The notes under the pieces: generated by a model
Told to the model about the DNA's origin: nothing
The model's database searches: none
What the model saw: only the letters and a program-made list of their open reading frames with translations
NCBI RefSeq assembly: GCF_000176915.2
Contig: NC_014844.1
Location: 2,170,001 to 2,234,000, forward strand
Direction of reading: 5' to 3'
Length of the DNA: 64,000 nt
Origin: Pseudodesulfovibrio aespoeensis Aspo-2
Lineage (GTDB): Bacteria > Desulfobacterota > Desulfovibrionia > Desulfovibrionales > Desulfovibrionaceae
In this document: positions 1 through 64,000 of the stretch, piece after piece
Layout of the letters: the number at the start of each line of letters is the position of its first letter
How positions within the stretch are numbered: position 1 is the first letter of the stretch
Translations under genes and position numbers: made by a program

Positions 1-628
1 CAGCGCATTCAAGCGATGTCCCCATGCGGCCAAGCGGGGTCAGCTTCTCGTACAACGAGGTCAGCGCTCTGTTCTTTTCGTAGAATTCCCTGGACTCTTC
101 CTTGAGCATGTTTCCGGGACGCACACAATTGACCCGGATGCCGAGCGGGCCAAGGGTCACCGCGTAGTAGCGCACGATCTGCTCGATGCCGGATTTGCCA
201 AGGTGATAGCTCAACGGCTGCTCCGAGGCGACAAACTGTCCGGCGATAGAGCTGACCGCCACAATCGCCCTGTTGCCGCCAGTGGCAAAGCGGGGAACAG
301 CCAGTTCGATGATATTCTTCGTCGCGGCAAGACTCACGGCGATCTCGCCCTGCCAATCGTCACCCGCGCCGCGGAATCGCTGGAAAAAGGCGACTTTCAA
401 GAGCGGTCCGTTTTGAGCGACGGCGGCGTCGAGCATGGAGGGCAACGCCGCGGCATCCGTAATGTCGGCCCGCAGGAAACTGACGCCAGAAATTCCGGCA
501 TCGTCTGCCCGGGGTTCCCGACGCCCGACCACGGTAACATTGTCACCACGGCCTGCCAAAAGACGCACGAGCTCGCGCCCTGCGCCATGGGTTCCACCGA
601 TGATCAGCGCGTGGGCATTACCGCTCAT
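1..628 (-). CDS. SDR-family NAD(P)-dependent oxidoreductase, partial (C-terminus off the left edge)
   Basis: Short-chain dehydrogenase/reductase; about 209 N-terminal residues are present and the frame stays open to the window edge. The cofactor-binding glycine motif reads GGTHGAG at residues 11-17, a variant of TGxxxGxG. A serine pair sits at 126-127 and the catalytic YxxxK is Y141/K145, so the active site looks intact. An RVNCVRPGN segment, typical of SDRs, follows. The ATG overlaps the stop of the upstream WbuC-like cupin in an ATGA junction, so the two are translationally coupled. Context suggests oxidation or reduction of a sugar intermediate in the surface-glycan operon; the substrate cannot be read from sequence. 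Confidence 0.85.
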   Translation of the reverse strand, partial: MSGNAHALIIGGTHGAGRELVRLLAGRGDNVTVVGRREPRADDAGISGVSFLRADITDAAALPSMLDAAVAQNGPLLKVAFFQRFRGAGDDWQGEIAVSLAATKNIIELAVPRFATGGNRAIVAVSSIAGQFVASEQPLSYHLGKSGIEQIVRYYAVTLGPLGIRVNCVRPGNMLKEESREFYEKNRALTSLYEKLTPLGRMGTSLECA

Positions 629-1146
629 GCCTCCTCCCTTGCCTTTCTGCCTGTCTCGGCAACAAAATCCCAAGCCCGCTCCTCGCCGTCCGCTGGAGCC
701 CAGGAAGCGAACACAGCATCGTCCCTGTTGAACGGACCAAGGGTCGCCTCGCAAAACACCAGCACATCAGACTTAATGATCAGCATGTGCATGGTCCCCT
801 TGGGGATGCGGCAATAAAACGGCCTGCCGCTTCCGTAGTCGCCCATGGTCATAAGTTCCAAAATGGTGCCGTCCTGCTCAAAGAGAACAATGTCCACCTC
901 ACCAGCAAGGATATGGATTGATTCGTCCCGGCCACGGTGCATATGCGGGCGCACATAGGCGTCGCGCCGATGGATGATGAACATCTCGTGCAAGGCCGAA
1001 TCGGGCGTCTCGTGCGTGCACAGCCGGACGCGATGCCGCGCCGTCTCCGCAGCCATTCCGGCCAGGACAGCCATGTCTGTCTTCCCGAGCCGGGTCACGG
1101 CCTCGGTCGTGTACAAGACTTCCTCGTTCAATTTCTTGTATTTCAT
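625..1146 (-). CDS. WbuC-family cupin-fold metalloprotein
   Basis: Protein of 173 residues resembling the WbuC family, small cupins found in O-antigen and capsule loci whose exact reaction is unsettled. A histidine-rich metal-binding stretch (RPHMHRGRDESIH) opens the cupin barrel and is followed by acidic and glycine residues typical of the fold. I start it at the ATG giving MKYKKLN, preceded by GGGATGG; a longer form from ATG 1155 or TTG 1167 is possible but adds nothing conserved. It ends in an ATGA overlap with the SDR gene and begins about 28 bases after the radical SAM gene, so it belongs to the same minus-strand operon. Confidence 0.75.
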   Translation of the reverse strand: MKYKKLNEEVLYTTEAVTRLGKTDMAVLAGMAAETARHRVRLCTHETPDSALHEMFIIHRRDAYVRPHMHRGRDESIHILAGEVDIVLFEQDGTILELMTMGDYGSGRPFYCRIPKGTMHMLIIKSDVLVFCEATLGPFNRDDAVFASWAPADGEERAWDFVAETGRKAREEA

Positions 1147-1173
1147 GCCTTCCATCCCAGATCGCAAAAACCC

Positions 1174-2244
1174 CTACACAAACCCCAGATGTTCCTCGTC
1201 GGCATCCAGGTAGTCGAGCAGCAGCTTGTTCTTGGCGTTGGCCACGCAATGATGGTTGCAGTGGACCGACGGATTGGTGGCGAAGAACTTGTCCTTGCCG
1301 GTCATCCAGAAATCCTTGAAGCCCTTGTGGGCGATGCTGCCGATCAGCCCCTGGTCGAGATTGTACGCCTTGTCCTGGCAGGAGTAGACGTTGAGGTCGG
1401 CGCCAATGACCGGCAGCACCTGGAGGTAGGGACACCATGTGTATTTCTTGTCGAACCGCTCGTCGAGCAGATGGTAGGCGTCGAACACCTCGAAGTCCGG
1501 CCCGGCAAGCTCGGCCATGACCCGGTCCACCTGCTCCCGCGCCTTATCGAAGAACGGGGCGTGATAGGCGTTGTTGGCCGAGCCCTCGTTCTCCACGATG
1601 CAGGGGGAAACCTTGACGCTGTCGCCGCCCATGTCGCGCACGCGCCGGGCCGCCTCGAAAATATGTGAGACATTCTCCTCGTCCACGATATAGCTGACGC
1701 CCAGGCGGCATGTGCCGCCATACGCCTTGAATTCGGCGATGTTCCTGAGAATGGCGTCGTACTCGCCATCGGCCACGCCGCGGTAGCGGGTGTAGCTGGC
1801 ATTGTCCCAGCCGTCCATGGACACGCGCACCCAGGAGCCGTGATGCGCGAACAGTCGCGCCACCTCGCCGCGCAGCAGCCCGCCATTGGTCAGCGTGGCG
1901 AACTTGACGGGCGAATCGATGAGTTTGTGCAGCACGTCCACCAGATGCGGGTAGAACAGCGGTTCCCCGCCGCCGCTGAAGGTGACGCCCTTGACCCCCA
2001 TGGCGATGATGTCGTCCACGATTTCGAGCATCCTGTCCCTGGGGATGGAGTCGGAAATGCGCATGTCCTTGCCCAGTTGCAGGGAGTCGGCGCGGTAGGC
2101 GCAATAGCGGCAGCGGTGGTTGCACCCGTTGATGGGCTTGATCCGGATGTGCAACGGGGGCAGGATCTCACCCGTCTCCCTGGGCAGCGAGTCCACTTTC
2201 TCCTTGAAGTGGAATATCTTCATCGGCGTGTAAATGTTGCCCAC
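1174..2244 (-). CDS. Radical SAM protein with SPASM-like C-terminal domain
   Basis: A 356-residue radical SAM enzyme. The cluster-binding CxxxCxxC motif is C41, C45 and C48, within CNHRCRYC. The C-terminal third has further cysteines (WCPYL, YSCQDKA, HCNHHC) in the arrangement of a SPASM or twitch domain that binds extra iron-sulfur clusters. The start is a GTG with AGGAG five bases upstream (2250-2254); ATG 2223 is an internal alternative. The gene sits between a methyltransferase and a WbuC cupin in a sugar operon, so it may carry out a radical step on a nucleotide sugar or glycan, but peptide-modifying SPASM enzymes look similar. Family confident; substrate unknown. Confidence 0.85.
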   Translation of the reverse strand: MGNIYTPMKIFHFKEKVDSLPRETGEILPPLHIRIKPINGCNHRCRYCAYRADSLQLGKDMRISDSIPRDRMLEIVDDIIAMGVKGVTFSGGGEPLFYPHLVDVLHKLIDSPVKFATLTNGGLLRGEVARLFAHHGSWVRVSMDGWDNASYTRYRGVADGEYDAILRNIAEFKAYGGTCRLGVSYIVDEENVSHIFEAARRVRDMGGDSVKVSPCIVENEGSANNAYHAPFFDKAREQVDRVMAELAGPDFEVFDAYHLLDERFDKKYTWCPYLQVLPVIGADLNVYSCQDKAYNLDQGLIGSIAHKGFKDFWMTGKDKFFATNPSVHCNHHCVANAKNKLLLDYLDADEEHLGFV

Positions 2245-2252
2245 AGCGTCTC

Positions 2253-2912
2253 CTACTCGAAATAGATGAATTCAAAATCGCCGGTATACCCGAACTGGTC
2301 GAATATCCACTCCCACTCGCGCTGGCTGAAAAACGACTCGCAGGTCAATGCCCAGCACTGGAGATTGAATTGTTCCAGCTCGTTGCGATAGCTCTCCACG
2401 CAGACGTACTTGTTTATCCCCACCCGTTCGATTTCCCGCAACGCGGCCTTGAGGTCGAACAGCTCCAGGTTGTGCAGCGTGGTGATGCTGATGACCAGAT
2501 CGAACTCGCCATCCTTGAACGGATACGCGTCCTGGGCGCGGTGGAGGAACAGGGTGTCCCTGATCTCCTCCTTGGCGTCGGCCAGCCCGTGCCGGGAAAT
2601 GTCAAACCCATGCACGTCCATGCCCAGCTGCGCAAGCTCGTAGAGCAGGTAGGCCTTGCCGCAGCCCACATCCAGAATTCTGGCGCCCGGCTTGAGTCCG
2701 TAGGCGTCGATCATGGCCTGGGCCACAGGCTTCCAGCGGCCAGGCATGTACCGGTAGCCGCCATATCCGTACCTGCGGTCCCCGTCCCAGTAGTCCGCCT
2801 CGTACTCCTTGGCCTTGAGCATGCAATGGACCTTGTCGTCCACCATGCGGGCCAGATAGTCGCGGTTGGTGCCGGTATGCAGTTTGGTGACAAAATCCCT
2901 CAGCGTGCCCAT
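2253..2912 (-). CDS. SAM-dependent class I methyltransferase
   Basis: A 219-residue methyltransferase with the SAM-binding motif I DVGCGKA at residues 81-87, followed by an acidic residue after the second strand (DVHGFD) and a post-motif (DLVISITTLHNL). Fold and length match class I small-molecule or sugar O/N/C-methyltransferases. I chose the ATG at 2912 because GGAG lies six bases upstream; the open frame extends further but into the neighbouring transketolase gene. The stop codon neighbours the ribosome-binding site of the downstream radical SAM gene. The sugar-operon context implies methylation of a glycan precursor. Confidence 0.8.
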   Translation of the reverse strand: MGTLRDFVTKLHTGTNRDYLARMVDDKVHCMLKAKEYEADYWDGDRRYGYGGYRYMPGRWKPVAQAMIDAYGLKPGARILDVGCGKAYLLYELAQLGMDVHGFDISRHGLADAKEEIRDTLFLHRAQDAYPFKDGEFDLVISITTLHNLELFDLKAALREIERVGINKYVCVESYRNELEQFNLQCWALTCESFFSQREWEWIFDQFGYTGDFEFIYFE

Positions 2913-2997
2913 GGAAACTCCGATACTATATGGAATGATATGTCCGCCGGATTCTGTCGCCTCAGACCCGGCACGGAATGAAGCGCGCCCGCGCCGA

Positions 2998-3924
2998 CTA
3001 TGCGCCGCCCTTGAGCAGGTCAAGGGCTGTCTCGGCCACCGGCTCGGGCCAGATGCCATAACGCTCCATGATCAGTTCCTGCGTCCCGTAGTGGTCCGGG
3101 AAAACATCGGGAACGCCGACCCTGCGGAACGGACGGAAGAGCCCGGCCTCCAGCATGGTCTCGCCGATGGCGCTGCCCAGCCCGCCGATGACGGTGTGCT
3201 CCTCCACACAGACCACGGCCCGCACCCCGCCGACAGCCCGAAGCAGCAGCTCGGTGTCCAGGGGTTTGACCGTCGGCAGATGAAGGACCGAAGCATTGAC
3301 GCCCTGCCGGTCGAGAATCTCCGCCGCCTCCAGGCAGACGCGCAGCCCAATCCCGGTGGTAGCCAGGAGCACGTCGCCGCCCTGACGATACATCTGCCCC
3401 CTGCCGATGACAAAGGGAACCGACGGATCGGTGACGACCGGGTCATACCCCTTGGCCAGCCGGATGTAGATGGGATGGGGCCAGTCCACGGAAACATCCA
3501 TGAACCGCTCCATCTCCTCGGCATCCGCCGGGCAGACCACGGTCATGTTGGGCAGGGCGCGCATGAGCGCGATATCCTCCACCGCCAGATGGGTGGAGCC
3601 GAGAGGGGCGTAAACAAGCCCGCCGCCGTTGCCGATCAGGCGGACCGGAAGATCGTGCAGGCACAGGTCCATGGCCACCTGCTCCAAGGCACGGCGGACG
3701 ATGAAGGTGGCTATGGTGTTGACATAGGGGATGCGCCCTTCCAGGGCCATGCCCGCCGCCATGCCGACCACGTTCTGCTCGCTGATTCCCTCGATGAAGA
3801 ACTGATCAGGCAGCTCCTCGCGAAAGGCGTCGAGAGTCTTGAATCCGAGATCGGACCCAATGAAGACGACCCGCCCGTCCCTGCGGGCGAGTTCGTGCAC
3901 CATATCGAGACATTTCTTGCGCAT
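2998..3924 (-). CDS. Transketolase, C-terminal (pyrimidine-binding) subunit
   Basis: A 308-residue half-transketolase carrying the pyrimidine-binding and C-terminal domains; full-length bacterial transketolases are about 660 residues. FIEGISEQNVVGMAAGMA contains the conserved glutamate that activates thiamine diphosphate, and the C-terminal Rossmann-like domain (VCVEEHTVIGGLG) is present. With the N-terminal subunit encoded three bases upstream it should form an alpha2-beta2 enzyme moving C2 ketol units between sugar phosphates. Its place beside a GmhA-like isomerase and HldE-type enzyme suggests local production of sedoheptulose 7-phosphate, or another pathway-specific ketol transfer. Confidence 0.88.
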   Translation of the reverse strand: MRKKCLDMVHELARRDGRVVFIGSDLGFKTLDAFREELPDQFFIEGISEQNVVGMAAGMALEGRIPYVNTIATFIVRRALEQVAMDLCLHDLPVRLIGNGGGLVYAPLGSTHLAVEDIALMRALPNMTVVCPADAEEMERFMDVSVDWPHPIYIRLAKGYDPVVTDPSVPFVIGRGQMYRQGGDVLLATTGIGLRVCLEAAEILDRQGVNASVLHLPTVKPLDTELLLRAVGGVRAVVCVEEHTVIGGLGSAIGETMLEAGLFRPFRRVGVPDVFPDHYGTQELIMERYGIWPEPVAETALDLLKGGA

Positions 3925-3927
3925 GAA

Positions 3928-4776
3928 TTATCCTTGGAGGCACTGACGCATGGCCGCGATGTCGTCTGCCGGAAGCTTGCTCTTGTGATGCCAGGCCAGA
4001 TTGTTCTCGGCAAAATCCACGCCCTTGCCCTTGACCGTGTGGCAGATGATGGCGGAAGGCCTGCCCGCAGTGAACGGCACGGAACCGAGCGCGCTCCTGA
4101 GCGCCTCGACATCGTGGCCGTTGACCTCGACGCAGTGGAACCCAAAGGCCTCCCACTTGGCGGCAAAGGGCTCCAGTTCCTGGACCTCGCTGGTTTCGCC
4201 GTAGGACTGATATTTGTTGTAATCGACCATGGCCACGAGGTTGTCCTGGCCGCGCTTGCCTGCGCTCATGGCCGCCTCCCAGATCGACCCCTCGTTGCAC
4301 TCCCCGTCGCCCATGACGACGAAGACGCGGTTGTCGCGTCCCCGGACCCTGGCGTCCACGGCCATGCCCAGGCCCACGGAAAGACCGTGGCCCAGGGCGC
4401 CGGTGGAGACCTCCACGCCCGGAATCTTGTTGGCACTTGGGTGGCCGCCGAGCAGCCCGTCGCAGGCGCAGAACTCCCGAAGGCGCTCGGCAGGGAAATA
4501 CCCCTTGTCCGCCAGCAAGACGTACTGCGCCAGGCACCCGTGCCCCTTGCTCAGGATGCACCGGTCGCGGTCCATCCAGCCCGGATTCGCGGGATCATGC
4601 CGCAGGATGTCGTCGTAGAGCACGCGCATGATCTCGATGAGCGACATGGAGGAGCCGATGTGGCCGCGACCCGCGCACTCCAGCATGTCAACGACCCTCT
4701 GCCGCAACGCAACCCCGCGACTGTCGAGCGGGGTTGCCAGCGACGCCTCATGTGTCTGACGGACAGAGTCTTTCAC
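3928..4776 (-). CDS. Transketolase, N-terminal (diphosphate-binding) subunit
   Basis: A 282-residue half-transketolase with the thiamine diphosphate/Mg binding motif GDGECNEG at residues 157-164 and upstream histidines in SKGHG and GHPSANK typical of the family. The start is GTG, preceded by GGTGAG; no better ATG is in frame. The C-terminal subunit follows after three bases, so the two are co-translated. Split transketolases also occur in central metabolism of archaea and some bacteria, but here the pair is embedded in a glycan operon between a sugar epimerase and a methyltransferase. Confidence 0.88.
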   Translation of the reverse strand: MKDSVRQTHEASLATPLDSRGVALRQRVVDMLECAGRGHIGSSMSLIEIMRVLYDDILRHDPANPGWMDRDRCILSKGHGCLAQYVLLADKGYFPAERLREFCACDGLLGGHPSANKIPGVEVSTGALGHGLSVGLGMAVDARVRGRDNRVFVVMGDGECNEGSIWEAAMSAGKRGQDNLVAMVDYNKYQSYGETSEVQELEPFAAKWEAFGFHCVEVNGHDVEALRSALGSVPFTAGRPSAIICHTVKGKGVDFAENNLAWHHKSKLPADDIAAMRQCLQG

Positions 4777-4788
4777 TATTGCTCACCG

Positions 4789-5787
4789 TTATTTGGCGTT
4801 GAGGGACTGCATGCGCTTGATGTTGAAGTACTTGTCGTCTGTCATGGAGTCGGGGATCAGCCCCTTTTCAAAGGCGTCCTTCAGATCGAGAACGGCCTCC
4901 TCAATGGTATGCTTGGGCACGAACCCCAGCTCGTTTTTGATCTTGTCGGAGTTGACATGGTAGGACCGGTTGTCATTGGTCGGGGTGACCACGATTTCCA
5001 CGTCCTTGGCAAGGGTCTTCCTGACCTTCTCGGCGATCTCCATGACCTTGAAGTTCTCGTAGCCGACGTTGTAGATCTTCTTCTGGATCTTGGCGGTATC
5101 CTGCTTGAGCATGAACAGATACACGCCAACCATGTCCTTGATGTGCAGGTTCGGGCGCTTCTGCTGGCCGCCGAACACGGTGATCTTGCCGTTGTTGATG
5201 GCGTGGTTGGTCAGGATGTTGACCGTCAGGTCCAGGCGCAGGCGCGGTGCCCAGCCGCACACGGTGGACGGGCGGATGGTCGTGGCGGTGAAGACGTCAC
5301 TGGCCGCCCCATTGAGATATTCCTCGCACATGGCCTTGTACTTGGAGTAGTCGGTCAGCGGCTCAAGCGGCAGATCCTCGGTCACCTCCACGCCCTCCTT
5401 GATGCCGTAGACGGACGAGCTGGAGGCGTAGATGAACCGCTTGACACCGGCGGCCTTGGAGATATCGACCAGGGGCAGGAAGGCGTCGTAGTTGATGGAC
5501 TTGGCCAGATCGGGGTCCAGCTCGTAGCTCGGATCGTTGGAGATGCAGGCCAGATGGATGACGGCGTCGCTGCCGGGAATGGTCTTCCCAAGCAGCGCGG
5601 CGTCCCGCAGATCGCCCTCGATGATGGTCAGGTCCGGGTTGTCCTTGACCGCGTCGAACACGTCCTTTCCATACCAGAAGATATCGTGCGCACGGACCTT
5701 GTACCCCTCGCCGAGCAGGGCGGGAATCAGCAGAGAACCAACATAACCGCCTGCGCCGGTAACAAAAACAGTCTTGATATCACTCAT
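4789..5787 (-). CDS. NAD-dependent sugar epimerase/dehydratase
   Basis: Extended SDR of 332 residues. The N-terminus has the NAD-binding TGAGGYVGS motif, followed by an ASSSSVYG strand and the catalytic YxxxK as YSKYK. The length matches nucleotide-sugar epimerases and dehydratases; the family is broad, and candidate roles include acting on a heptose or deoxysugar nucleotide in this operon. ATG 5787 is preceded by GGAGAG at a seven-base spacing; an upstream in-frame extension of 15 residues lacks conserved features. Substrate not determinable from sequence. Confidence 0.85.
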   Translation of the reverse strand: MSDIKTVFVTGAGGYVGSLLIPALLGEGYKVRAHDIFWYGKDVFDAVKDNPDLTIIEGDLRDAALLGKTIPGSDAVIHLACISNDPSYELDPDLAKSINYDAFLPLVDISKAAGVKRFIYASSSSVYGIKEGVEVTEDLPLEPLTDYSKYKAMCEEYLNGAASDVFTATTIRPSTVCGWAPRLRLDLTVNILTNHAINNGKITVFGGQQKRPNLHIKDMVGVYLFMLKQDTAKIQKKIYNVGYENFKVMEIAEKVRKTLAKDVEIVVTPTNDNRSYHVNSDKIKNELGFVPKHTIEEAVLDLKDAFEKGLIPDSMTDDKYFNIKRMQSLNAK

Positions 5788-5880
5788 CGTATAACTCTCC
5801 ATTTCTGGCGTTTGGTTGCATGTGTTCATCAAAGGACGACCGGAACCCGATACGACCCTGCCCAGAGGTTCAGGGTGAAT

Positions 5881-5913
5881 CCCGATGCCCTGTTAGGGAT
5901 AAAGGCCATCGGG
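5881..5913. repeat. Inverted repeat in the gap between SIS isomerase and epimerase genes
   Basis: Seven-base arms CCCGATG and CATCGGG flank a 19-base interior in the 250-base gap between two minus-strand genes. No U-tract follows in the transcribed direction, so it is a hairpin candidate rather than a clear terminator. It could be a processing site between two parts of the operon. Confidence 0.3.
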
Positions 5914-6037
5914 TCAAAAAGCAATAGAACCGTTGGAATGCCCGCCTGCCCAGACGGGGGGAGGAGGCGCTGCCAAGCGCTCCGCCGCATCGGATGCCGC
6001 CCACGCCCATATGGACAGACCGTTCAGAAATCCTTGC

Positions 6038-6592
6038 TCAAAAGAGATCGACAAGGTGATGCAGGGCGATCCCGTGGCCGCATTCGGCCATGCCGTAGGT
6101 CTGAGCCGGCAGGTAGAAATTCAGATCGCCCAACGAGCGCATGGCGTTGTCCGGCGACATGGCGGTAAAAGTGACGGTGCGACCGGAAAGCCTGCCAGCC
6201 ATCCTGACCGCCGCCACGGCGTTGGGCGAATTGCCAGAGCTGCTGATGGCGACCAGGATCTCGCCGGGCACCATGCGCTGTCCAAGGGGATAGGCAAAGG
6301 TCTGGTCATAGCCCATATCATTGCCTGTGGCCGTGATCAGGGCGCAGTCGGTAAACACCTCGGTGGGCACCCCGGCCATCTTGCCCAGGTCAGCCGAAAA
6401 ATGGCTGGCCATGGATGCGCTCGCCCCATTGCCGACAAAATAGACGCGGCGTCTCTGTTCCCGGCATTCCTTGACCCAACCGACCAGCAGGCTGAAACCG
6501 GCGTCCGTGTCGAGGACAACGCCAGCACCGTCGGTGACAACCATGGTGTCCAGCACTTCAAACAAGTTGAGAAGGTTATGCTTCCACGGCAT
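6038..6592 (-). CDS. SIS-domain phosphosugar isomerase, GmhA-like
   Basis: Protein of 184 residues with one SIS domain: the phosphosugar-binding loop GNGASASMASHF and the SSSGNSPN loop are clear. Length and pattern resemble sedoheptulose 7-phosphate isomerase GmhA, the first step of ADP/GDP-heptose synthesis. The GmhA catalytic glutamate in the AEL segment appears as aspartate (SADLG), while a histidine near the C-terminus (GHGIALHH) is kept, so the assignment is probable, not certain. I use ATG 6592, nine bases after GGAG; GTG 6598 is too close to it. The upstream 318-residue gene ends directly before it. Confidence 0.75.
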   Translation of the reverse strand: MPWKHNLLNLFEVLDTMVVTDGAGVVLDTDAGFSLLVGWVKECREQRRRVYFVGNGASASMASHFSADLGKMAGVPTEVFTDCALITATGNDMGYDQTFAYPLGQRMVPGEILVAISSSGNSPNAVAAVRMAGRLSGRTVTFTAMSPDNAMRSLGDLNFYLPAQTYGMAECGHGIALHHLVDLF

Positions 6593-6598
6593 GTTCAC

Positions 6599-7555
6599 TC
6601 ACTCCTGTTTGCCAAGCCCTGTCCAGAGCTGGGGGATTGATTCGTCATGGGGAGCCCGCACGTAGTAGCTCTCCCCGCCGTCCCTGACCGTGCGCACCAG
6701 CATGGTCTTCCAGGGTCGGAAGTAGTAGTCCGCGCTGCCGCGTTCGGGCTCAGCCGAGACATCCTCGGGCAGGTTGCGCAGGTCACAGACAAGGGTGGTC
6801 AACCGACATATCTCCCGACCCTGCTGCATGGCTACATTGCGCGCCATGGCCAGCGCCTTGAGGTACACCTCAGGGGCCATGATGGCGCTGCCGAAATTCA
6901 TGACCACGCCATTCTCCACTGTTTCCACCGCCGCCGCATAGTGGAGAAAATCGGTATACGAGGCCGCGCCCCAGGCCGCGCCGTCGCAATTGGGATGCTC
7001 GTGGACGATATCCGAGCCGATGCCCACATGCACGGTGAAGGGAATGCCCAGCCGATGGGCCGCCGCGAACAGGCTGATGTCCTTGTGCGGATACTCGCCG
7101 TCAAGGATCGCCCGACCAACGGACTCACCCACGCCCCACCCCTGGGCGACTCCATCGGCCACAATGTCGTTGAGCAGTCCGGTCTCCCGCCACAGCCCGA
7201 ATTGTCCCTCGCTGATGTATTTCGCCACGCTCTCGGTGGTCCGGCCTATGAGCGCCAGCTCAAAATCGTGGATGGCGCAGGCACCGTTGCCCGCAAGGCA
7301 GGTAACGTACCCCCGCTCCATGAGATCAATGATGTATCGCTGCACGCCGGAGCGGATGACATGGGCACCCATCATCAGGATGACCGAGGCACCGAGTTCT
7401 CGCGCCCGGAGAATCTTCCCGCCGACCCTGGCAAGGCTCGGGTGGACAGCGGGCGTCGGGCGCAGGTCCGCGAGCACGGACAGGTCGAGGTCGTGCTCCC
7501 GCTGGCTCAAGGGCAGCACCCTGAGCCGCGATGTATCAAATTTCTTGAGCGTCAC
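6599..7555 (-). CDS. Conserved protein of unknown function in heptose operon
   Basis: I do not recognise this 318-residue protein with confidence. It has no signal peptide or membrane segment. Notable segments are GAHVIRSGVQ, LAGNGACAIHDFE, HVGIGSDIVHEHP and a late NFGSAIMAPE, which suggest a cytoplasmic enzyme with a Rossmann-like or deoxyhypusine-synthase-like fold and histidine/aspartate active-site residues; that fold idea is a guess. Its GTG start overlaps the stop of the HldE-type gene (GTGA junction) and its stop abuts the SIS isomerase gene, so it is tightly coupled to two heptose enzymes and probably acts in the same pathway. Confidence 0.7.
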   Translation of the reverse strand: MTLKKFDTSRLRVLPLSQREHDLDLSVLADLRPTPAVHPSLARVGGKILRARELGASVILMMGAHVIRSGVQRYIIDLMERGYVTCLAGNGACAIHDFELALIGRTTESVAKYISEGQFGLWRETGLLNDIVADGVAQGWGVGESVGRAILDGEYPHKDISLFAAAHRLGIPFTVHVGIGSDIVHEHPNCDGAAWGAASYTDFLHYAAAVETVENGVVMNFGSAIMAPEVYLKALAMARNVAMQQGREICRLTTLVCDLRNLPEDVSAEPERGSADYYFRPWKTMLVRTVRDGGESYYVRAPHDESIPQLWTGLGKQE

Positions 7556-9075
7556 TTGAGCAGCGAGGTGACATGTTTCATGATCGCATCCCGCGTCACC
7601 GGCATCTTGTTGCCCACGATGCCCACGGCAATGGCCCCGACCACGTTGCCCAGGAAGGCCACCAGCTCCGGCCTGACCTTGAGACAGGCAGCCAGTGCGG
7701 CCACGGAAAAGAAGGCGTCGCCCGAACCGATCTTGTCCACAACCTTGCTTGCAAAGGCGGGCACCAGCACCCCCAGGCCGTCCACCGTCTGGACATAGGA
7801 CCCTTTCTTGCCACGGGTCACGGCGACCATCGAAGCCCCCATCCGTGTGCGCACCATATCGGTCAGCGGGATGACGCCGGTCTGCTTGTCGCGGGTGTCC
7901 AGGCGCAATTCCGGCTCGGCAAGGCTGATAAAATCGCACCGCCCGTAGCTTGAGATGGTGTGAAACCCGCGATTGCCCGCGTTGGCCTGGGTGTTGACGG
8001 CCAGGAAGGGCACCTTGACAAGCTCCTCCCGGCACAGGGGACTGATGGCCCCGTGGCCGAAATCAGCCGCCACCACGAGATCGGTTTTCATGGCCCGCTC
8101 CATGAGCTTCGCGCGCAAGCGCTCGTCGGCCTGGCGGTCGAGCCCGGAGTCGTCCATGTGGTATATTTCGAAAAGCTTGGTCATGCTGTAGCCCTCGATA
8201 TACCGCCGCTTGCGGATGGTCGGGGCATTCTTCTGATACTCAAAAAAAGGGGTGACGTTGGCGTTGAGGCTCTCCCTGATCATGTCCTCCCTGGTGTCGG
8301 TCTCGCCAAGCACCGTAAACAAATGAACCTGTTTCACCAGATTGGAGAGATGGTTGGCCACGGCCAGGACGCCGCCCGCAAACATATCGCTGTCAAGGTG
8401 GGAGAAGGCCATGACCGGCTCCTTGGACGACGCCCCCAGCGGATTGCAATAATGATAGTCGTCCAGGATGGTGTCGCCGACCACCGTCACCTCAAGGCTC
8501 TTCATCCTGTCCAGGATTTCCTCGATATCGCCAATGGTGTAGCGCGATCTGAAGATTTCCAGGTACTCCTTCACCTCGTCGGGAAACGCAGACATGAAAC
8601 GGTTGATCAGGTTCGTTGAACTGAAGACGATCTCCTGGGTCAGCCGCAATTCGGCACCGATCTCCTCGCAGACCTCGGCCTCCAGTCGCAGCTTGCCCGT
8701 CGGATCGGAATCGATGCTCTTGAAATCCGATCCCTTGACATAGACATCCGGGCGGAGCTTCCTGAGCAGCTCCTCTGCCGTGGGCCACTGGTTGATGGCC
8801 ACGAAATCCACCACGTCCTGGGAGGCCACGGCCTCGGCGCGCAACACCTCGGTAAAGGCGGGCCGATGACTGCCCTTGTCCACGAAACGGTCCGGCGACA
8901 CGGTGACCACCAGAACGTCGCCCCACTGGGCAGCCTGACGAAAATAGCGGATATGGCCGATATGGAGCAGATCAAAGACGCCGTGACAATGGACGACTTT
9001 CCTGCCCTGTTTCCTGAACTCGGCAACAACCTCGATAAGCTCGTCGAGCGATTTGATTTTCTTGTCAATAATCAT
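7552..9075 (-). CDS. hldE: HldE-type bifunctional heptose nucleotidyltransferase/kinase, domains inverted
   Basis: A 507-residue fusion. Residues about 1-150 are a cytidylyltransferase-like nucleotidyltransferase with the HIGH motif at 38-41 and a VKGSDF segment; residues about 190-507 are a PfkB/ribokinase-type kinase ending with GSGDAF at 450-455, Asp453 being the expected base. E. coli HldE has the opposite order, kinase first. Expected reactions are phosphorylation of D-glycero-D-manno-heptose 7-phosphate and nucleotidylation of heptose 1-phosphate. The ATG has only a weak, distant GGAG. The stop overlaps the next gene. Sugar and nucleotide specificity (ADP or GDP) cannot be seen. Confidence 0.85.
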   Translation of the reverse strand: MIIDKKIKSLDELIEVVAEFRKQGRKVVHCHGVFDLLHIGHIRYFRQAAQWGDVLVVTVSPDRFVDKGSHRPAFTEVLRAEAVASQDVVDFVAINQWPTAEELLRKLRPDVYVKGSDFKSIDSDPTGKLRLEAEVCEEIGAELRLTQEIVFSSTNLINRFMSAFPDEVKEYLEIFRSRYTIGDIEEILDRMKSLEVTVVGDTILDDYHYCNPLGASSKEPVMAFSHLDSDMFAGGVLAVANHLSNLVKQVHLFTVLGETDTREDMIRESLNANVTPFFEYQKNAPTIRKRRYIEGYSMTKLFEIYHMDDSGLDRQADERLRAKLMERAMKTDLVVAADFGHGAISPLCREELVKVPFLAVNTQANAGNRGFHTISSYGRCDFISLAEPELRLDTRDKQTGVIPLTDMVRTRMGASMVAVTRGKKGSYVQTVDGLGVLVPAFASKVVDKIGSGDAFFSVAALAACLKVRPELVAFLGNVVGAIAVGIVGNKMPVTRDAIMKHVTSLLK

Positions 9076-9221
9076 ATGGATATACGCGGGACTCCATGTA
9101 ATGAAACGGCTGAATCAGGCAATTTCGACAAAAAATGAACACCCGGTTCCTATTATTTCCAAGCGGCAAATGCAATCGTCAATTGATGCGAATGAACATA
9201 TCGGCCATTACCGGGAAGAAA

Positions 9222-10292
9222 TCAGGCATCCTTGTCCCGATCTCCATACAAAAGTCGCGAAAACGCTCTGCTCCTGGCATCGAGGCCATCGAGCATGGAG
9301 CGGGCCTTGTCCAGCTGGCGGGCCAGGGCGGAAAGCCTCCCCACCGATGGCTCGTGTCCCGCGAAACTGCGACGGGCCTGATCCTTTGGCACAAACTCGT
9401 TGAGAAGAATGCAGCACCACTTGAGCCCGAACAGCGGAAACATGGCGCTTGCCCGTTCCCGCTTGTAGCCGGTTTCCTCAAGCACGGGCAGGACCAAGCC
9501 AAGAAAAGCCTCCTGGAGGTCTTCGGACAAGGCCATGGCCGGGTGCAAACAGAAATCGGCAAGGGTCTTGGATGGATCGTCCCAGCCGAAGTATTCGTAA
9601 TCAAAGAAGGAAAGACCGCCATCTGGCCGACGCAAGGCATTGTGCATACCGAAATCCGATGGACTGAGAATTTTCCATTCGTCTGGAATGGGCCGGTCCA
9701 TGCGCATGCCCGCCTGGGCGAGGAGGGCTTCGCACGCCGACACATGGCGCGCCAGCGCCGGGCGCACTCCCTGCCCCAGGAACCGGGCAAGCTCCTCGCA
9801 CAGGGGGCAGGCGGCCCCGGCGGCGTCCAGTCTGGTCAGTCGCGTTTCGATATTCTCCACCACTTCCACGGCAGAGAAATACGCCTCGGACGCCGGGGCG
9901 AACCCTGCCTGGCTGGCTGCCTGACCATGGGAAAGGCGAATGAGCCGGTTCAAAAAATCAGCGGCGTGGCCGATGTCCTTGAACGATATCCGATCAATCT
10001 TCTCCCCCACCACATACGTCAGCATGGTGGCCTGACGGTCGAGATCCAGCGCCAGGAGCAGGGGAGCCTCGCGGACCCCGGCCTGTTCAAGAAACCTGAG
10101 CGCCCTGGCCTCGGCCCCCTGGCGATCGCGCTTGTCGCGGGGATCGACGAAGTACCGCTTGAACACGAGAGGCTCGCGGCCCGGCGGTTCCAGCAAAAAG
10201 ACCTGGCTGTTGCGCCCCCCGCCCAACGGGCTGACGTTCGTGCCGCGGGGCATGCCGAAAAATTCCGTATCCACATAGCTGTTGCGTATCAT
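9222..10292 (-). CDS. APH/choline-kinase-like phosphotransferase
   Basis: A 356-residue protein of the aminoglycoside phosphotransferase fold. The N-lobe has a glycine-rich loop (PLGGGRNSQVF) and an invariant-type lysine (VFKRYF). The C-lobe shows a catalytic loop LSPSDFGMHNAL, in which the usual HxD reads SxSD but Asp and Asn are kept, and a metal-binding FFDYEYFGWDD. Such enzymes in surface-polysaccharide loci phosphorylate sugars or lipid-linked intermediates; resistance is unlikely in this context. The ATG overlaps the stop of the HAD gene (ATGA), so they are coupled. A 146-base gap separates it from the HldE-type gene. Confidence 0.8.
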   Translation of the reverse strand: MIRNSYVDTEFFGMPRGTNVSPLGGGRNSQVFLLEPPGREPLVFKRYFVDPRDKRDRQGAEARALRFLEQAGVREAPLLLALDLDRQATMLTYVVGEKIDRISFKDIGHAADFLNRLIRLSHGQAASQAGFAPASEAYFSAVEVVENIETRLTRLDAAGAACPLCEELARFLGQGVRPALARHVSACEALLAQAGMRMDRPIPDEWKILSPSDFGMHNALRRPDGGLSFFDYEYFGWDDPSKTLADFCLHPAMALSEDLQEAFLGLVLPVLEETGYKRERASAMFPLFGLKWCCILLNEFVPKDQARRSFAGHEPSVGRLSALARQLDKARSMLDGLDARSRAFSRLLYGDRDKDA

Positions 10293-10912
10293 TCGCGACC
10301 ACCCACAAACAAATATTCCGAAATGCTCGGCCAGGGGCCTGCCAGCGCGTAGTCATGGGTCGCGTCCAGGCACTCGCGGTACAGGATTCTGCGGACCGAG
10401 CCGTTCAGGTCCGGATGATCAAGGACCTCTCTCAGGTCATCCACGAAAACCGCACATCCAAGTCGATTGATGCGCGCGACCTTTTCCGCCCGCCTAGCCT
10501 CAAAGAACACGTCCGACCGGGCAAAGCCGAAGCCCCCGTCATGCACGGGAACAAAGAATCCCTGCTCCTCCATCCATCCCAGCGCGGCCTTCCGGAGATT
10601 CACCCCGCCCGGATCAATGGCGGCATGCTCGCTCTTGTGACTGACGATGCACAGATCAATCCCCCTGGATCGGCACAGGCGCAGGAATTCGGGCGCGCCC
10701 TCCATGAACACGCCCCGGCCAATGCCGGGCCCGTACACGGCGGCCTGCAACTTCTGCCACTCGAGGTCGTCGAACCGCTCCCACACATGGGCGCGCACAG
10801 CCTCCTTGTCTGCCGGTATGGATGGCGGGACAAGCCCACGCTCCACGGCCAGCTCCCGAAAGACCAGACCGTAGTGGATGAGCGTGTTGTCGAAATCAAT
10901 ACCTATAAGCAC
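10289..10912 (-). CDS. HAD-superfamily hydrolase
   Basis: A 207-residue HAD phosphatase: motif I is IDFDNT with nucleophile D6 and general acid D8, motif II is the serine in IVSHKS, and motif IV is VFVDDLREVL. It is first in the minus-strand heptose operon and could provide the phosphatase step between the two HldE reactions (a GmhB-like role), but motif I is DFDNT rather than the DxDGT of GmhB, so this is inference. The start is GTG with GGAA upstream; no in-frame ATG is closer. Confidence 0.78.
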   Translation of the reverse strand: MLIGIDFDNTLIHYGLVFRELAVERGLVPPSIPADKEAVRAHVWERFDDLEWQKLQAAVYGPGIGRGVFMEGAPEFLRLCRSRGIDLCIVSHKSEHAAIDPGGVNLRKAALGWMEEQGFFVPVHDGGFGFARSDVFFEARRAEKVARINRLGCAVFVDDLREVLDHPDLNGSVRRILYRECLDATHDYALAGPWPSISEYLFVGGRE

Positions 10913-11236
10913 AGTTTTTTCCGGGATGCCAGGAGTTGCCGGGATCGCGCACAGACATGCAAATCATAGACTACCTACAGATGAAACCGGGCCGAGGTCA
11001 ACCACTCGCTGCCACGGCAGACGCCCTTTGCCAACCGCCCGGCAACGCCCGCTTGACACGGTGCGGACATCGGCTATTAGTATGCCGATTGTTCTGGACG
11101 CACAGACACCACGCCGAAGAACGGCAAAAACGCGTTACCGGAATATTGATGCCGCCCCTGCTCGCCAGTGGCTTTACCATGGCTCGAACGCCCAGGACAG
11201 AGCGACAGCCAGCCATACCCACAATCAAGGTCACCT
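10913..11236. other. Divergent intergenic region
   Basis: This 324-base stretch separates the minus-strand heptose operon from the plus-strand glycosyltransferase operon. It holds a good plus-strand promoter (separate entry). On the minus strand a TATGAT -10-like hexamer (10963-10968) lies about 50 bases upstream of the HAD gene but has no convincing -35. I see no coding sequence or RNA gene in it. Confidence 0.5.
11053..11080 (+). promoter_or_regulatory. Sigma-70-type promoter for the glycosyltransferase operon
   Basis: A perfect TTGACA at 11053-11058 is followed after 16 bases by TATTAG at 11075-11080. It lies about 155 bases upstream of the GT2-GtrA gene on the same strand. Confidence 0.55.
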
Positions 11237-12355
11237 ATGAATACCGTCACTTTCCCCCGCCCGGTCCGGTTCACCGTTGTCGTCCCCTGCTACAACGAGG
11301 AGGAGACGCTGCGCGCGAGCATGGAGCGGCTGCTTGCCATCCAGGACGACAGGCTCACCCTTGAGGTGATCATTGTGGACGACTGCTCGCGCGATAACAG
11401 CCTGAAGATAGCCAGGGAACTGGCCGAGGAGCGGACCGAGGTCGTGGTCCTGGCCCACAAGGAAAACCAGGGCAAGGGCGGCGCGCTCCAGACCGGATTC
11501 GCCAGGGCCACGGGGGAGTTTGTCGGCGTCCACGACGCGGACCTGGAATACGACCCCATGGACCTGCGCCATTTGCTGGTGCCCCTGGTGGATGGCCGGG
11601 CCGACGCGGTCCTCGGCTCGCGCTACCTGAACGCCACCGGCACCCGGCGCGTCCTCTATTTCTACCACACCATGATCAACAAGGGGCTGACCTTTGTCTC
11701 CAACCTGTTCACCGATCTTGATCTGACGGACATGGAGACCTGCTACAAGGTCTACCGCCGCGAACTGATCCAGTCCTTCGACCTCCAGGAGAAGCGGTTC
11801 GGCATCGAGCCGGAGATGGTCTCGCGGCTGGCCCAGTCGGGCGCGCGGGTCTACGAGCGCGGCATCTCCTACGCGGGCCGCACCTATGAAGAGGGCAAGA
11901 AGATCGGCTGGCGCGACGGCGTGCGCGCCCTTTACTGCCTCTTCCACTACAACGCCCACTGCGCGCCGCTGCCCCTGCAACTGCTCATCTATTTCTTCAT
12001 CGGCGTGACCGCGGCCATCGTCAACACGGCCGTCTTCCTGGCCCTGCTCCCGGCCATGGCAACGGGCATGGCCGCGGCCCTGGCCTTTGTCATCGCTGCC
12101 GGAGCCAACTACTGGCTGTGCATCAAGGTTCTCTTCCGCCACGAGAGCCGCTGGAGCGCGCCGGGGGAGCTGGCCGTGTACGGCGCATCCGTGGCCGTGC
12201 TCTGCGCGCTCGACGTGGGCATCACCCTGGGCCTGATCGGCCTGGGACTCTCGCCGCTGGGGGCCAAGCTCATCGCCACCCTGATCGGATTCGTCCTGAA
12301 CTTCCTGGCGCGCAGGATGCTCGTGTTTCCGGAAAAATCCAGGCTCAATCTCTAG
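11237..12355 (+). CDS. Family 2 glycosyltransferase fused to GtrA-like membrane domain
   Basis: A 372-residue fusion. Residues about 1-240 are a GT2 domain of the dolichyl-phosphate mannosyltransferase/polyprenyl-phosphate sugar synthase type, with VVVPCYNEEETL at the N-terminus and the DxD-like HDADLEYDP. Residues about 255-370 form a GtrA-like domain with about four transmembrane helices, ending in NFLARRMLVF. It probably charges undecaprenyl phosphate with a sugar and anchors or flips the product. ATG 11237 has AAGGT six bases upstream. It leads a three-gene operon with a GT39-like protein that would use such a lipid-linked donor. Confidence 0.87.
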   Translation: MNTVTFPRPVRFTVVVPCYNEEETLRASMERLLAIQDDRLTLEVIIVDDCSRDNSLKIARELAEERTEVVVLAHKENQGKGGALQTGFARATGEFVGVHDADLEYDPMDLRHLLVPLVDGRADAVLGSRYLNATGTRRVLYFYHTMINKGLTFVSNLFTDLDLTDMETCYKVYRRELIQSFDLQEKRFGIEPEMVSRLAQSGARVYERGISYAGRTYEEGKKIGWRDGVRALYCLFHYNAHCAPLPLQLLIYFFIGVTAAIVNTAVFLALLPAMATGMAAALAFVIAAGANYWLCIKVLFRHESRWSAPGELAVYGASVAVLCALDVGITLGLIGLGLSPLGAKLIATLIGFVLNFLARRMLVFPEKSRLNL

Positions 12356-12373
12356 CCGTGGAATGAAGCGACA

Positions 12374-13867
12374 ATGACCCCAATCAACGCCTCCACCAAT
12401 GACCGCAACCGGACCATCCTCATCATCCTGGGCATCTTTCTGCTCAGCGTGGCCGTGCGCGTGCTCACCGCCGAATACATCGACATCGGCGGCGACAACT
12501 CGGAGAAATGGAGGCAGGCGCACCGGCTGGTCGAGGGGCTGGGCTACTCGGTCTGGTACCAGCAGACCGTGCGCTGGGCCATCATGCTCCCCCTGGCAGG
12601 CATCATCAAGGCGTTCGGCCTCAATCCGGTCCTGGCCTACATCCAGCCGATCCTCTTCTCGTCAGCCGCGGCAGTGTTCATCTTCCTCATCGGGCAACGG
12701 CTGCACAGCCGCAGCCTCGGCCTGACCGCCGCCCTGGCCACCATCATCTTCCCGCAGATGGCCCAGACCGGCAGCCAGCTCTGGCCCGGCGTCTTCGAGC
12801 TGGGCTTTCTGTCCCTGTGCGTCTGGCTGATCCTCGTCTGGCTCGACACCCGGTCGCGGACCACCCTTGTCCTGGCCGCCCTGGCCTTCTTCCTCGGCTG
12901 GGGGAGCCGGGTGACCATGATCTACGCCGCTCCGGGGCTGGCCCTGCTCATCTGGCTGCCCGGCAGGAACTACAAGGCCCTGTTCAGCTTCGGCGCCGTC
13001 GTGGCCGCCCTGTTCCTGGTGGAGTGGGCGGTCTTCTGGCAGATCACGGGCAACCCCATGGGCCGCATCGGCATCATTACCGGCACCCACATCCAGTCCG
13101 CCGGGCTGGACATCACGCTGACAGAATATCTCCTGAGCTTCCTCAAGCTGTCCAAGCTCAAGGGGCTGGTTGCGGTCTGGGTCGCCTGCCTTGGCGGCGC
13201 AGTCTATGTGGCGGCGCGGGGCGACAGCCGTTGGCGCGCCCTGGCCCTGCTCTATGTCATCTACACGTTCCTGCTGCTCTACATGATCTCCGGCGTTTCC
13301 CCGCTCAAGCTGGCCATGCCGGTAGGCACCCGCTTCTGGGGCGTTGTCGCTCCCTTTGGCCTGCTGCTCCTGCTGCGCGCGCTTTTCGACCTGAAAGAGG
13401 TCCGGCCACGGACGGCCATGGCACTCATGGGCCTCGTCTTCGCGGCCTTCCTCGGATTCACCGCCAAGAAGATCCCGCCCGTGAACTCCCTGGCCCAGAT
13501 CAGCCGCGACTACGGCCTGCTCGCGCCCATCCTGGCCGAACGCAAGCCCGTGCTCATGCGCTACGAGCACTGGCAGCCCGACTTCATCGAGGAGCACATC
13601 ATCGCGGCCATCACCGGCAAACGCGGCACCCGCGTCCCGCGCGAGGACCATGTGCTGGCGGCCATACACCGCAACCACGCGCGCATGATCGCCCTGTTCC
13701 TCCCGGACGTGTCGCAGTACGACGCCTATCTTGAGGCTGACACGCTCACGGCCACGGACTATACCACCTATCTCTTCACGCCTCCCGGCGCAGCCCCGGA
13801 CGAACCGCCCGCCGCGGAAATCATCTACGGACGCAAACTGCACAGGGCGATCGCCCTGCCCCGATAG
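12374..13867 (+). CDS. GT39/ArnT-like integral membrane glycosyltransferase
   Basis: A 497-residue polytopic membrane protein. The first helix (about residues 14-32) is followed by an acidic extracytoplasmic loop (IDIGGDNSEKW) as in the DxD-containing loop of GT-C enzymes such as ArnT and PMT. About ten more hydrophobic helices lead to a soluble C-terminal region. Such proteins transfer a sugar from a polyprenyl phosphate donor on the periplasmic side. The preceding GT2-GtrA gene would make that donor, so the two probably act together to decorate lipid A, LPS or a glycan. Acceptor unknown. Confidence 0.75.
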   Translation: MTPINASTNDRNRTILIILGIFLLSVAVRVLTAEYIDIGGDNSEKWRQAHRLVEGLGYSVWYQQTVRWAIMLPLAGIIKAFGLNPVLAYIQPILFSSAAAVFIFLIGQRLHSRSLGLTAALATIIFPQMAQTGSQLWPGVFELGFLSLCVWLILVWLDTRSRTTLVLAALAFFLGWGSRVTMIYAAPGLALLIWLPGRNYKALFSFGAVVAALFLVEWAVFWQITGNPMGRIGIITGTHIQSAGLDITLTEYLLSFLKLSKLKGLVAVWVACLGGAVYVAARGDSRWRALALLYVIYTFLLLYMISGVSPLKLAMPVGTRFWGVVAPFGLLLLLRALFDLKEVRPRTAMALMGLVFAAFLGFTAKKIPPVNSLAQISRDYGLLAPILAERKPVLMRYEHWQPDFIEEHIIAAITGKRGTRVPREDHVLAAIHRNHARMIALFLPDVSQYDAYLEADTLTATDYTTYLFTPPGAAPDEPPAAEIIYGRKLHRAIALPR

Positions 13868-13916
13868 GCACGACCCCAACACGGGGCAGCGCGTTGACGC
13901 TGCCCGGCATGACATA

Positions 13917-14957
13917 ATGAAAGACACCCTTGACCTGACCACTTACGAACCACGGCGCATACTCGTCTGCCAACTGCGGCAGATCGGCGACGTGGTGCTC
14001 GCCACGCCGTCCATCCGGATGCTGCGCCAGCGCTATCCCCAGGCGCAGATCCATGTGCTGACCGAGAAAAAATGCGCTTCGGTGCTGGAAAACAATCCGC
14101 ACATCGACCATGTCTGGGCCATTGACAAGATAGCATTGCGCAATCCTCTGAAGGCCCTGGCCTTTTATGCCCGTGTCGGGCGGTCCGGCTATGACCTCGT
14201 GGTGGATTTCCAGCAACTGCCCCGGTGCCGCTGGGTGCTCATGTTCTCGCGCGCGCCGGTCAAGCTGACCGTGGAGCCCTCCTGGTACAACCGGCCTTTC
14301 TACACCCACTGGAGCAAACCGGTCTACGGCTACGCGGCCCTGTGCAAGGCAGGAGTGCTCGGCCCGCTGGGCATCGCCTGGGACGGCATGCCGCCGGAAA
14401 TCTGGCTGACCGACAAGGAAAAGGACTGGGCCAAAGACTTCATCACCGCCGAGGGAATGGCCCCGGAGCGGTTCGTCACCGTGGACCCGAGCCACCGCCG
14501 AATCACCCGGCAGTGGCCCGCCCGGCACTTCGCAGGGCTCATCCGGCTGATGCGCGAGGCCCATCCGCAGCTCAAGTTTCTCGTTCTCTACGGCCCCGGC
14601 GAGCAGGAAGTGGCCCGCGAGGTGGCTGATCTGGCAGGAGAAGGCGTCATTGTCCCGGACCGCATGCTCTCCCTGCGCGAGATGGCGGCGGTGCAGGCCA
14701 GGGCCGCGCTGCACCTTGGCAACTGCTCCGCGCCCAGGCACTTTGCCGTGGCCGTGGGCACGCCCTCGCTGATCATCCACGGGGCCACCGGTTTCGGCTG
14801 GCGCTTCCCGTCCGAGCAGCACGTCAGCACCACCAACCGGCTCGACTGCTTCTCCTGCAACAAGAACCACTGTGAAACGAGACAATGCCTTGAGGAGTGC
14901 CATCCTGAGGAGTGCATCGCCGAAGCCCTCCGGCTCCTGACCTTCAAGATGGCCTGA
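13917..14957 (+). CDS. Family 9 glycosyltransferase (heptosyltransferase-like)
   Basis: A 346-residue GT9 enzyme of the WaaC/WaaF/RfaQ type. The N-terminal ILVCQLRQIGDVVLATP motif with aspartate at the end of the first strand is characteristic. The second half has the donor-binding region (VDPSHRRITRQWP) and a GNCSAPRHFA segment equivalent to the usual GxDSGxxH/A. The C-terminus has five cysteines (FSCNKNHC, CLEECHPEEC), common in this subgroup and perhaps binding metal. It would add heptose to LPS core or another glycan, matching the heptose operon on the other strand. The start ATG lacks a strong ribosome-binding site. Confidence 0.82.
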   Translation: MKDTLDLTTYEPRRILVCQLRQIGDVVLATPSIRMLRQRYPQAQIHVLTEKKCASVLENNPHIDHVWAIDKIALRNPLKALAFYARVGRSGYDLVVDFQQLPRCRWVLMFSRAPVKLTVEPSWYNRPFYTHWSKPVYGYAALCKAGVLGPLGIAWDGMPPEIWLTDKEKDWAKDFITAEGMAPERFVTVDPSHRRITRQWPARHFAGLIRLMREAHPQLKFLVLYGPGEQEVAREVADLAGEGVIVPDRMLSLREMAAVQARAALHLGNCSAPRHFAVAVGTPSLIIHGATGFGWRFPSEQHVSTTNRLDCFSCNKNHCETRQCLEECHPEECIAEALRLLTFKMA

Positions 14958-15002
14958 TCCGTCCCGCCTTATCCGTCCCGGCGGACCGGAGTCATCCCCG
15001 CC

Positions 15003-15031
15003 TTGCCTTCCGCGTGGTGCGGATATATATA
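15003..15031 (+). promoter_or_regulatory. Sigma-70-type promoter for the legionaminic acid operon
   Basis: TTGCCT (15003-15008), a 17-base spacer and TATATA (15026-15031) lie about 50 bases upstream of legB. Downstream genes are nearly all overlapping or a few bases apart, so this may drive all twelve. Confidence 0.5.
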
Positions 15032-15080
15032 CTGGCCCAGCATACGCGCTTGTTTCCCCACTGCAAAAAGCGAAAGAGCC

Positions 15081-16091
15081 ATGAATCTATCCAAGAAAAA
15101 AATCCTGGTCACCGGGGCCGACGGCTTCATCGGCTCGCATCTGGTGGAGCATCTTGTCCGCCAGGGACACTCGGTGCGGGCGTTCGTCCTCTACAATTCC
15201 TTCAACTCCTGGGGCTGGCTCGACGAGTCGGCCCGCGAGATCACGGACGCGATCGAGATATTCGCCGGAGACATCCGCGATCCCAACGGCGTGCGCGAAT
15301 CCATGAAGGGGTGCGACGTGGTCCTGCATCTGGCCGCGCTCATCGCCATCCCCTACTCCTACCACTCGCCCGACACCTATGTGGACACCAACGTCAAGGG
15401 CACCCTCAACGTGGTTCAGGCGGCCCGCGACCTGGGCGTGGAGCGCGTGGTCCACACCTCCACCAGCGAGGTCTACGGCACGGCCCGCTTCGTGCCCATC
15501 ACCGAGGACCATCCGCTCCAGGGCCAATCGCCCTACTCGGCCACCAAGATCGGCGCGGACCAGATCGCCATGAGCTTTCACAACGCCTTCGAGATCCCGG
15601 TCTCCATCATCCGCCCCTTCAACACCTATGGCCCCCGCCAGAGCGCGCGGGCGGTCATCCCCACGGTCATCACCCAGATCGCGAGCGGGACGCGCCAGAT
15701 CAAGCTGGGAGCCCTCACCCCGACCCGCGACTTCAACTACGTCATGGACACGGTGCGCGGCTTCGAGGCCGTGGCCGCGTCCGACGCCTGCGTGGGCGAG
15801 GTGGTCAACGTGGGCAGCGGCTTCGAGGTTTCCATAGGCGACACGGCCCGGGCCATTGCCGAGGTCATGGGCGCGGACATCGAGATCGTCTGCGACCAGC
15901 AGCGGCTGCGCCCGGAAAAGAGCGAGGTCGAACGCCTTTTCGCTGGCAATGCCAAAGTCCTTGAGCTGTGCGGCTGGGCACCGGAATTCGGCGGACTCGA
16001 CGGCTTCAAGCGCGGCCTTAAGCTGACCGCCCAGTGGTTCGCCGAGCCAGGGAATCTGCGCCGCTACAAGTCGGACACCTACAACATCTAG
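15081..16091 (+). CDS. legB: LegB-like nucleotide-sugar 4,6-dehydratase
   Basis: A 336-residue extended SDR. NAD-binding TGADGFIG is at residues 11-18, the TSTSE strand at 126-130 and catalytic Y152/K156 in YSATK. The segment VLYNSFNSWGWLD is characteristic of LegB, the dehydratase of the legionaminic acid pathway, which in Campylobacter jejuni (Cj1319) acts on GDP-GlcNAc. It would make the 4-keto-6-deoxy intermediate used by LegC, encoded nine bases downstream. ATG 15081 follows GAGCC; upstream in-frame sequence carries no SDR motif. Confidence 0.9.
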   Translation: MNLSKKKILVTGADGFIGSHLVEHLVRQGHSVRAFVLYNSFNSWGWLDESAREITDAIEIFAGDIRDPNGVRESMKGCDVVLHLAALIAIPYSYHSPDTYVDTNVKGTLNVVQAARDLGVERVVHTSTSEVYGTARFVPITEDHPLQGQSPYSATKIGADQIAMSFHNAFEIPVSIIRPFNTYGPRQSARAVIPTVITQIASGTRQIKLGALTPTRDFNYVMDTVRGFEAVAASDACVGEVVNVGSGFEVSIGDTARAIAEVMGADIEIVCDQQRLRPEKSEVERLFAGNAKVLELCGWAPEFGGLDGFKRGLKLTAQWFAEPGNLRRYKSDTYNI

Positions 16092-16099
16092 GATTCGCC

Positions 16100-17227
16100 G
16101 TGCAGCGCATCACCGCCTTTATCCGGCACCTCTACGGCGAGCCGGACGCCTTCATCCCGCTCCATGCGCCAGTCTTTGCGGGCCGCGAGCGCGAGTACCT
16201 GTGCGACTGCGTGGACACCACCTTTGTCTCCAGCGTGGGCAAGTACGTGGACCGTTTCGAACAGATGACCGCCGACTATACCGGAGCGGGACGCGCCGTG
16301 GCCGTGGTCAACGGCACCTGCGCCCTGGAAATGGCGCTCCGCCTGTTGGATGTCGGCCCCGGCGATCTGGTGCTGACCCAGGCCCTGACCTTTGTAGCCA
16401 CGGCCAACGCCATTGCCCACACCGGGGCCACCCCGGTCTTTCTGGACTCAGACCCGGACACCCTGGGCCTGAGCCCGGACGCGCTCCTGCGCTTCCTTCA
16501 GAACGATCAGGCCACAGGCCGCCGCGTGGGGGCCTGCGTCCCGGTCCACATCCTGGGCCACGCCTGCCGCATCCGCGAGATCTGCGAAATCTGCGCGGCC
16601 TGGAACATCCCGGTGGTGGAGGACGCGGCAGAAGCGCTGGGCTCCACCCTGAACGGCAAGCACCTGGGCACCTTCGGGCAGGTCGGCGTGCTCAGCTACA
16701 ACGGCAACAAGACCATCACCACGGGCGGCGGCGGAATGCTCCTGACCGACGACCCGGCCCTTGGCGCGCGGGCAAAGCACCTGACCACCACGGCCAAGCA
16801 GCCCCACCCGTGGGAGTTTCGCCACGACGAACCGGGCTGGAACTTCCGCATGCCCAACATCAACGCCGCCCTGGGCTGCGCCCAGATGGAGCGGCTGGAC
16901 GACATCCTGCGCGACAAGCGGGAAATCGCCTCGGCCTACCGCGATTTCTTCACCTCGTTCAACGGCGCGCAGTACCTTGACGCGCCCACCGGGTGCGACG
17001 CCAACTTCTGGCTGAACACCGTACTCTTCGAAGACAACACCCGGCGCGACGAGTTCCTGGAATTTTCCAACGCACACGGCGTCATGACCCGTCCCCTGTG
17101 GACACTGATGCCGGAGCTGCCCATGTTCCGCGACAACGCCCGCGACGACCTGTCCGTTGCCAGGAACAGCTGCGACCGCGCCGTCAACCTGCCCAGCGGA
17201 CCACGCCTGCGGGGGGTGCAATCATGA
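16100..17227 (+). CDS. legC: LegC-like PLP-dependent sugar aminotransferase
   Basis: A 375-residue DegT/DnrJ/EryC1-family aminotransferase. K204 in SYNGNKTITTGGGG is the Schiff-base lysine and D175 in VVEDAAEALG pairs with the PLP nitrogen. It should aminate the 4-keto sugar made by LegB. The GTG start has TAGGA six bases upstream and directly follows the legB stop codon; the open frame extends back into legB without conserved residues. Its TGA overlaps the ATG of legI. The LegH acetyltransferase that normally follows this step is not in the window. Confidence 0.9.
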   Translation: MQRITAFIRHLYGEPDAFIPLHAPVFAGREREYLCDCVDTTFVSSVGKYVDRFEQMTADYTGAGRAVAVVNGTCALEMALRLLDVGPGDLVLTQALTFVATANAIAHTGATPVFLDSDPDTLGLSPDALLRFLQNDQATGRRVGACVPVHILGHACRIREICEICAAWNIPVVEDAAEALGSTLNGKHLGTFGQVGVLSYNGNKTITTGGGGMLLTDDPALGARAKHLTTTAKQPHPWEFRHDEPGWNFRMPNINAALGCAQMERLDDILRDKREIASAYRDFFTSFNGAQYLDAPTGCDANFWLNTVLFEDNTRRDEFLEFSNAHGVMTRPLWTLMPELPMFRDNARDDLSVARNSCDRAVNLPSGPRLRGVQS

Positions 17228-18255
17228 GCCACGCCCCGGTCCTGATCATCGCCGAGGCGGGCGTGAACCACAACGGCGACCTGGACATCGCCCGCCGCCT
17301 CATCGACGCGGCGGCACGCGCCGGGGCCGACGCGGTCAAGTTCCAGACCTTCCGGGCCGACGAAATCGTCACCGCCGGGGCACAAAAGGCTGAGTACCAG
17401 AAGCAGGCCTCTGGAGCGACCGAGCCACAGAGAAACGAGTCGCAGCTGGATATGCTGCGCAGGCTTGAACTGGACGAAACAGCCCACCGCCTGCTTGCAG
17501 CCCACTGCCAGAAGCAGGGCATCGAATTCCTGTCCACCCCCTTTGACGCGCACAGCCTGGACATGCTCCTTGGCATGGGCGTGCGGATCATCAAGATCCC
17601 CTCGGGCGAGATCACCAACCTGCCCTACCTGCGCCAAGCCGGGGCCAAGGGCAGGCCCGTCATCCTGTCCACGGGCATGGCAACCCTGGCCGAGATCAGG
17701 GACGCGGTGGCGGTACTCGAAGCGGCAGGCACCCCGCGGACCGCGATCACCCTGCTCCACTGCAACACCCAGTACCCGACCCCGTTTCAGGACGCCAACC
17801 TCCTGGCCGTGCGCACCCTGGCCCGCGAATTCCCGGACTGCCCGGCGGGCTATTCCGACCACACGGCGGGCATCGCCTGCCCCATTGCCGCCGTGGCCCT
17901 CGGCGCGCGCGTCATCGAAAAGCATTTCACGCTCGACCAGACCATGCCCGGCCCGGACCACGCGGCCTCCATCGTCCCGGACGAACTGACCGCCATGGTC
18001 GCCGCCATCCGGGAGATCGAGCTGGCCCTTGGCACCGGGGTCAAAGAGCCGAGCGACAGCGAACGCGCCAACATCGGCATAGCCCGCCGCTACCTTGTGG
18101 CAACCCGTCCCATCCGTCGCGGCGAACCTTTTGACGCGACCAACGTGGCGGCCAAGCGGACCGGCACGGGCGGCGTCTCCCCCATGCGCTGGGACGAGAT
18201 CATGGGCGCGCCCGCGCCCAGGGATTTCGAACCAGGGGAGGCCATCGAGCCATGA
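17224..18255 (+). CDS. legI: N,N'-diacetyllegionaminate synthase (NeuB family)
   Basis: A 343-residue NeuB-family enzyme condensing phosphoenolpyruvate with 2,4-diacetamido-2,4,6-trideoxymannose. IIAEAGVNHNGD at the N-terminus, KFQTF, STPFD, KIPSGE and GYSDHT are family signatures of the TIM barrel, and the C-terminal 60 residues form the SAF antifreeze-like domain. LegI rather than sialic acid or pseudaminic acid synthase is inferred from the flanking legB-legC-legG genes. It starts inside the last codons of legC and ends in an ATGA overlap with legG. Confidence 0.92.
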   Translation: MSHAPVLIIAEAGVNHNGDLDIARRLIDAAARAGADAVKFQTFRADEIVTAGAQKAEYQKQASGATEPQRNESQLDMLRRLELDETAHRLLAAHCQKQGIEFLSTPFDAHSLDMLLGMGVRIIKIPSGEITNLPYLRQAGAKGRPVILSTGMATLAEIRDAVAVLEAAGTPRTAITLLHCNTQYPTPFQDANLLAVRTLAREFPDCPAGYSDHTAGIACPIAAVALGARVIEKHFTLDQTMPGPDHAASIVPDELTAMVAAIREIELALGTGVKEPSDSERANIGIARRYLVATRPIRRGEPFDATNVAAKRTGTGGVSPMRWDEIMGAPAPRDFEPGEAIEP

Positions 18256-19448
18256 ACATCTGCGTCTTCACCGGCACCCGCGCCGAATATGGCCTGCTCA
18301 AGCCGATCATGGACCGTATCCGGGCGGACAACGGCCTCACCCTGTCGCTCATCGTCTCGGGTTCGCACCTTTCGCCCCGCCACGGCCACACCGTGGACGC
18401 CATCCTGGCCGACGGCTTCACGCCGGACGCCCTGGTGCCGCTCCCCCTTGAGGACGACACGCCGCTTGGCACGGCCCGCGCCCTGGGCGTGGGCGTGGGC
18501 GAATACGCCAATGCGCTGGAGCGCATCAAACCGGACATGCTCGTCGTGCTGGGCGACCGCTACGAGACCTTTGCCTGCGCCACGGCTGCGGCCCTGATCC
18601 GGGTACCTGTGGCCCATCTGCACGGCGGCGAGACCACCGAGGGTGCAGTGGACGAATTCTTCCGGCATGCCGTCACCAAGATGGCCCACCTCCACTTCGC
18701 CTCCTGCGAGAAGCACCGGCAGCGCATCATCCAGCTCGGCGAACACCCGGACACCGTGTTCGATGTCGGGGCAGTGGGTGTCGAGATCGCCCTGTCCCTG
18801 CCCCTCCTGAGCAGGACGGAGCTGGAATCGGCCATCGGTTTCGCCATGGGCGACAAGTGCCTGCTGACCACCTACCACCCCGTGACCCTCGGCGACGACG
18901 GACCGGAACAGGTGCAGCAATTCTTCGCCGGGCTCGAAACAGTCCTCGGGCAGGACCGGGAAGTCACGGTCATCCTGACCGGAGCCAATGCCGACCCAGG
19001 CGCATCAGCCATCGACGCCGCAGCGGCCCGACTGGCCGGGCGTCATCCGGGCCGGGTCCACGCGGCTGCGTCCCTGGGCCAGTTGCGCTACCTCTCGGCC
19101 ATGAAGCACTGCGCGGCAGTGGTGGGCAACTCGTCCTCCGGCATCATCGAGGCGCCGAGCCTGGGCGTCCCCACGGTCAATGTCGGCTCCAGACAGCAGG
19201 GCCGCGAACGGGCGGCCAGCGTGCTCGACTGCCCGGCCAAGGCCGAGGCCGTGGCCCGGACCATCAGTCGTGCCCTTGCCCCGCCCACCGGCGACATTGT
19301 CAAGGCGGCCCGAAACCCGTATGAAAAGACCGGGACGAGCCAGCGCATCGTCGCGGAGATCAAAAAGCGTGGCCCGGGAACTGTCAAATCATTCCACGAC
19401 ATCAAGCCATGCCCGCAAGGCGGCAATGGCGAGGGACACCATTCATGA
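18252..19448 (+). CDS. legG: Hydrolysing sugar-nucleotide 2-epimerase (NeuC/LegG family)
   Basis: A 398-residue member of the hydrolysing UDP-GlcNAc 2-epimerase family with FTGTRAEYGLLKP at the N-terminus, GDRYE, HLHGGE and the late VGNSSSGIIEAP. In the legionaminic pathway LegG releases the nucleotide and epimerises C2 to give the free 2,4-diacetamido-trideoxymannose used by LegI. Gene order legI-legG-ptmE matches C. jejuni Cj1327-Cj1329. Both ends overlap neighbours by four bases. Confidence 0.92.
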   Translation: MNICVFTGTRAEYGLLKPIMDRIRADNGLTLSLIVSGSHLSPRHGHTVDAILADGFTPDALVPLPLEDDTPLGTARALGVGVGEYANALERIKPDMLVVLGDRYETFACATAAALIRVPVAHLHGGETTEGAVDEFFRHAVTKMAHLHFASCEKHRQRIIQLGEHPDTVFDVGAVGVEIALSLPLLSRTELESAIGFAMGDKCLLTTYHPVTLGDDGPEQVQQFFAGLETVLGQDREVTVILTGANADPGASAIDAAAARLAGRHPGRVHAAASLGQLRYLSAMKHCAAVVGNSSSGIIEAPSLGVPTVNVGSRQQGRERAASVLDCPAKAEAVARTISRALAPPTGDIVKAARNPYEKTGTSQRIVAEIKKRGPGTVKSFHDIKPCPQGGNGEGHHS

Positions 19449-20512
19449 AGGATTGGAGAAAAGCGGTCATCCCCCTGACCGCCACCGTGCGCGACGCCGT
19501 GGAGGCGCTGACCCTGTCGAGCGTGCAGATAGCCCTGGTGGCCCGCGAAAACGGCCACCTTGACGGCGTCATCACCGACGGCGACATCCGCCGCGGCCTG
19601 CTGGCGGGCAAGACCCTGAAATCACCGGCCCGCGAAGTGATGGAGACCAATTTCTTCACAGCGCGCGAGAGCGATGATCCGGCGGTCCTGCTGGCCACCA
19701 TGCGCGAGCGGGACTTCCGACAGGTGCCGCTGCTCGACGCGGACGGGTGCCTTGTGGGGCTGCGCACGCTCATGGACATGATCACCCCGCCCAAGCGCGA
19801 CAACTGGGTGGTGCTCATGGCCGGCGGCTTGGGCCAGCGGTTGCGCCCCCTGACCGAGGACTGCCCCAAGCCGCTGCTGTCCGTGGGCGGCAAACCCCTG
19901 CTCGAAACCATCCTCGGCCAGTTCGTGGAGCACGGATTCGAAAAATTCTACATCTCGGTCAACTACCGGGCCGAGATGGTCGAGGCGCATTTCGGCGACG
20001 GCTCGCGCCACAACGTGGAGATCCGCTACCTGCGCGAGAACGAGCAGCTCGGCACAGCCGGAGCGCTCGGCCTGATGGAAGAGAAGCCCGAGGCGCCCAT
20101 CTTTGTCATGAACGGCGACCTGCTGACCCGGGTGGACTTTCCCGGCATGCTCGACTTTCACCTCGCCCAAAAGGCCAGGGCGACCATGGCCGTGCGCAGC
20201 TTCGACATCCAGGTGCCATTTGGCGTTGTCCAGGTGGACAACCACCGGATCACCAGCATCGAGGAGAAGCCGGTCCACCAGTTTTTCGTCAACGCGGGCA
20301 TCTATGTCCTGGCCCCGGACGTGGCGGCGGCCATCCCCAAGGGAAACTACCTGGACATGCCCACCCTCTTCAGCCAGCTCATGGACGCGGGCGAAACCAC
20401 GGCGGCCTTCCCCATCCACGAATACTGGATGGACATCGGCAGGAAACAGGACTTCGATCAGGCCAACTGCGACTACGACATGCACTTCAAGGGCATGCCC
20501 CAGGGCCGGTAG
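19445..20512 (+). CDS. ptmE: PtmE-like CBS-domain sugar-phosphate nucleotidyltransferase
   Basis: A 355-residue protein with two CBS motifs (about residues 1-115) followed by a nucleotidyltransferase domain starting VVLMAGGLGQRLRPLT, with a lysine in CPKPLL. PtmE in C. jejuni is the glucosamine 1-phosphate guanylyltransferase that commits GlcN to the GDP-linked legionaminic pathway; this gene has the same domain order and position. The CBS pair may bind a nucleotide regulator. ATG 19445 overlaps the legG stop. Confidence 0.9.
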   Translation: MKDWRKAVIPLTATVRDAVEALTLSSVQIALVARENGHLDGVITDGDIRRGLLAGKTLKSPAREVMETNFFTARESDDPAVLLATMRERDFRQVPLLDADGCLVGLRTLMDMITPPKRDNWVVLMAGGLGQRLRPLTEDCPKPLLSVGGKPLLETILGQFVEHGFEKFYISVNYRAEMVEAHFGDGSRHNVEIRYLRENEQLGTAGALGLMEEKPEAPIFVMNGDLLTRVDFPGMLDFHLAQKARATMAVRSFDIQVPFGVVQVDNHRITSIEEKPVHQFFVNAGIYVLAPDVAAAIPKGNYLDMPTLFSQLMDAGETTAAFPIHEYWMDIGRKQDFDQANCDYDMHFKGMPQGR

Positions 20513-20522
20513 GGGCAGCCGG

Positions 20523-21434
20523 ATGCGCTCCCTGATCATCGGATACGGCTCCATCGGCGCACGGCACGCCCGCCTGCTCGCGGAGATGGGCCACGAGGTG
20601 CGGTGCGTGACACGCAACCCGCAGTGTCCGTTTCCGGTCTTCACCGACCTCGCCGACGCCCTGGACGGGAACATGCCGGGCCTGACCGTGATCTCCACCC
20701 CCACGGCAGACCATCACGACACCCTGCGCGCCTTGCTCGCTCACGGGTTCAGCGGCCGCATCCTGGTGGAAAAACCCCTCTTCGACCATGTTCCGGCGAC
20801 CCTCCCGCCAGAGACGGCACACATTTTCGCGGCCTACAACCTGCGCCTGCACCCCCTGGTGCAGGAGGCCGCCCGGCTCCTGACCGACCGCCCAATCTTC
20901 TCGGCCCGTTTCTTTGTCGGCCAGTATCTGCCCGACTGGCGGCCCGGCACAGACTACACCGCCGGGTATTCGGCCCGGCGCGATCAGGGCGGCGGCGTGC
21001 TGCGCGACCTCTCCCACGAGCTGGACCTCGCCCTGCACCTGCTCGGCCCGTGGCGCAGGGTCGCGGCCATCGGCGGCCATTTCAGCGATCTGGCCATCGA
21101 TTCGGATGATGTCTTTGACCTGCTCCTTGAGACCAGCCGCTGCCCGTCGGTGTCCATCCACCTCGACTATCTCAACCGCACCGCCCGGCGGGGGTTCGAG
21201 ATCAACGCCCAGGAACTGAGCATCCACGCGGACTTCATCACCGGACGGCTCGAAGCCGAGGGGCAGGCCAAGGTTTTCGACCTCGACCGGGACGCCACCT
21301 ACCGGGCACAACTTGCGGCGCTGACTTCGGGCGAGACGGCCCGGCTGTGCTCCTTTGAACAGGGGCTGGCCGTGCTCGGCCTGATCGAGGCCGCCGAACG
21401 CGCCGCAACACAGGGCCAATGGGTGACGGCATGA
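20523..21434 (+). CDS. ptmF: PtmF-like Gfo/Idh/MocA-family oxidoreductase
   Basis: A 303-residue protein with an N-terminal Rossmann motif (IIGYGSIGARHA), the EKPLF segment whose lysine is conserved in the Gfo/Idh/MocA family, and a C-terminal alpha/beta domain (LSHELDLALHLLG). Position between ptmE and legF is the same as ptmF (Cj1330) in C. jejuni, where PtmF and PtmA are linked to supplying the amino-sugar precursor. ATG 20523 follows the ptmE stop by ten bases and the TGA overlaps legF. Confidence 0.82.
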   Translation: MRSLIIGYGSIGARHARLLAEMGHEVRCVTRNPQCPFPVFTDLADALDGNMPGLTVISTPTADHHDTLRALLAHGFSGRILVEKPLFDHVPATLPPETAHIFAAYNLRLHPLVQEAARLLTDRPIFSARFFVGQYLPDWRPGTDYTAGYSARRDQGGGVLRDLSHELDLALHLLGPWRRVAAIGGHFSDLAIDSDDVFDLLLETSRCPSVSIHLDYLNRTARRGFEINAQELSIHADFITGRLEAEGQAKVFDLDRDATYRAQLAALTSGETARLCSFEQGLAVLGLIEAAERAATQGQWVTA

Positions 21435-22111
21435 AGATTTTCGGATTCATCTTCGCACGCGGCGGATCCAAAGGGCTGCCCGGCAAGAACATCAAGCCCC
21501 TGGGGGGCATCCCCCTCATCGGCCATGCCATCAACGCGGCCCGCGACTCGGGGCTTGTGGACCGGATCATCGTCTCCACCGACGACCCGGCCATTGCCGC
21601 CGTGGCGCGCGAACACGGGGCCGAAGTGCCGTTCATGCGCCCGGCCAATCTGGCCCGCGACGATTCGCCGGAATGGCTCGCCTGGAGACACGCGGTCAAC
21701 GAAGTCGGGGAGTTCGACGTATTCGTCTCCCTGCCGTGCACCGCGCCCCTGAGAACCGGAACGGATGTCAGACAATGCATCGAACTCTATCTGCAAGGCG
21801 ACTGCGACATGGTTGTCACCACGCGCAAGGCTGAGCGGCACCCCTCGTTCAACATGGTCGTTCTGGATGATCGCGGCTACGCCTCGGTGGCCATGCCGCC
21901 CGGCGCGGCCATCACCCGGCGGCAGGACGCGCCAGTTGTCTTTGACATGACCACCGTGGCCTATGTCTCCAGCCCGCGCTTCATCCTTGAACACGACGCC
22001 ATCTTCCAAGGCCGGGTCAAGGCCGTGGAGATCCCGACCGAGCGGGCCGTGGACATCGACACCGAACTGGATTTCGCCTTTGCCCAATTCCTGCTGGAGC
22101 ACAAACAATGA
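21431..22111 (+). CDS. legF: CMP-legionaminic acid synthetase (NeuA family cytidylyltransferase)
   Basis: A 226-residue cytidylyltransferase: FIFARGGSKGLPGKNI at the N-terminus is the CTP-binding signature, LPCTAPLRT follows, and the DIDTELDF acidic motif that binds metal is near the end. It activates the nonulosonic acid made by LegI to its CMP donor form. The choice of LegF over NeuA or PseF rests on the surrounding leg genes. ATG 21431 overlaps the ptmF TGA, and the stop overlaps the ptmA ATG. Confidence 0.9.
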   Translation: MKIFGFIFARGGSKGLPGKNIKPLGGIPLIGHAINAARDSGLVDRIIVSTDDPAIAAVAREHGAEVPFMRPANLARDDSPEWLAWRHAVNEVGEFDVFVSLPCTAPLRTGTDVRQCIELYLQGDCDMVVTTRKAERHPSFNMVVLDDRGYASVAMPPGAAITRRQDAPVVFDMTTVAYVSSPRFILEHDAIFQGRVKAVEIPTERAVDIDTELDFAFAQFLLEHKQ

Positions 22112-22911
22112 AAAGCATCAAGCAACTGATGGACCTGACCGGGCGCACCGCCCTGGTCACAGGCGGAGCCGGTCACATCGGCATGGCCTTTTGCGAGACC
22201 CTGGCCGAGGCCGGGGCGTCCGTGGCCGTTCTGGACATCGACCCGGCGCGCACCGAAGAGTGCGCGACCCGCCTGACGAGCCAATACGGAGTCAAGGCCA
22301 TGGGCCTCGCCATTGATCTGGCCGACACGGACGCCGTGATCGCGGCCCCGGCCCAAGTGGCAGGGGCTCTGGGCGGCCTCGGCATCCTGGTCAACTGCGC
22401 CGGATTTGTCGGCACCTCGGGCCTGAGCGGCTGGGTCACCCCATTCGAGGGGCAGAGCGTGGACACGTGGCGGGCAGCCCTTGAGGTCAACCTGACCGCC
22501 CCCTTTGCCCTGATCCAGGCCGCGACCCCGCTGCTGCGCGCCTCGGGCCATGGCTCGGTGGTCAACATCGGTTCCACCTACGGCGTGGTCGGCCCGGACA
22601 TGTCGCTCTACGAGGGTACGGCCATGGGCAACCCGGCGGCCTATGCCGCCAGCAAGGGCGGCCTGACCCAGCTCACCCGCTGGCTGGCCACCACCCTGGC
22701 CCCGGACATCCGGGTCAACTGCATCAGCCCCGGCGGCGTGGAGCGCGGCCAGCCCGACCCCTTTGTCAAACGCTACGTGGCCCGCACCCCGCTGGCCCGT
22801 ATGGGCACCGAGGAAGACATGAAGGGCGCCCTGCTCTATCTCGCCAGCGACCTCTCCGCCTACGTCACCGGCCAGAACCTCCTGGTTGACGGCGGCTGGA
22901 CCGCTTGGTAA
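22108..22911 (+). CDS. ptmA: PtmA-like SDR-family oxidoreductase
   Basis: A 267-residue classical SDR with TGGAGHIG near residues 18-25, the NCAG strand motif, a catalytic serine in NIGSTYGV and YAASK as YxxxK; the C-terminus has YVTGQNLLVDGG. It matches PtmA, a legionaminic-cluster oxidoreductase, in length and in following legF as in C. jejuni (Cj1332). With PtmF it probably helps make the glucosamine precursor. Confidence 0.87.
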   Translation: MKSIKQLMDLTGRTALVTGGAGHIGMAFCETLAEAGASVAVLDIDPARTEECATRLTSQYGVKAMGLAIDLADTDAVIAAPAQVAGALGGLGILVNCAGFVGTSGLSGWVTPFEGQSVDTWRAALEVNLTAPFALIQAATPLLRASGHGSVVNIGSTYGVVGPDMSLYEGTAMGNPAAYAASKGGLTQLTRWLATTLAPDIRVNCISPGGVERGQPDPFVKRYVARTPLARMGTEEDMKGALLYLASDLSAYVTGQNLLVDGGWTAW

Positions 22912-22922
22912 GCAGGCCCTTC

Positions 22923-23792
22923 ATGAAATTCAGGATCATACCGCGGCTGGACATCAAGGGGCCGAACCTCGTCAAAGGCATTCATTTCGAGGGCTTGCGT
23001 GTCCTTGGAAAACCAGAGGACTTTGCCCGCCACTACTACGAAAACGGGGCGGACGAACTGTTTTTTCAGGACGCCGTGGCCAGCCTCTACGACCGCAACA
23101 GCCTGCACGACATCGTCAAGCGGACCTCGTCGGAAATCTTCATCCCCCTGTGCGTGGGCGGCGGGCTCCGCTCGGTGGACGACATCCGCGCGGTGCTTCG
23201 GGCCGGTGCGGACAAAGTCGCCATCAACACCGAGGCCATCAAGCGGCCTGAACTCATCCGCGAGGCATCCGTGGCCTTCGGCTCATCCACCATCGTCGTG
23301 TCCATTGAGGCGATCCGGCGCGCCAACGGCGAGTGGGAGGCCCTGGTGGAATACGGCAGGGAGACCACCGGGGTGAACGCTGTGGAGTGGGCCAAGCGCG
23401 CCTGTGAACTTGGGGCCGGGGAGCTGATGATCACCAGCATCGACCAGGAAGGCACGGGCAAGGGGTATGATATCGAATTGACCCGGGCCATCGCCTCAGC
23501 CGTCTCCGTGCCGGTCATAGCGGGCGGCGGATGCGGCAGTCCCGCCGATGCGGCCAATGTGATCACGCAAGGCCGGGCCGATGCGGTCAGCATGGCCTCG
23601 GTTCTGCACTACAAGACCATTGAGTCCCTGATGGAAAAATCGAAATCCCACGAATACCAGCAGGAAGGCAACATCGAATTTCTCAAGACCGGGCGCACGT
23701 TCACCCAGCTCACGCCGTGTTCCATCCGCGACATTCAGGAAGCGATGCAAGCGCGCAATCTCCCCTGCCGGATGAAGGAAGCATATGTCTGA
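22923..23792 (+). CDS. hisF: HisF-like cyclase subunit for acetamidino sugar formation
   Basis: A 289-residue TIM-barrel protein related to HisF, with an aspartate at the end of strand one (IIPRLDIKG), CVGGGLRSVDDI and AGGGCGSP phosphate-binding loops. The N-terminus (LVKGIHFEGLRVLGKP) and a longer C-terminus fit the HisF2/WbuZ branch of glycan loci rather than histidine synthesis, and no other his gene is near. With HisH it would channel ammonia to the amidotransferase two genes downstream. It overlaps hisH by eight bases. Confidence 0.87.
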   Translation: MKFRIIPRLDIKGPNLVKGIHFEGLRVLGKPEDFARHYYENGADELFFQDAVASLYDRNSLHDIVKRTSSEIFIPLCVGGGLRSVDDIRAVLRAGADKVAINTEAIKRPELIREASVAFGSSTIVVSIEAIRRANGEWEALVEYGRETTGVNAVEWAKRACELGAGELMITSIDQEGTGKGYDIELTRAIASAVSVPVIAGGGCGSPADAANVITQGRADAVSMASVLHYKTIESLMEKSKSHEYQQEGNIEFLKTGRTFTQLTPCSIRDIQEAMQARNLPCRMKEAYV

Positions 23793-24459
23793 CATCGATG
23801 TGGCCATCATCGACTACGGCCTGGGCAATCTCTTCAGCATCAAGCACGCTTGCGAGCATGTGGGCATGTCGGTGGAGATCACCCACGACGCGAAGCGGGT
23901 ACTCGCGGCCAGAGCGGTGATTCTGCCTGGCGTGGGTGCCTTTGGTGACGCCATGAACGCCCTGCGCAGGCTCGATCTGGTGGTGCCGATCAGGGATGTG
24001 GCCGACAGGGGCACCCCCCTGCTCGGCATCTGCCTCGGCCAGCAACTGCTCTTTACCGAAAGCGAGGAGTTTGGGTGCCACAAGGGGCTTGACCTCATCC
24101 CCGGAACAGTCCGGTACTTTCCAGTCCAGCAGATGGCCGGGCGGATGCTCAAGGTTCCCCAGGTGGGTTGGAACACCATTGAATTGCCCCTGTCGCGCGG
24201 TGCGGCAGGCTGGTCCGGATCGCTGCTTGAAGGCGTCAGTCCCGGAGCAGACATGTATTTTGTCCACTCCTGCCATGTCGTGCCGGAAAACTCCAACGCC
24301 GTCCTGAGCCAAACCACTTACGGCGACGTGATTTTCTGTTCAGGAAGCATGCTGGGCAACATCACGGCCTTCCAGTTCCACCCCGAGAGAAGCGGGGTTG
24401 TGGGGCTGCAAATCTACACCAATTTCGCAAGGCAGATCCATTCTGCGGAGGCAGCATAA
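23785..24459 (+). CDS. hisH: HisH-like glutaminase subunit for acetamidino sugar formation
   Basis: A 224-residue class I glutamine amidotransferase. The nucleophile is C83 in GICLGQQLL, with the partner histidine and glutamate in FQFHPERSG. It releases ammonia from glutamine for its HisF partner. Overlap with hisF and immediate adjacency to the amidotransferase gene show a three-protein unit like HisH/HisF/PseA in Campylobacter and HisH2/HisF2/WbpG in Pseudomonas. Confidence 0.88.
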   Translation: MSDIDVAIIDYGLGNLFSIKHACEHVGMSVEITHDAKRVLAARAVILPGVGAFGDAMNALRRLDLVVPIRDVADRGTPLLGICLGQQLLFTESEEFGCHKGLDLIPGTVRYFPVQQMAGRMLKVPQVGWNTIELPLSRGAAGWSGSLLEGVSPGADMYFVHSCHVVPENSNAVLSQTTYGDVIFCSGSMLGNITAFQFHPERSGVVGLQIYTNFARQIHSAEAA

Positions 24460-25674
24460 ATGACCAGACCAAAGACCCTCTTCGGCCTTCCCGAGGAAGT
24501 CCGCTTTTGCAGAAAATGTGTCATGTCCAACCAGCGGCCCAGCTCCTACCCGGAGTTCAAGCATACCCGCGACAGGATCACCCCGACTCTGCACATAGAC
24601 GAGGACGGCGTGTGCGACGCCTGCCGCTACAATGAGCAGAAGAAGATCGACATCGACTGGAAGGCGCGGGAAGACCATCTGCTCGCCCTGTGCGACAAGC
24701 ACCGCAGAAACGACGGCGGCTACGACTGCATCGTGCCCGGCAGCGGCGGCAAGGACAGCGCGCTGGCCGCCCATGTCATCAAGTACAAGTACGGGATGAA
24801 TCCGCTGACCGTGACCTGGCCGCCGATCATGTACACGGACTACGGATACCGGAACTTCCGCAACTGGATCGAGGTCGGCGGGTTCGACAACATCACCTTC
24901 AACCAGAATGGCCGGGCGCACAAGCTGCTGACCAAGCTGGCCATCGAGAACCTGCTGCACCCGTTCCAGACCTTCATCCTGGGCCAGAAGAACCTCGCCC
25001 CCAAGGTCGCGCTCGAATACAACATCCCGCTCATTTTCTACGGGGAGCCCGAGGCCGAATACGGCAACCCCATTGCCGAGACCTCGTCCTCGCTGCGCGA
25101 CAAGTCGTACTACAGCATGAAGAACATCGACGACCTGTACCTTGGCGGCGTGTCCATCAAGGAACTCATCGAAGTCCACGGATTGCGCCTGAACGAGCTC
25201 TCAACCTATTTTCCGGCAGACGCGGACCGGCTGGCCAAATCCGCCATTGAGGTTCACTACCTCGGCTACTACGTTCCCTGGACGCCGCAGGAAGCCTATT
25301 ATTTCGCGGTCGAGAACACCGATTTCAAGGCCCGGCCCTTCAGGACGCAGGGAACCTACAGCAAGTACAACAGCATCGACGACAAGATCGACGACCTGCA
25401 CTACTACACCACCCACATCAAGTTCGGCATTGGCCGGACCACCTACGACGCCTCGCAGGAAATCCGCAACAAGCACCTGACCCGCGAGGAAGGCGTGGCC
25501 CTGGTCCACAAATACGACGGGGAGTTCCCGGATGTCTATTTCAACGAGATCATGGACTACATCGGGATGACTCCCGAGCATTTCCACGACCTGTGCGACA
25601 AGCACCGCTCGCCCCACCTCTGGGAAAAAGTCAACGGCGAGTGGAACTTGAAACACCGGGTGGAAAACCTGTAG
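24460..25674 (+). CDS. N-acetyl sugar amidotransferase (PseA/WbpG/LfnB family)
   Basis: A 404-residue PP-loop ATPase. The ATP-binding SGGKDS is at residues 95-100; two N-terminal CxxC pairs (C17/C20, C52/C55) probably bind zinc. The family converts a sugar N-acetyl group to an acetamidino group using ATP and ammonia from HisH/HisF. Here the likely product is a legionaminic acid with an acetamidino group. The ATG directly follows the hisH stop, with GGAGG nine bases upstream. Whether it acts on legionaminic acid or another sugar cannot be told from sequence. Confidence 0.9.
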   Translation: MTRPKTLFGLPEEVRFCRKCVMSNQRPSSYPEFKHTRDRITPTLHIDEDGVCDACRYNEQKKIDIDWKAREDHLLALCDKHRRNDGGYDCIVPGSGGKDSALAAHVIKYKYGMNPLTVTWPPIMYTDYGYRNFRNWIEVGGFDNITFNQNGRAHKLLTKLAIENLLHPFQTFILGQKNLAPKVALEYNIPLIFYGEPEAEYGNPIAETSSSLRDKSYYSMKNIDDLYLGGVSIKELIEVHGLRLNELSTYFPADADRLAKSAIEVHYLGYYVPWTPQEAYYFAVENTDFKARPFRTQGTYSKYNSIDDKIDDLHYYTTHIKFGIGRTTYDASQEIRNKHLTREEGVALVHKYDGEFPDVYFNEIMDYIGMTPEHFHDLCDKHRSPHLWEKVNGEWNLKHRVENL

Positions 25675-25686
25675 CGGGCAGCGCAC

Positions 25687-27042
25687 ATGCTTTGCGTCTT
25701 CCAGGTCGAAATCATCATCCGCGAGCTGGACGGCGTGCTCTATCAGGCCCTCCATCTCGCCTCGCGCGGTCTCCCCACCCTGCTGGGCGACCGAATGGCC
25801 AACGAATATGTCATGCACAGCCGCAGCCCGCTGATCCTCTTTGACAGCGACCAGCAGGAAGCCACCAACACCACGGTGCTGAACAACAACGGCATTGTCC
25901 TCAACCTCAACTCCGAGGGACAGGGCTTTGTTGACGATCCGCCGGAGATGCAGAGAAATTTCGCCAGAGTCATTGATCATGCCACGGCCATCTGCATGTG
26001 GGGCCAACGGCAGAAGGACATCCTGGATCAGCTCGTGCCTTGCGAGCGGACCGACGACATCCTGGTCACGGGCCATCCCTCTTTTGACCTGCTCGCGCCC
26101 AAGTTCGTCCCCTACTACAGGAACCAGGACATCGCTGGCCGTCACGGCGAAGACTACTCCCTCATCAACACCAGCTTCGGCATGTTCAACCACGAGATGG
26201 GGTTTGAACATTACATGCGGATGCTCAGCCGCATGGACGAATGGAAGGTGTACGGCTCGCCGGAGCACCGGGCGCACCTTGAGCGGCGGTGCAGGCATCA
26301 GGAAAAGACCGCCCTGGCCCTGATCGAACTGGCGCGGACCCTGGCGCACGCCCATCCGAAAAAACATGTGATCATCAGGCCGCATCCAGCGGAAAACAGT
26401 CGCTTCTACTCGGAAAGGCTGGGCGGACTGCCCAATGTCTTTGTCACCAAGCAAGGCTCCGCGCGGGAGTGGATCGCCTCTGCTGGAGTCGTCATCCATC
26501 ACGACTGCACCACCGGCCTGGAGGCCATGCTCATGGACAAGCCCGTGCTGCAATACGAGCCTTATGAAGGCATCGAAGGCTCTGCCACGCTGATGACCGA
26601 AATCGGCATCAGGACCACATCGCCGGACAAAGCGCTGGCGCACATGGAATGCAGCGCGGCCATGGCCGACGACGCCCGCAAGGCGCTCCTGGCCCGGATC
26701 AGCCCCTGTCTGGCCAATGTCGAAAAGAACGCGGCCAGGACCATTGCCGAACTCGCGGCAGTTCATGCCGCAGGCCGCGAAACATGGCTGCCCGAGCCGC
26801 TGGGGTTCTGGGAAAACGCCAAATGCTGGCGCAAATACTTGAGCAAATTGCTGCGGGCGCGGCAGCCGGGCAGAAACGGGCGCAAAGTGCGCTATGCCCT
26901 GAACAAGTTCCCCAGGCTGCACAAGACCGAGGTGGAAGCCAGACTGGCCGGTCTGCGCCGGATCGAGCCCGATCTGCCGGAGGTGGACGTGAAGCAGTTG
27001 TGCCTCAATACCTTCCTGATCGAGCCGGCGCGTCGGTCATAA
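25687..27042 (+). CDS. Surface carbohydrate biosynthesis protein
   Basis: A 451-residue cytoplasmic-looking protein of the surface carbohydrate biosynthesis type found in glycan loci. It has a GT-B-like second half: IIRPHPAENS followed by VVIHHDCTTGLEAMLMDKPVLQYEP, a pattern shared with CDP-glycerol:glycerophosphotransferases and related transferases, where His and Asp/Ser contact the nucleotide donor. It is last in the legionaminic operon, so it may transfer the modified nonulosonic acid or a linked unit. The start has only a weak ribosome-binding site. Confidence 0.75.
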   Translation: MLCVFQVEIIIRELDGVLYQALHLASRGLPTLLGDRMANEYVMHSRSPLILFDSDQQEATNTTVLNNNGIVLNLNSEGQGFVDDPPEMQRNFARVIDHATAICMWGQRQKDILDQLVPCERTDDILVTGHPSFDLLAPKFVPYYRNQDIAGRHGEDYSLINTSFGMFNHEMGFEHYMRMLSRMDEWKVYGSPEHRAHLERRCRHQEKTALALIELARTLAHAHPKKHVIIRPHPAENSRFYSERLGGLPNVFVTKQGSAREWIASAGVVIHHDCTTGLEAMLMDKPVLQYEPYEGIEGSATLMTEIGIRTTSPDKALAHMECSAAMADDARKALLARISPCLANVEKNAARTIAELAAVHAAGRETWLPEPLGFWENAKCWRKYLSKLLRARQPGRNGRKVRYALNKFPRLHKTEVEARLAGLRRIEPDLPEVDVKQLCLNTFLIEPARRS

Positions 27043-27071
27043 AAAAAGGTTCATCCGGGTCAACGCAAAGA

Positions 27072-27101
27072 TTCGCAAAAACAGAAATACTCTGCTATAC
27101 T
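27072..27101 (+). promoter_or_regulatory. Putative sigma-70-type promoter of the SLC5-kinase cluster
   Basis: TTCGCA (27072-27077), an 18-base spacer and TATACT (27096-27101) lie about 75 bases upstream of the small membrane protein gene. The -10 is strong, the -35 weak. Confidence 0.4.
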
Positions 27102-27176
27102 GATTTGGCTCGGCAACCCACCTGCCGCGTGCGGACAGCGCGCCCTGTGCGACATCTCCTAGAAGGGGAGGCCACT

Positions 27177-27398
27177 ATGGACCGAATCAGCAAATTCTTC
27201 AAATCCAAAAGCCTTGCCGTCCTGCTCTTTCTTGTCGGGATGCTGCTATTCAACTGGCCCATCCTCTCCATGCCGTCCGGTGCCGGTGAAACAAGTATAT
27301 TCAGCTACCTGATCATTGCTTGGTTCGTGATCGTCGTCCTGCTCATCGCGATGGGGGAATTCACCAGGCGGACCGGGAAAACGGACGGGGAGAGGTAG
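27177..27398 (+). CDS. Small two-helix membrane protein upstream of SLC5-kinase (CbrX-like)
   Basis: A 73-residue protein with two hydrophobic segments, about residues 12-31 and 42-61, joined by a short loop, and a charged C-terminus (EFTRRTGKTDGER). GGGGAG precedes the ATG at a seven-base spacing, a strong ribosome-binding site. The stop is three bases before the GTG of the SLC5-histidine kinase gene, whose ribosome-binding site lies inside this coding sequence, so the two are translationally coupled. Pseudomonas cbrX-cbrA has the same arrangement. Function unknown; it may assist or regulate the transporter-kinase. Confidence 0.75.
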   Translation: MDRISKFFKSKSLAVLLFLVGMLLFNWPILSMPSGAGETSIFSYLIIAWFVIVVLLIAMGEFTRRTGKTDGER

Positions 27399-27401
27399 GC
27401 C

Positions 27402-30137
27402 GTGTTCAGTCCGTTGACCGTGTTACTCGTGCTGCTCGTCTACTTCGGACTGCTGTTTCTCCTGGCCCAATGGGTCGAGGGAAGTTCCTCCCTGAGCAAG
27501 AAAATATCCGGCAGCCCGGTCGTCTACGGACTGTCCCTTGCCGTGTACGCCACTTCCTGGACCTACTACGGCAGCGTGGGCAAGGCAGCCACTTCGGGCA
27601 TGCTCTTCTCCACGGTCTACATCGGCCCCACCCTGACCATCATCCTGTGGTGGCAGATCATGCGCCGCATGGTCCGCATCAAGAACCGCTACCGCATCAC
27701 ATCCATTGCGGACTTCATTTCCGCCCGCTACGACCGATCCACATCCCTGGCAGCCCTGGCGGCGTGCGCCGCACTGATCGGAAACACGCCATATATTGCC
27801 CTGCAGATCAAGTCCGTTGTCGCTACCTTCACCATCATCGCGGGCGACCCCGTCCATGCCTCGTCCTGGATCCATGATCAGATTGGCCCCATCACGGTCG
27901 TCCTCATGATCACCTTCACCATCATGTTCGGCGTGCGCCGCATCGACCCGACGGAACGGCACCAGGGAATGATCACGGCCGTGGCCGTGGAGTCCATCGT
28001 CAAGCTGACCGCATTCCTGGCCTGCGGCATATTCGTCACTTACATCGCCCACAACGGGCTGGACGACCTCTTCCACAAAACCCAGACCATGGGCCATGAT
28101 CTGGGAGAAATCATCACCCTGTCAGGCAAGAGCGAAACGCCTTACGCCACCTGGACCACATACATGATCCTGTCCATGTCTGCCATCATGTTCCTGCCGC
28201 GTCAGTTCCATGTAGCCGTGGTGGAAAATTCCGACGAAAAACACATCGCCACTGCCATGTGGCTGCTTCCGCTCTATATGCTGCTCATTTCGCTCTTCGT
28301 CATACCCATCGCCTTGGACGGACTGCGCATCGGCTTTGCCAAAACCATGGCCGATACCTACGTCCTTCGCCTGCCCATGTGGTATGACCAGCCCTGGCTG
28401 GCCCTGTTCGTCTACATCGGCGGAGTGTCTGCAGCCCTGGCCATGGTCATGATCTCATCCATGACCCTGTCCACCATGTTGACAAACCACATCGTATTGC
28501 CGGTCATTCGAGCCGTAAAGCCCCTTGAGCCCCTCCGACATCATCTTCTCCGAATCAAGTGGTTCGGGGTGGCCCTGGTCATTCTGACGGGATACTGGTT
28601 CAATGCCGCAGTGGGAGACTCGGTCATGCTGGTGAACATGGGCATGATCTCTTTTGCCGCCGCCCTCCAGTTCGCGCCCTCCATCCTCGGCGGGTTATTC
28701 TGGGAGCGAGGCAACAAAGTGGGGGCTCAGTTAGGCCTCATCAGCGGCTTTGCCATCTGGTTCTACACTCTGGTGATTCCTGTCTTTGCCGAGAGCGATT
28801 GGGCATTCCAGAGCCTCGTCCAAAACGGGCCCATGGGCATCGAACTCCTCAAGCCGGAAACGCTGTTTGGCATGATCGGCATGGACCCGCTCAGCCAGAG
28901 CGTGTTCTGGTCCATGCTGTTCAACGTGGGGCTCTACATGGCCGGATCCATGCTCTTCGAGCACAGAGCCACGGGCATGACCCTGGCCAAGGATTTCGTC
29001 ACTATCCTCAATCAGGGAAGCAGCCCCACCCATATGGCTGGCGAGGCTACCATCGATCTCAAGGCCAAGACCAAGAAAATCATCACCACCCTGACCAGCT
29101 ATGTCCCCATTGATGAGGCTGAAGCCATGTTCCTTGCCTGTGCTAGCCGCGTCGGGCTTTCGGGAAAAAGTGCGGTTTCGCTCACTCAGCTGGCAGAATT
29201 GCTCGGCGAGGTGGAAAAAACTTTGTCCGGCTCCGTGGGGGTGGCCGAAGCGCATTTGGCCCTCAAGAATGCCGAGGTGTATACCTCGGAGGAAAAGGCA
29301 CGCCTTTCCAACATGTACGCCGAGATTCTGGCCGACCTGAAACTGACGCCGGGCGAACTCAAGCTCCGGGTGGACTATTACCGGGAACGGGAATCCATCC
29401 TGGTGCGTCTGGCCTCAGAGCTGGAAAACCGGGTCAAGGCGCGCACCAGGGCACTGGAGGCGGCCAACCAGGAACTCGAAGCCTTTTCCTATTCCGTTTC
29501 CCACGATCTGCGTACGCCGCTCCGGGCCATCGACGGATTCAGCCAAGCCCTGATCGAGGACTATGGAGACAAGTTCGACGCCAAGGGGCTAGACTTCCTG
29601 GACCGGGTCCGCAAAGCGAGCCAGCGCATGGGTGAACTCATCGACGACATCCTGACCCTGTCGCGCATGACCCGCATGGAAATGAAGCGCGAGACCGTGG
29701 ATCTCAGCCGGACAGCCCTTGAGGTGGTGAACGCCATCCTGGAGGGCTCCCCCGAGCCCCACGTCAACATGCATATCCAGCCCGGCCTCACCGCCGAGGC
29801 GGATGAACGCCTTGTCAGGCTGCTCCTCGAAAACCTGCTGGGCAATGCGTGGAAATTCAGTGCTGGCACCGACACCCCCACCATTTCGTTTGGCACCGAA
29901 GAGACTCTGGGGACGACATGGTTCGTCGTGCGCGACAATGGGGCAGGATTCGACATGCAGTATGCTGACAGGCTGTTCCAGCCTTTTTCGCGCCTGCATT
30001 CCCAGGAGGAATTCGAGGGAACGGGCATAGGTCTGGCCATAGTGGACCGTGTCATACGCAAACACGGCGGGAAGATCCGCGCGGAAGGGCAGGTCGGCAA
30101 AGGCGCCGCATTCCTATTTACACTGCAAGAGGAGTAA
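27402..30137 (+). CDS. SLC5 sodium/solute symporter fused to sensor histidine kinase (CbrA-like)
   Basis: A 911-residue fusion. Residues about 1-520 are an SLC5-type transporter with about thirteen helices; about 535-610 resembles a STAC linker; a coiled coil (ELENRVKARTRALEAANQELE) leads to the kinase. Kinase motifs: H-box SVSHDLRTP, N-box LLENLLGNAWKFS, G1 DNGAGFD and G2 GTGIGLAIV. Such fusions couple transport of an amino or organic acid to signalling, as CbrA and histidine in Pseudomonas. No receiver is attached; the REC protein downstream is the likely partner. The GTG start has AGAGG upstream. Confidence 0.9.
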   Translation: MFSPLTVLLVLLVYFGLLFLLAQWVEGSSSLSKKISGSPVVYGLSLAVYATSWTYYGSVGKAATSGMLFSTVYIGPTLTIILWWQIMRRMVRIKNRYRITSIADFISARYDRSTSLAALAACAALIGNTPYIALQIKSVVATFTIIAGDPVHASSWIHDQIGPITVVLMITFTIMFGVRRIDPTERHQGMITAVAVESIVKLTAFLACGIFVTYIAHNGLDDLFHKTQTMGHDLGEIITLSGKSETPYATWTTYMILSMSAIMFLPRQFHVAVVENSDEKHIATAMWLLPLYMLLISLFVIPIALDGLRIGFAKTMADTYVLRLPMWYDQPWLALFVYIGGVSAALAMVMISSMTLSTMLTNHIVLPVIRAVKPLEPLRHHLLRIKWFGVALVILTGYWFNAAVGDSVMLVNMGMISFAAALQFAPSILGGLFWERGNKVGAQLGLISGFAIWFYTLVIPVFAESDWAFQSLVQNGPMGIELLKPETLFGMIGMDPLSQSVFWSMLFNVGLYMAGSMLFEHRATGMTLAKDFVTILNQGSSPTHMAGEATIDLKAKTKKIITTLTSYVPIDEAEAMFLACASRVGLSGKSAVSLTQLAELLGEVEKTLSGSVGVAEAHLALKNAEVYTSEEKARLSNMYAEILADLKLTPGELKLRVDYYRERESILVRLASELENRVKARTRALEAANQELEAFSYSVSHDLRTPLRAIDGFSQALIEDYGDKFDAKGLDFLDRVRKASQRMGELIDDILTLSRMTRMEMKRETVDLSRTALEVVNAILEGSPEPHVNMHIQPGLTAEADERLVRLLLENLLGNAWKFSAGTDTPTISFGTEETLGTTWFVVRDNGAGFDMQYADRLFQPFSRLHSQEEFEGTGIGLAIVDRVIRKHGGKIRAEGQVGKGAAFLFTLQEE

Positions 30138-30140
30138 TTG

Positions 30141-30590
30141 ATGCTCAACGCCACATCCAAGATCATTTTGCTAGTTGAGGACAACCCTGATGACGTTGCC
30201 TTAACGCTTCGGGCATTCAAGAAGAACAACATTATGAACACCGTTGTCGTGGCCAAGGACGGAGCCGAGGCGCTGGACTACCTGTTCTGCACCGGCGAAT
30301 ACTCCGACCGCGACATTAAAGATTCTCCGCAGATCATCTTGCTCGACCTGAAGCTGCCCAAAGTCAACGGCCTTAAGGTTCTCCAGAAGATCCGGGACGA
30401 TGAACATACCCGGCTGTTGCCGGTGATCATCCTGACCTCGTCCAAGGAACAGCAGGATCTGCTTGACAGCTACAGCCTCGGCGCCAACAGCTACATCCGA
30501 AAGCCCATTGATTTTGACCAGTTCAGCGAGGCCGTCCGTCAGCTCGGCCTTTACTGGCTGGTGCTCAACGTGGGTCCGACAGAGGAATAG
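30141..30590 (+). CDS. Single-domain response regulator (Rcp1-like)
   Basis: A 149-residue stand-alone receiver. The acidic pair is VEDNPDD, the phosphoacceptor aspartate lies in LLDLKLPKVNG, and the switch Thr/Ser and Lys lie in ILTSSKE and IRKPI. It has no output domain, so it may act by protein contact or in a phosphorelay, as Rcp1 does for cyanobacterial phytochrome Cph1. ATG 30141 has GGAG six bases upstream and follows the SLC5-kinase stop by three bases. Confidence 0.88.
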   Translation: MLNATSKIILLVEDNPDDVALTLRAFKKNNIMNTVVVAKDGAEALDYLFCTGEYSDRDIKDSPQIILLDLKLPKVNGLKVLQKIRDDEHTRLLPVIILTSSKEQQDLLDSYSLGANSYIRKPIDFDQFSEAVRQLGLYWLVLNVGPTEE

Positions 30591-30593
30591 ACC

Positions 30594-31307
30594 ATGGAAC
30601 CCACAGACTGCCAACGCATGCTCGACGAATTGAATCAAGAGATGGACCAGTTGCTTTACGTTCTTTCCCATGACTTGCGCGCACCTCTTCGAGCCATTGA
30701 TGGCTTCAGTCAGGCCCTGATCGAGGATTGCGGCGACCAGATTGATGAGACCGGACGTGACTACCTCGAGCGGATTCGCAAGGGCGGCATAAGGATCAAC
30801 GAATACATCGACGGGCTGCTTACGATGTCGCGCCAATCGCGGGGCGACATGCGGATCGAGATAGTCAACCTCTCGAAGCTCGCTCGGGAAACGGCGGACC
30901 GGGTGGCGAGTTGGCACGACGCCCACGCACCGAAGTTTTCCGTAACCGATGGGATCACGATGCCCATGGACCGCAGGCAAGCGGGCTTCCTCCTGGAAAA
31001 GTTGCTGGACAACGCCTGGAAGTTCACGGTGGGACTGGACCATGGCCAAATTGAGTTCGGACGCATGGACATAGACGGCGAAGCGGTCTGCTTCGTCCGC
31101 GACAACGGGGTCGGCTTTGACATGGAGTACGCCCGAAGCAGACTGTTCGGTCCATTCCAGCGCATGCATCCGGACCAGGAATACCCTGGGCTCGGCACCG
31201 GACTGGCCACGGCCAAACGCATCATCAACCGCCACGGCGGCCGCATCTGGGCCGAGTCGGAGAAAGACAAGGGGACCACGATCTTTTTTGTCGTTGGCCG
31301 GGAATAG
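30594..31307 (+). CDS. Sensorless histidine kinase, paralogue of the SLC5-kinase output domain
   Basis: A 237-residue protein that is almost only kinase core: H-box VLSHDLRAP near residue 23-31, N-box LLEKLLDNAWKFT, G1 DNGVGFD and GTGLATA. No sensor or membrane segment. The stretch PLRAIDGFSQALIED is identical to that in the SLC5-kinase two genes upstream, pointing to local duplication. It probably phosphorylates the adjacent receivers. It follows the REC gene by three bases. Confidence 0.87.
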   Translation: MEPTDCQRMLDELNQEMDQLLYVLSHDLRAPLRAIDGFSQALIEDCGDQIDETGRDYLERIRKGGIRINEYIDGLLTMSRQSRGDMRIEIVNLSKLARETADRVASWHDAHAPKFSVTDGITMPMDRRQAGFLLEKLLDNAWKFTVGLDHGQIEFGRMDIDGEAVCFVRDNGVGFDMEYARSRLFGPFQRMHPDQEYPGLGTGLATAKRIINRHGGRIWAESEKDKGTTIFFVVGRE

Positions 31308-31316
31308 GAGGTCGCC

Positions 31317-31982
31317 ATGTCCACACCGATACGTATTCTAATCGTCGAGGATTCGGAAGACGACGCCCTGCTCACCCTGCGCGAGTTGAAAAAAGGCGGC
31401 TACGATGTGGAATGGAAGATGGTGGATACGCCGCAAGCCCTCGACAGGGCGCTGGATGAAGGGCACTGGGACATCATCCTCTCCGACTTCCAGATGCCCG
31501 CATTTGATGGCCGCGAGGCATTGCGTCTGGTCCACGAGAAGGGCCTCGACGTGCCGTTCATCGTCATCTCCGGTGTGCTGGTGGAAGAAAATGCCGTGGA
31601 GATTCTCAAGGCCGGTGCCAGCGATTACGTGAAAAAGGGCAACTGGGCACGGCTCATCCCTGCCGTGGAGCGGGAGCTGCGCGAGGCCGAGAGCCGTAAG
31701 GAGCGCAAACGCGCGCAAAAAGAGGAAGCCAAGGCGCAGGAGCGCTACCGCACCCTGTTCGAAAGCGCGGTGGAAGGCATCTTCCAGTCCTCGCCATCCG
31801 GACGTTTCATATCGGTCAACCCGGCCATGGCCCAGTTGCACGGATACAAGACGCCTGACGAACTCATCAACGCGATCACCGATATCCCCCATCAGCTATA
31901 TGTCGACTCCTCCACCCGCGAGGAACTGCTCCATGCCGTGCGGACCACCGGCCAGCTCTCCGGCTTCGAGGCGGAATTCTAA
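31317..31982 (+). CDS. Response regulator with PAS domain, 5' part of an interrupted REC-PAS-kinase gene
   Basis: A 221-residue product: receiver (about residues 1-125; VEDSEDDA, phosphoacceptor in LSDFQMPAFDG, lysine in YVKKG), a coiled linker, then a PAS domain from about 145 that is cut by TAA at 31980-31982. The frame continues open after the stop: codons 31983-32000 read RRDGSR and join to the rest of a PAS fold and a full kinase. AGGAGG at a proper distance precedes the ATG. Either a nonsense mutation, a sequencing error or a genuine two-protein arrangement. Confidence 0.8.
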   Translation: MSTPIRILIVEDSEDDALLTLRELKKGGYDVEWKMVDTPQALDRALDEGHWDIILSDFQMPAFDGREALRLVHEKGLDVPFIVISGVLVEENAVEILKAGASDYVKKGNWARLIPAVERELREAESRKERKRAQKEEAKAQERYRTLFESAVEGIFQSSPSGRFISVNPAMAQLHGYKTPDELINAITDIPHQLYVDSSTREELLHAVRTTGQLSGFEAEF

Positions 31983-32000
31983 CGCAGGGATGGATCCCGC

Positions 32001-32984
32001 ATGTGGATATCCATCAATTGCCGCGGCGTATTCGACGACGACGGAGACCTGGAACTCATCGAAGGCTTTGCCATGGACATTACCGAGCGCAAACGGGCCG
32101 AACACGATCTGGCAGAAATGAACCGTCAGTTGGAAAAACTGGTGGCCGACCGAACCATGGACCTGGAACGTAAGGCCGCGGAATTGGAACAAGCCAACCT
32201 GCGCCTCAAGGAACTGGACCAACTCAAGACAGACTTTCTCTCCTCGGTTTCCCACGAACTACGCACCCCGCTGACCAGTGTGCTCGGCTTTGCCAAGCTT
32301 ATCCATCGCGATTTCTGCAAGAAGTTCCTCCCCGGGGCCGGATGCGTGGTCGATGCGACAGTAATGGGCAACCGTATCTGTGCCAATCTGGACATCATCG
32401 TCCACGAGGGCGAGCGGCTGACCCGGCTGGTTAATGATTTTTTGGACTTGGCCCGCATTGAGGCAGGACGCATGAAGTGGAACGAACAGTGTGTCCTGCC
32501 GTCCCAAGTGCTGGCCCAGGCCGCCAACGCCGTGTCGGGGCTCTACATCGAAAACACCAACCTGGAACTGATCACCGATGTGCCAGCGGACTTGCCGGAG
32601 ATGCTCCTGGATCCTGACCGCATGACCCAGGTGATCATCAATCTCCTCAACAATGCGGCCAAATTCACCAAGACTGGGACCGTCACCCTCCGGGCGGGCC
32701 TCAACGATGCCCGCGACACCTTGGAAATCCGGGTCATCGACACCGGCGTGGGCATTCCCGAAGAGGACCTGGAAAAGATCTTTACCAAATTCCACCAAGT
32801 CCAGGGGCAGGAAATCCAGGACATCGGGATCCGCGGATCAGGCCTGGGACTGTCCATTTCGCGCCATATTGTTGAACACTACGGCGGGACAATCCGGGCC
32901 GAATCCGAAGTGAACAAGGGAAGCACTTTTGTCCTGACTTTCCCCCTCACCACAGCTGCGGAGTGCGCCGAAGCGAAGCCATAG
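32001..32984 (+). CDS. Histidine kinase, 3' part of the interrupted REC-PAS-kinase gene
   Basis: A 327-residue open frame in the same frame as the preceding REC-PAS gene, starting 18 bases after its TAA. It holds the C-terminal PAS half (WISINCRGVFDDDGD, GFAMDITERKRAE), a coiled coil, then a complete kinase: H-box SVSHELRTP, N-box LLNNAAKF, G1 DTGVGIPEEDLEKIF and G2 GSGLGLSIS. An AGGGATGG stretch before ATG 32001 could allow reinitiation, so kinase might still be made separately. It converges with the small membrane gene on the other strand. Confidence 0.75.
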   Translation: MWISINCRGVFDDDGDLELIEGFAMDITERKRAEHDLAEMNRQLEKLVADRTMDLERKAAELEQANLRLKELDQLKTDFLSSVSHELRTPLTSVLGFAKLIHRDFCKKFLPGAGCVVDATVMGNRICANLDIIVHEGERLTRLVNDFLDLARIEAGRMKWNEQCVLPSQVLAQAANAVSGLYIENTNLELITDVPADLPEMLLDPDRMTQVIINLLNNAAKFTKTGTVTLRAGLNDARDTLEIRVIDTGVGIPEEDLEKIFTKFHQVQGQEIQDIGIRGSGLGLSISRHIVEHYGGTIRAESEVNKGSTFVLTFPLTTAAECAEAKP

Positions 32985-33004
32985 CGCCCCCCAACAGAAA
33001 AGCC

Positions 33005-33253
33005 CTACTTATCCCGGCCCCGCTTTTTCTGATCCAACTTTTCCCGGTCCATTTTTCCCTTGTCCCGCTTGTCGTCGCGCCGGTTCTTGAAGGTGATGGA
33101 GGCGAGGCAGCCGGCCAGGCCGCCGAGGACCACGGCCTTGGCCGGCGGGAGCAGACCGGTCAGGCTGAAGAGATAGCCGAAGGCGCACCCGGCGATGATA
33201 CCCTTGGTCAGGGCGTCGATCCATGCCATGAATTCTTTGGAGTCGTCGCTCAT
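33005..33253 (-). CDS. Small membrane protein of unknown function
   Basis: An 82-residue protein with two hydrophobic stretches (about residues 17-35 and 38-55; glycine-rich GGLAGCLASI) and a very basic C-terminal tail (RRDDKRDKGKMDREK). Not recognised as a known family. It lies between the kinase gene, which it faces, and the PilZ gene, whose stop is 18 bases upstream on the same strand, so the two could be co-transcribed. Confidence 0.6.
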   Translation of the reverse strand: MSDDSKEFMAWIDALTKGIIAGCAFGYLFSLTGLLPPAKAVVLGGLAGCLASITFKNRRDDKRDKGKMDREKLDQKKRGRDK

Positions 33254-33271
33254 CCGGTCCGTCCCTTTGCT

Positions 33272-33943
33272 TTAGAGAAATGAGTGCAGTTGCACGTACT
33301 GGTGCGTGGTCATGGCCTCGAAGGTCGTGCCGATGCCGGGCAGGAGCATGGCCTCTCCCCAGACGCGCCGCCAGCGGACGCGAAGCTCGATGGGCGTCTT
33401 GTCCTCAAACTCGCTGATCACGAGCCAGGCCGGGGCGTTCAGCCGCCACTGCGCAGCGGTGAAGACGAAGCACCCGTGCTCCGAGACATTGATGGTCACG
33501 GTGCGCTCCGCCCCGGCATCGAGGCTGGCCGGATCGACCAGCAGCAGGACATTGAAGATCACCTCCTGACGCCGCGTCACCCGGATCGAACGCGGCGCAA
33601 ACGGCACGCACTCGTTCAGGACAAACTCCGCCAGATCGCGGTTGTCACGCAGGGTGCCGCCCCTGGCAAGGCCGCGGATACCGCCAAACCCCGGATTGTA
33701 CATCAGCCGCAGCACCGGAAAGCGCTGCATGATGCTGTTGACCCGGTTCTTGTCCACGCACTCGCACCGGATCATGGTCGGCACGTCTATGAGCAGCCCG
33801 CTGTAAGGGACCTCGATGATGGCCCCGCCGATCTCGTCGGGCGAGGCCACGCAATCGACATCAATGTCGATATCGCGCAGGACTTCGAGGTAGGCGTCCC
33901 TGGCCGGACCCTTTTCAGCGATCAGTAAAAGCTTGGTTCTCAC
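33272..33943 (-). CDS. PilZ-domain protein with degenerate receiver-like N-terminus
   Basis: A 223-residue protein. The N-terminal 70 residues resemble a receiver fold (KLLLIAEKG, GLLIDVPT) without the usual acidic pocket. The rest resembles a PilZ c-di-GMP-binding domain: RVTRR fits RxxxR and NVSEHG fits the (D/N)xSxxG motif. It could therefore bind c-di-GMP and act on motility or surface glycan output. The start is GTG with GGAG ten bases upstream. Close to a two-component cluster on the other strand. Confidence 0.7.
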   Translation of the reverse strand: MRTKLLLIAEKGPARDAYLEVLRDIDIDVDCVASPDEIGGAIIEVPYSGLLIDVPTMIRCECVDKNRVNSIMQRFPVLRLMYNPGFGGIRGLARGGTLRDNRDLAEFVLNECVPFAPRSIRVTRRQEVIFNVLLLVDPASLDAGAERTVTINVSEHGCFVFTAAQWRLNAPAWLVISEFEDKTPIELRVRWRRVWGEAMLLPGIGTTFEAMTTHQYVQLHSFL

Positions 33944-34091
33944 CCGTAGGGTTCTCCTTGATCAAGGGGCTGGATATAAGCCAAATAGCGGAAATTGACA
34001 AGCCGGACCCAGTCCGGCCCCCCGGAGGCGAGGCACACGGCCACCTGGCGCGCACTGTCTCCACCCAATTTGACAAAGTGCATCCCGGCGC

Positions 34092-34120
34092 TTGACATTG
34101 ATTCTCAACATCACTATTTT
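34092..34120 (+). promoter_or_regulatory. Sigma-70-type promoter with overlapping Fur-box-like palindrome
   Basis: TTGACA (34092-34097), a 17-base spacer and TATTTT (34115-34120). The -35 lies within an imperfect 17-base inverted repeat, TTGACATTGATTCTCAA (34092-34108), similar to the perfect palindrome before feoA. Fur-iron binding here would block transcription of the Feo operon. Confidence 0.6.
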
Positions 34121-34163
34121 CCACCTGTCCGTCCAAAGAGGAATCAGAAAAGTGAGGGAAGCC

Positions 34164-34334
34164 ATGTCAGACACGATACTCGTCGCAGCCATAGTGCTCG
34201 TCGCAGCCGGATATGTGGGCCGCAGGATTTACCGGCAGTTCACGGCCAAATCCGCGTCCTGCGGATGCGGGGGATGCGGCGGCTGCTCCGGGACGCAGGA
34301 CAGGAACGAGACCCGCTCCTGCTGCGAAAAGTAA
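34164..34334 (+). CDS. FeoB-associated Cys-rich membrane protein
   Basis: A 56-residue protein with one N-terminal helix (about residues 4-20) and a cysteine-rich tail (CGCGGCGGC, then CC near the end). It fits the FeoB-associated Cys-rich membrane protein family found beside feoAB, with a suggested role in iron delivery or FeoB function. GAGGG precedes the ATG. It lies 57 bases upstream of feoA behind its own promoter. Confidence 0.82.
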   Translation: MSDTILVAAIVLVAAGYVGRRIYRQFTAKSASCGCGGCGGCSGTQDRNETRSCCEK

Positions 34335-34350
34335 TTTTTTTGCCACTTAA

Positions 34351-34367
34351 TTGAAAATGATTTTCAA
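34351..34367 (+). promoter_or_regulatory. Fur box upstream of feoA
   Basis: TTGAAAATGATTTTCAA is a perfect inverted repeat (seven-base arms, three-base centre) with the A/T pattern of Fur operators. It lies 25 bases upstream of the feoA ATG. Confidence 0.65.
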
Positions 34368-34391
34368 CACATCGCACAAGGGAACACCAGC

Positions 34392-34634
34392 ATGGACAAC
34401 AGTTTTTGCCTGAGAAAGGCCAAGGTCAACCAGATGCTAAAGATCGTGACCGTGACCGCCGAGGGCGAGCTTGGCAGGCGCATCCGCGACCTGGGGCTGA
34501 TTCCGGGCACGCAGTGCAAGGTCATCGGCAAGGCGCCGCTCAAGGATCCCGTGGCCCTCAGACTCAAGGATTTCACCCTGACCCTTCGCAACAGCGAGGC
34601 GGATCACGTCACCGTAGCCCCCCTGGAGGACTAG
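34392..34634 (+). CDS. feoA: FeoA ferrous iron transport protein A
   Basis: An 80-residue SH3-like FeoA protein; the segment GRRIRDLGLIPGTQCKVI is typical of the family, as is the final HVTVAP. FeoA is a small cytoplasmic partner needed for FeoB-driven Fe(II) uptake. The Fur box just upstream and feoB five bases downstream set its role and iron regulation. Confidence 0.93.
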   Translation: MDNSFCLRKAKVNQMLKIVTVTAEGELGRRIRDLGLIPGTQCKVIGKAPLKDPVALRLKDFTLTLRNSEADHVTVAPLED

Positions 34635-34639
34635 GCATC

Positions 34640-36826
34640 ATGGGCAAATACACCCTCGGAATCGCAGGCAACCCCAACTGCGGCAAGACGACCATGTTCA
34701 ACGCCCTGACCGGCGCGCGCCAACATGTGGCCAACTGGCCCGGCGTCACGGTCGAGAAGAAGGTCGGCATCATCAAGGCAGGCGAGGACACCATCGAACT
34801 GGTGGACCTGCCCGGCACCTACTCCCTGACCGCCTACACCCAGGAGGAGCTGGTCGCCCGCAACTTCCTGGTGGAGGAGCGGCCCCAGGTGGTCATCGAC
34901 GTCATGAACGCCGACGCCCTGGAGCGCAACCTCTACCTCGCCGTGCAGATCATGGAGCTTGGCGTGCCCCTGGTGCTGGGCCTGAACATGATGGACGAGG
35001 TCCGCAAGAGCGGCAAGGACATCGACAGCGAAAAACTGGCCGCCTTGAGCGGCTGCAAGGTGGTGGAGACCGTGGCCAGGAGCGGCAAGGGCGCGGACGA
35101 ACTGCTGCGCACCTCCCTGGCCCTGGCCAAGGAGCAGCACGGCCAGTGGAAGCCGCTGAACATCTCCTACGGCCCGGACCTCGACCCGGTCCTGGACGCG
35201 ATGCAAAAGCTCATCGAGACCGAATCCTTCCTGACCGACAAGGTCCCGGCCCGCTGGACCGGCATCAAATACCTGGAGCGCGACGAGGATGTGATCATCA
35301 GAGGGCGCATGGTCAACTCCGCCCTCTCAAGTACCCTTGAAAACATGGCAAAGGAAGTGGCCACCCACACCCAGAAGACCCTCAAGGCCCAACCCGACGC
35401 CCTCATCGCCGACCACCGCTACGGCTTCATCGCAGGCATGATCAAGGACGTGGTCACCTACCCGGTTCTCGACGCCGACCGCATCAGCCGCTCGGACCAG
35501 ATGGACAAGGTGCTCACCCACACCTTCCTCGGCCCGCTCATCATGCTGGGCATTGTCTACATGATCTACCAGATCACCTTCACCGTGGGCGAGGTGCCCA
35601 TGGGCTGGCTCGAATCCCTGTTCGGCTGGCTCGGCGACACGGTCACCAACGCCCTGCCCGAAGGGCATCTGCGCTCCCTGCTCGTCTCGGGCATCATCGA
35701 CGGCGTGGGCGGCGTGCTCGGCTTCGTGCCGCTGATCATGTTCATGTTCCTGATGATCTCCGCCCTGGAGGACTCGGGCTACATCGCGCGCATGGCCTAC
35801 ATGCTCGACCGCGTCTTCAAGATCTTCGGCCTGCACGGCACCTCGGTGCTGCCCTTCATCGTCTCCGGCGGCATCGCGGGCGGCTGCGCCGTGCCCGGCG
35901 TCATGGCCACCCGCACCCTCAGGAGCCCCAAGGAAAAACTGGCCACCATCTTTGTCGCCCCCTACATGACCTGCGGGGCCAAGGTGCCGGTCTTTCTCAT
36001 GCTCACCGCGGCTTTCTTCCCGAACAACGCGGCAGCGGTCATGCTCACCATCACCCTGGGCGCCTGGGTCATGGCCCTGGTCGTGGCCCGCATCCTGCGC
36101 TCCACCATCATCCGCGGCGCCTCCACCCCATTTGTCATGGAGCTGCCCCCCTACCGCATGCCCACCCTGCGCGGCGTGCTCATCCACACCTGGGAGCGCA
36201 CCTGGGAATACGCCAAGAAGGCCGGTACCATCATCCTCGGCATCTCCATCCTCATCTGGGCCATGATGACCTTCCCGCAACTGCCCGAAGAGCGCACGGC
36301 GACCTTCGAGGCGCAGCGCGCCCCCATCGTCGCCCAGCTCGAAGCCCTGAACACAGACGCAGACGAAAATGCCATGGCCGCCCTGGAGGAACAGCTCGCC
36401 CAAGTGGACAACGCCGAGGCAGAGGCATCCATCCACCACACCGTGGCCGGACGCATCGGCACCGCCCTGGAACCGATCACGCGCTTTGCCGGGTTCGACT
36501 GGCGCACCAACATCGCCCTGACCGGCGGATTCGCGGCCAAGGAAGTCATCGTCTCCACCCTCGGCACCGCCTATTCCCTGGGCGAGGTGGACCCCGAAGA
36601 CACCAACACCCTGGCCCAGAAACTGGTGAACGACCCCATGTTCACCCCGGCCTCGGCTGTGGCGCTGATCCTGTTCACCATGCTCTACGCCCCCTGCTTC
36701 GTGACCGTGGTGGCCATGGCCCGCGAATCGAGCTGGACCTGGGCCGCCTACAGCGTTGTGGGCTCCACCGTCCTGGCCTACGGCATGGCCGTGGCCGGAT
36801 ACAACCTGGCCCGGCTCCTGCTCTGA
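34640..36826 (+). CDS. feoB: FeoB ferrous iron transporter
   Basis: A 728-residue Fe(II) transporter. The N-terminal G domain has the P-loop GNPNCGKT at residues 10-17, DLPGTYS as G3 and the G4-like LGLNMMDE; a helical GDI region follows, then the polytopic domain with two Gate repeats and conserved segments such as GGCAVPGVMATRT, CGAKVPVF and GGFAAKE. An acidic, coiled insert lies around residues 545-605. GGAGG precedes the start and overlaps the end of feoA. A terminator follows at 36882. Confidence 0.96.
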   Translation: MGKYTLGIAGNPNCGKTTMFNALTGARQHVANWPGVTVEKKVGIIKAGEDTIELVDLPGTYSLTAYTQEELVARNFLVEERPQVVIDVMNADALERNLYLAVQIMELGVPLVLGLNMMDEVRKSGKDIDSEKLAALSGCKVVETVARSGKGADELLRTSLALAKEQHGQWKPLNISYGPDLDPVLDAMQKLIETESFLTDKVPARWTGIKYLERDEDVIIRGRMVNSALSSTLENMAKEVATHTQKTLKAQPDALIADHRYGFIAGMIKDVVTYPVLDADRISRSDQMDKVLTHTFLGPLIMLGIVYMIYQITFTVGEVPMGWLESLFGWLGDTVTNALPEGHLRSLLVSGIIDGVGGVLGFVPLIMFMFLMISALEDSGYIARMAYMLDRVFKIFGLHGTSVLPFIVSGGIAGGCAVPGVMATRTLRSPKEKLATIFVAPYMTCGAKVPVFLMLTAAFFPNNAAAVMLTITLGAWVMALVVARILRSTIIRGASTPFVMELPPYRMPTLRGVLIHTWERTWEYAKKAGTIILGISILIWAMMTFPQLPEERTATFEAQRAPIVAQLEALNTDADENAMAALEEQLAQVDNAEAEASIHHTVAGRIGTALEPITRFAGFDWRTNIALTGGFAAKEVIVSTLGTAYSLGEVDPEDTNTLAQKLVNDPMFTPASAVALILFTMLYAPCFVTVVAMARESSWTWAAYSVVGSTVLAYGMAVAGYNLARLLL

Positions 36827-36852
36827 TCCGGGACAGCCACAGAAAAAAACAG

Positions 36853-36870
36853 GGAGCCCAGCCGGGCTCC
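36853..36870. repeat. Small hairpin after feoB
   Basis: GGAGCCC and GGGCTCC arms around a four-base loop, 26 bases after the feoB stop and just before the stronger terminator hairpin. No U-tract of its own. Confidence 0.4.
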
Positions 36871-36881
36871 GGAATCCAATC

Positions 36882-36909
36882 AAAAGGCCGGACAGATGTC
36901 CGGCCTTTT
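36882..36909. terminator. Bidirectional Rho-independent terminator between feoB and hflX
   Basis: Twelve-base perfect arms AAAAGGCCGGAC and GTCCGGCCTTTT with loop AGAT, bounded by A- and T-runs so that it can act on both strands. It lies between the converging feoB and hflX genes. Confidence 0.9.
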
Positions 36910-36954
36910 CTCGTTTCTTTTCCAGAACAGGGGGCGCTGGCCGCGCCGGGTGGG

Positions 36955-38595
36955 TCAGTCGGCGAGTCGGCCCCAGGGGATGGCGGCCAGGATCGCCTCC
37001 ACCACCGGCTCCAGCGAGCTGCGGTTCAGGGCCGAGGCCGGGATGCCACCGGGGAAGACATTGCCCATGGCTTCACGCCCCTCCTCGTCAAGGCGGTCCC
37101 ACTTGTTGAGCACCAGGATGGACGGGATGGCGTCAAGCTCCATGTCGGCCAGGATGGAGCGCACGGCCTCCACCTGTTGCTCGGCCTCGGGGTGGGCCGC
37201 GTCGCAGACGAGCACCAGCAGGTCAGCGGACTCCAACTCCTCCAACGTGGCCCGAAAGGCCTCCTTGAGGTCCGGAGGCAGGCGGCGGATGAAGCCGACC
37301 GTGTCGGTCAGCACCACCTCGCGCTCCTGGGGAAAGCGGATGCGGCGGCTGGTGGGGTCCAGGGTGGCGAAGAGTTTGTCCTCAGCCAGCACCTTGGACT
37401 GGGTCAGGGTGTTGAGCAGCGTGGACTTGCCCGCGTTGGTGTAGCCCACCAGCGAGACGATGGGCAGCCCGGCCTTGGCCCGGCGTTCGCGCGTCTGGGT
37501 CCGCCGCTTGCGCACCTGCTCCAGTTCCTTCTTGAGCCGGGTCAGCCGGTCGTCGATGCGGCGACGGTCGATTTCGAGCTTGGTCTCGCCCGGCCCGCGC
37601 CCGCCTATGCCGCCCATGAGGCGCGACATGGCCCTGTTCTTGCCCACCAGACGCGGCAGGGTGTACTTGAGCTGCGCCATCTCCACCTGGAGTTTGCCCG
37701 ACGCGCTGGTGGCGTGCTGGGCAAAGATGTCGAGGATGAGCTGGGTGCGGTCGAGTATCTTGCGCTCCGTGATCTCGGCCAGGTTGCGGATCTGGGTGGG
37801 CGAGAGCTCCTGGTCGAAGATGACGACCGAGGCGTTGGTCTGCAACGCCTTGACCTCAAGCTCGGCCAGCTTGCCCTTGCCCATGATGAATTTCGGATTC
37901 TTCTTGCGCACGCGCTGGATCATGGTCCCGGCGGCCACGAGCCCCGCCGTGTCGGCCAGCTCGGCCAGCTCCTCCAGGGAAAGCTGCTGCACGGTTTGCG
38001 GGGTGTCGTCCACGCTGACGAGCAGAACGCGCTCTTCGGAGCTGTCCAGGTCGCGGGCACCGATCTGGCGGCTGAACTCGTCCTCCAGTGCCTCGATGAG
38101 CTTGGCCAGATCGAGGTCGAGCCTGTCCCAGCGGACCTGATCAAAGACCTCGTAGCTCTTGTCGTCGGGGTTGGGCGGCAGCAGGTGCGCCACCTGGGCG
38201 GTCTGCGGGCCACCCTCGGCCACGGTCAGCGCGGTGACCGAGTCAAGCCGCAGGAAGACCATGTCCATGAGGTCTTCCTGGGAGAGGGATTCACCCGCAA
38301 GATGCGTGTGCAATAGGCGCAGGCCGCGCAGCCTGCCGGAGCTCATGCGCGCCCTGGGCAGCTCGGGGATGTAGATGGAGCGATTGTCGCCCACCAGGAC
38401 CATCTCCACCCTGCCCTGGCGGTCGATGAGCAGGGCTATCTGGCGACCCGTGTCCGCGCTCAGGTCGGCCAGCTCGCGCGCCTGTTCAATGGTGTAATTG
38501 GAATCCGGCGGAAACTGCCGCTGGTAAAGCCGGACAAGTCGTTTGATCTGATTGGGTTTCAACCCTTGCAGGTTGCCCTTTGGTTTCTGGGCTAT
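36955..38595 (-). CDS. hflX: HflX ribosome-associated GTPase, apparent AUA start
   Basis: HflX binds the 50S subunit and splits stalled ribosomes. GTPase motifs are clear: P-loop [10 protein letters not shown], switch DTVGFI and NKWD; the glycine-rich [14 protein letters not shown] of HflX precedes them. An N-terminal extension of about 160 residues (E. coli HflX is 426) contains [19 protein letters not shown]-like. The first standard codon is a TTG at 38562, but it has no proper ribosome-binding site. Eleven codons upstream AGGAG sits six bases before ATA (38593-38595), giving an N-terminus ([15 protein letters not shown]) I believe typical of the long form. Total 546 residues from ATA. Confidence 0.85.
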
Positions 38596-38655
38596 GGCCC
38601 GCTCCTTTCAGACCGGCGAGGACGGCACCGGGCAACGCCGTCCGCTCCCGGCCCG

Positions 38656-39252
38656 TTACGCGTCGTTCTCCGCCAGATAGCTGGCGATCATGGCATCATA
38701 CTCTGACACCAGCTTGAAGGTCAGGGCGGCCATTTCCTTGCGCAGTGCGAGGGACACGCCCCCGGACTCGGCGATCTCGGCCATGACTCTGGGATAATAC
38801 TGCGGATCGGGGACCACGAGGATGGAATGGAAATTCTTGGCCGAGGCGCGCAGCATGGTCGGCCCGCCGATGTCGATCTGCTCGACGGCGTCCTTGAGGC
38901 CCAGCCCCTTGCTCACGGCCTGGGCGAAATTGTAAAGATTGACGCAGATGAGGTCAAAGGGCTCGATGCCGAAGTCGCGCAGGGTTTCCATGTGTCCATC
39001 GTCGTCCTTGTCGGCCAGGATGCCGCCATGGATCATCGGATGCAGGGTCTTGACCCGGCCCCCCAGGATCTCCGGGAAATCGGTCACATCGCTGACCGGG
39101 GTGACGGGCAGACCGGCCTCGGCCAGCATCTTCTTGGTGCCGCCGGTGGAGATCAGCTCGCAGCCGTTTTCGACAAGGAACGAGCCGAACTCGGCCAGGC
39201 CGGACTTGTCGGTGACGGACAAAATCGCTCTTTTGACAGGCAACAGGTTCAT
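38656..39252 (-). CDS. purH: IMP cyclohydrolase, stand-alone domain of PurH
   Basis: A 198-residue protein equal to the N-terminal IMP cyclohydrolase (MGS-fold) domain of bifunctional PurH, which is about 530 residues. Signatures: ILSVTDKSGL, STGGTKKML, GGRVKTLHP, NLYNF and IDIGGPTMLRASAKN. It closes FAICAR to IMP, the last step of purine synthesis. The AICAR transformylase domain is absent, so another gene must provide it. ATG 39252 has GAGGA upstream; the open frame extends 19 codons further without homology. Confidence 0.9.
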   Translation of the reverse strand: MNLLPVKRAILSVTDKSGLAEFGSFLVENGCELISTGGTKKMLAEAGLPVTPVSDVTDFPEILGGRVKTLHPMIHGGILADKDDDGHMETLRDFGIEPFDLICVNLYNFAQAVSKGLGLKDAVEQIDIGGPTMLRASAKNFHSILVVPDPQYYPRVMAEIAESGGVSLALRKEMAALTFKLVSEYDAMIASYLAENDA

Positions 39253-39355
39253 GCGCAGTCCTCTCTGTGTGTTTTGAGAGGCTGTGCCAGATTTGCCGTT
39301 CAAAGGCAAGCTATGTCCGGGGCAGCACCCCTGTGACGGTCTCCAGGGAGAGGCT

Positions 39356-39398
39356 GATTTCCCGCCCCGTCCAGCCGAGGCGGGCAGGGCGGGAAATC
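39356..39398. repeat. Long inverted repeat between TPR and purH genes
   Basis: Twelve-base arms GATTTCCCGCCC and GGGCGGGAAATC enclose 19 bases, which themselves contain a further GGCGGG-type element. It lies just downstream of the minus-strand TPR gene and could end or process its transcript, though there is no clear U-run beyond the stem. Confidence 0.5.
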
Positions 39399-39419
39399 AA
39401 CGGGGAGGGGAGACCGCAG

Positions 39420-39983
39420 TTATGCCTGGAGCTGCTCGAGCAGTTCCCTGGCAGCGCTGAAATCGGGATTGGCTTCGAGAATGAACTCGAGCTGTTCCCG
39501 CGCCGCATCGGGCTGCCCGGAGCACATGAGGCAACCGGCCATGGAGAAGCGCACTTCGTGCTTGGCCGGGTCTATCTCAAGATAGTTCCTGAGATAAGGA
39601 ATGATGTCTGCCACACGCTCCAGTTCATGGCCGAGCCTGATCAGGCTGAACAGGGCGACCATGTTTTCGGGGTTCATCCTGACGGCTTCGACGAACAGGG
39701 AATAGGCATTCTCCTTTTCGCCGTTTTCCATCCTGATGAGCGCGATTCCGGAAAGACTCTTGTCGGTCGGCTCGATCTTGTGGGCCTTCTCGTACATGAT
39801 CAGGGCGTCGGCCAGATTGCCGCGCTGCACGGCCACGGTGGCCAGCCCCAGGTACGGATCAGGGTGGATGCCATTGGAGCTGACGGCTTTCTTGTAATAC
39901 TCTTCAGCCTTGTCGAGCTCACCCATGAACAGGTAGCACTCACCGAGTTCCTTGTTGATTTCGTAATCCAGATGTCCACTCAT
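39420..39983 (-). CDS. Tetratricopeptide repeat protein
   Basis: A 187-residue soluble protein made of about four to five TPR units, for example GECYLFMGELDKAEEYYKKAV, then GLATVAVQRGNLADALIMYEKAH. TPRs mediate protein contacts; no enzymatic domain is present. ATG 39983 has GGAGGGG nine bases upstream. It is the gene facing away from the flagellar operon, so a role in motility is possible but unproven. Confidence 0.75.
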   Translation of the reverse strand: MSGHLDYEINKELGECYLFMGELDKAEEYYKKAVSSNGIHPDPYLGLATVAVQRGNLADALIMYEKAHKIEPTDKSLSGIALIRMENGEKENAYSLFVEAVRMNPENMVALFSLIRLGHELERVADIIPYLRNYLEIDPAKHEVRFSMAGCLMCSGQPDAAREQLEFILEANPDFSAARELLEQLQA

Positions 39984-40447
39984 GACATTCCCCTCCATTT
40001 CTCCTTTACCCGGCGGCCAGGTCGAAAGTCTCCTGGGCCTCAATCGGCCCGCGCATGTGCCAAGCAAACGGTGTGCCAAACGCGAAAAGCTTTGCGAACC
40101 ATAAAGAAAACCCACCTTGTGGGGATGCACATTTTTTTGCCCACACAGGACAAACAGCTGAAATAACAATGTTATCATATTCACAGGGCAAATAGTGCCC
40201 TGCCCCGCCCCCAAGTGTCGGCAGACCACCCTGCATATTGTTCCCACCCATTACCTATAATTTATGTCGCATGGTCGTCGCCCAGCAATGGGCCATCTGA
40301 AAGCGGGACAACCACTAGCTATCCGCTTAAATCAATAAGATCAAGTAATTATGCAATTGGAACGCTAGTTGCTAATCACCTCGCGAGATCGGCGGAAAAA
40401 TATGCCCGCCGATGCCGGGATGCCAGGAAACGCAGGAGGAACAAGGC
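39984..40447. other. Intergenic region between TPR gene and flgB
   Basis: This 464-base gap is visibly more A/T-rich than its surroundings. It holds a sigma-54 promoter for flgB (separate entry), an AGGGCA/TGCCCT inverted repeat (40185-40201) in the middle, and a TATGAT-like element on the minus strand that may serve the TPR gene. Enhancer sites for a NtrC-family flagellar activator would be expected here; I cannot define them. No coding sequence seen. Confidence 0.5.
40358..40373 (+). promoter_or_regulatory. Sigma-54 promoter of the flagellar basal-body operon
   Basis: TGGAACGCTAGTTGCT matches TGGCAC-N5-TTGCT with one mismatch; GG and GC are 12 bases apart as required. It lies 75 bases upstream of the flgB ATG, giving a leader of about 60 bases. 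Confidence 0.8.
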
Positions 40448-40858
40448 ATGAAGGGACTTTTCGGGAATCACATCCAATTGACGGCAAAGGTCCTCGACCT
40501 GAGGCTGGAACGTCAAAATGTCGTCATGGGCAACATCTCCAACGTCGATACGCCCGAGTACAAAGCCCGCCGTCTCGAATTCGAGGACAAGCTCCAGCAG
40601 GCGCTCAACCACGACGCGCGCGGCAAGATGACCCGGACCCAGCAGAGCCATCTGCCCGCAGTCTTCAACGCGGACGGGTTCCAGGGCGACGGCATCAAGG
40701 ACTTCAAACCCCGCCATGTCCATGGCGAAGACAGCGTGGACATGGACAAGGAGATGGCCATCATGGGCAAGAACGGCCTGATGTACAACGCCCTGGCCAG
40801 TGTCATCAAAAAGAATTTCGAAGGGTTGCAGAAAGTCATAATGGAAGGAGGCAAGTAA
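40448..40858 (+). CDS. flgB: FlgB flagellar proximal rod protein
   Basis: A 136-residue rod protein with the N-terminal RQNVVMGNISNVDTPEYKAR motif shared by flagellar axial proteins and the C-terminal helix ending in VIKKNFEGLQKVIME. It forms part of the proximal rod in the periplasm. AGGAGG lies about nine bases before the ATG. First gene of the operon; flgC follows immediately. Confidence 0.95.
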   Translation: MKGLFGNHIQLTAKVLDLRLERQNVVMGNISNVDTPEYKARRLEFEDKLQQALNHDARGKMTRTQQSHLPAVFNADGFQGDGIKDFKPRHVHGEDSVDMDKEMAIMGKNGLMYNALASVIKKNFEGLQKVIMEGGK

Positions 40859-41296
40859 ATGGACTTCATGACCGCACTCGACATCGGCGCGTCAGGGCTC
40901 AAGGCGCAACGCGCCACGCTCAATGTCATCTCCATGAACATGGCCAACATGCGGACTACCAAGACCCTGGAGGGCGGCCCCTACCAGCGCAAATCGGTCT
41001 CGTTTGAATCCACCCCGGTCTACTCGCCCTTTGACGAAGCCATGAACAACCAGCTCAACCGCGAGCTGCACGGGGTCAAGGTGCTCGGCGTGACCGCTGA
41101 CGAGCGCCCCTTCAAGCAAGTTTACGAGCCGCATCATCCCGATGCCAACGACCTGGGCTATGTCTACTACCCCGACATCAACGTGGTCGAGGAAATGACC
41201 AACATGATGAACGCCACCCGAGGCTACGAGGCCAACGTGCAAACCATCGAGTCCGTCAAGCAGATGTTCAACAAGGCGCTGCAGATCGGCGTGTAA
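40859..41296 (+). CDS. flgC: FlgC flagellar proximal rod protein
   Basis: A 145-residue rod protein with DIGASGLKAQR and the axial motif VISMNMANMRTTK near the N-terminus, and a C-terminal helix NVQTIESVKQMFNKAL. It assembles with FlgB, FlgF and FliE in the rod. Its ATG directly follows the flgB stop. Confidence 0.95.
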   Translation: MDFMTALDIGASGLKAQRATLNVISMNMANMRTTKTLEGGPYQRKSVSFESTPVYSPFDEAMNNQLNRELHGVKVLGVTADERPFKQVYEPHHPDANDLGYVYYPDINVVEEMTNMMNATRGYEANVQTIESVKQMFNKALQIGV

Positions 41297-41314
41297 GGAT
41301 CAAGGAGCAAAGCA

Positions 41315-41644
41315 ATGGTTGTCAAAAGCATCGCCATCAACGCCTATCAGAACGCCATGGACATGCGCCGCAGGTCGGTGGATTCCACGGTGGCCTCCCG
41401 GTTGCAGAAGCCACAAGCCCCGGTGGAGGGATTCAGCAACACGCTGAAGAGCTCCCTTGACAAGGTCAACAACATGCAGGCGGAAAAGAATTTGATGATC
41501 GAGGAGTTCGCCTCGGGAAAACGGCAGAATGTCCACGAACTCATGATCACCATGCAAAAGGCCGGGCTGGCCATGTCCATGACCAGCGCCGTGCGCGCCA
41601 AGGTCATGACCGCATATCAGGAACTCATGAAGATGTCGTTCTAG
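41315..41644 (+). CDS. fliE: FliE hook-basal body complex protein
   Basis: A 109-residue protein linking the MS ring to the rod. The second half (VNNMQAEKNLMIEEFASGK, then ITMQKAGLAMSMTSAVRAKVMTAYQELMKM) is the characteristic FliE helix pair. It lies 18 bases after flgC with AAGGAG upstream. Confidence 0.94.
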   Translation: MVVKSIAINAYQNAMDMRRRSVDSTVASRLQKPQAPVEGFSNTLKSSLDKVNNMQAEKNLMIEEFASGKRQNVHELMITMQKAGLAMSMTSAVRAKVMTAYQELMKMSF

Positions 41645-41696
41645 CGGCTTACCAACGCATCGGTTCGAAAACGAATAATTCCTCGGGAGAGAAGAG

Positions 41697-43292
41697 ATGT
41701 CTCCGTTCATCGCTGAATACTGGACGAAAATTCACGGCTTCTGGTCGGACCGCACGGCGGCCCAGCGCATCCTCATAGGCGGCCTGGCTGTATCCGTGGT
41801 CATCGCCTTCGCGCTGATGATCTACTGGATGAACAAGCCCGACTACAAGGTGCTGATGACCAATCTCTACCCCGAGGACGCCTCCCGCATCGTCGGCATG
41901 CTCCAGGCCGAGAAAGAGCAGTATGTGCTCGACGACAACGGCAAGACAATCCTGGTGCCTGCCGACCGCGTCTACGAGCTGCGCCTGAAGGTGGCTGGCG
42001 AGGGCAACCTCCACGGCCAGGGCATCGGCTTCGAGATATTCGACAACGTCCAGATCGGCCAGACCGACTTCGTGCAGCACATCAATTTCCAGCGCGCCCT
42101 GCAGGGCGAGCTGTCGCGCACCATCACCGAATTCCCGCAGATCGAGCAGGCGCGCGTTCACCTGGTCATCCCCAAGAAGAGCCTGTTCATCGAGGACCAG
42201 ATGCCGCCCTCGGCCTCGATCATCCTCCAGCTCAAGGACAACGCCAAGCTGGCCGCCAACGAGGTCCAGGGCGTGGTCAACCTCGTGTCCATGGCCGTGG
42301 AGGGGCTCGAACCCAAGAACATCACCGTGACCGACATGAAGGGCCGCCCGCTCTACACGCCCGAAGACGACTCCGGCGGCCTGGCCCTGTCCAATACCCA
42401 GCTTGAATACAAGGCCGACATCGAGAACACCACCCAGCGCCGGATCATGGAACTGCTCGGCCCGGTGGTCGGTCCCGAAAAGGTCATCGCCCGCGTCAAC
42501 GCGGACCTTGATTTCAGCCAGAAGACCATCCGCAAGGAGAGCTACGACCCCGACGGCTCGGTGGTCCGCTCCGAGACCCGCAGCGAGGAAACCACTGCTG
42601 GCGCGGCCTCCCTGGCCGGCGGCGAGCCCGACGCCAACTTCCGCGGCGACGGATTCACCGGCACGCGCACCACCCAGGACTCCACCCGCGAGTCGCGCAC
42701 CACCAACTTCGAGATCAACAAGCAGGAAGAAAACATCATCGCCCCTGTCGGGGAGTTGAAACGATTGAGCGTTGCGGTTATCGTGGACGGAACGTGGCAG
42801 ACCGAGGAGGATACCGGCAAGTCCGTGTATGTCCCTCGCTCCGCCGAGGAGCTTGAGCGCATCAAGAACCTGATCGCCGGGGCCGTGGGCTTTGACAGTG
42901 TTCGCGGCGACTCCATCGAGGTGAGCAACATCTCCTTTGGCGAGCCCTCCCTGTACGACGGCGACTCGCTCATGCGCACCATGCTCGAATACGCGCAGCG
43001 GCTGGGCAAGCCCTTCCTCAACGGCCTGCTCATCTTCCTGTTCCTCATCCTGGTGGTGCGGCCCGTGATCATGGCCCTGATCCGGCCCCGCGTCGCCGAG
43101 CAGGAGATCGAGGAGATGGCGGGCCTGCCCGGCTCCCAGCGCCTCGCCCTGGAAGAGGAAGAGATCGACGAGGAGGCCATGGACATGTCCAGACGCCTCG
43201 AGAACGCGAAAAACCACGCGGTGCAGCTGTCCGACGACAACATGGACCAGGCCGTGCATCTGCTCAAGAGCTGGCTCGCCCAGGAGGCATAG
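41697..43292 (+). CDS. fliF: FliF flagellar MS-ring protein
   Basis: A 531-residue MS-ring subunit. One helix is near residues 25-45 and a second near 440-460, with the periplasmic ring domains between them (YKVLMTNLYPEDASRIV, the first ring-building motif). The cytoplasmic C-terminus (QAVHLLKSWLAQEA) is the FliG-binding tail. A Ser/Thr/Glu-rich stretch around residues 290-335 is the usual variable loop. GGGAGAG precedes the ATG. Confidence 0.96.
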   Translation: MSPFIAEYWTKIHGFWSDRTAAQRILIGGLAVSVVIAFALMIYWMNKPDYKVLMTNLYPEDASRIVGMLQAEKEQYVLDDNGKTILVPADRVYELRLKVAGEGNLHGQGIGFEIFDNVQIGQTDFVQHINFQRALQGELSRTITEFPQIEQARVHLVIPKKSLFIEDQMPPSASIILQLKDNAKLAANEVQGVVNLVSMAVEGLEPKNITVTDMKGRPLYTPEDDSGGLALSNTQLEYKADIENTTQRRIMELLGPVVGPEKVIARVNADLDFSQKTIRKESYDPDGSVVRSETRSEETTAGAASLAGGEPDANFRGDGFTGTRTTQDSTRESRTTNFEINKQEENIIAPVGELKRLSVAVIVDGTWQTEEDTGKSVYVPRSAEELERIKNLIAGAVGFDSVRGDSIEVSNISFGEPSLYDGDSLMRTMLEYAQRLGKPFLNGLLIFLFLILVVRPVIMALIRPRVAEQEIEEMAGLPGSQRLALEEEEIDEEAMDMSRRLENAKNHAVQLSDDNMDQAVHLLKSWLAQEA

Positions 43293-43295
43293 GAA

Positions 43296-44294
43296 ATGGC
43301 CGACTTCACAGGACCGCAGAAAACAGCCATCGTGCTGCTCGCCCTGGGCGAGAAGTTCACGTCGGACGTGTTCAAGCGGATGGAGCGCAACGAGATCGCC
43401 GCCGTGTCCAAGGCCATGCTCTATACCGACTCCATCCCCAGGGAGCAGGTGCTTCAGGTGCTCAAGGAGTACAACGAGGCCCTGGCCTACGGTGCCGAGC
43501 TCCTGGTGGGCGGTGCGGAAACGGTCAAGCGTCTGCTGACCAAGTCGCTCGACAGCGAGACGGCCAAGTACATCATGGATTCCCTGGACCTGGACACCGG
43601 CCCCACGCCCTTCCAGGAGTTGCAAAACGTCAGCCCGCGCATCCTGGCGCAGATACTCAGGAACGAGCACCCCCAGACCCTGGCGCTCATCCTGGGCCAC
43701 CTGCACCCGGATCAGGCCGCAGAGCTGCTCCAGAACCTGCCCGCTGGCGTGCGCGCCGAAGTGCTCATGCGCCTTGCCAAGCTGGAGGCCGTGGCCGAGG
43801 AAATGCTCATGGAAGTGGACAAGGTGCTGCAAAGCCAGCTCATCGCCATGGGCGGCAAGGAAGGCAAGAAGGTCGGCGGCGTCTCTGCCGTGGCCGAAAT
43901 CCTCAACGCTGTGGACCGCAACACCGAGGAGGAAGTCCTCTCCGAGATCGAAGAGGAATCCACCCAGATGGCCGAGGACATCCGAAACCTCATGTTCGTC
44001 TTCGAGGACATCAAGGCCGTCGACGACATCGCCATCCGCGAACTGCTCAAGGAGGTCTCCAACGAAGACCTTACCGTGGCCCTCAAGGGCGCGTCCGACG
44101 ACCTCAAGGACAAGTTCTTCAAGAACCTGTCCGAGCGCGCCAGCACCATGATCAAGGAAGACCTGGAAATCATGCCGCCCAAGAAGCTCTCCGAGGTCGA
44201 GGCGGCACAGCAGAACATCGTCAAGACCGTCCGCCGCCTGGAAGACGAAGGCCGGATAGTCATCAACAGAGGTGGCAGCGATGTCTTTGTCTAG
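43296..44294 (+). CDS. fliG: FliG flagellar motor switch protein
   Basis: A 332-residue rotor protein: N-terminal domain bound to FliF, middle domain with the EHPQTLALILGHL motif that contacts FliM, and C-terminal domain with the charged helix (LSERASTMIKEDLE) that interacts with MotA for torque. Starts three bases after fliF and overlaps fliH by 14 bases. Confidence 0.96.
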   Translation: MADFTGPQKTAIVLLALGEKFTSDVFKRMERNEIAAVSKAMLYTDSIPREQVLQVLKEYNEALAYGAELLVGGAETVKRLLTKSLDSETAKYIMDSLDLDTGPTPFQELQNVSPRILAQILRNEHPQTLALILGHLHPDQAAELLQNLPAGVRAEVLMRLAKLEAVAEEMLMEVDKVLQSQLIAMGGKEGKKVGGVSAVAEILNAVDRNTEEEVLSEIEEESTQMAEDIRNLMFVFEDIKAVDDIAIRELLKEVSNEDLTVALKGASDDLKDKFFKNLSERASTMIKEDLEIMPPKKLSEVEAAQQNIVKTVRRLEDEGRIVINRGGSDVFV

Positions 44295-45036
44295 ACCACG
44301 CACCGACACCCGCCTCCCACTGACCGGCAAGGTCGTCATCGGCATGGACTCGCCCGGCCCCAACCAGATGACCATCCAGGAGCTGGAGGGCAAGCGCCAG
44401 CTCATCTGGGACGAGTCCACCGATGAGGAATACCTGAACCGGGTACAGGAGCGTGCCAGAGAAAAGGCCAAGGAAATCATGCTTTTCGCCGAACTTGAAG
44501 CCGAAGCCCTGCGGGCCACCGCCCGGCACGAGGGCTACGCCGAGGGGCTGGCCCAGGCCCAGGCCGATGTGGAGCAGCACACCCGGACCATCTCCGCAGA
44601 GGCGGAAAAACTCTTTGCCCGCATCGGCTCCCAGGGATCGAATATTTTCGAGGCCCGCCGCAAGGACATCATGGACCTGATCCGGCTGGCCGTTGAAAAA
44701 ACCCTGCGCATCGAGATGAGCCAGAGCCGCAAGGCGTCCCTGGAAGCCCTCATGCGCCAGGCCCTGGAGCGCATCGAATCCCGGCACCAGCTGGTCATCC
44801 GCTGCGCCGGGGAGGATGCCGAGGGTCTTGATGCCTTCCTGAAAACCATCCAGGAGCGCAACCCGGCGCTGAAATACTGGACCATCAAGGGCGACCCGGC
44901 ACTGACTGCGGGCGGCGTGGTGGTCGAGACTCCCGACGGCAAAGTGGACAACTCGGTTGCCACCCGCTGGCAGGGTGTGGAAGCGATCCTCGACCAGATG
45001 GCCGAGGCCGCCACCGCCGACCTGGACAAGGACTAG
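44281..45036 (+). CDS. fliH: FliH flagellar export ATPase regulator
   Basis: A 251-residue FliH: an acidic, Glu/Ala-rich central coiled coil (about residues 60-130) with repeated AE pairs, and a C-terminal domain (GDPALTAGGVVVET) resembling the vacuolar ATPase E subunit. It holds FliI at the export gate. ATG 44281 lies inside the end of fliG, with an AGAGG site eight or nine bases before it. Confidence 0.88.
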   Translation: MSLSRPRTDTRLPLTGKVVIGMDSPGPNQMTIQELEGKRQLIWDESTDEEYLNRVQERAREKAKEIMLFAELEAEALRATARHEGYAEGLAQAQADVEQHTRTISAEAEKLFARIGSQGSNIFEARRKDIMDLIRLAVEKTLRIEMSQSRKASLEALMRQALERIESRHQLVIRCAGEDAEGLDAFLKTIQERNPALKYWTIKGDPALTAGGVVVETPDGKVDNSVATRWQGVEAILDQMAEAATADLDKD

Positions 45037-45038
45037 CC

Positions 45039-46466
45039 GTGGCGTCGAACTCGCGACTGGGACTGCTCGAAAGCCTGGACCCCTGCCAGACCTTCGGCAA
45101 GGTGACCAAGGTCGTGGGCCTCATCGCCGAGGGCCACGGCATCCGGGCTCCGCTTGGCTCGGTCTGCTATCTCATCCCGGAGGAAAGCCCGCCCATAGCA
45201 GCCGAAGTGGTCGGCTTTCGCGACGGCGCCTGCCTGTTCATGCCCTATTCCGACATGCGCGGCATCGGGCCGGGCAACCTCATCCAGAACGCGGCCACCC
45301 CGCCCCACATGCCCGTTGCCAAGGCCATGCTCGGACGAGCCCTGGACTGTTTCGGCACGCCCATGGACGGCAAGGGGCCGATCACGCCGGACGCCTTCGT
45401 GCCCCTGCACCGGGAGCCGCCCAACCCCCTGGAACGGCCACGCATCAACGAGCCGCTCGACGTGGGCATCCGCTCGGTCAACGCCCTGCTCACCCTGGGC
45501 AAGGGCCAGCGCGTGGGCATCATGGCCGGTTCGGGCGTGGGCAAATCCACGACGCTGGGCATGATGGCCCGCTACACCAAGGCGGACATCAACGTCATCG
45601 CCCTGGTGGGCGAGCGCGGCAGGGAGGTGGTGGAATTCATGGAGCGCGATCTCGGCCCCGAGGGCATGGCGCGCAGCGTACTGGTGGTCGCCACCTCGGA
45701 CAAGAGCCCGCTCATCCGCATGCGCGCGGCCTATGCGGCCACAGCCGTGGCAGAATACTTCCGCGATCAGGGCAAGGATGTGCTGCTGATGATGGACTCG
45801 GTCACCCGGTTCGCCATGGCCGGTCGCGAGGTGGGTCTGGCCGCTGGCGAGCCGCCCACGCGCGGCGGCTACACCCCGAGCGTCTTCGCCCACCTGCCCC
45901 AGCTCCTGGAGCGCGCGGGCAAGAGCGCCAAAGGCTCCATCACCGGCATCTACACCGTGCTCGTGGACGGCGACGACTTTACCGAGCCCATTGCCGACTC
46001 GACCCGCTCCATCCTCGACGGCCACATCGTACTCACCCGCGAACTGGCCGACCTCGGCCATTACCCGGCCATCGACGTGCTCCGGTCCGTCAGCCGTCTG
46101 CGAGGCGACATCACCACAAATCAGGCCCAGGCAGACGGCCAGGCCTTGCTGCGGCACATGGCCACCTTCAAGCGGGTGGAAGACATGGTCAACATCGGCG
46201 CCTACCAGAAAGGCGCCAACGTCGAGGTGGACAAGGCCATTGCCATGGTCGCACCCATCAATGGATTTCTCCGGCAGTTGGTGACGGAACGGGAGCCGCT
46301 CGACTCCGCTTTCGCCAAACTGCACGGGCTGGTCGCCGGCAACGATCCGCAGCCACAGGCCCAGCCAAAGCAGAACGCCCCGCAGCCACAGGCCCGGCCG
46401 CCCAAGCCCCCGCCGCTCAAGCGGGTGCCACCGCCCCCCTCGTCCATTCCTGTGAGAAGAAAATAG
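45039..46466 (+). CDS. fliI: FliI flagellum-specific export ATPase with Pro/Gln-rich tail
   Basis: A 475-residue ATPase of the type III export apparatus, related to F1 beta. Walker A is AGSGVGKST, the Walker B aspartate lies in VLLMMDSVTRFA, and the GERGREV loop is intact. The last 45 residues are unusual: proline-, glutamine- and lysine-rich low complexity (QPQAQPKQNAPQPQARPPKP) ending PVRRK. GTG start two bases after fliH. fliJ, often next, is not found here; the following gene is on the other strand. Confidence 0.95.
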   Translation: MASNSRLGLLESLDPCQTFGKVTKVVGLIAEGHGIRAPLGSVCYLIPEESPPIAAEVVGFRDGACLFMPYSDMRGIGPGNLIQNAATPPHMPVAKAMLGRALDCFGTPMDGKGPITPDAFVPLHREPPNPLERPRINEPLDVGIRSVNALLTLGKGQRVGIMAGSGVGKSTTLGMMARYTKADINVIALVGERGREVVEFMERDLGPEGMARSVLVVATSDKSPLIRMRAAYAATAVAEYFRDQGKDVLLMMDSVTRFAMAGREVGLAAGEPPTRGGYTPSVFAHLPQLLERAGKSAKGSITGIYTVLVDGDDFTEPIADSTRSILDGHIVLTRELADLGHYPAIDVLRSVSRLRGDITTNQAQADGQALLRHMATFKRVEDMVNIGAYQKGANVEVDKAIAMVAPINGFLRQLVTEREPLDSAFAKLHGLVAGNDPQPQAQPKQNAPQPQARPPKPPPLKRVPPPPSSIPVRRK

Positions 46467-46517
46467 TTTTTGACGCAGGTCCGGTTCCAGGTCTGTCCTG
46501 ATCCAGACTGGTCCGAA

Positions 46518-46937
46518 TCAATCCTCAAGACTCCCCGGCAGCCCCTCGACCATGGCCCGGATCTCGTCGCGCACCCGACGGTAGATCGCCAGCCGGTCCT
46601 CCTCGTTCTCCAGCCCGGCGGCCAGTTCCGGCGGATCGTCAAACCCGCGATGCACCCGCTTTGCCCGCGACGGAAAATATGGGCAGTTCTCCGCAGCGTG
46701 GCCGCACAGGGTGACCACAGAGTCGAACTCCACCTCGGGCAGATCGTCCACGGTCTTGGATGTCTGGGCAGAGATGTCCACCCCGGCCTCGCCCATGACG
46801 CGAACAGCGTCCTGATTCATGCCGTGCCGGACCACCCCGGCGGACCAGACCCCGATCTCTGGATGCAGGTGGCGGGTCCACCCCTCGGCCATCTGGCTGC
46901 GGCAGGAATTGCCGGTGCACAGAAACAGAATATTCAT
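46518..46937 (-). CDS. arsC: Thioredoxin-coupled arsenate reductase ArsC (LMW-PTP family)
   Basis: A 139-residue low-molecular-weight-phosphatase fold. The P-loop C7-TGNS-C12-RS and a redox pair C78/C85 (six residues between) match the Bacillus/Staphylococcus pI258 ArsC, whose C10, C82 and C89 relay the disulfide to thioredoxin. FDDPP after the pair is the usual general-acid segment. It reduces arsenate to arsenite; no ars efflux or regulator gene is beside it in the window. Confidence 0.9.
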
Positions 46938-47037
46938 TCACGACTCCTTGAAATAGCGTCAAAAAGCAGCTCCCACAGTGGCATGATCGAGCAAAACCGA
47001 CCCCGCAGATTTCACACGATCTGGCAACGGTCCGGTG

Positions 47038-49227
47038 TCAGAAAAGTCCGAAAAAGCCGCGCTTCTTCTCCTGCCCGTTTGTGTCCGTGGCATTGTTGTC
47101 GCCGCCCACAAACGCCTTGCCCACATCCTTGATGACCCCGGTGACACCGCCAATGACACTGCCCGCAGTGCCGATGACGCTGCCCGCCGTGTCAAGCACC
47201 GCGCCGCCCAGGGCCTTGGCGTATTCCGTGAGGGAGACCCGGTAGACAGGCTCGGCCAGGGTGCCTGTCACCCGGATGGGCACAAGAACCCCGTAGAGGT
47301 CGCTTGATGTCTTGCCACCCTGCCCCTGCGCCGTGGCCACCAGCTTGGCCTTGATCAGATAGTCGAGCGCGCCCGTGGGCAGGAACACCGCGCCCTGACC
47401 TTCGGCGCGCAGTCCCGGGGCCATGATCTCCAGATCGCGGTTGTTGAGAACGCCGTTGGTGATCACGCCCGTGCCGGTGATGGAGCCAAAGGCGGTGGAA
47501 TCGGTCTTGGCCGCCTCCACGGTCCCGTCGGTGCGGCTGCGGCTTGCATGGGTGGTCCTGGCCATGCCGAGCAGGTCGACACCGGGGAACACGCCATTGG
47601 CAAGGGCAAAGGAGGTTCTGCCGCTCATGGTGCGGAGCATGGCGTCACGCCGCGCGCCCTCGCAGGCCACCGCGCCGTTGAAGGTGAGCAGCCCCTGATA
47701 TTCGTCGGAACCCAGGGCATCCCGTGACAATCCGCCCACGTCAACGCGGTCCAGGCCGATGATGAGGTCAGACTTTGGGCGGTCGCCGATCACGTTGATG
47801 GTCGCCCCTGCGGCCAGGGTGCCGCCGTAGAGCGTTGCCTTGACCGGGCTGACGCGGACCAGTCCGTGACGCGCCTTGACCACGGCCTGCACGTCGGAGA
47901 GCCGCACCCCGCCCGCACGCAGGCTTTTCGCCGAGGCCTCAAGGTCCAGGCTCAGGGCGCGCAGGACTTCGGTGTCGATGAGCATGTCCGCGCCCGGCGA
48001 AGCGGCTGCCGACTTGGCTGCATTGTCCGGCCCGTTCGCGGCAAGGTACCGATCCAGGTCAAGGGTGTCGAGAGCCAGCCGCACCACATTGTCGGGCCTG
48101 TCCTCGCGCACGCGATGGGCAAAGCTGCCGGAAATCCGCGTGTCGTCCACGGTCGCGTCGAGTCCCCTGATCTCGAACCCGTCCGCATCGACAACCACAT
48201 CCGCCGTGCCCTGCACCCGCGTCAGGGCCGATGGGTCGCTGGTGGACGGCACGTCCAGGCCCAGGGCGGCCAGGGACTGCCGGGCGTCGAAGGGGTCCAG
48301 CCCGACAGTGGCCGCGAGTCTGCCGCCAGCGCCGAACCCGGTCAGCGAACCGGCCAGCCGAATGGCCGCCTGATACCCGCTCACAACCAGCCCATCGACC
48401 CGGACGGTCTGCCCGCGCATATCCACGGAGACCGCGTCCGCCGCAACCTCCACCGTGGCGCTTGATCCGGGCACGTCCTTTCCCTCGGCCTTGGCCGTGA
48501 GGACTATTTCGCTCAGGGATATGACGGCGGAGTCGACCACCGTGCTGGCTGAAAATTCAACAGTGCCGGACAATTCCGGGTCCACACTGCGCACCCCGCA
48601 TTGCGCTGTCACAGGAAACGGCTCCGCCCCGCCGATGGTCCCTGTGGTCAGGCTGACGTTGTCCAGAGTCACGGAGACCCCGGACCGGCGGTCGTCCCAG
48701 ATCAGGGTCGATTCCGTCAGGCTCACGCCCGCGATCTCCAGCACGAACGAGCCGGTGTCCTGACCGGACTGCGCCCCGCCCGCCGCGCCGCCCTGGTCCG
48801 GGGCGGGCGGGTCACTGGTGACCCGGTCCGTCAGGTCGCCCCAGTTGGTCCGGCCTGTCGCATCGCGTTCCAGGCCGACAACGACCCCGTCGAGAGCCAG
48901 ATGGCCGAAGCTGACCCTGCCTGAAAGCAGCGGCAGAATCCGCACTTCGAGCCGGGCCTGCCGGGCCGAGAGCATCTGGGGCTGCCCGAAGCCGGACGCG
49001 TTGCTCAGGGAGATGTCGGCCATGCGCACGCCAAGGCGCGGAAACAGCGTCATGGCGATGTCGCCGCCAAAGGTCACGGTGCGCCCGGTCTTTTCGGCCA
49101 CGAGCCGGGAAATGGCACCCTTGTAATTGTTGATGTCAAAGGTGTAAATGAAGACGCCCAGCGCCAGGACGGCCAGCGCCGCCAATATGCCTGCTCCAAT
49201 CATGCCCAGTTTCACCACTTTTTTCAT
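47038..49227 (-). CDS. AsmA-family protein
   Basis: A 729-residue envelope protein. One N-terminal membrane helix (about residues 8-28) is followed by a long beta-rich periplasmic region with typical AsmA segments (YTFDINNYKGAISRLVAEKTGR near the start; ILPLLSGRVSFGHLALDGV), and the conserved C-terminal AsmA domain with SFALANGVF and GVITNGVLNNRDLEI. AsmA-like proteins bridge inner and outer membranes and are tied to lipid transport and outer membrane integrity. The tail (NATDTNGQEKKRGFFGLF) is charged. Confidence 0.85.
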   Translation of the reverse strand: MKKVVKLGMIGAGILAALAVLALGVFIYTFDINNYKGAISRLVAEKTGRTVTFGGDIAMTLFPRLGVRMADISLSNASGFGQPQMLSARQARLEVRILPLLSGRVSFGHLALDGVVVGLERDATGRTNWGDLTDRVTSDPPAPDQGGAAGGAQSGQDTGSFVLEIAGVSLTESTLIWDDRRSGVSVTLDNVSLTTGTIGGAEPFPVTAQCGVRSVDPELSGTVEFSASTVVDSAVISLSEIVLTAKAEGKDVPGSSATVEVAADAVSVDMRGQTVRVDGLVVSGYQAAIRLAGSLTGFGAGGRLAATVGLDPFDARQSLAALGLDVPSTSDPSALTRVQGTADVVVDADGFEIRGLDATVDDTRISGSFAHRVREDRPDNVVRLALDTLDLDRYLAANGPDNAAKSAAASPGADMLIDTEVLRALSLDLEASAKSLRAGGVRLSDVQAVVKARHGLVRVSPVKATLYGGTLAAGATINVIGDRPKSDLIIGLDRVDVGGLSRDALGSDEYQGLLTFNGAVACEGARRDAMLRTMSGRTSFALANGVFPGVDLLGMARTTHASRSRTDGTVEAAKTDSTAFGSITGTGVITNGVLNNRDLEIMAPGLRAEGQGAVFLPTGALDYLIKAKLVATAQGQGGKTSSDLYGVLVPIRVTGTLAEPVYRVSLTEYAKALGGAVLDTAGSVIGTAGSVIGGVTGVIKDVGKAFVGGDNNATDTNGQEKKRGFFGLF

Positions 49228-49258
49228 TGTGAGGCCCTCGCTTGGGCGGTGAAACGAC

Positions 49259-49567
49259 TCAGCGCTTCAGAAGTTTTTTGATGAAGACGAGTTCGTCGTG
49301 GATTTCCCGGAGAATGCCGCTCTGTTCGCGGGTGCGCAGCTTGCGCTTGGCTCCGTCGATAGTCAGCTTTTCGTCGTAGAGCAATCGCTTGATCTCGCGG
49401 ATGATCTCCAGGTGTTCTTCGGTGTACAGCCGCTGGCCGCTCTCGGTGCGGATAGGCTCGATCTCCTCGAACTCCCCTTCCCAGAAACGCAGGACATAGG
49501 TCTTGACCCCTATCTCACGCGCGGCCTGGCCGATCTTGTACCGTTTGAACCCCTGTAACTCTTCCAT
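49259..49567 (-). CDS. MerR-family transcriptional regulator
   Basis: A 102-residue protein with an N-terminal winged-helix MerR DNA-binding domain (YKIGQAAREIGVKTYVLRFWE, with GQRLYTEEH wing) followed by a short helix and no effector domain. Such short MerR genes commonly follow pheT in Proteobacteria, often with ihfA between; ihfA is absent here. It lies downstream of the pheT terminator and so likely has its own promoter. Target unknown. Confidence 0.85.
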   Translation of the reverse strand: MEELQGFKRYKIGQAAREIGVKTYVLRFWEGEFEEIEPIRTESGQRLYTEEHLEIIREIKRLLYDEKLTIDGAKRKLRTREQSGILREIHDELVFIKKLLKR

Positions 49568-49646
49568 TTGGCATATCTAGCAAATCGGCAGGTTCCCTTC
49601 AACAGCTTTACGCCATCGTTTCAGGCCGTTCTCATGCTCGGGACAC

Positions 49647-49684
49647 AAAAACGGCCCCGCCCCCTTGTGAGGGAAGCGGGGCCG
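49647..49684 (-). terminator. Rho-independent terminator after pheT
   Basis: On the minus strand, arms CGGCCCCGC and GCGGGGCCG (49652-49660 / 49676-49684) with a paired CCCTC/GAGGG-like interior, followed by a T-run from AAAAA at 49647-49651. It ends the thrS-to-pheT operon. Confidence 0.85.
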
Positions 49685-49733
49685 GATGATTCCTTGCACT
49701 GGGCCTCCAGAGGCCGAACCAGCGCGGACCGGG

Positions 49734-52142
49734 CTAAAAGCGGACCGGCAGGGACGCGGTCAGGGCTTCAAGCACCCTGGCGTGTTCCTTGTCCACCTGG
49801 GTGTCCTTGAGGGTCCGGGCCGGGTGGCGGTAGGTCAGACGGAAGGAGAGATTGCGCTCTTCCCGCTCTTCTTCCTGCCCTTCGGGCACGAACTCGGCCA
49901 CCAGTTCCACGGATTCGAGGATGTCCACGCCAGCGCCCGCGATGACATCGCGGATGGCCTGGGCCTTGAGGGTGGCCGGGCCAATGACCGTCACGTCGCG
50001 GCGGCTGGGCGGGAACACGGGCAGCGGCGCAAAGCCCACCTTGTTGGCCGCCACCAGCTGGCGCAGTCCGTCAAGGTCAAGCTCGGCCAGCCACACTTCC
50101 TTGCGGGCGTGGTAGAAATCGGCCATGGACTCGCGCACCCGGCCCATGACACCCACGGACTGTCCGCCCACGCGCACGTCCACGCACGGGTTGAGGAAGG
50201 GATGCTCCCCGGCCAGAACGCACTCCGGGGCGGCCAGCTTGAGGTGGTTCTCCACCAGATGCTCCACATGACCCTTGAGGTCCAGGTAGTCCACGTCACC
50301 CCCCAGCCAGGGCCACTCGGCGGCGTGGCGCGGACCATAGAGCAGGAGGCCCAGGCCGGAGCGCTCGCTGGTCTCGGTGTCGGACTGGGCATCGGCCACA
50401 AAGCGTTTGGCCACTTCGAAGACACGGATATGGGTATTGCCCTTGGCAAGGTTGTGCTTGAGGGTGTTGAGCAGGCCGGGCGCGAGATCGGTGCGCATGA
50501 CGCTCTGGTCTTCGCTCAGGGGATTGGCGATGAACACGCGCCCCCCGGCAGGCAGGCCGAGGCGGTCGAGATCGTCCGCGCCCACGAAACTGTAATTGAT
50601 GGCCTCGTTGAGGCCCACGCCCGCGCCCCAGGTCTTGATGCGGCCTATGAACCCGTACTCGGTCTCGGCGGTGACCGTGCCGTCCAGGGACTTGGCCACC
50701 CTCGGCAGCACCGCGGGAATGCGGTCCAGCCCGTAGACGCGGCCCACCTCCTCGTACAGGTCCACCTCGCGCTCCAGGTCGAGCCGGTGCGAGGGCGAGG
50801 ACACGGTCCAGTTGGCCGGGTCGCTGTCGTCCACGCCGCACCCTTCGAGCACAAAGACCTTTTTGGCGAAAGCCGGCTCCAGGTCGAGGCCCAGCAGACG
50901 CATGCACCGCTCGTGGCGGTAGGTGTGGACGCGGTCGCGCCACGGTCTGGGCTCGGCGCTGGCCACGCCCGCGACCACCGTACCGCCCGAAGTCTCGGCC
51001 ATGAGCTGGGCCGCGCGGTCAAGGCAGAACCGGTTCATGACCTGATCCACCCCGCGCTCGAAGCGGTAGGAGGCGTCGGACGGCAGGGCCAGCCTGCGCG
51101 CGGTCTTGCGAATGGTGCCGGGCCGGAAAATGGCGGCTTCGAGCAGGACATTGGCCGAGTCGCCCCCCATCTCGGAATTGAGGCCGCCCATGACGCCAGC
51201 CAGGGCAACGGGTTTGGCCCCGTCCCAAATGAGCAGGTCAGCCGCGGTCAGGGTGCGCTCATGGCCGTCCAGGGTGGTGAATCGCATGCCATCGCTGGCC
51301 GGAGCCACGCGGATGGTCGCGCCCTCGATCCGGTCAAAATCAAAGGCGTGCAGGGGCTGGCCTAGCTCGAACATGATGTAGTTGGTGCAGTCCACGATGT
51401 TGCTGATGGGCCGCTGGCCCAGGGCCAGGAGGCGAAAACGCATCCAGTCCGGCCCCTTGCGGGTCTTGACGCCGCGGATGACGCGGGCGTTGTAGAGGGG
51501 GCACAACTCCGGGTCGTCGATGACGATGCGCACCTCGTCTGCCGCGTTGCCGCCCGCTTCCTTGAGGTCAAGGGCGGGCAGGGTCAGGGGCAGGTCAAAG
51601 GCGAGCGCGGTCTCGCGGGCAAAACCGAGGATGGACAGGCAGTCGGCCCGGTTGGGCGTGATGTCGAAGTCGAAGACCACGCGCTCCAGGTTCAGGGCGT
51701 CCACCAGCCGCGCGCCGGGGACCAGGACATCGTCGAGCACCCAGATGCCCTCGTGGTCGTCGGAAAAGCCCAGCTCGCGCTCAGAACAGATCATACCGTT
51801 GGACTTCACGCCCCGCAGCTTGGCCTTCTTGATCTTGAGCCCGTCAGGCATGGTCACGCCGACCTTGGCCACAGGCACCTTCTGCCCGGCGGCCACGTTG
51901 GGCGCGCCACAGACGATGTCGAGCACCTCGTCGCCCACGTCTACCCGGCAGACAGAGAGCTTGTCCGCCTCGGGATGGGGCGAACGCTCGACAACATGGC
52001 CGACCACCAGATCCTTGACGGACTCGAAGGGGTCCTCGATGCCGTCGAGTTCGAGGCCGAGCATGGTCAGCCGGTCCCCCAGGGCCTGGGGTTCGCCCTC
52101 ATAGGGCACAAATTCACGCAACCAATCTAAGCTGACACGCAT
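49734..52142 (-). CDS. pheT: Phenylalanine--tRNA ligase beta subunit
   Basis: An 802-residue class IIc synthetase beta subunit: N-terminal EMAP/tRNA-binding domain (VVERSPHPEADKLSVCRVDVG), B3/B4 editing domain, B5 domain, a catalytic-like core and the C-terminal ferredoxin-like anticodon-binding domain (FPPSRRDVTVI). It charges tRNA-Phe with PheS as an alpha2-beta2 tetramer. The gap to pheS is 72 bases. Confidence 0.97.
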   Translation of the reverse strand: MRVSLDWLREFVPYEGEPQALGDRLTMLGLELDGIEDPFESVKDLVVGHVVERSPHPEADKLSVCRVDVGDEVLDIVCGAPNVAAGQKVPVAKVGVTMPDGLKIKKAKLRGVKSNGMICSERELGFSDDHEGIWVLDDVLVPGARLVDALNLERVVFDFDITPNRADCLSILGFARETALAFDLPLTLPALDLKEAGGNAADEVRIVIDDPELCPLYNARVIRGVKTRKGPDWMRFRLLALGQRPISNIVDCTNYIMFELGQPLHAFDFDRIEGATIRVAPASDGMRFTTLDGHERTLTAADLLIWDGAKPVALAGVMGGLNSEMGGDSANVLLEAAIFRPGTIRKTARRLALPSDASYRFERGVDQVMNRFCLDRAAQLMAETSGGTVVAGVASAEPRPWRDRVHTYRHERCMRLLGLDLEPAFAKKVFVLEGCGVDDSDPANWTVSSPSHRLDLEREVDLYEEVGRVYGLDRIPAVLPRVAKSLDGTVTAETEYGFIGRIKTWGAGVGLNEAINYSFVGADDLDRLGLPAGGRVFIANPLSEDQSVMRTDLAPGLLNTLKHNLAKGNTHIRVFEVAKRFVADAQSDTETSERSGLGLLLYGPRHAAEWPWLGGDVDYLDLKGHVEHLVENHLKLAAPECVLAGEHPFLNPCVDVRVGGQSVGVMGRVRESMADFYHARKEVWLAELDLDGLRQLVAANKVGFAPLPVFPPSRRDVTVIGPATLKAQAIRDVIAGAGVDILESVELVAEFVPEGQEEEREERNLSFRLTYRHPARTLKDTQVDKEHARVLEALTASLPVRF

Positions 52143-52214
52143 TGCATTACCGTAAGCTATGAGAAGTTAAAAGAAAACGGTCGGAGCAAGCCCCGCAGCC
52201 GTCCAGACTCCCGG

Positions 52215-53267
52215 CTAGGCGAACTGTTCGAGAAATCGAACGTCGTTCTCGAAGAACATGCGCAGGTCGCCGATGCCGTACTTGAGCATGGCCACCCGCT
52301 CGATGCCCAGGCCAAAGGCGAATCCGGTATACAACTCGGCATCGTAGCCCACGGACCGAAAGACGTTGGGATCGACCATGCCGCAGCCCAGGATCTCGAC
52401 CCAGCCCGTGCCCTTGCACACGCGGCAGGTGGAGCCGTCCCTCGACCCCGCGCCCCCGCACAGGACGCAGGAGATGTCCACCTCGGCGCTGGGCTCGGTG
52501 AAGGGGAAGAAGCTCGGCCTGAACCGGACCTCGGTCCTGGCTCCGAAGAGCTGGCGGACAAAGGCGGTCAGGGTGCCGCGCAGGTCGCCCATGGACACGT
52601 TATGGTCCACGAGCAGCCCCTCGATCTGGTGGAACATGGGGGTGTGGGTCAGGTCCGAGTCGCGGCGGTAGACCTTGCCGGGCGCGATGACCGCCAGCGG
52701 CGGCTGGCGCTTGAGCATGCTCCTGATCTGCATGGGCGAGGTGTGGGTGCGCAGCACGATCCGCTCGGAGACGTACAGGGTGTCCTGCATGTCGCGCGCC
52801 GGATGCTCGGGCGGGATGTTCAGGGCCTCGAAGTTGTTCCAGTCGTTCTCGACCTCCGGCCCGGCAGCGTGCTCGAACCCGAGCCCGGTCAGCACGTCGC
52901 ATATCTCGTCCATGACCAGGGTCACGGGGTGCAGCGAACCGGCCCAGGGCCTGCGGCCCGGCATGGTGGGGTCGAATCTGGACAGGGCGCGGCCCGACTC
53001 GGCCTGGGAAAGCTCGGCCTGCCACGCGTCGAGCAGCGTGGTGATGCACTGCTTGACCTCGTTGGCCTTCTTGCCACCCGCAGGTTTTTCCGTGGCGTCG
53101 AGACGGCCAAGCTGGCCCATGGATTGGGCCAGCTTGCCTTTGCGTCCGAGAAACTCGATGCGCAACTCGTCCAGTTCCTTCAACGAACAAGCCTGGCCCT
53201 TGCGAGACTCGCAATCCTGGGCCAGGCTGTCGAGTCCTTCCAGGAAGGACTTCAATGCATCGTTCAC
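52215..53267 (-). CDS. pheS: Phenylalanine--tRNA ligase alpha subunit with zinc-ribbon insert
   Basis: A 350-residue alpha subunit carrying the class II catalytic motifs, including the motif-2 region [10 protein letters not shown] and the motif-3 GFGLGIERV-like [11 protein letters not shown]. Between [11 protein letters not shown] and WVEILGCG an insert CVLCGGAGS...CRVCKGTG forms two CxxC pairs, a DnaJ-like zinc ribbon absent from E. coli PheS. The start is GTG two bases after the rplT stop; upstream open frame has no homology. Confidence 0.96.
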
Positions 53268-53269
53268 GT

Positions 53270-53623
53270 CTAGCTCACCTTGACTTTGGCGGCCTCTGCG
53301 ATTTTCGCGAACACCTGCGGATCGCGCACTGCCATGTCGGCCAGCACCTTGCGGTTGAGCTCGATCCCGGCCTTCTTCAGACCGTCCATCAGACGGCTGT
53401 AAGACATGCCGTTGATCCGGGCGGCGGCGTTGATGCGCATGATCCACAGCTTGCGGAACTCACGCTTCTTGGCCTTGCGGTCGCGGAAGGCATGGCACAG
53501 GGCCTTCTCCACGCGTTCGCGAGCGGTACGGTACAAGCGGCTGCCGGCTCCGCGGTACCCCTTGGCCATCTTGAGATATTTCTTGTGACGCTTCTTGGCG
53601 ACAACGCCGCGTTTAACTCTCAT
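53270..53623 (-). CDS. rplT: 50S ribosomal protein L20
   Basis: A 117-residue L20: basic N-terminus ([20 protein letters not shown]) with the long helical stem, then the globular domain ([24 protein letters not shown]). It is an early 50S assembly protein and, in many bacteria, represses its own operon by binding the leader mRNA. It is separated from rpmI by 175 bases, longer than usual for this pair. Confidence 0.97.
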
Positions 53624-53798
53624 GTCGAACCTCCATCTCTTAATACCTCCCGGGCTGGACGGATTCCCCCAGCAAGGCGGATTGCTTTAGATTGTTTCTG
53701 GATTCACGCTTCGATTCCGACCGACTCCGGCCCGGCGCGTTGAATCCCGGCCATCCGGAATTCATGAGGAACGCACCTGACACGCGGCCCGAAACGAA

Positions 53799-53996
53799 CT
53801 AACCGTTGGGCAGCTGGCGGCGGACCGCCTTCATGTTCGTGCTGTCCACGAGGGTGGACTGGCCCAGGCGGCGCTTCCTCTTGGCATTCTTCTTGGTCAG
53901 AATGTGCCTGAGGTTCTTCCTGCGGCGCTTGAACTTGCCGGAAGCGGTCTTGGAGAACCGCTTGGCGGCAGCGCGTCTGGTTTTGATCTTGGGCAT
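53799..53996 (-). CDS. rpmI: 50S ribosomal protein L35
   Basis: A 65-residue basic L35 protein ([14 protein letters not shown]..., with [12 protein letters not shown]). It lies between infC and rplT as in most bacteria, with GGAGG-type site before the ATG. Confidence 0.96.
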
Positions 53997-54038
53997 CGTA
54001 TCCTCCTTGAAAGGGAACAGGTCCCTTGCGGGTCTCGA

Positions 54039-54587
54039 CTATTTTTTCACGGGAGCAAGCATCATTGTCATCGTCCGTCCCTCCGACATGGGCCTGCTCT
54101 CAACTTTGGCGACATCCACGGTATCCGTCACAACCCGCTCAAGCATTTTCAGCCCGCGGTCCTTATGGACGATCTCGCGTCCCCGGAAGAAGACGGTGAC
54201 CTTGCAGCGATCTCCATCATCCAGGAATTGTAAAATTTTATTGAGCTTCGTCTGGTAGTCGTGCTCATCGGTCTTGGGCCGGAATTTGACTTCCTTGATC
54301 TTGATCACGGTCTGCTTCTTCTTCGCTTCCTGCAACTTTTTCTGCTGCTGGTACTTGAATTTGCCGTAATCCATGATCTTGCAAACCGGCGGGTCGGCGT
54401 TGGGCGCGACCTCGACAAGGTCAAGGCCCTTTTCTTTGGCGCGATCCAGAGCATCGCGGGTGTCGAGAACACCCAGCTGCTCGCCGTCCTCATCTACAAC
54501 CCGCACCTTGGGGATGCGAATTCGCTCATTGCGCCTGACCAGATCTTGCTTTTTCTGGCCTCGGCGGTCGTTACCCCGAAAAGCTAT
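54039..54587 (-). CDS. infC: Translation initiation factor IF-3, AUA start inside thrS
   Basis: IF-3 (182 residues) discriminates against non-AUG start codons. Its full N-terminal region ([23 protein letters not shown]) lies upstream of the first ordinary start, the GTG at 54506, which would delete it. The frame runs back to ATA (54585-54587) with GAGGAGG eight bases upstream, giving a normal-length protein. A non-AUG start in infC (AUU in E. coli) is the basis of its self-repression. The first 17 bases overlap the end of thrS. The rest, including [13 protein letters not shown] and the C-terminal [17 protein letters not shown], is standard. Confidence 0.93.
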
Positions 54588-56508
54588 AGCGCATGCCTCC
54601 TCGTTTGAAAGGGGCCTGGGCAGCGTCGAGAATGAGCTGCGCGGCCTCTTCCAGTGTCACCAAGCCAGGGTCGTCGCCATCGCGCGAGCGAATGTTGACG
54701 CACCCGGCCTCAACCTCTTTGTCGCCGACTACCAGCATGTACGGGATCTTTTCAACCTGTGCTTCCCGCACCTTGTACCCCAGCTTCTCATTGCGGGTGT
54801 CCGCTTCAACGCGGATTCCCCTGCCCGCCAGATAGGCCCTGGCCTTTTCCGTAAATTCGCCCTGCGCATCCGTCACATTCAACAAACGCGCCTGAACCGG
54901 AGCCAGCCACACAGGCAGAGCCCCGGCGAAGTGTTCGATGAGTACGCCGATGAACCGCTCAATGGAACCGAGAATGACCCGATGCAGCATGACCGGGCGG
55001 TGGCGTTCACCGTCCTCGCCCACATATACCAAGTCAAAGCGGTCTGGCAAGGTGAAATCGCATTGGATTGTAGCGCATTGCCAGCGCCTGTCCAGGGAAT
55101 CGCGCAGAATGATGTCGATCTTGGGCCCGTAGAACGCGCCGTCTCCCTCGTTGACCGTGTAGGGCTTGCCCAGGGCGTCAAGCGCGTCCTTGAGAGCGGC
55201 GGTGGCCAGTTCCCAGTCGGCGTCGGTGCCCACGGACTTCTCCGGGCGGGTCGATATCTCGGCCTCGAACTCGAAGCCGAAAAGGCCCATGATGTCGCGC
55301 ACGAAGTTGAAGACGCCGATGATCTCCGTCTGCAACTGGTCCGGACGGCAGATGAGGTGGGCATCGTCCTGGGTGAAGGAGCGCACGCGCATCAGGCCGT
55401 GCAGCACGCCCGATTTCTCGTGGCGATGGACCACGCCCAGCTCGAAATAGCGCTGGGGCAGGTCGCGGTAGCTCTGGATCTTGCGCTTGAAGATGAGCAT
55501 GTGCGACAGACAGTTCATGGGCTTGATGCCGTATGACTGCTCGTCGATCTCGGTGAAATACATGTTTTCGCGGTAGTTGTCGTAGTGGCCCGACTTCTCC
55601 CACAGCTCGCGCTTGAGAATGAGCGGCCCCTGCACGATCTGGTAGCCGCGCTTGAGGTGCTCCTTGCGCTCGAAATCCTCGAGGATGGTACGGATCAGTC
55701 CGCCCTTGGGGTGCCACAGGATCATGCCGCCGCCCACATCCTCGTGGGTGGAGAACAGATCAAGCTGGACGCCGAGCTTGCGGTGGTCGCGCTTCCTGGC
55801 CTCCTCCAGCCTGTCGAGGTGCTTCTTGAGCGCCTTGGGATCGGACCAGGCCGTGCCGTAGATGCGCTGGAGCTGCTTGTTCTTCTCGCTGCCGCGCCAG
55901 TAGGCCCCGGCCACGGACAGGAGCTTGAACGCCTTGAGCATGCCGGTGCGCGGCACATGCGGCCCGCGGCACAGGTCGGCGAATCCGCCGTGGGTGTACA
56001 CGGTGTAGACGTCCGCGCCCAGGTCGTCGATCAGCTCGCCTTTGTAGGTCTCGCCCATGGCGTCGAAATAGGCCCTGGCCTCGTCCGCGCTCATGGCTGT
56101 GCAGGAAAAGTCCTTGTTGGCGCCGACCGAGCTGAGCATCTCCTTCTCGATGGCTTCCAGATCCTCGGGCGTGAAGGACCGCTCGAAGTCGAAATCGTAG
56201 TAGAAGCCATCCTTGATGGCCGGGCCGATGGTCACCTTGGCCGCGGGAAAGAGCTTCTTGACCGCCTCGGCCATGAGGTGGGCGGTGGAGTGGCGGATGA
56301 TGTGCAGCCCCTCCTCGCTCTCGGCGAAGACGGGCTCGATGGTGGTGCAGGTCTGGGGAACGGGCGTGGTCAGGTCGAGAACGGCCTCGCCGCAGCGGGC
56401 GGCGACAACGTTCTTGAACTGCTTCTTGGAAACGCCCTGTTGCAGGGCGTCGGCGCACGATGCGCCCTCGGCCAGGTCAACCTGTTTCCCGGAGACTTCG
56501 ATCTGCAC
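54571..56508 (-). CDS. thrS: Threonine--tRNA ligase
   Basis: A 645-residue class II synthetase: TGS domain (about residues 1-60), editing domain with [12 protein letters not shown] and the zinc-type [12 protein letters not shown], catalytic core with motif 2 ([15 protein letters not shown]) and motif 3, and the C-terminal anticodon-binding domain. The start is GTG with AGGAG seven bases upstream. It ends inside infC. tRNA-Val lies just upstream with only about 50 bases between its terminator and this gene. Confidence 0.97.
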
Positions 56509-56522
56509 TATCCGGCTCCTTC

Positions 56523-56540
56523 CCCGCAGCAGCGTGCGGG
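56523..56540 (-). repeat. Hairpin just upstream of the thrS ribosome-binding site
   Basis: Arms CCCGCA and TGCGGG around a six-base loop, ending two bases before the AGGAG of thrS. Its position would allow it to influence ribosome access, but this is inference. Confidence 0.4.
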
Positions 56541-56555
56541 ACACTTAAATAATGA

Positions 56556-56578
56556 AAGGGAGGCACGAGGCCTCCCTT
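56556..56578 (-). terminator. Terminator or attenuator between tRNA-Val and thrS
   Basis: Nine-base arms AAGGGAGGC and GCCTCCCTT around a five-base loop, 12 bases after the tRNA. The following minus-strand sequence (TCATTATTTAAG) is only partly T-rich, so termination may be leaky. Confidence 0.65.
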
Positions 56579-56589
56579 CCGGGGATTTC

Positions 56590-56664
56590 TGGTAGGCGCG
56601 GAGGGATTTGAACCCACGACCCTTTGCACGTCAAGCAAATGCTCTCCCCCTGAGCTACGCGCCT
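56590..56664 (-). tRNA. tRNA-Val (GAC anticodon)
   Basis: Cloverleaf on the minus strand: acceptor AGGCGCG/CGCGCCT, D-arm GCTC...GAGC, anticodon stem TTTGC/GCAAA with loop TTGACGT (anticodon GAC, reads GUC and GUU), five-base variable loop GGGTC, T-arm GTGGG-TTCAAAT-CCCTC, then discriminator A and encoded CCA. The T stem has one U-U mismatch at its second pair. Confidence 0.93.
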
Positions 56665-56684
56665 TCTCGTCGAAGCGGAGTGAA

Positions 56685-56713
56685 TATCTATCCGCGAGCC
56701 GTCCGGTTGTCAA
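56685..56713 (-). promoter_or_regulatory. Sigma-70-type promoter of tRNA-Val
   Basis: On the minus strand TTGACA (56708-56713), a 17-base spacer and TAGATA (56685-56690), about 20 bases upstream of the tRNA. Confidence 0.75.
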
Positions 56714-56800
56714 GCGCGGGGTGGACATTTTTTGCCTTTTTTCCAGCCAATCCGCCACACGACCCGAATCCCCCGGCTGGGCAGCCGACCTTGCGCAGGG

Positions 56801-56829
56801 TTGCCCCCATCTCCTCTCCTTGCTATAGA
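56801..56829 (+). promoter_or_regulatory. Sigma-70-type promoter of the DsrE-like selenoprotein gene
   Basis: TTGCCC (56801-56806), exactly 17 bases, then TATAGA (56824-56829); start of transcription would fall near 56836, about 28 bases before the ATG. Confidence 0.55.
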
Positions 56830-56863
56830 CAACGTCAATCCAAAATCAAAGGAGTTGTGGCGG

Positions 56864-57184
56864 ATGCAAATACTCATCACCCTGACCAGCCAGAATCCCG
56901 AGGTCAAATGGAACGCCCTGCGGTTCGGCAACTTTCTGCTCAACGCAAACGAGGACGTGACCATATTCCTCAACGGCCCTGCCGTTGATCTCGCGTCCGG
57001 CGACTGCGAGCAGTTCCCCATCGTGGAGCAAGCCAAGCTCTTTCGCCTGAGCGAGGGGGTGCTCACCGCCTGAGGCAAGTGCATGACCGTCCACGGTGTG
57101 GACGGAACCGAAGCCGTCACCCTGTCCAACATGCAGTTCCTCTACGAGGCCATGCGCAACGCCGACAGGATCATGAACTTCTAG
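56864..57184 (+). CDS. DsrE-like selenoprotein, Sec at codon 70 (in-frame UGA)
   Basis: A 106-residue DsrE/YchN-like protein if UGA 57071-57073 is read as selenocysteine. Before it: MQILITLTSQNP start, NALRFGNFLLNANEDVTIFLNG, EQAKLFRLSEGVLTA. After it the frame stays open: GKCMTVHGVDG..., ending ADRIMNF and TAG. Sec70 and Cys73 form a UxxC redox motif where relatives have a CxxC. A perfect eight-base-pair hairpin with a GGU loop lies 13 bases after the UGA (57087-57105), as bacterial SECIS elements do. The ATG has GGAG nine bases upstream. Read conventionally this would be a 69-residue fragment. Likely a sulfur- or selenium-relay redox protein. Confidence 0.8.
57087..57105 (+). promoter_or_regulatory. 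Bacterial SECIS element
   Basis: CCGTCCAC and GTGGACGG pair perfectly around GGT; 21 bases lie between the UGA and the loop. Bacterial SECIS hairpins sit immediately 3' of the UGA with G and U in a small apical loop, bound by SelB, as in E. coli fdhF. Confidence 0.72.
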
Positions 57185-57231
57185 CGACTCCAGGGGCTCG
57201 TCTGAGCCGGGCGACTCCCTTGTCTCCCCCG

Positions 57232-57921
57232 TCACCCCAGGGCGGCCAGGGCCTCGGTGGCCAGGGCGCCCACGGTGGTGTCCACCATCTCCCCACCGCG
57301 GAAGGTGCGGATGGGCGCGGTGTCGCCCGTGAGCGCGGCCAACCCGTCGCGGGCCGCCTGTGCGCCGATCAGACCCAGGGCACGGGCCGCGTAGGCCCGG
57401 TTGTAGGGATCACTCTCGGCCAGGGCGACCAGCAGAAACCGCTCGCCGTGGGCCACCAGCTCCGGGCGCACCTCGGCCAGCCGCCCAAGCCCCCAGAGCG
57501 CGTCGCGCCGCAGCTCCTGATGGTCGATGAAATTGCCATCGCAAGCCTCGTCACAAAAGATGTATGAGGCGAGTATTTTATGGAATTCCAAGGCGATCCG
57601 CTCGTTCTTAGCCATGGCCTCGCCCATGAAATGAGGGATGCCCCAACCCAGGTTGCCGGACTCCTCGTTCATGTGCCACATGCAAGTGCGCATGAGCACG
57701 CGCGCCTTTTCCATGGACGCTTCGGCCATGCGCCCGGCCACCAGCCCAAAGGCCGTGACCGCGCGCCAGCGCACCGCCTCGTCGCTGTCCAGGCGCAGCG
57801 AGAAGAGCGGCGGCGCGAGGATGCCTGGGGGCCAAGCGTCCAGCTCGCCCAGCCGGGCCCGCCAGTCGGCGGCGGCGAGGATGGACCTGAGATCGCCCTT
57901 CACTTGACGGAATCTGGACAT
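57232..57921 (-). CDS. DVU0298-family HEAT-like protein
   Basis: A 229-residue helical protein resembling the DVU0298 family of Desulfovibrio. HEAT-like pairs are visible (LDSDEAVRWRAVTAFGLVAGRMA; RRDALWGLGRLAEVRPELV; DPYNRAYAARALGLIGAQAARDGLAAL), with a conserved RTCMWHMNEESGNLGWGIPHFMGEAM in the middle. Function unknown; probably a protein-interaction scaffold. GGAGG precedes the ATG. Confidence 0.8.
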   Translation of the reverse strand: MSRFRQVKGDLRSILAAADWRARLGELDAWPPGILAPPLFSLRLDSDEAVRWRAVTAFGLVAGRMAEASMEKARVLMRTCMWHMNEESGNLGWGIPHFMGEAMAKNERIALEFHKILASYIFCDEACDGNFIDHQELRRDALWGLGRLAEVRPELVAHGERFLLVALAESDPYNRAYAARALGLIGAQAARDGLAALTGDTAPIRTFRGGEMVDTTVGALATEALAALG

Positions 57922-57996
57922 GACACCTCCGGCAGCGGCTGAAACCCGACCGCGACCCTATCGCGACCCGGCCCCGGCCCGATGAAACCCAATGAA

Positions 57997-58025
57997 AAGG
58001 GGGACCGCGCAATGCGATCCCCCTT
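57997..58025 (-). terminator. Terminator after the TPR gene
   Basis: Arms AAGGGGGA and TCCCCCTT on the minus strand, with a small CGC/GCG pairing in the interior, followed by TTCATT. It lies 57 bases after the TPR stop and before the DVU0298-family gene. Confidence 0.6.
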
Positions 58026-58082
58026 ACCATAATCATCTTTTTCCGTTTCGCAACCGCTGCCGGGCCGCGCAGGGAATTCAGG

Positions 58083-58703
58083 CTAGCAATTGGCCTCGAC
58101 TTCCTTCTTGAATTCAGCGGGAACGTCGAATCCGTTCTCCTCGGCCTTGGCCATGCACTTGGCGGCTTCGGCCCATTCCTGCCTGCTGGCGTGGATGAGG
58201 GACTTGTTGTTCCAGGCCGGGCCGAAGTTGGGATACTTCTCCAGGATCTGCTTGAGCAGCTTGTCCGCTTCCTCATAGTCGCCAGTGGTGATGTGGAGAC
58301 TGGACATGGTGGCCTGCGCCTGGACAAAGTCCGGGTCGAGCTTGAGCGCCTTCTTGAGCGACTTGTGGGCCTTGTCCGTGTCGCCGAGCTGGAGCTGCAC
58401 AAAGCCGATATTGCCCCAGGGCACGGAAAAGAAGGGGCGCTGCTGCGTGGCCTGGAGATTGTAGCTCAGACAGCTTTCCAGATCACCGCGCTGCATGGCG
58501 ATGCCGCCGAGCTGCACATAGCCTTCGGCCAAGCGCGGCGAGTGGGCCACGGCATCGAGAAACTCGCGTTCGGCTTCCATGAAATCACGGCGGGAGAGAT
58601 AGGCCACGCCAAGATTGTAGTGCGAGTTGCCGCACTGGGGGTTCTTCTTCAGCTTGGCCTTGAGGCTCTCGATGTATTCGTCGATGTTCTCGAATTTTTC
58701 CAT
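58083..58703 (-). CDS. Tetratricopeptide repeat protein
   Basis: A 206-residue TPR protein with about five repeats (GNSHYNLGVAYLSRRDFMEAEREFLDAV; PWGNIGFVQLQLGDTDKAHKSLKKAL). Soluble, no signal peptide, ending in cysteine. It follows the 121-residue unknown gene by 17 bases, so the group 59959-58083 appears co-transcribed. Partner unknown. Confidence 0.82.
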   Translation of the reverse strand: MEKFENIDEYIESLKAKLKKNPQCGNSHYNLGVAYLSRRDFMEAEREFLDAVAHSPRLAEGYVQLGGIAMQRGDLESCLSYNLQATQQRPFFSVPWGNIGFVQLQLGDTDKAHKSLKKALKLDPDFVQAQATMSSLHITTGDYEEADKLLKQILEKYPNFGPAWNNKSLIHASRQEWAEAAKCMAKAEENGFDVPAEFKKEVEANC

Positions 58704-58720
58704 GGGGACCTATCCTTTGG

Positions 58721-59086
58721 TTACGGCTTGATGCCGTGTTTTTTCAGATGTTCCGCATACCAGAGGCAGTATTCGAAGACCGGTCTGACCTTCTCGAAGT
58801 TCATGACCAGCATGACGTTGAACTCGTTGACCGCGTCGGTGTACTCCTGGTTGGCATTCTTGCCGCAGTGCCGCATGAAGAGCTGGGTCAATTGGTCCGA
58901 GGTGAACCCGGCCCTGTCACGGCGGATATCGATGGGATCAAAGGGGGCGGCAAACGGGTCCCAGTTCTCAAACCCCACGCGGTCCACGAACGTGCGCCGC
59001 CTGGGCGACATCTTCTCGTACATGTAGAGCTTGCGCTCGGCGAGCTCCTCCGGGGTGAATTCACCGGGGTCGATGGAATCGGTCAT
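58721..59086 (-). CDS. Conserved protein of unknown function
   Basis: A 121-residue soluble protein I do not recognise by family. It is rich in charged residues (EFTPEELAERKLYMYEKMSPRRR), contains WDPFAAPFDPIDIRRD and two cysteines (RHCGKNA, EYCLWY), and ends KKHGIKP. It lies three bases after the YkgJ-type gene and before the TPR gene, so the three may act together. I suspect it is specific to sulfate reducers, unverified. Confidence 0.65.
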   Translation of the reverse strand: MTDSIDPGEFTPEELAERKLYMYEKMSPRRRTFVDRVGFENWDPFAAPFDPIDIRRDRAGFTSDQLTQLFMRHCGKNANQEYTDAVNEFNVMLVMNFEKVRPVFEYCLWYAEHLKKHGIKP

Positions 59087-59089
59087 GGG

Positions 59090-59959
59090 CTACTCCGTGC
59101 CATCTCCGCCGAGAACGATGGTCTTGCTCGTACATGATTCACAGGCCGACTTGCTCTCGGTGCAGGACGAACAGGCCTCCGCCGCACCGGGAGCCTTGAT
59201 CTCCACCGGTCCGGCCCCTTTGGCGGGACTCCTGACGGAGCTCTTGGCGGCTCCTTGTGCCGAGACGGCTCCGGCAGCCTCCGCCGCAGCGGGTGCCCCG
59301 TCCTTGGCCGCCTCGTTCACGCCCAGGTAGTCCTCGTCGTATTCGGTGACCAGGGCCATGGACAGGGGTACGAGCATGTCGCCCAGCTCCCTGAACCGGC
59401 TGCCGATCCCCTTCTGCATGTCCCGGCCAACGGTGATGAGCCGGTCGAGGACGATGTCCATGTTCACCGTGGGGTATTTCTCTCCGCCCTTGAAACCCGC
59501 CAGATTGCAGGTATGGGCTTCGCCCGCGATGGAGGTGGGCACGCCGTAGAGGCGGCAGGTGATGGGACGAAATTCGTACAGGACGCAGAGGTTGTCGTCC
59601 GAGAGCATGGGACAGCGCACGCGGGCCCTGGAGACCTCCATGAGGATCTCGGCGGCGGGGCGGCCTTCCTGGCTGGCCTTGTAGACCTTGCGCTTGAGCT
59701 TGTGGATCTGGCGATCGGCGGCGTCGGCCCGGGTCATGACGGTGCTGCGCTTAAGGCCGGAAAACCGCTCGTTGAACTTGTGGTTGATGTAGATGGCCTC
59801 GACCAGAGTGATGTCGAACAGGGCGTGGCAGCAGTCGCTGCACCCCTTGCCGCATTTGACCAGGTCGCCCATCTCGGTCTCAAACTTGACAAAGACCGTA
59901 TCTATCTCCGCAACAACGGCCTCGTATCTCTTGAAATATTCTGAAAAATCTATCGCCAT
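59090..59959 (-). CDS. YkgJ-family cysteine-cluster protein with extra Cys tail
   Basis: A 289-residue protein. The YkgJ-type zinc/iron-binding cysteine cluster is CGKGCSDCCH near residue 40 and RCPMLSDDNLC...RPITCRLYGVP around 110-140. After about residue 215 an Ala/Pro/Ser-rich linker leads to a second motif CSSCTESKSACESC, not part of the family core. YkgJ proteins are uncharacterised, probably metal- or Fe-S-binding. ATG 59959 has GAGAG upstream. First gene of the run ending with the TPR gene. Confidence 0.82.
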   Translation of the reverse strand: MAIDFSEYFKRYEAVVAEIDTVFVKFETEMGDLVKCGKGCSDCCHALFDITLVEAIYINHKFNERFSGLKRSTVMTRADAADRQIHKLKRKVYKASQEGRPAAEILMEVSRARVRCPMLSDDNLCVLYEFRPITCRLYGVPTSIAGEAHTCNLAGFKGGEKYPTVNMDIVLDRLITVGRDMQKGIGSRFRELGDMLVPLSMALVTEYDEDYLGVNEAAKDGAPAAAEAAGAVSAQGAAKSSVRSPAKGAGPVEIKAPGAAEACSSCTESKSACESCTSKTIVLGGDGTE

Positions 59960-60170
59960 ACTCTCACGCTCCTCGTCTGGCCCGTATCGTGCCGGGGTGT
60001 GGGGCGGCATCGTGCCCAGTTAGATAAGTCGCAAATCAGGGCCGTCAACCGCGCGGGCGGGAAACACAGACCGGAACCGGCCCGAAAGAATGAACATGCG
60101 CCCGGCGACGCGAATCGACGCGCCAGGGGCGCAAAGCCCACGGCATGGCTGGTGCGACGGGCCATGGCTG

Positions 60171-60208
60171 AAAAAGGAAACGGGAGCAACGGTGACCCGC
60201 CGCTCCCG
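60171..60208 (-). terminator. Terminator after the ferredoxin gene
   Basis: Arms CGGGAGC and GCTCCCG (60181-60187 / 60202-60208) around a GGTGACC-containing loop, followed on the minus strand by TTTCCTTTTT. Confidence 0.75.
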
Positions 60209-60231
60209 GAGCCATAGCAAGAATGCCGGGA

Positions 60232-60420
60232 CTAGTTCTCTTCGACGGTGATGGCGTCAGACTCGCAGACTTCGACGCAGGATTCGCAACCGAGGCACTC
60301 GTCTTCGTTCACGGCAACAGCCTTGCCGTCCTGAAGCTCGTAGACTTCCACGGGGCAGACATCGACGCACTCGCCGTCGCCGGTACATTTGTCGTGATCA
60401 ACAGTGATAGTGTAGCCCAT
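60232..60420 (-). CDS. Ferredoxin III-type 7Fe/8Fe ferredoxin
   Basis: A 62-residue electron carrier. First motif C12-x2-D15-x2-C18-x3-C22-P has aspartate where an ordinary 8Fe ferredoxin has its second cysteine; the second motif is C42-x2-C45-x2-C48-x3-C52. The spacing matches Desulfovibrio africanus ferredoxin III, whose Asp14 lets a [3Fe-4S] cluster take up a fourth metal. Expected clusters: one [4Fe-4S] and one [3Fe-4S]/[4Fe-4S] that can interconvert. GGAGG precedes the ATG; a strong promoter and a terminator frame it as a single-gene unit. Confidence 0.93.
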   Translation of the reverse strand: MGYTITVDHDKCTGDGECVDVCPVEVYELQDGKAVAVNEDECLGCESCVEVCESDAITVEEN

Positions 60421-60554
60421 TGTTCCCTCCAGAATAATTTGGGATGCCCGCGTCTTACGGGGCTGGTTTATCACGCCGACAGCCGGACCACCGACCATCC
60501 TCTGGCGCAACGGATTGTTGTACGCTTCCGACCCGAAAGGCCGGGCACGAATTG

Positions 60555-60583
60555 CAGATATATTCAAGCCCGCCGTGTGTCAA
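60555..60583 (-). promoter_or_regulatory. Sigma-70-type promoter of the ferredoxin gene
   Basis: On the minus strand a perfect TTGACA (60578-60583) with TATCTG 17 bases away (60555-60560) or TATATC at 15 bases. The leader to the ferredoxin ATG would be about 130 bases. Confidence 0.6.
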
Positions 60584-60707
60584 GACATGAAAACCCATTT
60601 CACAGGCGTTGCCAAAACAGGGGCATATACAGGGATGTTGTGGTGCGGGGCCGAGTCGTTTATCCTGCCCAGGAACCAGTGACACCCTCAACGAAACAAG
60701 GAATCCC

Positions 60708-61907
60708 ATGTTCACCGAAATCGAATTGAAAAAATATGCCCAAACCCTGTGGTGGGGCCTGACCACCGCCCGCACCAGGCCATACGCCCCAGGCGACAAC
60801 ATCCTGCTCCGCTTCGACGCCCCTGCCCTGCCCCTGGCCGAAGCAGTCTTTGACATGCTCATCGAAAAAGGGCTCAACCCCGTGGCCCGGCAGAACATGA
60901 CCACGGCCATGGACCTGTCCTTCTACGGCAAGGGCAGCCAGGACCAGCTCACGGCTGTCCCGGCTGGCGACAAGGAGCTGGTGGGCAACCTGAACGGACT
61001 CATCTCGCTCATCGCACCCGCCTCCCTGACCCATCTGCAGGACGTGGACCCAAAAAAGATCGGCCAGGCCGCCGTGGCCCGCAAGTTCATGCGCGACATC
61101 ATGGAGCAGCGCGAGCAGACCGGCGACTTCGGCTGGACCCTGTGCGTGTACCCGACCGCGGCCCTGGCCGAGTCCGCCGGGCTGACCATGGCCGAGTTCA
61201 AGGCCCAGGTGGTGCGCGCCTGCTTCCTCGACCATGAGGACCCGCCCGCCAAGTGGACCGAAATCTTTGCCGAGGCCGAGAAGGTCAAGGCGTGGCTCAA
61301 CGGGCTGGACATCAAAAGCCTGCGCGTCACCTCCGAGAACACCGACCTGACCGTGACGCCGGGCAGGGACCGCCGCTGGCTCGGCGTCTCGGGTCACAAC
61401 ATTCCGAGCTTCGAGATATTCCTCTCGCCCGACTGGCGCGGCACCGAGGGCGTCTACTACGCGGACCAGCCCTCCTATCGCTCCGGCAACTACGTCGAAG
61501 GCGTACGCCTGACCTTTGAAAAGGGCATTGCCGTCAAGACAGAGGCCAAGGTGGGCGGCGAATTCGTGGCCAAACAGCTGACCCTGGACGAGGGAGCCAA
61601 CCGGCTGGGCGAATTCTCCCTGACCGACCGCCGCTTCTCCAAGATCACCGCTTTCATGGCCAATACCCTGTTCGACGAGAACTTCGGCGGCGACCAGGGC
61701 AACTGCCACGTGGCCGTGGGAGCGTCCTATTCCGACACCTATGCCGGAGACCAGTCCACCCTGGACGCGGACAAGAAGCGCGACCTCGGCTTCAACGACT
61801 CGGCCCTGCACTGGGACCTTGTCAGCACCGAGCGCAAGACCGTCACCGCCACCCTGGCCGACGGCCAGGAACTGATCATCTACAAAGACGGGGAATTCCA
61901 GTATTAA
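60708..61907 (+). CDS. M29-family aminopeptidase
   Basis: A 399-residue metallo-aminopeptidase of the AmpS/aminopeptidase T type (family M29), with the co-catalytic metal site in the C-terminal half: glutamate in GHNIPSFEIF, glutamate in RLGEFSLTD, histidine in GNCHVAVG and the HxD of ALHWDLV. It trims N-terminal residues in the cytoplasm. ATG 60708 has AAGGA upstream. Stand-alone between the ferredoxin and the MoeA gene. Confidence 0.9.
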   Translation: MFTEIELKKYAQTLWWGLTTARTRPYAPGDNILLRFDAPALPLAEAVFDMLIEKGLNPVARQNMTTAMDLSFYGKGSQDQLTAVPAGDKELVGNLNGLISLIAPASLTHLQDVDPKKIGQAAVARKFMRDIMEQREQTGDFGWTLCVYPTAALAESAGLTMAEFKAQVVRACFLDHEDPPAKWTEIFAEAEKVKAWLNGLDIKSLRVTSENTDLTVTPGRDRRWLGVSGHNIPSFEIFLSPDWRGTEGVYYADQPSYRSGNYVEGVRLTFEKGIAVKTEAKVGGEFVAKQLTLDEGANRLGEFSLTDRRFSKITAFMANTLFDENFGGDQGNCHVAVGASYSDTYAGDQSTLDADKKRDLGFNDSALHWDLVSTERKTVTATLADGQELIIYKDGEFQY

Positions 61908-61953
61908 CAGGCAGTCAATGCCGCAGGAACAGGACATAACCAGGGAGGCCCGC

Positions 61954-63909
61954 ATGGCCAAACGGAACATCTATCTCGAAACCATCCCCGTGGAGGAGGC
62001 CGTGGACCGCGCCAAGGCGGCGCTTGACCGCATAAGCCTGCTCGCCACCGAAACCGTGCCCACCCATCTGGCCGCGGGCCGGGTCACGGCAGGGCCGATC
62101 TATGCCCGCTGCTCGTCGCCCACCTTCCACGCCGCGGCCATGGACGGCATCGCCGTGCGCGCCGAGGCCACCTTTGCCGCGCGCGAGGACCAGCCCGTAT
62201 CCCTGAGCCACGGCACGGGATTCGTCTTCGTCAACACCGGCAATCCCCTGCCCGAGGGCATGAACGCTGTGATCATGATCGAGAACGTGGTCCAAAAGGA
62301 CGATATCACGGCGCTCATCGACGCCCCGGCCTTCCCCTGGCAGCACGTCCGCCGCATCGGCGAGGACATCGTGGCCACCGAACTGCTCATTTCCCAGTTC
62401 CGCCAGCTCATGCCGTGCGACATCGGCGCCCTGCTCTCGGCAGGCATCTACGAGGTCCAAGTGCGCGAGCGCGTCAGGGCCGTGTTCCTGCCCACGGGCG
62501 ACGAGGTGCTCGACTTCAAGGACAGGCCAGAGCCGCAGGCCGGGCAGGTCATCGAATCCAACTCCCAGGTGTTCATGGCCTACGCCGCCTCCTGGGGCAT
62601 CGACGCGAGCTATACCCCGCCAGTGCCCGACCACGAGGAAACCTTGCGCCAGGCCGTGCTCGACGGGCTGGCCGCAGGCAACCATGCGGTCATCGTGGGC
62701 GCAGGCTCCAGCGCGGGCAGCAAGGATTATTCGAAGCGGGTCTTCGAGTCCCTGGGCCGGGTGCTGGTCCACGGCATCTCGGTCATGCCCGGCAAGCCGA
62801 CCCTGGTGGCCGTGACCGACGAACGCAGCGGCCATCCGGGCCGCCTGCTTGTGGGCGCGCCCGGCTACCCGGTCAGCGCCGTGGTCTGCCACGAGAAAAT
62901 CCTGGCCCCGGTCCTCTCCTGGCTCATGGGCGCGACCCCGCCCGAACGTGCCACCGCCGAAGTGGTGCTGGCCCGCAAGACACCCTCCAAGCCGGGCATG
63001 CGCGAGGCGTTGCGGCTGGCCGCCGGACGCATCAATGAACGCATCGTGGCCGCCCCGCTGGCGCGCGGCGCGGGCATGATCACCACCATGACCCGGGCCC
63101 AGGCCGTGACCTACATCCCCGAGGAATCCGAAGGCGTGGACGAGGGCGAGACCATCACCGCCGAGCTGCTGGTCCCCCTGGCCGATCTTGACCGCGTCCT
63201 GGTCCATGTGGGCAGCCACGACAACACCATCGACCTGCTGGCCAACGAGCTGATGGGGCTGGCCGAGCCGCTGCGGCTGGTGTCGAGCCACGCCGGGAGC
63301 ATGGGCGGCCTGAACGCCCTCAAGGCCGGGTCCGCCCTGTTCGCGGGCGCGCACCTGTTCGACCCGGAGACCGCCGACTTCAACTTCCCGTTCATCGCCC
63401 GCTATCTCAAGGGGCTGGACGTGACCGTGGTCAACCTCGCCATCCGCCACCAGGGGTTGATCGTGGCCAGGGGCAACCCCCTGTCCATCCTCGGCGTCGA
63501 GGATCTGGCGCGCGAGGACGTGCTCTTCATCAACCGCCAGCGCGGGGCAGGCACCCGCATCCTGCTCGACCATCACCTCAAGACCGCCGACATCTCGCCG
63601 CGCGTGGTCCGGGGCTATGACAACGAGGAATTCACGCACATGGCCGTGGCCGTCAACGTGCTCACCGGCGCGGCCTCCTGCGGCCTGGGCATCTTTGCCG
63701 CGGCCAAGGCGCTTGATCTCGACTTCGTGCCCCTGGCCCGCGAGCGGTACGATCTGGTCATCCCCACGGCGCACATGGAAGACCCACGCATCGTCACCCT
63801 GCTGGCGACCATCCGCAAAGAGGCCGTCAAGACCGCCATCAATGCGCTGGGCGGCTACGAAACAGATCTCACCGGCCAGATCATGCGCCCCGGCATGGGC
63901 CTGGGTTGA
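61954..63909 (+). CDS. moeA: MoeA molybdopterin molybdenumtransferase fused to periplasmic-binding-like domain
   Basis: A 651-residue fusion. Residues about 1-410 are MoeA (FHAAAMDGIAVRAE, NTGNPLPEGMNAVI, LPTGDEV, GAGSSAGSKDY, VMPGKPT and GAPGYPVSA), which inserts molybdenum or tungsten into MPT-AMP. Residues about 420-651 form a LysR-substrate or molybdate-binding-like domain (VGSHDNTIDLLANELM; FINRQRGAGTRILLDHHL) without a signal peptide, so it stays in the cytoplasm; it might bind the oxyanion. AGGGAGG precedes the ATG. Confidence 0.9.
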   Translation: MAKRNIYLETIPVEEAVDRAKAALDRISLLATETVPTHLAAGRVTAGPIYARCSSPTFHAAAMDGIAVRAEATFAAREDQPVSLSHGTGFVFVNTGNPLPEGMNAVIMIENVVQKDDITALIDAPAFPWQHVRRIGEDIVATELLISQFRQLMPCDIGALLSAGIYEVQVRERVRAVFLPTGDEVLDFKDRPEPQAGQVIESNSQVFMAYAASWGIDASYTPPVPDHEETLRQAVLDGLAAGNHAVIVGAGSSAGSKDYSKRVFESLGRVLVHGISVMPGKPTLVAVTDERSGHPGRLLVGAPGYPVSAVVCHEKILAPVLSWLMGATPPERATAEVVLARKTPSKPGMREALRLAAGRINERIVAAPLARGAGMITTMTRAQAVTYIPEESEGVDEGETITAELLVPLADLDRVLVHVGSHDNTIDLLANELMGLAEPLRLVSSHAGSMGGLNALKAGSALFAGAHLFDPETADFNFPFIARYLKGLDVTVVNLAIRHQGLIVARGNPLSILGVEDLAREDVLFINRQRGAGTRILLDHHLKTADISPRVVRGYDNEEFTHMAVAVNVLTGAASCGLGIFAAAKALDLDFVPLARERYDLVIPTAHMEDPRIVTLLATIRKEAVKTAINALGGYETDLTGQIMRPGMGLG

Positions 63910-63927
63910 GAAAAGGAAGCAAAGCCC

Positions 63928-64000
63928 ATGTCGTCACACACGGCCCTCGTGGTCATCGATGTCCAGAACGTCATGTTCGAAACCCCTGGTTACGACCTGT
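63928..64000 (+). CDS. Isochorismatase-like cysteine hydrolase, 5' end only
   Basis: Only about 24 residues are present before the window edge (MSSHTALVVIDVQNVMFETP). The VVIDVQN motif with the first aspartate of the catalytic triad is typical of the isochorismatase-like cysteine hydrolase family. GGAA is upstream. Specific reaction unknown. Confidence 0.7.
   Translation, partial: MSSHTALVVIDVQNVMFETPGYDL

Follow-up and report, generated by a model that had tools for sequence, protein, structure and literature searches.

The in-frame UGA at 57071-57073 of the window, by which we mean the whole stretch of 64,000 nucleotides of Pseudodesulfovibrio aespoeensis Aspo-2 that was analysed, is almost certainly read as selenocysteine (Sec), and comparative evidence from related genomes marks the surrounding frame as a genuine selenoprotein gene. 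The standard (table-11) reading cuts this gene short. Selenoproteins of this kind are already published, and the gene in the window is ordinary as a kind and solid as a case. The gene, its parts and one neighbour are the following:

56864-57184, plus strand: DsrE-like selenoprotein gene, with ATG at 56864, 106 amino acids including Sec70, and stop codon TAG at 57182-57184
56848-56854, plus strand: Shine-Dalgarno-like AAAGGAG, seen in the sequence 9 nt ahead of the ATG at 56864
57071-57073, plus strand: UGA codon 70, predicted selenocysteine at the position of YchN Cys78; TGA in 58 and TGC in 3 of 61 places
57080-57082, plus strand: Cys73 codon, second residue of U-x-x-C and not invariant (S, L or R in 10 of 58 Sec homologues)
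57087-57105, plus strand: SECIS hairpin with an 8-bp stem, loop GGU at 57095-57097 and a UGA-to-loop distance of 21 nt
56590-56664, minus strand: tRNA-Val (GAC), divergent neighbour found with ARAGORN and Rfam, context only

The frame given in the original prediction, from the ATG through the TGA at codon 70 and onward to the TAG, is borne out, as is its reading of the motif as U-G-K-C, the U-x-x-C arrangement of DsrE-like selenoproteins. The ribosome-binding site claimed there was likewise found as AAAGGAG, and GGAG-type sites also precede many orthologues in the upstream stretches inspected. The "good promoter" did not hold up: a sigma-70 consensus scan of 56660-57260 was empty, another promoter type being possible, and the promoter and terminator scan gave no terminator either. 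Read-through does complete a DsrE-like protein as had been proposed, since the full product scores 37.6 bits against Pfam DsrE (PF02635; gathering cut-off 22.7) and the form ending at the UGA only 14.2 bits, which is under the cut-off. PF02635 is the sole Pfam domain in the 106 residues, and the combination of SirA and DsrE in one protein that characterizes YedF was not found.

The related-genome search covered 197 genomes, including the genome of the window itself, and gave matches in 53 genomes at 61 places. At all of these the codon at the site could be read, and it is TGA in 58 and TGC in three (G057, G066, G159). The motifs are UGKC in 43 places, UGVC in five, UQKS in five, UGKL in three, CGTC in three, and UGKR and UGKS in one each. 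Thus, a Cys stands at +3 in 48 of the 58 Sec homologues, and the other ten have S, L or R there while Sec stays. A search with an alignment as query yielded 32 loci, 31 of which cover the whole query (the exception, L102, is cut short), with TGA at the site in 24 and Cys within CGKC in eight (L101, L103-L109); a plain-protein scan of the contigs had found no relative, at least partly because Cys replaced the UGA in one pattern. In a phylum-wide draw, 74 of 395 genomes matched with 84 rows, of which 66 carry an in-frame TGA, a tally made by hand on rows not filtered by codon position. The check on homologues that had been suggested therefore found TGA or Cys at codon 70 of the aligned sequences. 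The same TGA is held across genera, families and orders, and conservation goes on past it as far as the C-terminus, the opposite of the homologues stopping at the UGA that were to speak against the original prediction.

As to the samples behind these figures, identical duplicates were dropped from the alignments, A1 (38 rows) and A2 (22 rows) being selected subsets and A3 comprising the 48 distinct UxK-type rows. Two loci with a broken 5' part and a TAA inside (L051, L052) contribute to the 61-place counts and to the SECIS alignment but not to the protein alignments; alignment A4 and the tree do not include L102, in which a TAG follows residue 79.

Substitution patterns tell the two sides of the UGA apart. 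Between the window sequence and 34 gapless relatives, pN/pS is 0.32 upstream of the UGA and 0.51 downstream, and pS falls to 0.37 in codons 75-83, which contain the SECIS, compared with 0.60-0.61 elsewhere. These values argue that the part after the UGA is constrained as a protein, less tightly than the part before it, and also as an RNA.

The genome has the machinery for inserting Sec: matches above the cut-off were obtained for selA (600 bits), selB (372.1 bits), selD (325.8 bits) and tRNA-Sec (selC, 82.3 bits), and the lack of selenocysteine machinery that could have spoken against the original prediction was not encountered. The selB cut-off is exceeded in 170 of the 197 genomes, a figure to be read with the breadth of this family, which also catches paralogous GTPases (14 of 14 controls match, two of them over the cut-off). 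On a side note, selD of this genome (L036:1501-2427) has an in-frame TGA and is probably itself a selenoprotein, judging from its reading frame. It is common for selD to be a selenoprotein. It is also listed as such for Desulfovibrio vulgaris in the accessible part of that work (PMC1794560).

Downstream of the UGA, the perfect 8-bp hairpin with a GGU loop that had been claimed is present in the sequence (57087-57094 paired with 57098-57105), begins 13 nt past the UGA and coincides with the minimum free energy structure of RNAfold. According to the available portion of a 2026 review (PMC13188914), bacterial SECIS elements have a loop of 3-9 nt, an upper stem of 4-16 bp, a G in the first two loop positions and a spacing of 16-37 nt; in the window the corresponding values are a 3-nt GGU loop, 8 bp and 21 nt from UGA to loop. 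The folding energy sets the hairpin only moderately apart from chance, with a z of -1.8 and an equally good fold in 11 of 200 shuffles. With this z-score energy was dropped as proof of the hairpin, and covariation was used in its place.

Among the 48 distinct UxK-type sequences, 92.7% of the stem cells are paired compared with 83.9% in shuffles, 24 stem cells are doubly changed against a shuffled mean of 5.1, and the covariation score is 0.202 against 0.073 in shuffles and at most 0.063 in six slid versions of the stem. On four of five measures none of 500 shuffles reached the observed value, and two of 500 did so on the fifth, the pairs changed on both sides. RNAalifold recovers seven of the stem pairs unaided and at least six contiguous pairs are present in 51 of 53 UxK-type rows; the outermost pair is weak and unpaired in 25 of the 48 sequences. 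We regard the hairpin as more than chance because of this covariation together with the finding that 58 of 61 places share the TGA at this codon. The paired changes alter the encoded residues in step, giving Ile...Asp (AUC/GAU), Val...Asp (GUC/GAC), Leu...Glu (CUC/GAG), Ala...Gly (GCC/GGC), Ile...Asn (AUU/AAU) or Leu...Lys (CUU/AAG). In the 35 gapless rows His77 is CAC in 34 and Val79 is GTG in all 35. Leaving Met and Trp out, no other residue shared by at least 90% of the rows has an invariant third codon base. The RNA element here dictates the seemingly "conserved" residues His-Gly-Val, a combination that is not retained as a whole in the Cys homologues.

All eight CGKC Cys forms have zero to two contiguous pairs at the place of the stem, compared with five to eight in ten named Sec loci. 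The broader statement that Cys forms are without any hairpin was rejected, as it is the conserved stem that is missing and other short stems lie near some Cys forms; their best ungapped stems have 5-8 pairs including G-U, and random 48-mers reach five pairs in 37.5% and six in 16.4% of cases. One Cys form, L101, falls among the Sec rows in the tree (fork support 91/79, from few columns and with long branches that meet) and has CUU CAU GCU GUA AGC in place of the stem; by its sequence it looks like a recent change from Sec to Cys.

Because the table-11 reading cuts the gene and no NCBIfam model matches any of 32 members (the window protein and 31 relatives) at E 0.01, a selenoprotein carried by 53 of 197 related genomes is easily missed. 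The same two facts are what speaks for the UGA being a true stop, with either a 69-residue protein or a pseudogene with fossil homology downstream as the consequence. We consider this exceedingly improbable in view of the TGA kept across taxa, the conserved residues behind it, the covarying SECIS, the Cys homologues, the Sec machinery and the cut form falling under the Pfam cut-off. The real selenoprotein that had been inferred is thereby upheld.

Regarding its fold, an AlphaFold model built from 32 sequences with C for Sec has a pLDDT of 83.3, with residues 73-82, which overlap the SECIS codons, below 50. A Foldseek search of this model against the PDB placed DsrE-family chains of 3pnx, 3mc3, 2hy5 and 2qs7 as the five best matches (E 1.5e-4 to 4.8e-3) at 10-16% identity, and a PDB search with the single sequence gave no DsrE match. 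The redox-cysteine position claimed for the UGA agrees with the Cys found in this column in homologues, and a profile alignment to 1jx7 sets Sec70 on Cys78 of YchN, albeit in a weak match (E 0.034) with numbering counted along the alignment. TusD and YchN presumably use the Cys that is aligned with Sec70. The protein would therefore share fold and active-chalcogen position with the sulfurtransferase-fold proteins of the YchN, DsrE and DsrF type, and differs from them in that Sec replaces Cys.

On this basis, we propose the following mechanism. The hairpin at 57087-57105 would recruit SelB with Sec-tRNA(Sec), so that the ribosome would read the UGA as Sec and go on to the TAG, producing a 106-residue protein of DsrE/YchN fold with Sec in place of the conserved Cys of the family. 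In the cytoplasm, the selenol of Sec70 would attack a sulfane-sulfur donor, bind the sulfur in a selenenyl-sulfide (Se-S) and then deliver it to a thiol or reductant as acceptor. Catalysis would depend on Sec alone, with Cys73, where present, helping in the release, and sulfate-reducing bacteria would use the relay to deal with reactive sulfur species. By analogy, a sulfur (or selenium) relay in reactive-sulfur handling is the likeliest function, and we give it about an even chance. The pattern of a constant Sec beside a variable Cys leads to the claim that selenium can act as a carrier atom in a sulfur relay.

Given Sec, the protein might also act as a thiol-disulfide oxidoreductase that forms a selenylsulfide between Sec70 and Cys73, with UxxC chemistry like that of thioredoxins. 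UGKC in 43 and UGVC in five of the 58 Sec homologues would suit this function, and the accessible part of the Sargasso paper (PMC1088965) lists DsrE-like UXXC proteins among thiol-dependent redox selenoproteins; however, the Cys has become S, L or R in ten of the 58 with Sec kept, and the matched fold is DsrE/YchN and not thioredoxin, and so we hold this function to be rather unlikely. Still less probable to us, again given Sec, is a carrier of selenium instead of sulfur that feeds SelD or selenium detoxification in the manner of YedF. YedF has a DsrE-like domain with CGxC, which gives it C/U-G-x-C in common with the window protein, and is linked to SelD, as described in the available text of PMC5322559, but it is fused to SirA/TusA, a domain that Pfam does not find in the window protein. 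Besides, no selenium gene is among the selection of neighbours scanned. In addition, of the 36 genomes of its own genus, 11 have the gene and the search did not find it in the other 25, although selB is strongly matched (best E of 1e-107 or below) in 34 of these 36 genomes, a distribution that argues both against the selenium carrier and, from presence and absence in genomes, for a dispensable gene.

The sulfur relay draws part of its appeal from gene neighbourhoods, which were defined by rough heuristic gene calls with Pfam confirmation for a selection of neighbours. The window copy itself stands alone, with tRNA-Val and a thrS-type synthetase on one side and a HEAT-repeat gene on the other. 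Its thrS-type synthetase, tRNA-Val, HEAT, TPR and ferredoxin neighbours were considered as an operon clue and gave none, and no match to ArsR or TauE was found in the 14-kb slice around it. At ten of the 61 places (six being copies of one island) and in six of the seven Cys-form loci L103-L109, ArsR is no farther than 1.5 kb from dsrE; for TauE, the numbers are seven of 61 (the six island copies and G165) and five of seven, all obtained with HMMs built from a few of the same loci and thus a biased test without a random-locus control. At the other 51 places, ArsR was not found within 1.5 kb (two have one farther off, and part of the stretches are short), which means that the argument from gene context comes from a minority. 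In the Cys form L109, rhodanese and DsbD are next in line according to Pfam. Neighbours of Sec forms vary widely, with ilvN/ilvC in L094 and rplS/rnhB in L096. The selenoprotein gene of L094 (5001-5318) sits between ilvN and ilvC by Pfam, and L082:5001-5318 has an ilvB-type gene upstream in what may otherwise be a similar layout.

By analogy, the contexts with ArsR, TauE and rhodanese resemble published sulfane-sulfur modules: in the accessible text of these papers, an ArsR-type sulfane-sulfur repressor acts on a cluster with dsrE3C (PMC10451225) and a cluster holds DsrE, TusA, rhodanese and TauE homologues (PMC9918477). Such modules (sHdr/Sox; yrk cluster) combine an ArsR repressor with DsrE3/TusA and TauE, the yrk repressor being CstR-like and not ArsR. 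They share neighbours with several relatives and most Cys-form loci, in contrast to the solitary window copy, and the regulator link is a putative one drawn from gene order.

In one group, the gene belongs to a roughly 17-kb segment, which is present in two copies at 99.9% identity in G002 (L110:439-17355), again in G033 and, up to the contig end, in G017 (at least 99.8%), and over 14.3 kb in G009 and G012 at 90.6%. Copies of this island are L111, L112, L113, L114 and L115, and its cargo consists of two integrase-family genes, ArsR, two TauE genes, an ABC transporter and the dsrE-Sec gene. The 3' part of tRNA-Glu forms a direct repeat at the two ends of L111 and L112, and the left end of L110 shares only a shorter stretch of it. 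From these features, we identify the segment as a predicted integrative island at tRNA-Glu. Searches for carriage of the selenoprotein gene on phages gave no match, and a plasmid search returned five records, all of them haloarchaeal DsrE proteins at 30-35% identity. Taken together, we tentatively picture a mobile ArsR/TauE-linked module around a persulfide carrier (Se-S) with a single Sec and a dispensable second Cys, a sulfurtransferase and not a redox enzyme, spread in part by the tRNA-Glu island among sulfate reducers; as a whole, this picture is possible rather than probable.

The original prediction placed DsrE-like selenoproteins in metagenomes, which is correct and understates what is published. 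In the parts of the literature available to us, two DsrE-like UXXC sequences were reported from the Sargasso Sea metagenome set in 2005 (PMC1088965), one such protein from Desulfovibrio vulgaris in 2006 (PMC1794560), and the family was relisted in reviews of 2022 and 2026 (PMC9312934, PMC13188914), both of which refer to WP_014524487.1 as its record. The window protein shares with the family of Zhang, Gladyshev and colleagues (2005/2006) PF02635, Sec in UxxC and a predicted SECIS 3' of the UGA. The accessible parts of the cited literature gave no description of the role of a DsrE-like selenoprotein. We encountered variants with Sec and without the Cys, the association with ArsR/TauE and the mobile island neither in the available descriptions of this family nor in accessible literature on DsrE-like selenoproteins, ArsR/DsrE/TauE and selenoprotein islands, which included few subscription papers. 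As far as searched, three points are therefore new: Sec is kept while the second Cys varies (10 of 58 without it), ArsR and TauE/SafE permeases stand beside a minority of the Sec relatives and most of the seven Cys forms, and in one group the gene rides on the tRNA-Glu island.

Some further observations concern the subgroups. UGVC forms a second Sec subgroup (L040, L041, L042, L043:6612-6920, L044), in which ungapped stems of 7-8 bp follow the UGA in three of five members and five pairs in the other two; two of the five members have ArsR no more than 1.5 kb away. In the UQKS subgroup (L047-L050, L053), Gly and Cys beside the Sec are both replaced while Sec is kept. Finally, a 7.9-kb segment with the dsrE selenoprotein gene is duplicated in G049 (L117:2571-10510 and L118) at 99.35% identity; it holds a tRNA-Pro, and by eye its open reading frames look like putative tyrosine recombinases.
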